DNA of 23,773 nucleotides from a virus: positions 1-23,773 of the IMG/VR virus record IMGVR_UViG_3300046001_002255; one strand, given 5' to 3'. Positions 1-23,773 of the stretch are shown here, one piece after another (position 1 is the stretch's first letter; the number at the start of each line of letters is the position of its first letter). Below the pieces are notes generated by a model. That model ran no database searches. It was not told where the DNA came from and worked only from the letters and a program-made list of their open reading frames with translations. Position numbers and translations under genes: made by a program.

Positions 1-16
1 CAATCTCTATTGTCAT
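1..16 (-). CDS. Start of a further leftward gene (cut by window edge)
   Basis: The stop codon of the gene at 13-156 overlaps an ATG in the ATGA arrangement, and the same embedded ribosome binding site (AAGGAGAAGAACAC) used by its neighbours precedes it. Only five codons (M-T-I-E-I) lie in the window, so no function can be assigned. It shows that the leftward operon continues past the left edge. Confidence 0.5.
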
Positions 17-156
17 GTGTTCTTCTCCTTGAGTTGTTTAACAACGTCCTCAAATCTATCCAACCACCACGATGCTGTCTTGCCCTCAAGCAGGGGATTG
101 TTCTGGGCGGGACGCATTTCTTTAATGGCTTGCAAAACCTTGTCGTAGTCACTCAT
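13..156 (-). CDS. Small hypothetical early protein (47 aa)
   Basis: Reads MSDYDKVLQAIKEMRPAQNN..., then a Trp-Trp pair and a charged tail ending LKEKNT. The ATG sits in an ATGA overlap with the stop of the gene at 153-323 and has an AAGGAG site seven bases upstream. The last codons (CTC AAG GAG AAG AAC ACA TGA) also supply the ribosome binding site of the next gene. I recognise no family. Coding is supported by the overlap chain and start signal rather than by homology. Confidence 0.72.
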   Translation of the reverse strand: MSDYDKVLQAIKEMRPAQNNPLLEGKTASWWLDRFEDVVKQLKEKNT

Positions 157-323
157 GTGTTCTTCTCCTTGAGTTTTTTGCGTAGGGCTAATATCTCTTC
201 AAGCATGGCCTCCATGTCTTTAGACGCTTCCATATGAAACGGGCTGACGGGCTTACAACTAGCCATTGACCGCATCATGGCGATAGCCAGACGGATGTTT
301 CGTTCGCTGATCTTCTTGCTCAT
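153..323 (-). CDS. Small hypothetical early protein (56 aa)
   Basis: The start is the ATG at 323 (MSKKISERNIRL), not the longer in-frame extension. An AAGGAGAAG site lies directly before it, and the ATG overlaps the stop of the preceding gene as ATGA. The protein is short and probably helical, with a Met-rich middle and a charged end (LRKKLKEKNT). It carries the same 3' cassette as its two neighbours, with the ribosome binding site written into its last codons. No family recognised. Confidence 0.75.
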   Translation of the reverse strand: MSKKISERNIRLAIAMMRSMASCKPVSPFHMEASKDMEAMLEEILALRKKLKEKNT

Positions 324-670
324 GTGTTCTTCTCCTTGAGTTTGGCTTCGATGGCTCGAATGAAGTCTGCTGGCTTTACTCCTATAGACCATGCGGCTCT
401 GTGAAAATTGTCAACCTCTACCTCCGACAGCCCTACCCACTGGCGCTCCTGCGCTGGCTGTGCTTCAATCTCTTGGCCCAGCTTAGTCAGCGTCCACAGC
501 GCACGCTCTTGCTTCATGCCTTGTTGTCTGCCTTGCTCAAATGCGTCTGGCTGTGCCAAGGCCATGCCGCCAACAACGTCGATCAGCCTGTGTATCTCAG
601 CCACCAGCGCGGCTGTCGTTTCAACGTCTACTGGGACTACGGCCCCAGACATTAGCCATTCTTCTTTCAT
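320..670 (-). CDS. Hypothetical early protein (116 aa)
   Basis: The start MKEEWLMSGAV is chosen because its ATG overlaps the upstream stop (ATGA) and AGGGGA lies just before it; an internal ATG at 652 is possible. The N-terminal third is helical (ALVAEIHRLIDVV), followed by a Gln/Glu-rich middle. The C-terminal segment (LSEVEVDNFHRAAW...DFIRAIEAKL) resembles helices found in many small phage early proteins of unknown role. It ends in the LKEKNT cassette shared with the next two genes downstream. Confidence 0.75.
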   Translation of the reverse strand: MKEEWLMSGAVVPVDVETTAALVAEIHRLIDVVGGMALAQPDAFEQGRQQGMKQERALWTLTKLGQEIEAQPAQERQWVGLSEVEVDNFHRAAWSIGVKPADFIRAIEAKLKEKNT

Positions 671-864
671 GCTTGTCCCCTTGCTCGGATGGCCTGAGCC
701 AAAGTATCGCCAGCGTATTCCACACTGTCCTCACACACCTTCGCACACGCCTCGTTCTCTGCTGCTGCGACAAGGGCGGCGAAGCGTTCAAGCCCTTCGA
801 CATCGAACTCCAGCCCTCCTACTGTGTATTTCCGCGCCATACGGATGATGTCTTCTTGTTTCAT
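667..864 (-). CDS. Conserved small phage protein (65 aa)
   Basis: MKQEDIIRMARK followed by LERFAALVAAAENEACAKVCED and AIRARG. This resembles a small protein family repeatedly seen in early operons of phages of Gram-negative bacteria, function unknown. The helical 'ERFAALVAAAE.EACAK' segment is its signature. ATGA overlaps join it to both neighbours, so it is probably translated by coupling. Family recognition is from memory of the pattern and was not checked by search. Confidence 0.8.
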   Translation of the reverse strand: MKQEDIIRMARKYTVGGLEFDVEGLERFAALVAAAENEACAKVCEDSVEYAGDTLAQAIRARGQA

Positions 865-1100
865 TCTTCAAACCCCAACTCTTTCTTGAACGCAGACAAT
901 GCCAAGATGAGGTCATAGGCTTGCGCGTAGTCGAGACAAACGTAGTAGTCCTGATGTGTTGACCTGTGTGATGGGAACTTGGCAATGTAGCCGTTGCCTG
1001 TGTCTTCAAGCTGGCACAGCGTTTCACCAACACGATAGTAACCTTCTCCTGCCACCACTCTGGATGTGACACCGGCTCGTTGAATAATTTCTGTTGTCAT
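861..1100 (-). CDS. Hypothetical early protein (79 aa)
   Basis: The start MTTEIIQRAGV at 1100 is preferred over a longer upstream frame because its ATG forms an ATGA overlap with the stop of the gene at 1097-1363, with GGAG upstream. The body looks like a small beta sheet (YYRVGETLCQLEDTGNGYIAKF) followed by a helix (YAQAYDLILALSAFKKEL). It ends FEE, with a second ATGA overlap to the next gene. No family recognised. Confidence 0.75.
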   Translation of the reverse strand: MTTEIIQRAGVTSRVVAGEGYYRVGETLCQLEDTGNGYIAKFPSHRSTHQDYYVCLDYAQAYDLILALSAFKKELGFEE

Positions 1101-1363
1101 ATCAGCAAACTCCAAATCCAAACGCCAGTAAAGAACAACAGGATGCAGACCACGGCCAGCGCACCCATGATCGCGGTAAGCATCACCGTGCCAACTGTCT
1201 GCCATGTGTCTGGCACGGGCTTGATGTCAGAGGGGATTGCTGGGTACGGCTTGACCTTACGCGACTCTTTCACCATTCCCGCCGTGTCGTACTTGCAGTC
1301 CCAGATGCACTCGGGCAAGTGCGGGCAGTCGATGCGGCCCGTGTCGCAGTAGCGTTTTGTCAT
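1097..1363 (-). CDS. Cys-rich N-terminus, single C-terminal membrane segment (88 aa)
   Basis: Residues 6-23 hold four cysteines (YCDTGRIDCPHLPECIWDC) that could bind a metal or form disulfides. A Pro/Lys linker follows, then a hydrophobic stretch at about residues 58-87 (TVMLTAIMGALAVVCILLFF then GVWIWSLLI), long enough for one membrane pass. The likely topology is a membrane anchor with a small Cys module. The gene overlaps both neighbours by ATGA. A role at the host envelope is an inference. Confidence 0.75.
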   Translation of the reverse strand: MTKRYCDTGRIDCPHLPECIWDCKYDTAGMVKESRKVKPYPAIPSDIKPVPDTWQTVGTVMLTAIMGALAVVCILLFFTGVWIWSLLI

Positions 1364-1551
1364 TTCGCCCTCTCTTTCAGCATGAAGTCAGCAATGATGT
1401 ACGCCGCTTTAGCAATATCAAACGGGTCTGTGCTGCTGTTAACAATAAGCCCCTCCATCGCCTTCGCCGCAAAGTAGTCGCGCAGGGTCATGCCTACATC
1501 GCAGCAGTCTGTGTCCAGCGGAAACGCTGGGCCACCTGTTTCGTCAATCAT
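1360..1551 (-). CDS. 'GGPAFP / GMTLRDYFAAKAM' small phage protein (63 aa)
   Basis: Carries GGPAFP near the N-terminus, GMTLRDYFAAKAMEG in the middle, and an A.AAYIIADFML helix at the end. This order is typical of a small protein family common in early operons of proteobacterial phages, function unknown. The length fits the family. Its ATG is preceded by AAGGAGGCAGC within the end of the upstream gene, and ATGA overlaps join both sides. The family call is from memory of the motifs. Confidence 0.85.
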   Translation of the reverse strand: MIDETGGPAFPLDTDCCDVGMTLRDYFAAKAMEGLIVNSSTDPFDIAKAAYIIADFMLKERAK

Positions 1552-1778
1552 GCTGCCTCCTTAACTTCTTCGGTAGTAGTCACAGCCATGTACGCCTTCA
1601 GGCGCTTGACACGGTTCTTGTTGTAGGTCACTAGTGCTTGGGCGTACTCGACACCCGTCTCTGCGCGTAGCAGTGCCATCTCAGCCTCGGCAAGCTCCCA
1701 CACAATGGCTTGCGCTGGTGTTACGGACTTGACCATGCAGCGGAACTCGGCCCACATATGTTTAAGTATTTGTGTCAT
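1548..1778 (-). CDS. Hypothetical helical early protein (76 aa)
   Basis: The start is the ATG at 1778 (MTQILKHMWAEF), four bases after the stop of the winged-helix gene; a TTG at 1790 would overlap that gene and is less likely. The sequence is almost wholly helical (VWELAEAEMALLRAETGVEYAQALVTYN) with a basic patch (NKNRVKRLKAYM). It ends EVKEAA, where the codons AAG GAG GCA GCA form the ribosome binding site of the next gene. No family recognised. Confidence 0.72.
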   Translation of the reverse strand: MTQILKHMWAEFRCMVKSVTPAQAIVWELAEAEMALLRAETGVEYAQALVTYNKNRVKRLKAYMAVTTTEEVKEAA

Positions 1779-1782
1779 CTTG

Positions 1783-2637
1783 TTATCCAAACATGGTTTG
1801 CAGTTCGCGGTACAGGGCGTGCGCTTCCTTGACGCTCAGGGTTTCAAGCACCTGCTTGGCCGTAAGGGGTTGCGCAGGGGTTGCGGTAGGGGTTGCGTTG
1901 AGCGCAGTGATGCCTCCTGATGCCGCGTGGCGGTTCTTGATAGCCTGCACATCGATGATTACTTTCGGCGTGGATGGCGGGGGTGGGGATGGCTGGGGCG
2001 GCGGGGACTGTAGGCGGACTGTTAGCTTTTCGGATAGCGCAGCAAGCCTCTTTTCTTTGGCCTTCTTGGCGGCAACCTCGGCCTTCTCTTTTTTGGCCAT
2101 GTACGCGGACGACTTCAATGGGCGGAACGTGGTAACCAGTGTGGTCAACCTGCCGTCCTTGTCCTTACCGAGCAGCCCTTGGCGGAGCATCTGGGCAAAG
2201 ATAGATGTGGTAGAGCTGCGCTTGAAGCCGAGATGCGCTAGTGCGTTGCACGCCTGCGCCGTGGTTGTGTATGGGTTGTCCCGAATGTACTCAAACGCTC
2301 TTTGCGTTACGCCGTTGATTACGGGGAACAGGCGCCTGCCTTTGGGTTTGGTTGGCTCAGGCTTCGGTGTTGATAGGGAGTCGTCATCGTCCCCCCACGC
2401 ATCCAGTGCAGCCTGTACATTGGCGTGGTGTGTCTTAACTTCGTTCATTGCTTTCTCCTGTTGTTGAGCGTACTTCTGTTGTGCCTCTGCTATGAGGCGT
2501 CTTGCTTCGACGGCTCCCGCCGATAGCGGGCCTGATGGGGGCTTGTCGCTGCCGTGTAGCAGGCGATTTATTTTTTCTTCCGGCATTATTTGAATCCTTG
2601 GGCGTGGGTTGTGTACCGCACGATGCTTCATTGTCAT
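1783..2637 (-). CDS. Probable DNA-binding protein with winged-helix-like domain (284 aa)
   Basis: The ATG at 2637 is chosen because AAGGAG lies five bases before it; a GTG at 2643 is too close to the site. After a Gln/Ala-rich helix (about residues 45-70) comes a segment at about 105-170 (VTQRAFEYIRDNP, then TTTAQACNALAHLGFKRSS, then IFAQMLRQGLL and DGRLTTL). It reads like a winged helix-turn-helix: helix, turn, recognition helix, then a wing. A Lys/Ala-rich helix, a Pro-rich linker and a C-terminal helix follow. It is the best regulator candidate in the window, and a palindrome lies just upstream. A replication role is also possible. Confidence 0.75.
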   Translation of the reverse strand: MTMKHRAVHNPRPRIQIMPEEKINRLLHGSDKPPSGPLSAGAVEARRLIAEAQQKYAQQQEKAMNEVKTHHANVQAALDAWGDDDDSLSTPKPEPTKPKGRRLFPVINGVTQRAFEYIRDNPYTTTAQACNALAHLGFKRSSTTSIFAQMLRQGLLGKDKDGRLTTLVTTFRPLKSSAYMAKKEKAEVAAKKAKEKRLAALSEKLTVRLQSPPPQPSPPPPSTPKVIIDVQAIKNRHAASGGITALNATPTATPAQPLTAKQVLETLSVKEAHALYRELQTMFG

Positions 2638-2663
2638 GGTCACTCCTTAATAAACGAACTCAT

Positions 2664-2679
2664 TGTCCACTATTAGACA
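2664..2679. promoter_or_regulatory. Candidate operator palindrome upstream of the winged-helix gene
   Basis: On the minus strand it reads TGTCTAATAGTGGACA, an imperfect inverted repeat with TGTC/GACA ends. It matches 13 of 16 positions of TGTCTAACGGTAGACA at 10163-10178 in the divergent control region. It lies in the 51-base gap between the gene at 2689 and the winged-helix gene, so it could be an autoregulatory site. No clear -35/-10 pair was found here. Confidence 0.4.
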
Positions 2680-2688
2680 TGTTAGTGA

Positions 2689-2916
2689 CTACTCTTTTTT
2701 GTAGGTAATTTCCCACCCTAGTGCCTCCAAGATCATCTCGATGCTTATGTCCGGCATGAGCTGGTGCGTGACGAGCGCCTTCTTGTTGACCTTATCGAAC
2801 TGGATGATCGTGCCCGAGCGCGGCACCATCCACACCCCGCCGTCCTTTACTTTGTCGATGAGGTTCTGCGTCCATGCCTTGGCCTCGGCCATGCCTTGCG
2901 GTTGGTGAATGTTCAT
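2689..2916 (-). CDS. Hypothetical early protein (75 aa)
   Basis: The start MNIHQPQGMAEAKAW is chosen because GGAGAACCGT precedes it and the ATG overlaps the stop of the tiny membrane protein gene (ATGA); a TTG at 2928 is a weaker alternative. A short helix is followed by a small beta region (VWMVPRSGTIIQFDKVNKKALVTH) and a final helix/strand (IEMILEALGWEITYKKE). The gene ends before a 51-base gap that holds the candidate operator. No family recognised. Confidence 0.72.
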   Translation of the reverse strand: MNIHQPQGMAEAKAWTQNLIDKVKDGGVWMVPRSGTIIQFDKVNKKALVTHQLMPDISIEMILEALGWEITYKKE

Positions 2917-3011
2917 ACGGTTCTCCAAACAAAAAGATCAAAGCCGACCACGAGGATGGCCAGCACTAGGGTTGCTGCGTAGACGATGGTGAGTAGCGGG
3001 GAGTCTTTCAT
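2913..3011 (-). CDS. Tiny single-pass membrane protein (32 aa)
   Basis: MKDSPLLTIV, then a hydrophobic core (YAATLVLAILVVGFDLFV), then WRTV. About 20 residues could cross the membrane, with a short basic end. It is joined by ATGA overlaps to the genes on both sides, which is the main reason to believe it is translated despite its size. The function is unknown; small phage membrane peptides often alter host membrane proteins, but nothing here shows a target. Confidence 0.65.
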   Translation of the reverse strand: MKDSPLLTIVYAATLVLAILVVGFDLFVWRTV

Positions 3012-3316
3012 TTCTTTACTTCCCATGTAAGTGTGATGCCGCTGCCGCCGTAGTTGCCCAGATCATAGTTAGCCATGACCAGCTTCTCCAGTGTGTAGGG
3101 GTCTATGTCCCGCCCAGTCAGGTAGTGGCCCAGCGGTATCACGCCGTCGATGCCCCGACTTACGTCACTGAACACTATCCACTGCTTCGTGCCTGTCAGG
3201 GACTTGGCCAAGCCAGTCGTGTCCTGCGCTAACTCTGCGCTGTTGTCTTGCACCTCGGCAACCATGCGCTGCCCGTGTTCGTCATACCCTCGGCCTGTGT
3301 TCCATTGATGTTTCAT
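3008..3316 (-). CDS. Hypothetical early protein (102 aa)
   Basis: Starts MKHQWNTGRGYDEHGQRM with AAGGAGAAGTAA directly upstream. The middle (TKQWIVFSDVSRGIDGVIPL) and the end (YGGSGITLTWEVKK) look like beta strands around a helix (PYTLEKLVMANYDLG). It begins a new ATGA-coupled run after a 55-base gap that carries a structured leader, so its translation may be controlled separately. No family recognised. Confidence 0.78.
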   Translation of the reverse strand: MKHQWNTGRGYDEHGQRMVAEVQDNSAELAQDTTGLAKSLTGTKQWIVFSDVSRGIDGVIPLGHYLTGRDIDPYTLEKLVMANYDLGNYGGSGITLTWEVKK

Positions 3317-3319
3317 TTA

Positions 3320-3375
3320 CTTCTCCTTAAAGCGCAGCCTGAGACGGCAGGCTGCTAACCGATGACACTCGTCAG
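3320..3375 (-). promoter_or_regulatory. Structured intercistronic leader, copy A
   Basis: The stretch 3320-3363 matches 7534-7577 at 42 of 44 positions. It contains an 8-bp perfect stem (GCAGCCTG 3334-3341 with CAGGCTGC 3348-3355, six-base loop), followed by the ribosome binding site of the gene at 3008-3316. A further shared piece, TGACACTCGTCAG (3363-3375), overlaps the stop codon of the peptidase gene. No T-tract follows the stem, so it is more likely an mRNA processing, stability or translation element than a terminator. Confidence 0.6.
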
Positions 3376-4478
3376 ACTTCGCAGTGAACTGTGTCGAACA
3401 GGGACAGCAGCACAGTATCGGCATCGTAAACAGCGCAGTCATCCATCGCTTGCATCAGCACCTCATCGGTGAGCATCCGCTTGTTCAAGAACTTGAGCGC
3501 CATGTCTGGGTCTTCTGGGTACGCAGCCTCTGCGATCATCTCAAGCAGGTCGTGGTGCATCCCACGCAGCGCGTCACGGATGCAGTCCTCAAGCATCTCG
3601 TTGTCCGTGTACCCATACGCCCCGTCATCGGCCCACTTGCCGTCCCATCCGGTCAGGCTTGCGGTGCTGTACATACTCTTCCAATTGCCCTGCATGACAG
3701 GCTCGATGTAGGTAGGGTCACGCTCGACAGGCAGCGCATCCCACTTGATCTTGATGGCAGCAGCAGCCAGCGCCGTGAAGTGGAAGATGTCGAGCGTCTC
3801 GCGGTCTGAGTGCTCGTTGTCGTAGCCAACGCTGATGTTGGTGCATTCGGGGATGATGTCCGTGAACTCGGCAGTGTCGGTGTACACACCTGTGTCATCG
3901 CCCAGATACATCAGCACACCATCAGCGCACAGCTCACCGGACAGCGTGGCAGCGAACTCGTCAGAGCAGCACCTACCCCAGCCCTGATGCGTGATGACGC
4001 TATCTATGCCCCGCCTGTCGAACGCAATGGCACGATCAAAGCAGGCCAGCAACTCGGGGCTATGGTCGGCAAGGTATTTCGCACCAATACCGCCGCGCTC
4101 CTCGCCCTGCGTGAAGATGTAGTAACCCGGCACATGCGCATGAAGCATGTGCATAAGCATTGCGCACCCAGCACCATCATCCGCGCCAAGGCAGGCACCA
4201 TCGGCGTACCACATGCCCTGCGTCTTCCTGATCTTGTTGGGGCCAGTTTCACGATGCACTGTGTCCACATGGGCTACGAACAATGTCCGGCTAGTGTCGT
4301 CAATGCGTGCGTCTACATGCAGGTTGCCACACTTGTCATAGCTGACGGCGATGTGATTGCGCTTGGGTAGGTGCGAGTGCAGCCAGTCCGTGAACTCAAT
4401 TACAGCGTGTGTGCCATGTGGCCGCTTCATTGACAGCGCACGGGAGAGGGTCTTGGAGAGAATAGATTTCTTGTTCAT
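3372..4478 (-). CDS. Zinc metallopeptidase, M20/M28/M42-like clan MH (368 aa)
   Basis: A complete co-catalytic zinc site is visible: H70 and D72 in FVAHVDTVH, D100 in LGADDGAG, catalytic E126 and ligand E127 in TQGEERGG, D154 in AFDRRG, and H223 in DNEHSDRE. The spacing between D154 and H223 is short, so the lid/dimerisation domain of classical M20 enzymes is absent. That points to a compact M28/M42 or peptidase-T-like aminopeptidase. Residues about 250-368 form an extra, acidic, mostly helical tail I cannot assign. No signal peptide is seen, so it should act in the cytoplasm on peptides or an amide-linked substrate. It overlaps the upstream gene by ATGA, with AAGGAA inside that gene's last codons. 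Confidence 0.88.
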   Translation of the reverse strand: MNKKSILSKTLSRALSMKRPHGTHAVIEFTDWLHSHLPKRNHIAVSYDKCGNLHVDARIDDTSRTLFVAHVDTVHRETGPNKIRKTQGMWYADGACLGADDGAGCAMLMHMLHAHVPGYYIFTQGEERGGIGAKYLADHSPELLACFDRAIAFDRRGIDSVITHQGWGRCCSDEFAATLSGELCADGVLMYLGDDTGVYTDTAEFTDIIPECTNISVGYDNEHSDRETLDIFHFTALAAAAIKIKWDALPVERDPTYIEPVMQGNWKSMYSTASLTGWDGKWADDGAYGYTDNEMLEDCIRDALRGMHHDLLEMIAEAAYPEDPDMALKFLNKRMLTDEVLMQAMDDCAVYDADTVLLSLFDTVHCEV

Positions 4479-5902
4479 GTTGATTCCTTAGTTGTTACTG
4501 TGGTCGGTGTCTTGTCTTCTTCATCGTCTGTCTCGGGCAGGTAGTCCTCGTGGTATGTCTCGCCGTCAATCTCGACAGGCGTGTCGTCATCGTGCAAGTA
4601 CCAGTTGCCAGACCCAGCGCACTCCCACGCCTCATCTTCGAGCGCCCACTCGCTGTCGTACAGTTGTACGCAGTCGTCACGCATTTGCCAATCACTGTTG
4701 TGGTCACAGACAACCGCATCGTCATCGCGGTGGTACCACGCATCCGCCGACTCGATATGCACCGCGTTATCCATCGAGCAGTACTCGCCGTCTTCCAGCT
4801 CCACGATGTTGTTGTCACCGAGGTAGTCGCGGTCGTAGTACTCTTCGTCAACATACACGGCCTCGCTGTCCGACACATAGTACGTGTTGCCCCTGCGCCC
4901 CGTGACCATCGTGTAGTCGTCGATGCAGCACTCACCCACGACATGATCGCCGTGATACCCGACACTGTGCTGGTCATCATCACTGACACGCGAGCCGCAG
5001 TCCGAACAACTGCATGAATCCTGCTCGGTCGCATGGCCGCAGGTGTTGGAGCATGACCAAGCACCATCGCTGCATATCTTGAGGAACCGCTTGTACTTGC
5101 CCTCTGGTATGTGCGCTGTGTCGATGTCTACGCACTGAGCGCTGCCGTCAAGGTACGGCGCGATGAACTCACTGTCAGCGTGCCGCTTGCCCGAAGCGAT
5201 GTACGCCAAGCGCTCGTTCTTCCAAGAGCCGCGATGCTCATACCCCTGCGACTTGAGCCACTGGATAAGCTCGTCATCGGGCTGCGAGTAGGTGTCGCCC
5301 GGATTGCTGCGGTAAGTACGCACGAAGTACTTGCCCGCAGTCTCGTCATTGTCCCGCTGCATGAGCAGCGCACGGCCCACGATCTCATGCCCCATGCGGC
5401 GCGTTGCCACATGCCAGCCGTAGCACGGCGCGTATGCCTCGTAGGGGTGATGCCCGATCTCGTCAAGGTCACCCTCGTCAGTCCACTTCATGCAGGAGCT
5501 AGGCCCTTCCTGCACCGCGTGGACGATAGCCTCGGTGGTGCGCTCGATGCGGAACGCGGATGCTGTAGCGTACTTGGCCACATAGTCCCTGATGATGTGG
5601 TCTGCCATGTCAGGCCAGTGGCGCTTCAAGTACTTGCCCAGCGAGGTCAGCACCTGCCGGTCATCCTCACCACCGCGCTCGTCACGGGTATAGGCCAAGC
5701 GGGTCACATCGGTGTCGGCCACATACGGCCACTCAAGCAGCAACTGCTGCCAGTCCTCTGGGTCGTGCATGTTGAACGCTGCGGCCACTGCGGGGTGCAG
5801 TGGGTTGTGTGACTGCTGGCGTGAGTGCCAGAAGCGTGAGTGGGACAGGATGCGGGCTGCGGTTGAGAAGTTCTTACCCTTCTCTGAATATCCTACGAAC
5901 AT
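4475..5902 (-). CDS. Cys-cluster protein with acidic tandem repeats (475 aa)
   Basis: Residues 1-270 form an apparently globular region, rich in His, Trp and Tyr, that I do not recognise. Residues 277-326 hold eight cysteines (C277, C284, C288, C297, C299, C302, C325, C326), consistent with one or two zinc-binding knuckles. Residues about 345-457 form roughly seven degenerate repeats of about 16 residues, each a V-x-acidic core, an aromatic residue (WY) and a D-D/N end (for example AVHIESADAWYHRDD). The tail is extremely acidic. The gene is coupled to the peptidase by ATGA, so the two probably act together. DNA mimicry or peptidase-substrate roles are speculation. Confidence 0.8.
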   Translation of the reverse strand: MFVGYSEKGKNFSTAARILSHSRFWHSRQQSHNPLHPAVAAAFNMHDPEDWQQLLLEWPYVADTDVTRLAYTRDERGGEDDRQVLTSLGKYLKRHWPDMADHIIRDYVAKYATASAFRIERTTEAIVHAVQEGPSSCMKWTDEGDLDEIGHHPYEAYAPCYGWHVATRRMGHEIVGRALLMQRDNDETAGKYFVRTYRSNPGDTYSQPDDELIQWLKSQGYEHRGSWKNERLAYIASGKRHADSEFIAPYLDGSAQCVDIDTAHIPEGKYKRFLKICSDGAWSCSNTCGHATEQDSCSCSDCGSRVSDDDQHSVGYHGDHVVGECCIDDYTMVTGRRGNTYYVSDSEAVYVDEEYYDRDYLGDNNIVELEDGEYCSMDNAVHIESADAWYHRDDDAVVCDHNSDWQMRDDCVQLYDSEWALEDEAWECAGSGNWYLHDDDTPVEIDGETYHEDYLPETDDEEDKTPTTVTTKEST

Positions 5903-5936
5903 AACTAACTCCTTGATGTTTTACTTGACTGAAAGC

Positions 5937-5956
5937 GAGGGTGAGACAGCACCCTC
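5937..5956 (-). promoter_or_regulatory. Leader hairpin before the 475-aa gene
   Basis: GAGGGTG (5937-5943) and CACCCTC (5950-5956) form a perfect 7-bp stem with a six-base loop in the gap before the gene at 4475-5902. Its size and place resemble the leader hairpins at 3334 and 7548, but the stem sequence differs. No T-tract follows in the leftward direction. Confidence 0.5.
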
Positions 5957-5964
5957 ATACTGTT

Positions 5965-5981
5965 GGGGAGAATTTCTCCCC
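5965..5981. repeat. GGGGAGA palindrome, copy 1
   Basis: GGGGAGAA-T-TTCTCCCC, an 8-bp perfect stem, lying two bases past the stop of the gene at 5984-6244. It is one of five such elements (see 7584, 8763, 9441, 9874), four of them just past a 3' gene end. It lacks the T-run of an ordinary terminator. Confidence 0.65.
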
Positions 5982-5983
5982 GC

Positions 5984-6244
5984 TTACTTGCGCTTGGCCT
6001 TGGCTTTGGTTTCTTCCTTGACCTCGTAGTACCCCAGCCACTGCGTGCCCTCGACTTGGGGTTGGTACATCTTGATTTCGTACTTCGCATCGTGCGCCAC
6101 TGGCACGAGGAACAGGTTGTAGTTGAACCCGTCACGCTCCATGTGCTTGATGAGTTGGCGCAGGTCACGCTCTGGTGTTGTCGTTACCCACTGGCACACG
6201 CTTGATGCGTAGAAGTGCATGTTCTCTGGCATGTTGTCGTTCAT
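5984..6244 (-). CDS. Hypothetical early protein (86 aa)
   Basis: MNDNMPENMHFYASSVCQW, then a helix (RDLRQLIKHMERDG) and beta segments (NLFLVPVAH, YEIKMYQPQVEG), ending in a Lys/Ala-rich tail (KEETKAKAKRK). AAAGGAGAAAGCAA precedes the ATG and is coded by the last residues (GESK) of the upstream gene, which it overlaps by ATGA. No family recognised. A GGGGAGA palindrome follows the stop almost at once, so this is the last gene of its coupled run. Confidence 0.78.
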   Translation of the reverse strand: MNDNMPENMHFYASSVCQWVTTTPERDLRQLIKHMERDGFNYNLFLVPVAHDAKYEIKMYQPQVEGTQWLGYYEVKEETKAKAKRK

Positions 6245-6567
6245 TTGCTTTCTCCTTTGGTTAGTTCTTCTGGTATCTCGATGTCATCACCGAGCTTGCT
6301 TGCCACATAGCAGCGCATGGCTGCGATCAGGGGTGTGGGTTGGTTCCCCATACACGCATGAAGCCCCCCGTTTGGTAGCGGGCAATGTGCTGCCCACGCA
6401 CCACGGAATCGGTAGACGCCAATACCCTCACGCTCAATGATTGGCCCCGCCACTGACCAATCGCTTGAGTACCAAGCCCAGTCTTGATGGGCCAGAGTGA
6501 ATGTGTCCCCGTTAGCTGTTGCCACTGCCCAATCAAGGATTAGGTCTTTCATCTCGCTTGTCTTCAT
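6241..6567 (-). CDS. NinX-like protein (DUF2591 family, 108 aa)
   Basis: The order of motifs fits the phage NinX/DUF2591 family: MKTSEMKDLILDWAVA at the N-terminus, then WYSSDWSVAGPIIEREGI, then TPLIAAMRCYVASKLGDDI near the end. Length is typical. The original P22 gene lies in the nin region; the biochemical role of the family is unknown. It is ATGA-coupled to both neighbours and ends GESK, which encodes the next gene's ribosome binding site. The family assignment is from motif memory, without a profile search. Confidence 0.82.
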   Translation of the reverse strand: MKTSEMKDLILDWAVATANGDTFTLAHQDWAWYSSDWSVAGPIIEREGIGVYRFRGAWAAHCPLPNGGLHACMGNQPTPLIAAMRCYVASKLGDDIEIPEELTKGESK

Positions 6568-6773
6568 TTGCTTTCTCCGATTAGTTGGCTGCGAATCTCG
6601 TCCATCTGTGCGAGCACCTGCTCACGAGTGCCTTTGAACCCCATCTGTTTGAGCAGTGAGTAGGCGCTCGGTGAGCGGCTGCGGTGCATCCCCTTCATCT
6701 CCAGCTTTAGCATCTGACGCAGCGTGAGTAGCCGTGCGCCCTCGATCTGGGTTGGTGTGGTCAGTGTTGTCAT
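6564..6773 (-). CDS. Conserved small phage protein (69 aa)
   Basis: The start MTTLTTPTQIEGARLL at 6773 is chosen over the longer frame because its ATG overlaps the upstream stop (ATGA). The core (LRQMLKLEMKGMHRSRSPSA, then LLKQMGFKGTREQVLAQMDEI) matches a small family I associate with proteobacterial phage early regions, function unknown. It ends IGESK, the same last four residues as the next gene. Confidence 0.78.
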   Translation of the reverse strand: MTTLTTPTQIEGARLLTLRQMLKLEMKGMHRSRSPSAYSLLKQMGFKGTREQVLAQMDEIRSQLIGESK

Positions 6774-6988
6774 TTGATTGCCTCTCTTTCTTTCATACGC
6801 TCGTTGCGGCAATGCTCCATGTAGAACTTGCAGAACAAGTCATCGAACGCAGTCAGTAGTGCCTCTGCGTTCTGCGTGTCGGCCACATAGAACGCTCGGG
6901 CGATATGCCCTGCGAAGCTGCCTCCCTCACGCTCCATGCATCGGGCGGCTTGTAGCCGCATGTCGTGGTCTAAGTGCATTGCTTTCAT
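6770..6988 (-). CDS. Small hypothetical early protein (72 aa)
   Basis: The start MKAMHLDHDMRLQAARCM at 6988 sits in an ATGA overlap with the upstream stop and has AAGGAGAAGTGAA before it. The sequence HIARAFYVADTQNAEALLTAFDDLF resembles the 'F..A...AD..N...L...F...F' pattern of a small phage protein group of unknown role. The end (ERMKEREAIK) is highly charged and encodes an AGAGAGG site for the next gene. Confidence 0.75.
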   Translation of the reverse strand: MKAMHLDHDMRLQAARCMEREGGSFAGHIARAFYVADTQNAEALLTAFDDLFCKFYMEHCRNERMKEREAIK

Positions 6989-7326
6989 TTCACTTCTCCT
7001 TGTGTTGTGGGTTCCCACACTTTGAATGGGCTGATGTAGAGCGTGTAGTAGTCGTCATACCCACTGTCGTAGTCAGGTACGCTTGTCCATTTATCGGCCA
7101 TCATTAACTCGTCGTGCAGTGCTTGCGCGGTTGGTCGCGGCTTGAATGCGGGCCAGTCCTCGGGCACATCCACATCGGCGTACATCGTCTCGATGAGGTC
7201 ATCGAGCAGGGGCACTAGGTCTTTGTACCGGACGACATAGGTCAGGTCGTCGCAGTGGTCACCGAAACACTCGTAATGATGGCGCTGCATTACTTCTACC
7301 AGCTCGCTGGGTTGTGGTGCTTTCAT
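6985..7326 (-). CDS. Hypothetical acidic early protein (113 aa)
   Basis: Starts MKAPQPSELVEVMQRHHYEC with AAGGAGAAGACAA upstream. The middle (LTYVVRYKDLVPLLDDLIETMYADVDVPEDW) is helical and acidic. The end holds a Tyr/Asp-rich stretch (DYDSGYDDYYTLYISPF) and finishes QGEVK, where CAAGGAGAAGTGAAATGA again gives the next gene its ribosome binding site and overlap. No family recognised. Confidence 0.78.
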   Translation of the reverse strand: MKAPQPSELVEVMQRHHYECFGDHCDDLTYVVRYKDLVPLLDDLIETMYADVDVPEDWPAFKPRPTAQALHDELMMADKWTSVPDYDSGYDDYYTLYISPFKVWEPTTQGEVK

Positions 7327-7337
7327 TTGTCTTCTCC

Positions 7338-7529
7338 TTACTCTTTCCAGTTAAACAGGGCCGGTACGGGTTGCCCGTCCAGCTTCATCTCGGCCGTTAT
7401 GCGCTGGTACTCGGCGTTTTCCTCCCGAGTGAACGCGTAGTACCCCGGCGTTGGTGTAGCCAGCGTTGACCCGTTCGGTTGGCGGGTATGCACCACGATT
7501 CGGCCAGTGGTTAGGGTGATGTTTTTCAT
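7338..7529 (-). CDS. Small hypothetical early protein (63 aa)
   Basis: MKNITLTTGRIVVHTRQPNG, then PGYYAFTREENAEYQRITAEM and a short end (PVPALFNWKE). It is preceded by a structured leader nearly identical to that of the gene at 3008-3316, with AAGGAGAAGACAA before the ATG. It is followed within 11 bases by the next gene, whose binding site begins at its stop. No family recognised. Confidence 0.75.
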   Translation of the reverse strand: MKNITLTTGRIVVHTRQPNGSTLATPTPGYYAFTREENAEYQRITAEMKLDGQPVPALFNWKE

Positions 7530-7533
7530 TTGT

Positions 7534-7577
7534 CTTCTCCTTAAAGTGCAGCCTGAGTCGGCAGGCTGCTAACCGAT
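7534..7577 (-). promoter_or_regulatory. Structured intercistronic leader, copy B
   Basis: It is the partner of 3320-3363, differing at two positions (3333/7547 and 3344/7558). The 8-bp stem (7548-7555 with 7562-7569) is intact; the second change falls in the loop. Conservation of both stem and ribosome binding site suggests a functional translation or stability element duplicated within the arm. Confidence 0.6.
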
Positions 7578-7583
7578 AAATCT

Positions 7584-7600
7584 GGGGAGAAATCCTCCCC
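7584..7600. repeat. GGGGAGA palindrome, copy 2
   Basis: GGGGAG (7584-7589) pairs with CTCCCC (7595-7600). It lies inside a 38-base block (about 7578-7615) that interrupts leader copy B relative to copy A, as if inserted there. Confidence 0.6.
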
Positions 7601-7611
7601 GTTGTTGATAG

Positions 7612-7631
7612 GGACTGACACCCGTCAGTCC
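7612..7631 (-). promoter_or_regulatory. Hairpin overlapping a stop codon
   Basis: GGACTGAC (7612-7619) and GTCAGTCC (7624-7631) form a perfect 8-bp stem with a four-base loop. The stop codon of the gene at 7625-8377 lies in the stem. The equivalent place before copy A of the leader (3363-3375) has the related TGACACTCGTCAG with a shorter 4-bp stem. Confidence 0.5.
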
Positions 7632-8377
7632 GGCAGCTCGATGCCATGCCATGTCACCGGCACGAAGTCGGTCGGGCGCAGGAGTTTGATGGTGTGCATG
7701 GCCGCTTGCATCCGGCTGAGCTGGAGGCGCATGTCTTTAATCTCCTGCTGTTTGAAGATGTGCGTGTCGGTCAACTTAGCATCGGCAAGCTCTGCGGCCA
7801 TGCGGCGCTCGATGAGTGCCATCTCCTTGTCCGTACGCTCGATGAGGCGGCGCTTGTGTATGGCGTGCTGGGTCTGGGGGATGCGGCGCTCGAAGGGGGT
7901 CTTCTGTCTCACGCCCTTGGTGTAGGGTATGGCGGCAAAGTAATCCTTGATGAGGTCGATCTTTTTCTTGGGCATCCAGTCCGTCCAGTGCTCGCCCTTG
8001 TTGGGTACATCTGTCCCCTCGGCCAGTCGGGCCGGTGTCTCCCCGCAGGTGTTGGCCTTGAGCACGAGCCGCCCGATGATCGCGTCAAGCACCATGAGAT
8101 ATGCCTCCAGTGCAAGGGCACGCTCGGGGCTGGGGTTGTCGAGCTTCAGGGTCAGCATACGCTGCACTATGCGGCGCTCGGCCTTGGCGGGGGCTATGAG
8201 GTCACTCCACAATCGGGCGTGCTGCGTATCTCTGGCTAGTGTGGCGAACTTCTTGTGCCTCTCGTGCATCACCTGAGATATGAGGTTTTCAGCATATCCC
8301 ATGGGTAGCTTCTTGGTGGCTAGCTTTTTACGCAGGGTGCTTTCGTTGAGGCGCAGGTAGGATTTTGGGAAATCCAT
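7625..8377 (-). CDS. Hypothetical basic helical protein (250 aa)
   Basis: The second ATG (8377, MDFPKSYLRLNES) is chosen because AAAAAGGAG lies eight bases before it; the ATG at 8383 is too close. The N-terminal part (STLRKKLATKKLPMGYAENLISQVMHERH) is strongly basic and could contact nucleic acid. Residues about 55-110 are helical. The end (about 165-240) has a charged helix pair (IERTDKEMALIERRMAAELAD, IKDMRLQLSRMQAAM) that may be coiled coil. It stands alone between two gaps and is the largest unassigned gene of the first part of this arm. No family recognised. Confidence 0.78.
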   Translation of the reverse strand: MDFPKSYLRLNESTLRKKLATKKLPMGYAENLISQVMHERHKKFATLARDTQHARLWSDLIAPAKAERRIVQRMLTLKLDNPSPERALALEAYLMVLDAIIGRLVLKANTCGETPARLAEGTDVPNKGEHWTDWMPKKKIDLIKDYFAAIPYTKGVRQKTPFERRIPQTQHAIHKRRLIERTDKEMALIERRMAAELADAKLTDTHIFKQQEIKDMRLQLSRMQAAMHTIKLLRPTDFVPVTWHGIELPD

Positions 8378-8423
8378 AGTCATATCTCCTTTTTGTTACA
8401 TGGTTGGGACGGGGTGTCAATCA

Positions 8424-8508
8424 TATCGCAGTTTCCGCCACTCGGGTCGGACGCTGGGAGCCCGCATGGATAGGGCCATTGGACAGAAAGTGTCCGTACT
8501 ATCTATCT
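8424..8508 (+). repeat. Left arm of diverged inverted repeat
   Basis: It matches the reverse complement of 8606-8691 in three blocks at nearly equal spacing: TATCGCA-x-TTT, CCCGCATGGAT, and AAGTGTCCG plus TATCTATCT separated by three bases. Overall length differs by one base. The last block (8488-8508) is 18/21 identical to its partner. Confidence 0.6.
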
Positions 8509-8580
8509 CACACGCAACTAGCCAACGGCAAAGCCTTAAAGTAAAAGCTTGAGCCCGAGCAAACAAAAACTAACACTCTC

Positions 8581-8606
8581 TAATATATATTATATATAAA
8601 TATTTA
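8581..8606. other. AT-rich core between the inverted repeats
   Basis: About 26 bases made only of A and T (taatatatat, tatatataaa, tattta), far from the GC-rich composition around it. Easy melting would suit an origin or promoter. It has no good -35 partner that I can find. Confidence 0.5.
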
Positions 8607-8691
8607 GATAGATAACGCGGACACTTCCCCGCCAGAACCCAGCATCCATGCGGGTTGCGACAGGCCGCTGGGTCTAGTACAAAGTGCGATA
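8606..8691 (-). repeat. Right arm of diverged inverted repeat
   Basis: The reverse-strand partner of 8424-8508. The AAGTGTCCG/TATCTATCT blocks of the two arms point at each other across the AT-rich core. A third AAGTGTCC word lies nearby on the minus strand at about 8706-8713. Confidence 0.6.
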
Positions 8692-8710
8692 CGGGTGGAC
8701 GGCTTGGACA

Positions 8711-8735
8711 CTTAGTTATATCTCCTTTTTGATAC
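8711..8735 (-). promoter_or_regulatory. Leader-like ribosome binding site without a start codon
   Basis: On the minus strand it reads GTATC, AAAAAGGAGATATAACTAAG. It is nearly the same as the leader of the gene at 7625-8377 (8375-8399: GTAAC, AAAAAGGAGATATGACTATG). Both ATGs of that leader are changed here (ATATGACTATG to ATATAACTAAG), so no gene starts in the expected place. Confidence 0.5.
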
Positions 8736-8762
8736 ACGCCATATCTCACTTTCGTACTTTTT

Positions 8763-8779
8763 GGGGAGAAAGTCTCCCC
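8763..8779. repeat. GGGGAGA palindrome, copy 3
   Basis: GGGGAGA-AAG-TCTCCCC, a 7-bp stem, four bases past the stop of the gene at 8784-8996. In the leftward direction five A residues follow, not T residues. Confidence 0.65.
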
Positions 8780-8783
8780 GACT

Positions 8784-8996
8784 TCAGAACAGACCCAACT
8801 GCACAGGGGCCATGTTGCGTTCGAGCCAGCGCTCGAATGAGATATCACTGGTGAAGGAGATACCGCAGGTCGGTCTGCCCACGGGGACAGCCGATGTGAT
8901 CTTGAAGTCACGCTTGTCTGTGGGGTAGTAGTCGAACAGGTCGAAGTCGCCGCATGGGAGGGACAGGATGCCGACATGGGTGATGTGTTGTTTCAT
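8784..8996 (-). CDS. Small hypothetical early protein (70 aa)
   Basis: MKQHITHVGILSLPCGDFDL, then FDYYPTDKRDFKITSAV and an end with an aromatic/charged helix (SFERWLERNMAPVQLGLF). The start is the only ATG at this end; the spacer before it (TGA-AAGCACACC-ATG) is the same as that of the next upstream gene and has no strong purine site. Probably translated by coupling to the gene at 9006-9146. No family recognised. Confidence 0.7.
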   Translation of the reverse strand: MKQHITHVGILSLPCGDFDLFDYYPTDKRDFKITSAVPVGRPTCGISFTSDISFERWLERNMAPVQLGLF

Positions 8997-9005
8997 GGTG
9001 TGCTT

Positions 9006-9146
9006 TCAGAGTTCGTTAGAGAGGATGAGGCCAAGGATGAACGAGCCCAGCGCAAAGCTGGCAAGGTACATGTAGCCGCCGTCAATCTGGGGCAGGCTAA
9101 GTCCTACGAGAACGCAGGCTACGATGGTGGTGAGGATGTTGAACAT
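9006..9146 (-). CDS. Two-pass membrane peptide (46 aa)
   Basis: MFNILTTIVACVLVGLSL forms a first hydrophobic segment, PQIDGG a turn, and MYLASFALGSFILGLILS a second, ending NEL. Two short membrane helices joined by a tight turn are expected. The gene sits between neighbours spaced by an identical 9-base spacer (AAGCACACC) after each stop. A holin-like or host-membrane role is possible, but its place among early genes argues for the latter. Confidence 0.68.
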   Translation of the reverse strand: MFNILTTIVACVLVGLSLPQIDGGYMYLASFALGSFILGLILSNEL

Positions 9147-9155
9147 GGTGTGCTT

Positions 9156-9344
9156 TCAGTGGTTGCGGGTGCGGATGTAGCGGGCCTTTGCTTTCAGCAT
9201 GGCCTTCTTCTGGATGCCGTAGCGCTTGGCTATGTATGACAGAACAGGCGGCAAGGCTTCTGCGGGTACGGCCTTGAGGATGTAGTGCTGCTCACGAATG
9301 AGGCGCTTGGCGTCACGGGCATCGAGGCGGGCTTGTGTGTGCAT
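9156..9344 (-). CDS. Small basic hypothetical protein (62 aa)
   Basis: The start MHTQARLDARDAKRL at 9344 is preferred over the ATG at 9350 because GGAG lies eight bases before it. This is the same choice as in the gene at 7625-8377, which shares the GGAGATATGACTATG leader. The body (REQHYILKAVPAEALPPVLSYIAKRYG) is helical, and the end (KKAMLKAKARYIRTRNH) is very basic, suggesting nucleic acid contact. No family recognised. Confidence 0.7.
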   Translation of the reverse strand: MHTQARLDARDAKRLIREQHYILKAVPAEALPPVLSYIAKRYGIQKKAMLKAKARYIRTRNH

Positions 9345-9377
9345 AGTCATATCTCCAATAAAAATGCCGCACAGTGG

Positions 9378-9407
9378 CGGCGGTTGACACAGAAAGAAAC
9401 CCCGCCG
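9378..9407 (-). promoter_or_regulatory. GC-rich intercistronic hairpin
   Basis: CGGCGG (9378-9383) pairs with CCGCCG (9402-9407). An outer GTGGC/GCCAC pair (9374-9378, 9418-9422) could extend it across a bulge. It lies in the gap between the genes at 9156-9344 and 9460-9852. GGCGGTTGACA occurs twice here (9379-9389, 9423-9433). Confidence 0.4.
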
Positions 9408-9440
9408 CAGCACCATTGCCACGGCGGTTGACAGAATCTC

Positions 9441-9456
9441 GGGGAGAAATCTCCCC
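9441..9456. repeat. GGGGAGA palindrome, copy 4
   Basis: GGGGAGA-AA-TCTCCCC, a 7-bp stem, three bases past the stop of the gene at 9460-9852, the same placement as copies 1 and 3. Confidence 0.65.
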
Positions 9457-9459
9457 AAA

Positions 9460-9852
9460 TCACATTTGCGCTGCGAACTTACGCTTCTGAGCAGGGGTCA
9501 GCTTGGCGTATGCAGACACGGCGGCTTTGAGCAAGTCCACTTCAGCACGAGCGCCGCCGACTTCGCGGACAAGGTGATACCGGAACTTAGCACCGGCAGC
9601 ATTGACAGCCAGCTCGTCCTTGGCGCTACGCTCGACACGCTTCAGGGCCACGATCTTGGCGGCTTTCTCAGGGGTGCTCTTCAGCTTGCCCTGTACATAC
9701 GATGTCACGAAGTCCAACTGCATGGCCGCTTGCCCCTCTGCATCCGCCTTGTGATACGCCTTGTGAAAGGGCACGGATGCCTCAAGGGTGATGCGGTCTG
9801 AGTTACCAAGGCCCAAAGCAAACTGGGACAGGTTGAGTTTGATGGATGACAT
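9460..9852 (-). CDS. First gene of the left arm, hypothetical (130 aa)
   Basis: MSSIKLNLSQFALGLGNSD, then a helical middle (AYHKADAEGQAAMQLDFVTSYVQG) and a Lys/Ala-rich helical end (ARAEVDLLKAAVSAYAKLTPAQKRKFAAQ). AGAGGAACC lies upstream of the ATG, a little far. Being first after the divergent control region, it should be expressed earliest and strongest. It is moderately basic and could bind nucleic acid, but I recognise no family. A GGGGAGA palindrome stands on each side of it. Confidence 0.78.
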   Translation of the reverse strand: MSSIKLNLSQFALGLGNSDRITLEASVPFHKAYHKADAEGQAAMQLDFVTSYVQGKLKSTPEKAAKIVALKRVERSAKDELAVNAAGAKFRYHLVREVGGARAEVDLLKAAVSAYAKLTPAQKRKFAAQM

Positions 9853-9873
9853 TTGAAAGGTTCCTCTAAGGTT

Positions 9874-9889
9874 GGGGAGGTTTCTCCCC
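9874..9889. repeat. GGGGAGA palindrome, copy 5
   Basis: GGGGAG (9874-9879) and CTCCCC (9884-9889). Unlike the other copies it lies upstream of a gene (9460-9852), in its 5' leader. Confidence 0.6.
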
Positions 9890-9899
9890 GTGGGTTGAT

Positions 9900-9921
9900 G
9901 CGGTTAAGTTCCCCTAACCGC
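9900..9921. promoter_or_regulatory. Hairpin in the left-arm leader
   Basis: GCGGTTA (9900-9906) and TAACCGC (9915-9921) form a perfect 7-bp stem with an eight-base loop, shortly upstream of palindrome copy 5 in the leftward sense. A protein-binding site or an mRNA 5' stabiliser is possible. Confidence 0.45.
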
Positions 9922-10162
9922 TAACTCTATTGTACTAGGAGGGGTAGAACCGAAGCCCTCTCAGGGAGAAACCGACACCTGTTGACCCCACCCACCCCCC
10001 ACCAAGCCATATACAGAGCGACAGGGCTGTGCCACATGAACACTATTCCCCTCCGATAATCCCCATTTTTGTCAAACGGCACAAAATCAAAACAAACACT
10101 AAAGTGTACAGTTATCCCAAACACCCACCCCCACAAAATTTTTCAAAATTTCCATGAAATCT

Positions 10163-10178
10163 TGTCTAACGGTAGACA
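10163..10178. promoter_or_regulatory. Candidate operator palindrome in the divergent region
   Basis: TGTCTA-ACGG-TAGACA, a perfect 6-bp inverted repeat around four bases. It matches 13 of 16 positions of the site at 2664-2679 upstream of the winged-helix gene. It is well placed to control either arm. Confidence 0.45.
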
Positions 10179-10187
10179 TGCACAGAC

Positions 10188-10212
10188 AAAAAAATGCCCG
10201 GACGGGCCGGGC
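10188..10212 (-). terminator. Leftward intrinsic terminator-like hairpin
   Basis: On the minus strand GCCCGG and CCGGGC (10196-10201, 10207-10212) form a 6-bp stem, followed by A and seven T residues (10188-10194). It would stop transcripts running left out of the late arm toward the control region. No leftward gene lies to its right in the window. Confidence 0.5.
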
Positions 10213-10244
10213 GAAGATGAATTTGCATCCATCAAGGAGAAGCA

Positions 10245-10334
10245 ATGACTGCGAAAACACAGACACCACTCGAAAAGCAGTGTACATTACAGGCTCCGAG
10301 TCCGCAAGGGCTCCACAAGTATTGTGGAGACTAG
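10245..10334 (+). CDS. Possible 29-codon leader peptide
   Basis: ATG at 10245 follows a good AAGGAG site at the usual distance. The frame reads MTAKTQTPLEKQCTLQAPSP, then QGLHKYCGD and a TAG stop. It ends 15 bases before the small terminase start, whose own site (TAAGGT) is weak and distant, so coupling is plausible. It resembles no family known to me; chance cannot be excluded at this size. Confidence 0.45.
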   Translation: MTAKTQTPLEKQCTLQAPSPQGLHKYCGD

Positions 10335-10349
10335 TAAGGTACTACGCGC

Positions 10350-11000
10350 ATGTTAGATCACTTGTTAGAGTTTGAACCCCCAGTGGTCGAGGCCACCGGC
10401 AAAGACGTGTCTGGTCTGGACAGGGCCACGCCCGACCAGATTCTGAACGCACAGGTCAATACGACCAAATGGTTGGAGCAGCTCGGCGTCGAAGACGACC
10501 AGAAGATTCTGCAAGAAGCCGAAGCCAACGCCGCCCGCCGGGTATTCACCGCGCTGGCCACAAACGCACCCCCATCCGACGCCAAGCACCAGCTCACCCA
10601 GCTCAAGACACCGGAGTCCGTGCGCCACTTGGTAACGATGCTGTCTGCCTACGACTGGGAGTTTGTTGAGCAGGCCAAGCAGATGCGCGGCATGGCCGTG
10701 GCCAAGATCATCGAGGAAACCAACCACCCCGACGCTAGGATCAGGCTCAAGGCCATCGAGATGTTGGGCCGGGTTACCGAGGTTGCGCTGTTCACGGACA
10801 GGATCGAGGTCAAGAAGACCGACATGACCGACGCCGAGATCGACAAGAAGCTCCAAGACAAGCTGGACACGCTGCTCAATGTGATCGACGTGGATGTGAC
10901 CAGCGGCGAAACTACGCCTGACATAACCGACGTAACCCCTGTCGAACCAAGCCAGCCCCAAAGTGAGCACTCACTAACATCCGACACCGATGAATCTTGA
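10350..11000 (+). CDS. terS: Probable terminase small subunit (216 aa)
   Basis: It lies directly before the large terminase and overlaps its start by 11 bases, the usual place of the DNA-recognition subunit that picks packaging sites. The sequence is mostly helical (ILNAQVNTTKWLEQLGVEDDQKILQEAEA in pieces), with a central helical region at about residues 85-150 that could form the oligomeric core. The Ser/Asp/Thr-rich acidic tail (about 180-216) may bind the large subunit. I see no unmistakable helix-turn-helix, so the call rests on position, length and helical make-up. Confidence 0.7.
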   Translation: MLDHLLEFEPPVVEATGKDVSGLDRATPDQILNAQVNTTKWLEQLGVEDDQKILQEAEANAARRVFTALATNAPPSDAKHQLTQLKTPESVRHLVTMLSAYDWEFVEQAKQMRGMAVAKIIEETNHPDARIRLKAIEMLGRVTEVALFTDRIEVKKTDMTDAEIDKKLQDKLDTLLNVIDVDVTSGETTPDITDVTPVEPSQPQSEHSLTSDTDES

Positions 11001-12525
11001 TGCGCTCAATCTGAAGCCCGAGGAAGTTGCCGCCCTGCGTGCGGCGCTGCCGACGATGACGAAAGCCGCCAAACTGGAGTTGATGGAGGTTCTGGACGAG
11101 CGTGAGCGCAGGCGCTCCCTGCAAAACTCGCGTACTAATATGATTGACTTTGCCAAGCGGGTCTACCCCGGCTTCAAGGTTGGACCGCACCACAGGAAGT
11201 TGGCCAAGATTTTTCAGGACGTTGTGGACGGCAAGAAGAAGCGCGTCATCATCAACATCGCCCCACGGATGGGTAAGTCCGAGTTCAGCAGCTATTTGTT
11301 CCCCGCGTTCTTCCTAGGTAATTACCCTAATAAGAAGATCATCATGGGCACGCACACGGCGTCCCTGTCCGAAGACTTTGGCCGCAGGGTCAGGAACTTG
11401 CTGGAAGACGAGGACTACAACACCGTGTTTCCCGGCACGCAGCTTGCACAGGACCAGAAGGCATCGGGCAAGTGGTCCACCTCCGACGGGGGCCAATACT
11501 ACGCAGCCGGTGTCGGTGGTGCCTTGGCTGGACGGGGTGCTGACCTGTTCATGATCGACGATCCACACTCTGAGCAGGACGTCAAAGCCAACAGTCGTCT
11601 AGCGTTTGACACGGCGTGGTCGTGGTTCCAGACAGGCCCGTTGCAGCGCTTGATGCCGAACGGCGCGATCATTGTGGTGATGACCCGCTGGGGACCGCTG
11701 GACCTGACCGGGCGGCTGATCGACTACCAAGTCAAGAATCCGGACTCCCCGCGCTGGGAGATTGTGGAGTTGCCTGCCATACTGAACGAGGGCACCGAGA
11801 ACGAGAAGTCGCTCTGGCCGGAGCAGTGGCCGCTGGAGTCGCTGAAATCGGCCAAGTCGTCGATGGACCCGAGGTATTGGAACGCGCAGTACATGCAGCA
11901 GCCCACCTCGGACACGTCTGCCATCATCAGCAGGAAGAGCTGGCGCATCTGGGAGAACGACGATCCGCCGACCTGTGAGTACATCATCCAGAGCTGGGAC
12001 ACGGCCCACGAGACCAAGAGCACATCCGACTATTCGGCCTGCACGACTTGGGGTGTGTTCTACAACGAGGAAGAAAACAACGCCCCGCAGGTCATCTTGC
12101 TGGACGCGTTCAAGGACCGGATGGCGTTCCCGGAGCTAAAAGCCATTGCGTTCAAGCACTGGAAAGAGTGGGAGCCAGACGCGTTCATCGTGGAGAAGAA
12201 GGCTGCGGGCGGGCCGCTGATCCAAGAACTGCGGGCAATGGGCATACCCGTGCAGGAGTTTACGCCGAGCCGGGGAAACGATAAGATGGTGCGCGTTAAC
12301 GCGATTGCGGACTTGTTCACGTCCGGCATCATCTGGGCACCGGATACCCGCTGGGCACGGGAAGTCATCGAAGAGGTGGCTGCGTTCCCGGTAGGCGAGA
12401 ATGACGACTATGTGGACACAACCAGTCAGGCGCTGCTGCGTTTTAGGCAGGGTGGGTTCATCTCGTTGGATACGGACGAGAAAGACGACAAGATTTACCG
12501 TGGGCGCACAGCCGCCTACTATTAA
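10990..12525 (+). CDS. terL: Terminase large subunit (511 aa)
   Basis: This is the ATPase/nuclease motor that packages and cuts the genome at the portal. A Walker A-type loop is at residues 91-98 (APRMGKSE) and Walker B at 186-191 (LFMIDD). A coupling motif (MTRW) is at 231-234. The RNase-H-like nuclease domain starts at about 330, with D337 in QSWDTA, E402 in IVEKK, and D472/D473/D476 in NDDYVD as acidic site candidates. Both domains are complete and the length is typical. The start overlaps the small subunit and lacks a strong binding site, suggesting coupled translation. Confidence 0.95.
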   Translation: MNLDALNLKPEEVAALRAALPTMTKAAKLELMEVLDERERRRSLQNSRTNMIDFAKRVYPGFKVGPHHRKLAKIFQDVVDGKKKRVIINIAPRMGKSEFSSYLFPAFFLGNYPNKKIIMGTHTASLSEDFGRRVRNLLEDEDYNTVFPGTQLAQDQKASGKWSTSDGGQYYAAGVGGALAGRGADLFMIDDPHSEQDVKANSRLAFDTAWSWFQTGPLQRLMPNGAIIVVMTRWGPLDLTGRLIDYQVKNPDSPRWEIVELPAILNEGTENEKSLWPEQWPLESLKSAKSSMDPRYWNAQYMQQPTSDTSAIISRKSWRIWENDDPPTCEYIIQSWDTAHETKSTSDYSACTTWGVFYNEEENNAPQVILLDAFKDRMAFPELKAIAFKHWKEWEPDAFIVEKKAAGGPLIQELRAMGIPVQEFTPSRGNDKMVRVNAIADLFTSGIIWAPDTRWAREVIEEVAAFPVGENDDYVDTTSQALLRFRQGGFISLDTDEKDDKIYRGRTAAYY

Positions 12526-12533
12526 GGAACACC

Positions 12534-15002
12534 ATGGCAACGAATATCGACAAAGCTCTTTACCAACAGCCGCAGGGCATCGACGCATTGGGCGGGGAGG
12601 AACAGGGCATCGAGATCGAGATCGTTGACCCCGAAGAAGTCAGTATTCGTGGCCCCGGCTTTGAGATCGAGCTAGCCGAAGTTGAGGCGGAGAGCAAGTT
12701 TGACTTGAATCTGGCCGAAGAAATGGACGACAGCGCCATTGAATCCATGGCTGGTGACTTGGCCGGTGACATCGAAAACGACAAAGGCTCACGCAAGGAG
12801 TGGGAGAAAGCCTACACCGAAGGTCTGAAATTGCTGGGCTTGCAGGTCGAAGAGCGCACTGAGCCTTGGAACGGGGCGTCAGGCGTGTTCCACCCCATGA
12901 TTACCGAAGCGGTTGTTCGGTTCCAGTCCGAGTCGATCACCGAGACTTTCCCTGCACAGGGGCCGGTCCGCACCAAGATCATTGGCAAAGAGACCCCCAA
13001 GAAGCAAGAAGCGGCCCGCCGTGTCGAGACCGACATGAACCACGAGCTGACAGACGTGATGCGCGAGTTCCGCCCAGAGCACGAACGCATGTTGTGGTCA
13101 CTGCCAGCTACCGGCTCCGCCTTCAAAAAGGTGTACTACGACCCGAACCTAGGTCGTCAGGTGTCGATGTTTGTGCCCGCCGAGGACATCATCCTGCCGT
13201 ACGGCACGACTGACTTGGACACCTGCTACCGCCTGACGCACGTCATGCGCAAGACCAAGAACGAGATCATCAAGCTCCAGCAAGCGGGCTTCTACCGCGA
13301 CATCGAGTTGGGTGACCCGACCCGCGAGCAGACCAACATCGAGAAGGCCAAGGACAAGGAGACCGGCTTCAACGACCTGAACGACGACCGCTACATCCTG
13401 CTGGAGTGCCACGTTGACTTGGACCTCAAGGGGTTTGAAGACAAGGACGACGAGGGCGAGCCAACAGGTATTGCGTTGCCGTACGTAGTAACCCTTATCA
13501 AAGGAACCAACGATGTTCTGTCCATTCGACGTAATTGGCGCGAAGACGACGATCTCTGCCTTAAGCGGCAGCACTTCGTACACTACCAATACATTCCCGG
13601 CTTCGGTGCGTATGGCTTTGGATTGTTCCACCTTATCGGGGGTTTCGCCAAGTCAGCAACTAGCATCATGCGCCAGCTCGTGGACGCCGGGACACTATCG
13701 AATCTACCCGGCGGTCTCAAATCCCGAGGACTTCGGATCAAGGGTGATGACACTCCGATTGCACCGGGTGAGTTCCGTGACGTAGACATCGGCTCCGGCG
13801 CACTGCGGGACAACATCCTGCCACTGCCATATAAAGAGCCGTCAATGGTCTTGTTCCAGTTGCTGGGCACCATCGTTGAAGAAGGCCGTCGCTTCGCAGC
13901 TACTGCGGACATGAAGGTGTCGGACATGTCGGCCAATGCCCCAGTGGGCACCACGCTGGCTCTGCTGGAGCGTCAGCTCAAGGTTATGTCGGCTGTGCAG
14001 GCGCGTATGCACTACGCGTTCAAGCAGGAGCTGCGTCTGCTGGCCAGTCTGATCCGTGACTACACGGACATGTCCTACGAGTACGAGCCAGAAAAAGGCG
14101 GGCGTCTGGCCAAGGCCGAGGACTACAGCTACGTGGACATCATCCCCGTGAGCGACCCCAACGCGGCAACCATGAGCCAGCGCGTGGTGCAGTACCAAGC
14201 GGTCATCCAGATGGCTCAGATGGCCCCGGACATTTACGACTTGCCGCAGTTGCACCGCAACATGCTGGAGGTGCTGGGCATCAAGAACGCCGACAAGCTC
14301 GTGCCGATGCCAGACGACCAGAAGCCGAAAGACCCGGTGACCGAGAACATGCAGGCGCTCAAGAACGAGCCGATGAAGGCGTTCATGTACCAAGACCACG
14401 AGTCGCACATCAAGGTCCACATGTCCGCGATGCAAGACCCGATCATCATGCAGTTGGTTGGCCAAAGCCCCAAGGCTCCGATGATCCAAGCGGCCATGAT
14501 GGCCCACATTGCCGAGCACGTTGGCTTTGCGTACCGCCAGAAGATCGAGCAGCAGCTCGGTATGCCCCTGCCACCGGAAGACGAGAAGCTCCCGCCAGAG
14601 ATCGAGATTGCCCTGTCCGGCATGATGGCCCAAGCCGCGCAGCAGGTTCTCCAGCAGAGCCAAGCATCGCAAGCCCAGCAGCAGGCGCAGCAGCAAGCCC
14701 AAGACCCCGTGCTCCAGCTCCAGCAGCAGGACATACAGATCAAACTGAAAGAAGTGGAACTCAAAGAGAAGAAGCTGGCCATCGACGCCGCCGCCCGTTC
14801 GGACGAGTTGGAGCTTAAACAACAAGCACTGGCGGGCAAGATGGAACTCGATGGGTTGCGCGTTGGATCGCAGATCAAGCAGGCCGAGGCCAAGCTGCAA
14901 TCCGACCAAGAACGAGAAGGTGTCCGCATGGGCATCGACATCGCAAAGAGCCGTCAACAAGCGGCACAGAACAACCAGCAAAGGAAAGGTCCGGCTAAAT
15001 AA
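12534..15002 (+). CDS. Portal protein, P22 gp1-like (822 aa)
   Basis: This forms the dodecameric ring at one capsid vertex through which DNA passes; it binds terminase and the tail. Recognisable features are WNGASGVFHPMITEAVVRF near residue 110 and a central region ending in ANAPVGTTLALLERQLKVMSAVQ (about 465-490), typical of long podovirus portals. The Gln-rich stretch at about 699-732 followed by a charged coiled coil to the end fits the P22 helical barrel. The N-terminal 70 residues are acidic and include IEIEIVD (26-32), also found in the scaffold. AAGGAACACC precedes the ATG. Confidence 0.93.
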   Translation: MATNIDKALYQQPQGIDALGGEEQGIEIEIVDPEEVSIRGPGFEIELAEVEAESKFDLNLAEEMDDSAIESMAGDLAGDIENDKGSRKEWEKAYTEGLKLLGLQVEERTEPWNGASGVFHPMITEAVVRFQSESITETFPAQGPVRTKIIGKETPKKQEAARRVETDMNHELTDVMREFRPEHERMLWSLPATGSAFKKVYYDPNLGRQVSMFVPAEDIILPYGTTDLDTCYRLTHVMRKTKNEIIKLQQAGFYRDIELGDPTREQTNIEKAKDKETGFNDLNDDRYILLECHVDLDLKGFEDKDDEGEPTGIALPYVVTLIKGTNDVLSIRRNWREDDDLCLKRQHFVHYQYIPGFGAYGFGLFHLIGGFAKSATSIMRQLVDAGTLSNLPGGLKSRGLRIKGDDTPIAPGEFRDVDIGSGALRDNILPLPYKEPSMVLFQLLGTIVEEGRRFAATADMKVSDMSANAPVGTTLALLERQLKVMSAVQARMHYAFKQELRLLASLIRDYTDMSYEYEPEKGGRLAKAEDYSYVDIIPVSDPNAATMSQRVVQYQAVIQMAQMAPDIYDLPQLHRNMLEVLGIKNADKLVPMPDDQKPKDPVTENMQALKNEPMKAFMYQDHESHIKVHMSAMQDPIIMQLVGQSPKAPMIQAAMMAHIAEHVGFAYRQKIEQQLGMPLPPEDEKLPPEIEIALSGMMAQAAQQVLQQSQASQAQQQAQQQAQDPVLQLQQQDIQIKLKEVELKEKKLAIDAAARSDELELKQQALAGKMELDGLRVGSQIKQAEAKLQSDQEREGVRMGIDIAKSRQQAAQNNQQRKGPAK

Positions 15003-15197
15003 ATGATTCAAGACTTCGCACGCGTGTTGCGCGAACAAATACGCAAAGACATGAACAACTACGCTGACGACGCCGCCAGCGGAGCATGTCGCTCATTTGA
15101 GGAATACCAAAAACTTTGCGGAACCATTCAGGGTCTGGCTATCGCAGAGCGCTATGTAATCGACCTTGCTATGAAAGTGGAGAAAGCAGATGAGTGA
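15003..15197 (+). CDS. Small hypothetical head-region protein (64 aa)
   Basis: MIQDFARVLREQIRKDMNNY, then a helical body (FEEYQKLCGTIQGLAIAERY) ending EKADE. It starts immediately after the portal stop and overlaps the next gene by eight bases, so it is clearly part of the head operon. Small helical proteins in this place are common in related phages, and their role is unknown. No membrane segment or metal site is seen. Confidence 0.78.
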   Translation: MIQDFARVLREQIRKDMNNYADDAASGACRSFEEYQKLCGTIQGLAIAERYVIDLAMKVEKADE

Positions 15198-15621
15198 ACT
15201 AAGTCTTGATCCGGGCGTATTTGCCCTCCCCGAAGCCATCCAACCGACTGAGGCTCCAGCCCCAGAAGCGACTGATGAAGAAAAGGCCCGACAGCTTCCC
15301 GACCCCAAAGGTTGGAAACTGCTGTGTGCGGTGCCTGACGTTGTTGAGACTTTCGAGAATTCCTCGATTGTCAAAGCTGGCCAGTTCATGAAACAAGAAG
15401 AACACGCCACAACCGTGTTGTTCGTCATGAAGGTCGGACCTGACGCGTACAAAGACACCACCAAGTTCCCAAGCGGTCCGTGGTGTGAGGAAGGTGACTT
15501 TGTGCTCGTGCGTACGTATTCCGGTACGCGATTCAAAATCTACGGAAAAGAGTTTCGAGTCATAAACGACGACATGATCGAAGCAGTTGTGCAAGACCCT
15601 CGCGGTTTAACCCGCGCTTGA
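15190..15621 (+). CDS. GroES-like co-chaperonin (143 aa)
   Basis: After an acidic Pro-rich N-terminus (residues 1-35), the C-terminal part follows the Cpn10 pattern. LFVMKVGPDAYKD begins a strand and mobile-loop-like region, GPWCEEGDFVLVRTYSGTRF matches the 'vGD.Vl...ysG' core, and GKEFRVINDDMIEAVVQDP matches the terminal 'gkeylim.e.DIlAvv' strand. Phage proteins of this fold (T4 gp31, for example) replace host GroES so that GroEL can fold the large capsid protein. Its place between portal and scaffold fits that role. It has GGAGAAAGCAG upstream. Not checked by structure prediction. Confidence 0.72.
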   Translation: MSELSLDPGVFALPEAIQPTEAPAPEATDEEKARQLPDPKGWKLLCAVPDVVETFENSSIVKAGQFMKQEEHATTVLFVMKVGPDAYKDTTKFPSGPWCEEGDFVLVRTYSGTRFKIYGKEFRVINDDMIEAVVQDPRGLTRA

Positions 15622-15632
15622 AGGAGCAGTAA

Positions 15633-16577
15633 ATGGCAGGTGAATTTAAATTTCCTGATGAGCAGGAAGAAACTGTTGTAGTTTCGCAACAGGACGACGG
15701 CGATATTGAAATTGAAATTGTCGATGACACGCCTGAGCGTGACAAAGGCCGCAGGCCCTTAGACCGGGAAGTGGTAGACCCCACTGATGCCGAGATTGAG
15801 AACTACACCAAGGGTGCTCAGGACCGCATCAAGGAACTGACCCATGCCCGTCACGACGAGCGTCGAGCCAAAGAAGCCCTTCAGCGGGAAAAGCAGGAGC
15901 TTGAGCGTCTTGCCCAACACATGCAGCAAGAGAACCAAAAACTCAAACAGTATGTGGATAACGGCACGCAGCAGTACAACAAGATGGCTGAAAGCGCCGC
16001 CGAAGCCGCATTGGACAAAGCCCGCCGCGATTACAAGATTGCGCAGGAAGCGTTTGATACTGACGGTATTATTGCGGCGCAGGAAGCACTTACTGAAGCC
16101 AAGATGAGTATTGCGGCGACAAAAAACTTTCGCCCGGCCCCTTTACAACGTGAAGAAGATGTTGTACAAACAAGACAACCAGCACCCCAACAGGTGCAAC
16201 CTGACGAAAAAACGCTGCGCTGGCAGGCAAAAAACCAGTGGTTCGGGTCTGATGGGTTTGAGGAAGTTACCAGCTTTGCACTAGGGCTGCACCAAAATCT
16301 AGTCAATAACGGGATTGACCCGCGTAGTGATGATTATTTCGAGCGCATTGACGCACGCGTGAAGTCAAAGTTCCCCGAAGTTTTTGGTGGAACTGAAGAT
16401 CGTAAGTCAAGTGAGTCTTCAAAACGGCCAACCTCGGTTGTTGCCCCCGCAGCTCGTTCTTCGGGCGCAAAGAAAATCCAGCTTACCCAGACGCAAGTTG
16501 CGCTGGCAAAGAAGTATGGACTAACCCCGCAGCAATATGCTGCTGAAGTTGCAAAATTGGAGAGAAACAATGGCTGA
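15633..16577 (+). CDS. Probable scaffolding protein (314 aa)
   Basis: It lies between portal and capsid genes and has the make-up of an internal scaffold: an acidic N-terminus, a long charged coiled coil (about residues 65-150, for example REKQELERLAQHMQQENQKL), a disordered Pro/Gln linker (about 168-192) and a basic C-terminal end (about 280-314). Scaffolds guide capsid assembly and leave before DNA enters. IEIEIVDD at residues 25-32 repeats the portal motif. AAGGAGCAGTAA precedes the ATG. No protease motif is visible. Confidence 0.75.
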   Translation: MAGEFKFPDEQEETVVVSQQDDGDIEIEIVDDTPERDKGRRPLDREVVDPTDAEIENYTKGAQDRIKELTHARHDERRAKEALQREKQELERLAQHMQQENQKLKQYVDNGTQQYNKMAESAAEAALDKARRDYKIAQEAFDTDGIIAAQEALTEAKMSIAATKNFRPAPLQREEDVVQTRQPAPQQVQPDEKTLRWQAKNQWFGSDGFEEVTSFALGLHQNLVNNGIDPRSDDYFERIDARVKSKFPEVFGGTEDRKSSESSKRPTSVVAPAARSSGAKKIQLTQTQVALAKKYGLTPQQYAAEVAKLERNNG

Positions 16578-17022
16578 TCCTCGTACCCCCCGTGACCTCG
16601 TGTCCCGCGATAAGACTGCTCGTCCTGTATATGTGCCACCTTCGGCGCTGCCTGATCCGACTCCAGAGCCGGGTTATGTGTATCGCTGGATCATGACGCA
16701 TTTGCTTGGCGAAGCGAACCCAACTAACGTGTCTCGTAAGATGCGCGAAGGCTGGGTGCCGGTGAAAGCCGTTGACCATCCAGAACTGATGCTGGTGGGT
16801 AGTGACAAAACAGGAAACGTCGAAATCGGTGGCCTCATGCTTTGCAAGATGTCGTCGGAGATGGCCAAGTCCCGTGATGAGTACTACAACACGCAAGCTC
16901 AGAACCAGATGGACTCGGTGGACAACCACTTCATGCGAAATAACGACCCTCGGATGCCGCTGTTTGCTGACCGCAAGTCAACAGCCAGTCGCGGACAAGG
17001 ATTTGGTTCAGGTTCTAAATAA
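16570..17022 (+). CDS. Minor head-region protein (150 aa)
   Basis: The start MADPRTPRDLVSRDK at 16570 overlaps the scaffold stop by eight bases and has GGAGAGAAACA upstream; a longer frame from 16537 lies inside the scaffold gene and is less likely. After a Pro-rich N-terminus, the middle has a small domain (MREGWVPVKAVDHPELMLVG) and a helical segment (SSEMAKSRDEYYNTQAQNQM). The tail is Gly/Ser/Arg-rich. A minor capsid or connector role is inferred from position only. Confidence 0.75.
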   Translation: MADPRTPRDLVSRDKTARPVYVPPSALPDPTPEPGYVYRWIMTHLLGEANPTNVSRKMREGWVPVKAVDHPELMLVGSDKTGNVEIGGLMLCKMSSEMAKSRDEYYNTQAQNQMDSVDNHFMRNNDPRMPLFADRKSTASRGQGFGSGSK

Positions 17023-17033
17023 AGGAGTGCCTC

Positions 17034-17657
17034 ATGGCATCAACTGCATCCCCCTACGGCCTTAAAGCCGTCAACGAACTGGGCGGTCTACCTTATTCCG
17101 GTAGCACGCGTCAGTTTTTGATTAACCCTGCGGGTTACAACACCAATATCTTCAACGGAAGTATTGTTGCTATTAACACTAGCGGTTTTCTGGAAATTGT
17201 CACTACCAATGGTATTGCGGCTACGCCATTTCCGGCAGGCACAATCGGCGTTTTCGTCGGCTGCTCCTACGTAAATTCGCAAGGTCAGGTGATCTACGCT
17301 CAGTTCTATCCCGCCAACTACGTTGCTCCTGCTGGCACTGCCATCACTGCATACGTTATTGACGACGACCGTGCTGTGTTCCAAGTTCAATCTGTCGGCC
17401 CCGTGGCACAAGCTGCTTTGGGCGCTAACGTGTACCTGAACGCTGTTCAGTCCACCTCCACAGGTAGCACTATTACTGGCAACTCCAACTCGGCAATCAT
17501 CATCGGCTCTTCTGCTGCTGCGACCACCGGCTGGGCTCTTCGCGTTGTTGGCTTCGTGGACATGCAAGGCTTCTCGACTGTTGGCGACGCCTTCACCGAT
17601 GTGCTGGTTAAGTTCAACCCAGTGGCCCATTCGTATTCCAACCCACTCGGTGTTTAA
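17034..17657 (+). CDS. Beta-rich head protein, possibly decoration (207 aa)
   Basis: Starts MASTASPYGLKAVNELGG with AAGGAG upstream. Almost the whole protein is predicted strand by eye (FNGSIVAINTSGFLEIV, GTIGVFVGCSYVN, ITAYVIDDDRAVFQVQ), with Ser/Thr loops, and it ends KFNPVAHSYSNPLGV. Placement directly before the capsid gene and the beta-rich make-up suit a decoration or head-stabilising protein. I do not recognise a named family. Confidence 0.72.
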   Translation: MASTASPYGLKAVNELGGLPYSGSTRQFLINPAGYNTNIFNGSIVAINTSGFLEIVTTNGIAATPFPAGTIGVFVGCSYVNSQGQVIYAQFYPANYVAPAGTAITAYVIDDDRAVFQVQSVGPVAQAALGANVYLNAVQSTSTGSTITGNSNSAIIIGSSAAATTGWALRVVGFVDMQGFSTVGDAFTDVLVKFNPVAHSYSNPLGV

Positions 17658-17668
17658 GGAGCTAAATC

Positions 17669-18601
17669 ATGGCAATTTCACGCGCACAACTACTTAAAGA
17701 ACTGCTCCCCGGCCTGAACGCATTGTTTGGTCTGGAATATGCTCGCTACGGCGAAGAGCACAAGGAAATCTACGAGACTGAGAAATCAGAGCGCTCGTTT
17801 GAAGAAGAAACCAAGCTGTCTGGCTTCGGTGCTGCACCAGTGAAGAACGAGGGCCAAGCCATTGCTTATGACAATGCGCAGGAAGCCTTCACTGCACGTT
17901 ACAGCCACGAGACCATTGCTCTGGGCTTCTCGATCACTGAAGAAGCGGTCGAAGATAACCTGTACGACAGTCTGTCGGCTCGTTACACCAAGGGTCTGGC
18001 TCGCGCTATGGCCTACACCAAACAGGTCAAAGCTGCTGGCGTTATCAATAACGGCTTCAGCGGTTCGTACCTCGGCGGTGACGGTGTGTCGTTGTTTGGC
18101 GTCAACTCTTCCAGCGCACGCGTGGGTCACCCACTCGTCAACGGCGGCGTTAACTACAACAGCCCCACCACTGGTGTTGATCTGAACGAAACCTCGCTGG
18201 AAAATGCTGTGATTCAAATCGCTGCATGGACTGATGAGCGTGGTCTGCTGATCGCCGCTAAGCCACGCAAGATGATTGTGCCGCCTGCGCTGCAATTCGT
18301 TGCTACCCGTCTGTTGGAAACCAACCTCCGCGTTGGCACTGCTGACAACGATATCAACGCGTTGAAGAACAACGGTTCGATCCCTGAAGGCTATGCCATC
18401 AACCACTTCTTGACCGACAGCAATGCTTGGTTCCTGATGACTGATGTGCCAAACGGCCTGAAGCACTTCGAGCGTACAGCTCTGAACAACTCCATGGACG
18501 GGGATTTCGACACGGGCAACGTCCGTTACAAGTCCCGCGAGCGTTACAGCTTTGGCTGGAGCGATCCATTGGGTGCTTGGGGCTCGTCCGGTTCGTCTTA
18601 A
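17669..18601 (+). CDS. Major capsid protein, HK97-like fold (310 aa)
   Basis: The shell protein. MAISRAQLLKELLPGLNALF is an N-terminal arm; the region around residues 40-100 (FEEETKLSGFGAAPVKNEGQ and GFSITEEAVEDNLYDSLSAR) matches the E-loop and spine-helix area of phage head proteins. RPRK-like contacts are absent, but KPRKMIVPPALQFVATRLLE (about 197-216) is a typical P-domain segment. It has AAGGAG upstream and is followed by a strong terminator, as expected for the most abundant virion protein. No prohead protease gene was seen, and the mature N-terminus is not obvious. Confidence 0.88.
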   Translation: MAISRAQLLKELLPGLNALFGLEYARYGEEHKEIYETEKSERSFEEETKLSGFGAAPVKNEGQAIAYDNAQEAFTARYSHETIALGFSITEEAVEDNLYDSLSARYTKGLARAMAYTKQVKAAGVINNGFSGSYLGGDGVSLFGVNSSSARVGHPLVNGGVNYNSPTTGVDLNETSLENAVIQIAAWTDERGLLIAAKPRKMIVPPALQFVATRLLETNLRVGTADNDINALKNNGSIPEGYAINHFLTDSNAWFLMTDVPNGLKHFERTALNNSMDGDFDTGNVRYKSRERYSFGWSDPLGAWGSSGSS

Positions 18602-18650
18602 TTGACGGCTGAGTAAGTTAGGGTTGGGGGTTCCCGGCCGCTTACTGGAA

Positions 18651-18674
18651 AAGGCACCTTCGGGTGCCTTTTTT
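18651..18674 (+). terminator. Strong intrinsic terminator after the capsid gene
   Basis: AAGGCACC-TTCG-GGTGCCTT, an 8-bp stem with a stable UUCG loop (18651-18670), running into a T-tract (18669-18674). It lies about 50 bases past the capsid stop and closes the first late block. Confidence 0.93.
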
Positions 18675-18675
18675 G

Positions 18676-18703
18676 TTGACACACTTTGAAAAAGGTGTAT
18701 ATT
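18676..18703 (+). promoter_or_regulatory. Sigma70-type promoter for the second late block
   Basis: TTGACA (18676-18681) and TATATT (18698-18703), 16 bases apart, starting two bases after the terminator T-tract. Transcription would begin near 18710. It gives the downstream virion genes a supply independent of the capsid transcript. Confidence 0.82.
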
Positions 18704-18712
18704 GCAAGTACT

Positions 18713-18786
18713 CCGGGTCTTCCGGTGTATCAGACAGTCCCGGCTGACGACATGCAGACTGATACGCCTATCTTGCATGTAAGGAA
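18713..18786 (+). promoter_or_regulatory. Structured 5' leader, possible pseudoknot
   Basis: Three pairings are visible: a small CCGG/CCGG hairpin (18713-18716, 18722-18725), GTATCAG/CTGATAC (18727-18733, 18759-18765), and CATGCA/TGCATG (18751-18756, 18774-18779). The last two are interleaved, which is the layout of an H-type pseudoknot. The final arm ends two bases before the AAGGAA ribosome binding site, so folding could control translation of the gene at 18793. Confidence 0.55.
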
Positions 18787-18792
18787 CCAATC

Positions 18793-19371
18793 ATGGCATT
18801 GACCACATTCTCCGGCCCAGTCTCTTCCCTCAACGGCTTCATCGGCGGCACTGCGACCTCCCCCATCACTCTTACCACGGCCAGCAACGTGTCTGAGTCG
18901 TACGCCACATCCTCCGCTACCACTGGCGATACCCGCCTGTCGTACAACCGCTTGGCTTTTACCTCTACAGGTTCTGGCGAGACCATCCGTGCCCTGACTC
19001 AAGTCACAGGTGTTGGTGGCGCTACGGGCGGCACAATCAATGGTGCTCACGTTAGCTTGAGCGTCAACGGTTCGGGCACTATTTCCGGTGCCGGTAACGC
19101 TCTTCGCGCTACTCTGGGTGGTACATCTACAAACCCCGGCGGAACATTGGCAGCTATTCAAGCTGACTCCAACTTTGCTACTGGTGGTACTTGGACTAAC
19201 AGTTCATTCATCCGCTTTACAAACAGCGGAACAGGCGTTATTCCTAACTTGTTCAATGTCCCAGCCGCTATGGTTGTGGCTGATGTGGTCGCAGACTCCT
19301 CCCACACAATTAAAATTGTGGACAGCGCCGGTACTGCGTACTACCTGATGGCAACTACTACTGCGCCTTAA
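18793..19371 (+). CDS. Ser/Thr/Gly-rich virion protein (192 aa)
   Basis: MALTTFSGPVSSLNGFIGG, then long stretches of Thr, Ser, Gly and Ala with alternating hydrophobics (VSLSVNGSGTISGAGNALRA), ending in strands (AAMVVADVVADSSHTIKIVD and AYYLMATTTAP). Such make-up is typical of beta-structured surface proteins such as decoration proteins or fibres. It has its own promoter and structured leader directly after the capsid terminator, so high or specially timed expression is likely. AAGGAACCAATC precedes the ATG. No named family recognised. Confidence 0.78.
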   Translation: MALTTFSGPVSSLNGFIGGTATSPITLTTASNVSESYATSSATTGDTRLSYNRLAFTSTGSGETIRALTQVTGVGGATGGTINGAHVSLSVNGSGTISGAGNALRATLGGTSTNPGGTLAAIQADSNFATGGTWTNSSFIRFTNSGTGVIPNLFNVPAAMVVADVVADSSHTIKIVDSAGTAYYLMATTTAP

Positions 19372-19372
19372 T

Positions 19373-19543
19373 ATGCAGATCACCAAGGAATTCTTGGAAT
19401 CTGAGATACGTGACCTTGAGACTGAAGCGCAGAAAGCTCAAACCTTTTTGACTCAGGCTCAAGCCACGATCCAAGCATACAAGATGCTCATAAACAGGCT
19501 AGACGCACCAGAACCGGAGCAAGAAAATGGCAATGCAATATGA
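19373..19543 (+). CDS. Small coiled-coil protein (56 aa)
   Basis: MQITKEFLESEIRDLETEAQ, then KAQTFLTQAQATIQAYKMLI, NRL and an acidic tail (DAPEPEQENGNAI). Heptad-like hydrophobics suggest one long helix or coiled coil. The ATG is one base past the previous stop, and the 3' end overlaps the next gene by 17 bases. No role known; oligomerisation or chaperoning of a virion protein is a guess. Confidence 0.68.
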   Translation: MQITKEFLESEIRDLETEAQKAQTFLTQAQATIQAYKMLINRLDAPEPEQENGNAI

Positions 19544-20003
19544 TGTTAAGTCGCAACACGGCGGGGCTTCCGGCTTGATGGTTTCGTACCGTACTCGCCT
19601 TAAAGGCGCGGTTGTTTTTCCTTTTTCTGGTGCTACAGAGTACACCGTTTTGGTAGACGACATTAGTATTAGCGGAACTTACTCAAGAGCCACTACTATG
19701 GCGACGGTTACCGCGACAAACCACGGCCTAAAAGCAGGCGATTGGGTTTATTTGGACTGGGATTTGACGGATAACCCGTACCAAGTTCAAACAGCCGCTA
19801 CTGCAGACACGTTTATTGTGACTGTTGCGAATTCTGGTGCAGACAGCGGAAATGTCACGGTATGGAATGATGTGCTGCTGCAATTGGACGCATCAAATCA
19901 AACGGCGTACAGTGTGCCGATTCCCGGCGAAGGTGTTCTTGCCCATTACGGCATACGCCTTTTCTTGGGAGCCAACACGCACATTACGGTGTTCTATGGC
20001 TAA
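19527..20003 (+). CDS. Beta-rich virion protein (158 aa)
   Basis: The start MAMQYDVKSQHGG at 19527 uses GGAGCAAGAAA upstream; an ATG two codons later is possible. The body is strand-rich (ATEYTVLVDDISISGTYS, TVTATNHGLKAGDWVYLDWD, DTFIVTVANSGADSGNVTVW) with a final AHYGIRLFLGANTHITVFYG. The 'ATNHGLKAGDWVYL' turn is common in phage structural and tail-associated domains. Its place among virion genes supports a structural role; the exact family is not recognised. Confidence 0.75.
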   Translation: MAMQYDVKSQHGGASGLMVSYRTRLKGAVVFPFSGATEYTVLVDDISISGTYSRATTMATVTATNHGLKAGDWVYLDWDLTDNPYQVQTAATADTFIVTVANSGADSGNVTVWNDVLLQLDASNQTAYSVPIPGEGVLAHYGIRLFLGANTHITVFYG

Positions 20004-20250
20004 ATCACCAGCATGGACACGCAAAGAAGGCAAGTCGGAGAAGGGCGGGCTCAACGCGAAGGGCCGAGCTTCCTACAACAAGGCCAACCCCGGCAAACCC
20101 GGTCTGAAGGCCCCTCAACCCGAGGGCGGCAGCAGGCGCGACTCTTTCTGTGCCCGGATGTCCGGCATGAAAAAGAAGTTGACCAGCGCCAAAACAGCCA
20201 AAGACCCGGACAGCCGCATCAACAAAAGCCTTCGGGCTTGGAAATGCTGA
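19996..20250 (+). CDS. Small basic protein, DUF6321-like (84 aa)
   Basis: The start MAKSPAWTRKEGKSEKGG lies in an eight-base overlap with the previous stop. The signature GLNAKGRASYNKANPG, then RRDSFCARMSGMKKKL and DPDSRINKSLRAWKC matches a small conserved phage protein I know as DUF6321-like. The protein is very basic and ends in Cys. It could bind DNA inside the virion; that is an inference. The family name is from memory. Confidence 0.82.
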   Translation: MAKSPAWTRKEGKSEKGGLNAKGRASYNKANPGKPGLKAPQPEGGSRRDSFCARMSGMKKKLTSAKTAKDPDSRINKSLRAWKC

Positions 20251-20251
20251 T

Positions 20252-20494
20252 ATGAGCACGCCCGAAATCCTTACCGCCCGTGAACTTGCCACCCATGCTG
20301 CTGATATTAAGCACATGCAGGAGGACATGGACAAGATGCTTGAGAGCATGAAAGCCATGCAGGTCACGCTGACATCCATAAACTCCACCCTGTCTGAAGC
20401 CAAAGGCGGTTGGAAAGTCCTGATGTTGGTTGGCGGCGCGGCTGGCACGGTTGGCGCTGGGATCGTACAGTTGGTCCATTGGTGGAGCAAGTAA
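20252..20494 (+). CDS. Coiled coil plus one membrane segment, XhlA-like topology (80 aa)
   Basis: Residues 8-50 are an amphipathic helix (LATHAADIKHMQEDMDKML, then SMKAMQVTLTSINSTLSE). A hydrophobic segment at about 54-75 (WKVLMLVGGAAGTVGAGIVQL) ends in HWWSK. This layout is that of XhlA/haemolysin-type accessory lysis proteins and of some one-pass holins. No endolysin gene is seen nearby in the window, so a lysis role is plausible but unproved. A virion membrane-contact role is the alternative. Confidence 0.75.
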   Translation: MSTPEILTARELATHAADIKHMQEDMDKMLESMKAMQVTLTSINSTLSEAKGGWKVLMLVGGAAGTVGAGIVQLVHWWSK

Positions 20495-20871
20495 TGCCCA
20501 GTAGCTCCAAAAAACAACACAATTTCATGGCGGCTGTGGCCAATAACCCAGCATTTGCCAAGAAAGCAGGCGTCCCACAGTCCGTGGGACAGGACTTTAC
20601 CAAGGCCGACAAGGGCCGCAAATTTTCAAAAGGTGGTGACACTATGGCTTCCAAAATGAATCCCGGCTTCATGGCAATGATGGCTAAGAAAAAAGGTGCT
20701 GACGCACCTGCCAAGGGCAAAGACGCTCTGGCCAAACACGCGTCCAAGCCTGCTTCCAAAGCACACGCGGGCCTCAAAGCCGGTGGCATGGCCAAGGGTG
20801 GCGGTATCGAGTCCAAGGGTAAAACCAAGGGCACGATGATTAAGATGAAATCTGGCGGCAGAACCTGCTAA
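20494..20871 (+). CDS. Basic Lys/Gly/Ala-rich phage protein (125 aa)
   Basis: The start MPSSSKKQHNFMAAVANNPA at 20494 overlaps the previous stop by one base (TAATG); a longer frame from 20410 lies inside that gene. The N-terminal half (AFAKKAGVPQSVGQDFTKAD, then KGRKFSKGGD) resembles a small conserved phage protein family. The second half is low-complexity Lys/Ala/Gly and ends GIESKGKTKG, then TMIKMKSGGRTC. Such basic proteins may coat or condense DNA. C-terminal Cys and the GKTKG motif are shared with the next gene. Confidence 0.8.
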   Translation: MPSSSKKQHNFMAAVANNPAFAKKAGVPQSVGQDFTKADKGRKFSKGGDTMASKMNPGFMAMMAKKKGADAPAKGKDALAKHASKPASKAHAGLKAGGMAKGGGIESKGKTKGTMIKMKSGGRTC

Positions 20872-20882
20872 AAGGAAAGATC

Positions 20883-21464
20883 ATGGCGACTAAACCGGCA
20901 ATCGTTACCAAAAAGCAGCTCGAAGATTCGGGCTTTGATAATCTGCGCGATTACTTGAACGCTGAGCGCGGTTTGACTCGCCGTGACGGCCAAGTCGCAG
21001 TTCGCAAAGGTGAGATGGACATCAAGAGTCCTGCTGAAAAACGCAGCGCTACCCGAATGGCTGATGTTGCCGCGCAGAAACCTAGCGCTGAGCGCCGCAG
21101 CGACACGCGTTTGCGCGATTCGCAAAGTGCGTCTGCTTCCTCAAACGACGCCAATATGCTGCTTGTAGATTCTGCCGTGAAAGAGATTGGTGGCGGTCGT
21201 TCAGGTGGCCGAGGCGGTGCTGAAGCCGGTGAAGGGTCTGAGTCAAAACCCGCAGGTGCCTTTCGTGGCACGCGTTCTGACCCAAAACCTGAAGGTGCTT
21301 ATCGCGGCACGCGTTCTGACCCAAAACCTGAAGGTGCTTATCGCGGCACGCGTTCTGATATGAAAAAAGGTGGCGCAGTCAAGAAGATGGCTTCTGGCGG
21401 TTCCGCGTCCAGTCGTGCTGACGGTATTGCCCAGCGCGGCAAGACCAAAGGACGGGTCTGCTAA
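20883..21464 (+). CDS. Basic protein with tandem repeats and GKTKG motif (193 aa)
   Basis: The N-terminal 40 residues (TKKQLEDSGFDNLRDYLNAE, then RGLTRRDGQ) are a short folded-looking part. A Ser/Arg-rich linker follows, then 2.7 copies of a 13-residue repeat (GAYRGTRSDPKPE, residues about 125-160). The end is SSRADGIAQRGKTKGRVC. AAAGGAAAGATC precedes the ATG. It is probably a virion-associated or DNA-binding protein; the family is seen in related phages but I know no function for it. Confidence 0.8.
   Translation: MATKPAIVTKKQLEDSGFDNLRDYLNAERGLTRRDGQVAVRKGEMDIKSPAEKRSATRMADVAAQKPSAERRSDTRLRDSQSASASSNDANMLLVDSAVKEIGGGRSGGRGGAEAGEGSESKPAGAFRGTRSDPKPEGAYRGTRSDPKPEGAYRGTRSDMKKGGAVKKMASGGSASSRADGIAQRGKTKGRVC
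21255..21359 (+). repeat. 39-base in-frame tandem repeat
   Basis: Units at 21255-21293, 21294-21332 and a partial 21333-21359. Units 2 and 3 are identical over their shared length; unit 1 has a few changes (F for Y). Being a multiple of three, copy number can vary without breaking the frame. Confidence 0.9.
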
Positions 21465-21740
21465 ATGATGGCAAGCCGAGGCATGGGGGCAATCTCCCCC
21501 AGTAAGATGCCCGGCGGCAAAAAGAAAGCCCGTCGTGATGACACTGACTTCACCCAGTTCAAAGAGGGTGGTAAGGTCAACGCGGCGGGTAACTACACGA
21601 AGCCAAGTCTTCGCAAGAAGATACTGAGCCAAGTCAAAGCCGCCGCGACTCAGGGTACGGGAGCTGGAAAATGGTCAGCCCGTAAAGCGCAGCTTGTGGC
21701 CAAGAAATATAAAGCCGCAGGCGGCGGGTACAGGGACTAA
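21465..21740 (+). CDS. Small basic protein with GKWSARKAQL motif (91 aa)
   Basis: MMASRGMGAISPSKMPGGKK, then FKEGGKVNAAGNYTKPSLRK and GKWSARKAQLVAKKYKAAGG, ending GYRD. I recognise this as a conserved small protein of aquatic phages with an N-terminal 'RGMGAISPSKMP' segment and a C-terminal Arg/Lys motif; function unknown. The ATG directly follows the previous stop. It sits next to a DUF5872-like gene whose ends look related, perhaps by old duplication. Confidence 0.78.
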   Translation: MMASRGMGAISPSKMPGGKKKARRDDTDFTQFKEGGKVNAAGNYTKPSLRKKILSQVKAAATQGTGAGKWSARKAQLVAKKYKAAGGGYRD

Positions 21741-21741
21741 A

Positions 21742-21975
21742 GTGAAAGCGCCGCAGAAATCCCTCAAGGACTGGGGCGACCAGAAGTGGCGCACCAAGTC
21801 TGGCAAACCGTCTTCCAAGACGGGGGAGCGGTATTTGCCCGAGAAAGCCATACAATCACTCAGCCCTGCCGAGTACGCTGCAACCACAAAGGCCAAGCGT
21901 GCCGGTAAAGCAGCAGGCAAGCAGTTCGTGGCGCAGCCCAAGCGTATCGCAAAGAAAACAGCAGGGTTCAGATAA
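21742..21975 (+). CDS. DUF5872-like small basic protein (77 aa, GTG start)
   Basis: A GTG at 21742 starts one base past the previous stop; an ATG at 21694 would overlap that gene by 47 bases and is less likely. The protein runs KAPQKSLKDWGDQKWRTKSG, then KPSSKTGERYLPEKAIQSLS, then AEYAATTKAKRAGKAAGKQF and a Lys-rich end. The W..QKWRTKSGKPS...GERYLPEKAI pattern is what I know as DUF5872, found in phages and some giant viruses, function unknown. It overlaps the next ATG by one base. Confidence 0.8.
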   Translation: MKAPQKSLKDWGDQKWRTKSGKPSSKTGERYLPEKAIQSLSPAEYAATTKAKRAGKAAGKQFVAQPKRIAKKTAGFR

Positions 21976-22676
21976 TGGCAACTTCCGGCACCGCAGCATT
22001 CAACCTTGACCTGACAGAACTGGTCGAGGAGGCGTTCGAGCGCGTCGGTAGCGAGTTGCGTACGGGCTATGACTTAAAAACTGCACGGCGTTCCCTGAAC
22101 CTGTTGTTCGCTGATTGGGCCAACCGTGGCGTGAACATGTGGACGTTCGAGCAGGGCTCCATCACGATGGTTCCGGGCACAGCTACATACAACCTACCGT
22201 CAGACACCGTTGACCTTCTGGAACACGTCATCCGCACGGGAGCAGGTAACGCAGCCACACAGGCCGACCTGACCATCACGCGTATCAGCGTCTCCACCTA
22301 CGCCACCATCCCCAATAAGCTGGCCCAAGCCCGTCCGATTCAGGTCTGGATTGAGCGTCTTCAGGAGACTCCGCGCATTACCGTGTGGCCCATCCCCGAT
22401 GCCAGCCAGACCTACACGTTCGTGTACTGGCGTATGCGCCGCATTGATGATGCTGGTAGCGGTGTGAATACGATGGACGTTCCGTTCCGGTTTATTCCCT
22501 GCATGGTGGCGGGACTGGCCTACTACTTGGCCATGAAGGTTCCCGGTGGCGTAGAGCGTCTGGGCATTTTGAAAGAGCAGTACGATACGGCGTGGCAGTT
22601 GGCCGCTGACGAAGACCGCGAGAAGGCGTCTGTACGTTTCGTGCCACGTCAGATGTTCATTGGAAGCGGTACGTAA
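21975..22676 (+). CDS. Tail accessory factor, P22 gp4-like (233 aa)
   Basis: The pattern DLTELVEEAFERVGSELRTG, then AKRSLN-like ARRSLNLLFADWANRGVNMW, then TYNLPSDTVDLLEHVI is typical of the gp4 head-completion/tail-accessory family, which binds below the portal and holds packaged DNA. A long middle part with strands (ITVWPIPDASQTYTFVYW) and a final helix (GGVERLGILKEQYDTAWQLA) complete it. It is longer than P22 gp4 (166 aa). TAATG overlap with the previous gene. This supports a short-tailed or P22-like neck. Confidence 0.85.
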   Translation: MATSGTAAFNLDLTELVEEAFERVGSELRTGYDLKTARRSLNLLFADWANRGVNMWTFEQGSITMVPGTATYNLPSDTVDLLEHVIRTGAGNAATQADLTITRISVSTYATIPNKLAQARPIQVWIERLQETPRITVWPIPDASQTYTFVYWRMRRIDDAGSGVNTMDVPFRFIPCMVAGLAYYLAMKVPGGVERLGILKEQYDTAWQLAADEDREKASVRFVPRQMFIGSGT

Positions 22677-23069
22677 GTGGGAAACCGTTTCTCCTCTGGC
22701 AAGAACTCGATTGCCGAGTGTGATCGGTGCGGGTTTCGGTTCAAGCTGACTTCCCTGCGGAAAGAGACCGTCAAGACGAAGATACGCGAGATTCTGGTGT
22801 GCAGCAGTTGCTGGGACCCGGATCAACCGCAGTTGATGTTGGGCATGTATCCGGTAGATGACCCGCAGGCGGTTCGTGATCCCCGCCCAGACCGCAGCTA
22901 CGTGGCCTCTGGCCTGTTGGCGGATGGTTACCAAGGGCAGGGTAGCCGGAACATCCAGTGGGGCTGGAATCCGGTCGGAGGTTCTCGGTTTTTTGATGAC
23001 GCACTGACGCCAAACCTCTTGGCTTTAGGCGTGCAAGTTGGTACAGTCAGTATACAAATTGGAGCGTAA
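22677..23069 (+). CDS. Zinc-ribbon virion-region protein (130 aa, GTG start)
   Basis: A GTG directly after the previous stop begins MGNRFSSGKNSIAECDRCGF. Four cysteines in CDRCGF and CSSCWD (about residues 15-18 and 43-46) form a classical zinc-ribbon pair. They are followed by DPDQPQLMLGMYPVDDPQAV and RDPRPDRSY, a segment I have seen conserved in proteins placed near the neck genes of aquatic podovirus-like phages. The end is Gly-rich and hydrophobic. A structural or assembly role is inferred from place; the metal site is seen directly. Confidence 0.82.
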   Translation: MGNRFSSGKNSIAECDRCGFRFKLTSLRKETVKTKIREILVCSSCWDPDQPQLMLGMYPVDDPQAVRDPRPDRSYVASGLLADGYQGQGSRNIQWGWNPVGGSRFFDDALTPNLLALGVQVGTVSIQIGA

Positions 23070-23070
23070 A

Positions 23071-23259
23071 ATGGCATTCAAATCAGCAGCAGACGGCATA
23101 GCCTCCAAAGGCAAGACCAAGGGCAAGAATCTGGGCGACAGCGGCCCCTCCGTAGCCATTCAAAAAGGTGGCAAGGGCGGTAACGGTGGCAAGACCAACG
23201 AAGAGATGCTCAAACTGGGCCGTGGTCTGGCCAAGGTCGCAAACCAAAAGCGAGGTTAA
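23071..23259 (+). CDS. Small Lys/Gly-rich protein with GKTKG motif (62 aa)
   Basis: The start MAFKSAADGIASKGKTKGKN at 23071 has GGAGCGTAAA upstream; a frame from 23038 is longer but lies in the previous gene. Here the DGIA..GKTKG motif is at the N-terminus instead of the C-terminus. The middle is Gly/Lys-rich (VAIQKGGKGGNGGKTNEEML) and the end is a short basic helix (KLGRGLAKVANQKRG). Function unknown. Confidence 0.75.
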   Translation: MAFKSAADGIASKGKTKGKNLGDSGPSVAIQKGGKGGNGGKTNEEMLKLGRGLAKVANQKRG

Positions 23260-23261
23260 TC

Positions 23262-23507
23262 ATGGCTACAAAGAACAACTTGTCGGCTGCGTCCTACGCC
23301 AAGCCCCACACCATGTCAGGTAAACCCGTGACTGTGGAAGCCAATCCGGGTAAGCTGCCAAACCGCAGCAAGCTCGATACCGTTGACGCAACTGTGGGCA
23401 ACATCAGCAAGTCCGCCGGTAGCGAGACAACCAAAACTGCGGGCACTGTGACTCGCGGTAACGGCTGCGCTACCAAGGGCATCACCGCCCGTGGGCCAAT
23501 GGCATAA
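23262..23507 (+). CDS. Small hypothetical virion-region protein (81 aa)
   Basis: MATKNNLSAASYAKPHTMSG, then KPVTVEANPGKLPNRSKLDT and a Ser/Thr/Gly-rich part ending RGNGCATKGITARGPMA. The ending resembles a 'G.GCAT+G..ARGPMA' tail I associate with small proteins in related phages. It is low in hydrophobics and probably flexible. It starts two bases past the previous stop. Function unknown. Confidence 0.75.
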   Translation: MATKNNLSAASYAKPHTMSGKPVTVEANPGKLPNRSKLDTVDATVGNISKSAGSETTKTAGTVTRGNGCATKGITARGPMA

Positions 23508-23520
23508 CTAGGGTTTACCC

Positions 23521-23773
23521 GTGAACTATACGCAGCTCGTCGCGGCCATTGAGTCGTACACGGAGAACCAGTTCCCAGTCACGTACTTGGCGGACGGCTC
23601 TACCGTGTCCAGCACACAGCAGATTAACCGTCTGATTGAGCAGGCCGAGCAGCGTATATACAACTCGGTGCAGTTCCCGTCGATTCGCAAGAATGTGACC
23701 GGCAGCATCACGGCCAACAACAAGTATTTGGCTTGCCCAAACGACTTTCTGGCGGTGTATTCCATTGCGGTCA
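23521..23773 (+). CDS. N-terminus of probable head-tail adaptor, SU10-like (cut by window edge)
   Basis: A GTG at 23521 begins MNYTQLVAAIESYTENQFPV, followed by STQQINRLIEQAEQRIYNSV and IRKNVTGSITANNKYLACPN. This resembles the adaptor/tail-tube-like proteins that sit below the portal in podovirus-type necks (SU10 adaptor, T7 gp11 role). The frame is open to the window end (84 codons seen). No ATG fits the same start; the upstream AGGG site is weak. The family call is from memory of the pattern. Confidence 0.75.
   Translation, partial: MNYTQLVAAIESYTENQFPVTYLADGSTVSSTQQINRLIEQAEQRIYNSVQFPSIRKNVTGSITANNKYLACPNDFLAVYSIAV

Follow-up and report, generated by a model that had tools for sequence, protein, structure and literature searches.

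Zinc peptidases of the M20/M28/M42 clan and acyltransferases of the GNAT superfamily are among the described systems closest to the locus presented here. M20/M28 enzymes are exopeptidases that usually work free of any adaptor. The GNAT superfamily (RimI, VipF, FemX, MprF, ATE1) has a canonical acetyl-CoA loop, (Q/R)xxGx(G/A), between beta4 and alpha3. In phages, a GNAT-type protein has been tied to host-protein proteolysis: Rac of the phiKMV-like phages leads to cleavage of host RNAP alpha and contains a pocket for acetyl-CoA, with no phage-encoded peptidase reported as its partner (PMC7552054). Three further protein groups, phrog_6980, phrog_13313 and phrog_23053 (Klebsiella phage KP34 gp10, Pectobacterium phage Phoria gp33 and Thermus phage P74-26 gp1), are all of unknown function, and were previously not joined together. 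Here we describe a family that unites them and its pairing with a peptidase; we name it the SCM family, after the invariant core residues S136-C137-M138. No description of the family or of the SCM-peptidase pair was found in the open-access literature and database libraries searched, and by that measure we rate the pair as categorically new.

The window, by which we mean the whole stretch of DNA analysed (23,773 nucleotides), is a 23.8-kb IMG/VR fragment whose terminase is about 50% identical to the terminases of Pelagibacter phage HTVC027P and phage DSL-LC04. Its SCM gene and peptidase gene are coupled through an ATGA in which the TGA stop of the former overlaps the start of the latter, as the preliminary description had proposed, and the eight-cysteine cluster that it reported is likewise present, with cysteines at residues 277, 284, 288, 297, 299, 302, 325 and 326 of the open reading frame. 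The features are collected in Table 1.

Table 1. Features of the SCM-peptidase locus in the window, with the basis of each assignment.
Feature	Position	Strand	Basis
M20/M28/M42-type zinc exopeptidase-like protein, 368 aa	3372..4478	(-)	Pfam, PHROG, site residues
SCM-family protein gene	4475..5902	(-)	ORF, 475 aa, ATG start; homologous to Rhizobium phage Pasto gp4; family alignments A2, A3, A6
N-terminal helical region, residues 1-63	5714..5902	(-)	AlphaFold2 secondary structure and alignment
Conserved core, residues 64-256, GNAT-like fold (suggestive only)	5135..5713	(-)	A6 (69 sequences), two structure models, fold matches
S-C-M motif codons, residues 136-138	5489..5497	(-)	69/69 in A6
Zinc-ribbon-like segment, residues 297-330 (C299-x-x-C302 ... 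C326)	4913..5014	(-)	Conservation and alignment
Acidic beta-hairpin array, residues 339-456	4535..4888	(-)	Motif count, autocorrelation, AlphaFold2, hhalign to L147
ATGA stop/start overlap, SCM gene TGA stop and peptidase start	4475..4478	(-)	Sequence

Family members were gathered from loci on viral and bacterial contigs, and seven residues (S136, C137, M138, Y157, R177, P249 and D252) are invariant in 69 aligned cores (alignment A6), in which the GKYL stretch at 89-92 is near-invariant. Three close relatives outside this set (L029, L039 and L188) carry Ile in place of Met, that is SCI instead of SCM, and keep the Cys. In the N-terminal region, W25, H36 and EWP 57-59 are conserved in the alignment of the freshwater clade. 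Pasto gp4 matches the window protein across 90% of its length (E 7e-16) and in turn matches the Klebsiella KP34-type gp10 proteins of phrog_6980, to which the SCM core is homologous (best E 2e-14 from family members). P74-26 gp1 (P74p1) carries the SCM signature and is matched by the A6 profile (E 3e-12); the signature is also found in proteins of crAss-like Cellulophaga phages and of megaphages. For KP34 gp10 and Phoria gp33 the next gene downstream encodes a peptidase of the phrog_4191 type, and through this neighbour and the core signature the SCM core belongs to a phrog_6980 / phrog_13313 superfamily. The gene for Pasto gp4, too, stands immediately upstream of a peptidase gene. The window protein is linked to these PHROGs by way of intermediates, for example Pasto gp4 and L092, and the arms and N-termini differ. 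Thermus P74p55, which adjoins the peptidase, was considered as an SCM protein and rejected, the true one being P74p1. One viral contig (L255:1-3657) holds four tandem SCM-family open frames, a possible paralogue expansion.

Profile searches with the window protein returned no credible match to a known family in Pfam, PHROGs (E 0.1) or NCBIfam, and PADLOC gave none for either the SCM protein or the peptidase at E up to 1. The same holds for a PDB sequence search with the protein or its profile, and weak Pfam matches to Rz1, LIM and Zn_ribbon_8 fell under the cut-off and were rejected. The preliminary description knew of no named family for this protein, and this is borne out, the related PHROGs being themselves of unknown function.

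Loci reached by way of the peptidase give a biased sample, so pairs were counted only at loci found via SCM-protein patterns, 100 of which have at least 600 nt downstream of the SCM gene, some of them near-duplicates. The peptidase lies directly downstream in 98 of these; L147 makes a 99th, scored as missing merely through open-frame overlap, and the only true exception is L140, whose 43.8-kb record contains no peptidase. When the cores are clustered at 80% identity, 68 of 71 are paired; L140 is among the remaining three, which probably also include loci truncated at the end of a contig. Distances among SCM proteins and among their peptidases are correlated (0.92, reached in 0/999 permutations), as would be the case for any pair of genes inherited together. 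More telling are the independent arrangements of the pair. The gene order is reversed, with the peptidase before the SCM gene, in the crAss-like Cellulophaga phages phi40:1 and Calle_1 and once in a megaphage (L262, pair adjacent); Mesorhizobium sp. STM 4661 (L093, contig C43, 103523-110014) has two complete pairs in tandem; Thermus phage P74-26 has both genes unlinked, 29 kb apart; and the Limnohabitans plasmid pTEGF4 carries a pair. Each megaphage genome encodes 4-8 of the peptidases and 2-7 SCM proteins, and among annotated phages the counts of the two families by host are near equal (Klebsiella 231/230, Vibrio 42/42, Escherichia 10/10, Shigella 4/4). An SCM-family gene on a 75.6-kb contig (L254:3335-5002) had no peptidase match within the 8.6 kb examined; related peptidases of Lactococcus phiQ1, Bacillus PJN02 and L091 gave no SCM match, and no SCM-peptidase fusion was found in the three long megaphage peptidase frames checked. 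The gene-neighbour survey thus gives strong support to the two-part system with the peptidase that had been hinted at from the window alone, and we regard the pairing as almost certainly real.

The clan of the peptidase is known, and the protein is a new member of it. Two Pfam profiles match it over their curated cut-offs, PF01546 (E 1.5e-6, 28.7 bits, cut-off 24.6) and PF04389 (E 3.1e-5, 24.2 bits, cut-off 21.3); it also matches phrog_4191 (E 1e-69) and is PepT-like (TIGR01883, E 7e-7; PDB 3rza and 3gb0). The putative di-metal site (HxD, D, EE, D, H) is complete, and H70, D72, D100, E126, E127, D154 and H223, which we take to be the metal and catalytic residues of the M20/M28/M42 clan, are invariant in 143 sequences, so that the protein is likely an active peptidase. 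It differs from described M20/M28/M42 zinc peptidases in that it is nearly always encoded with an SCM protein, and in that its megaphage and crAss-like members bear extra zinc knuckles; the crAss-like peptidase has C-terminal CxxC pairs, and one megaphage peptidase (L257:1979-4000) a long CxxCxGxG array (PF00684, E 5e-6, below cut-off). In megaphage LR756502, a RimB-like zinc-protease gene (L237:3987-4391; PF05618, E 3e-17) stands just upstream of an M20/M28-type peptidase gene that has no SCM gene nearby.

The AlphaFold2 model of the window SCM protein, built on an alignment of 48 rows (the window and related loci), has a mean pLDDT of 90.3, and the core folded alone reaches 88.7. Foldseek with VIA-align placed only GNAT-type proteins in the top 50 rows, matched on residues ~112-228, and the amino-acid transferases FemX, MprF and ATE1 are among the top matches. 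The best match of the full model (Z 7.8, 2.9 A, 90 residues, Foldseek E 0.008) lies below the tool's caution line, and the core alone gave an identical match list with no gain (best Z 7.1). The predicted order of strands and helices in the core agrees with the GNAT superfamily, as do all top structural matches; with Z below 8, under the tool's trust line, 'GNAT-like' is therefore only a lead, and the resemblance of the modelled core to this fold is suggestive only. The canonical (Q/R)xxGx(G/A) loop after beta4 was not seen by eye on the alignments, where loops vary: the window has VRTYRSNPGDTYSQPDDEL at this position and L140 has RLYGDEFRLRGRL, with no fit among those looked at. Pfam acetyltransferase-domain profiles found no match among 48 family members at E up to 1, and to our knowledge the invariant SCM cysteine has no GNAT counterpart. 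A viral fold match named 'amidoligase' also appeared among the structure matches, given without a range.

Behind the core, the cysteine cluster is conserved across the family only in part, as a ribbon C299-x-x-C302 ... C326, in which C299 is invariant and C302 and C326 are present in >95% of the aligned sequences. The fourth ligand is Cys in most relatives and Gly323 in the window protein, with C325 adjoining. The arm that follows is strongly acidic, with 43 D/E vs 5 K/R in residues 341-475 and a net charge of about -38. A motif consisting of an aromatic residue, 2-3 residues, an acidic pair and V/A/I, chosen post hoc, occurs seven times in 341-458 vs a mean of 1.4 in shuffled sequence, and 2 of 5000 composition shuffles reach seven. 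In a plain autocorrelation the highest values fall at lags 14 and 30, a level attained by 39 of 2000 shuffles. The arm had been described as about seven acidic repeats of 16 residues in a beta-like array. The number of units stands, and a strict 16-residue period was rejected, the repeats being irregular and about 14-18 residues long. Structure prediction of the repeat by AlphaFold2 gave a regular and confident strand array of short hairpins (pLDDT about 95), which agrees with the beta-like array, and we find these better read as decayed zinc-ribbon hairpins. The array profile aligns to the tail of L147 (hhalign E 2.3e-8, 36% identity), in a stretch that ends in a canonical zinc ribbon, CDNCGEYFKSDD, aligned to LED-GEYCSMDN of the window. 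Of the tails compared, only L089 provides another, weak bridge; hhalign found nothing between the array and the window family's own zinc ribbon or the tails of L140, L088 and L142. The window array has scattered Cys only, with no paired CxxC ligands per unit, and keeps C299, C302 and C326. From this sequence comparison, with its one strong bridge (L147), we conclude that the acidic array probably descends from zinc-ribbon hairpins stripped of their metal ligands.

Compared across relatives, the arm is the most variable part of the SCM protein, and the enzyme-like core the conserved one. Acidic hairpin arms occur in the window, in most freshwater phages and in the megaphage L261. In L140 (L140:3866-5221) about five CxxC...CxxC ribbons replace the acidic array, and L140 and L147 are in this respect like LIM and zinc-ribbon arrays. 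A megaphage SCM protein (L260:912-2876) has a long array of CxxCxGxG knuckles (PF00684, E 0.003, below cut-off), which, as in the L257 peptidase, are of the DnaJ type. The window arm differs from these cysteine-rich arms in having lost most metal ligands and in its acidic hairpins. Bradyrhizobium phage BDU-MI-1 and L093 have a near-neutral to basic tail in the arm position, and the tails of relatives span net charges from -55 to +5. DnaJ-type knuckles bind polypeptides, and since knuckles are borne by both a megaphage SCM protein and a peptidase of a different megaphage, a polypeptide client is favoured.

That the two genes almost always occur together in bacterial viruses of very different kinds suggests a two-part tool, so far undescribed, for use by such viruses inside their hosts. 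Our preferred reading, put forward tentatively, is that of a conserved two-gene phage module in which the SCM protein and the peptidase would act on a single shared polypeptide during host takeover or counter-defence. What the data support directly is that the two genes are near-obligate partners even in distant phages, that each partner has invariant residues and that the arm is exchangeable. In the SCM protein, a GNAT-like core containing the invariant Cys, Tyr, Arg and Asp would lead into a zinc ribbon and then into an arm that serves for recruitment and can be exchanged, in the window the acidic array. The arm may capture a polypeptide client, the core would hold it and possibly modify it covalently via C137, and the peptidase, its di-metal site intact, would hydrolyse an amide bond of the client, either trimming its end or removing a modification. 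The takeover or counter-defence setting has thin support, namely an ArdA gene adjoining the pair in Pasto, an rIIA-annotated gene adjoining it in BDU-MI-1, and the analogy with Rac, for which no homology is claimed; SCM proteins differ from Rac in having no obvious acetyl-CoA loop and in coming with their own peptidase. The two gene products could also share a pathway without a common substrate. The pair is found together or co-present in hundreds of sequenced phages (>200 KP34-like Klebsiella records, crAss-like phages, Thermus phages and megaphages), and so strict a coupling between the enzyme-like SCM protein and a peptidase whose site is intact implies that phages follow a general strategy here.

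A rival account makes the two proteins antagonists: the SCM protein would be an acyl- or aminoacyl-transferase, perhaps acting via C137, that adds an amide-linked group to a protein of the host or the phage, and the peptidase would remove or trim it, so that tagging is reversible. The exclusively GNAT top fold matches, with FemX, MprF and ATE1 among them, and the invariant Cys, Tyr, Arg and Asp of the core fit such chemistry, amide-bond hydrolysis is the chemistry of the peptidase superfamily, and one megaphage peptidase adjoins the RimB-like protease; against this, the fold similarity is weak, an acetyl-CoA P-loop is not obvious, no donor site was identified and the RimB-like neighbour is a single case. 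We consider this account unlikely, and equally so its fuller form, in which a Cys-dependent GNAT-like transferase puts tags on host or defence proteins and the peptidase takes them off or trims them, in podoviruses, crAss-like phages, Thermus phages and megaphages alike. If true, it would constitute a phage-borne reversible protein-modification system.

About as improbable is that the SCM protein is an inactive adaptor delivering a client to the peptidase, in the way of antizyme and other protease adaptors. The preliminary description had considered a substrate or adaptor joined to a protease, which may yet be right. Near-obligate pairing and an exchangeable C-terminal arm are what such a role would produce, but seven invariant core residues, several of catalytic type, suggest chemistry, M20/M28 exopeptidases usually need no adaptor, and the genes are unlinked in the Thermus phage and in megaphages. 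Less probable again is nutrient or peptide salvage, in which amino acids released by the peptidase would feed phage synthesis and the SCM protein would regulate the enzyme; the PepT-like similarity of the peptidase agrees with this, but neither the near-obligatory partner nor the multi-copy paralogue expansion in megaphage genomes would be explained. The preliminary description also suggested a DNA mimic processed by the peptidase. This reading, in which the acidic array would block some DNA-binding protein of the host, is very improbable, despite the charge of the array and the ArdA gene beside the Pasto pair, since relatives carry zinc ribbons, DnaJ-type knuckles or non-acidic tails in place of the array, the predicted hairpins are short, conservation sits in the core, and the family does not conserve an acidic surface of the ArdA/Ocr type.

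Elsewhere in the window, a P22 NinX-type protein (PF10765, E 5e-16) is encoded at 6241-6567(-) in the leftward block of the SCM gene, and the structural-gene half includes a 193-aa protein with tandem GAYRGTRSDPKPE repeats at 20883-21464(+).
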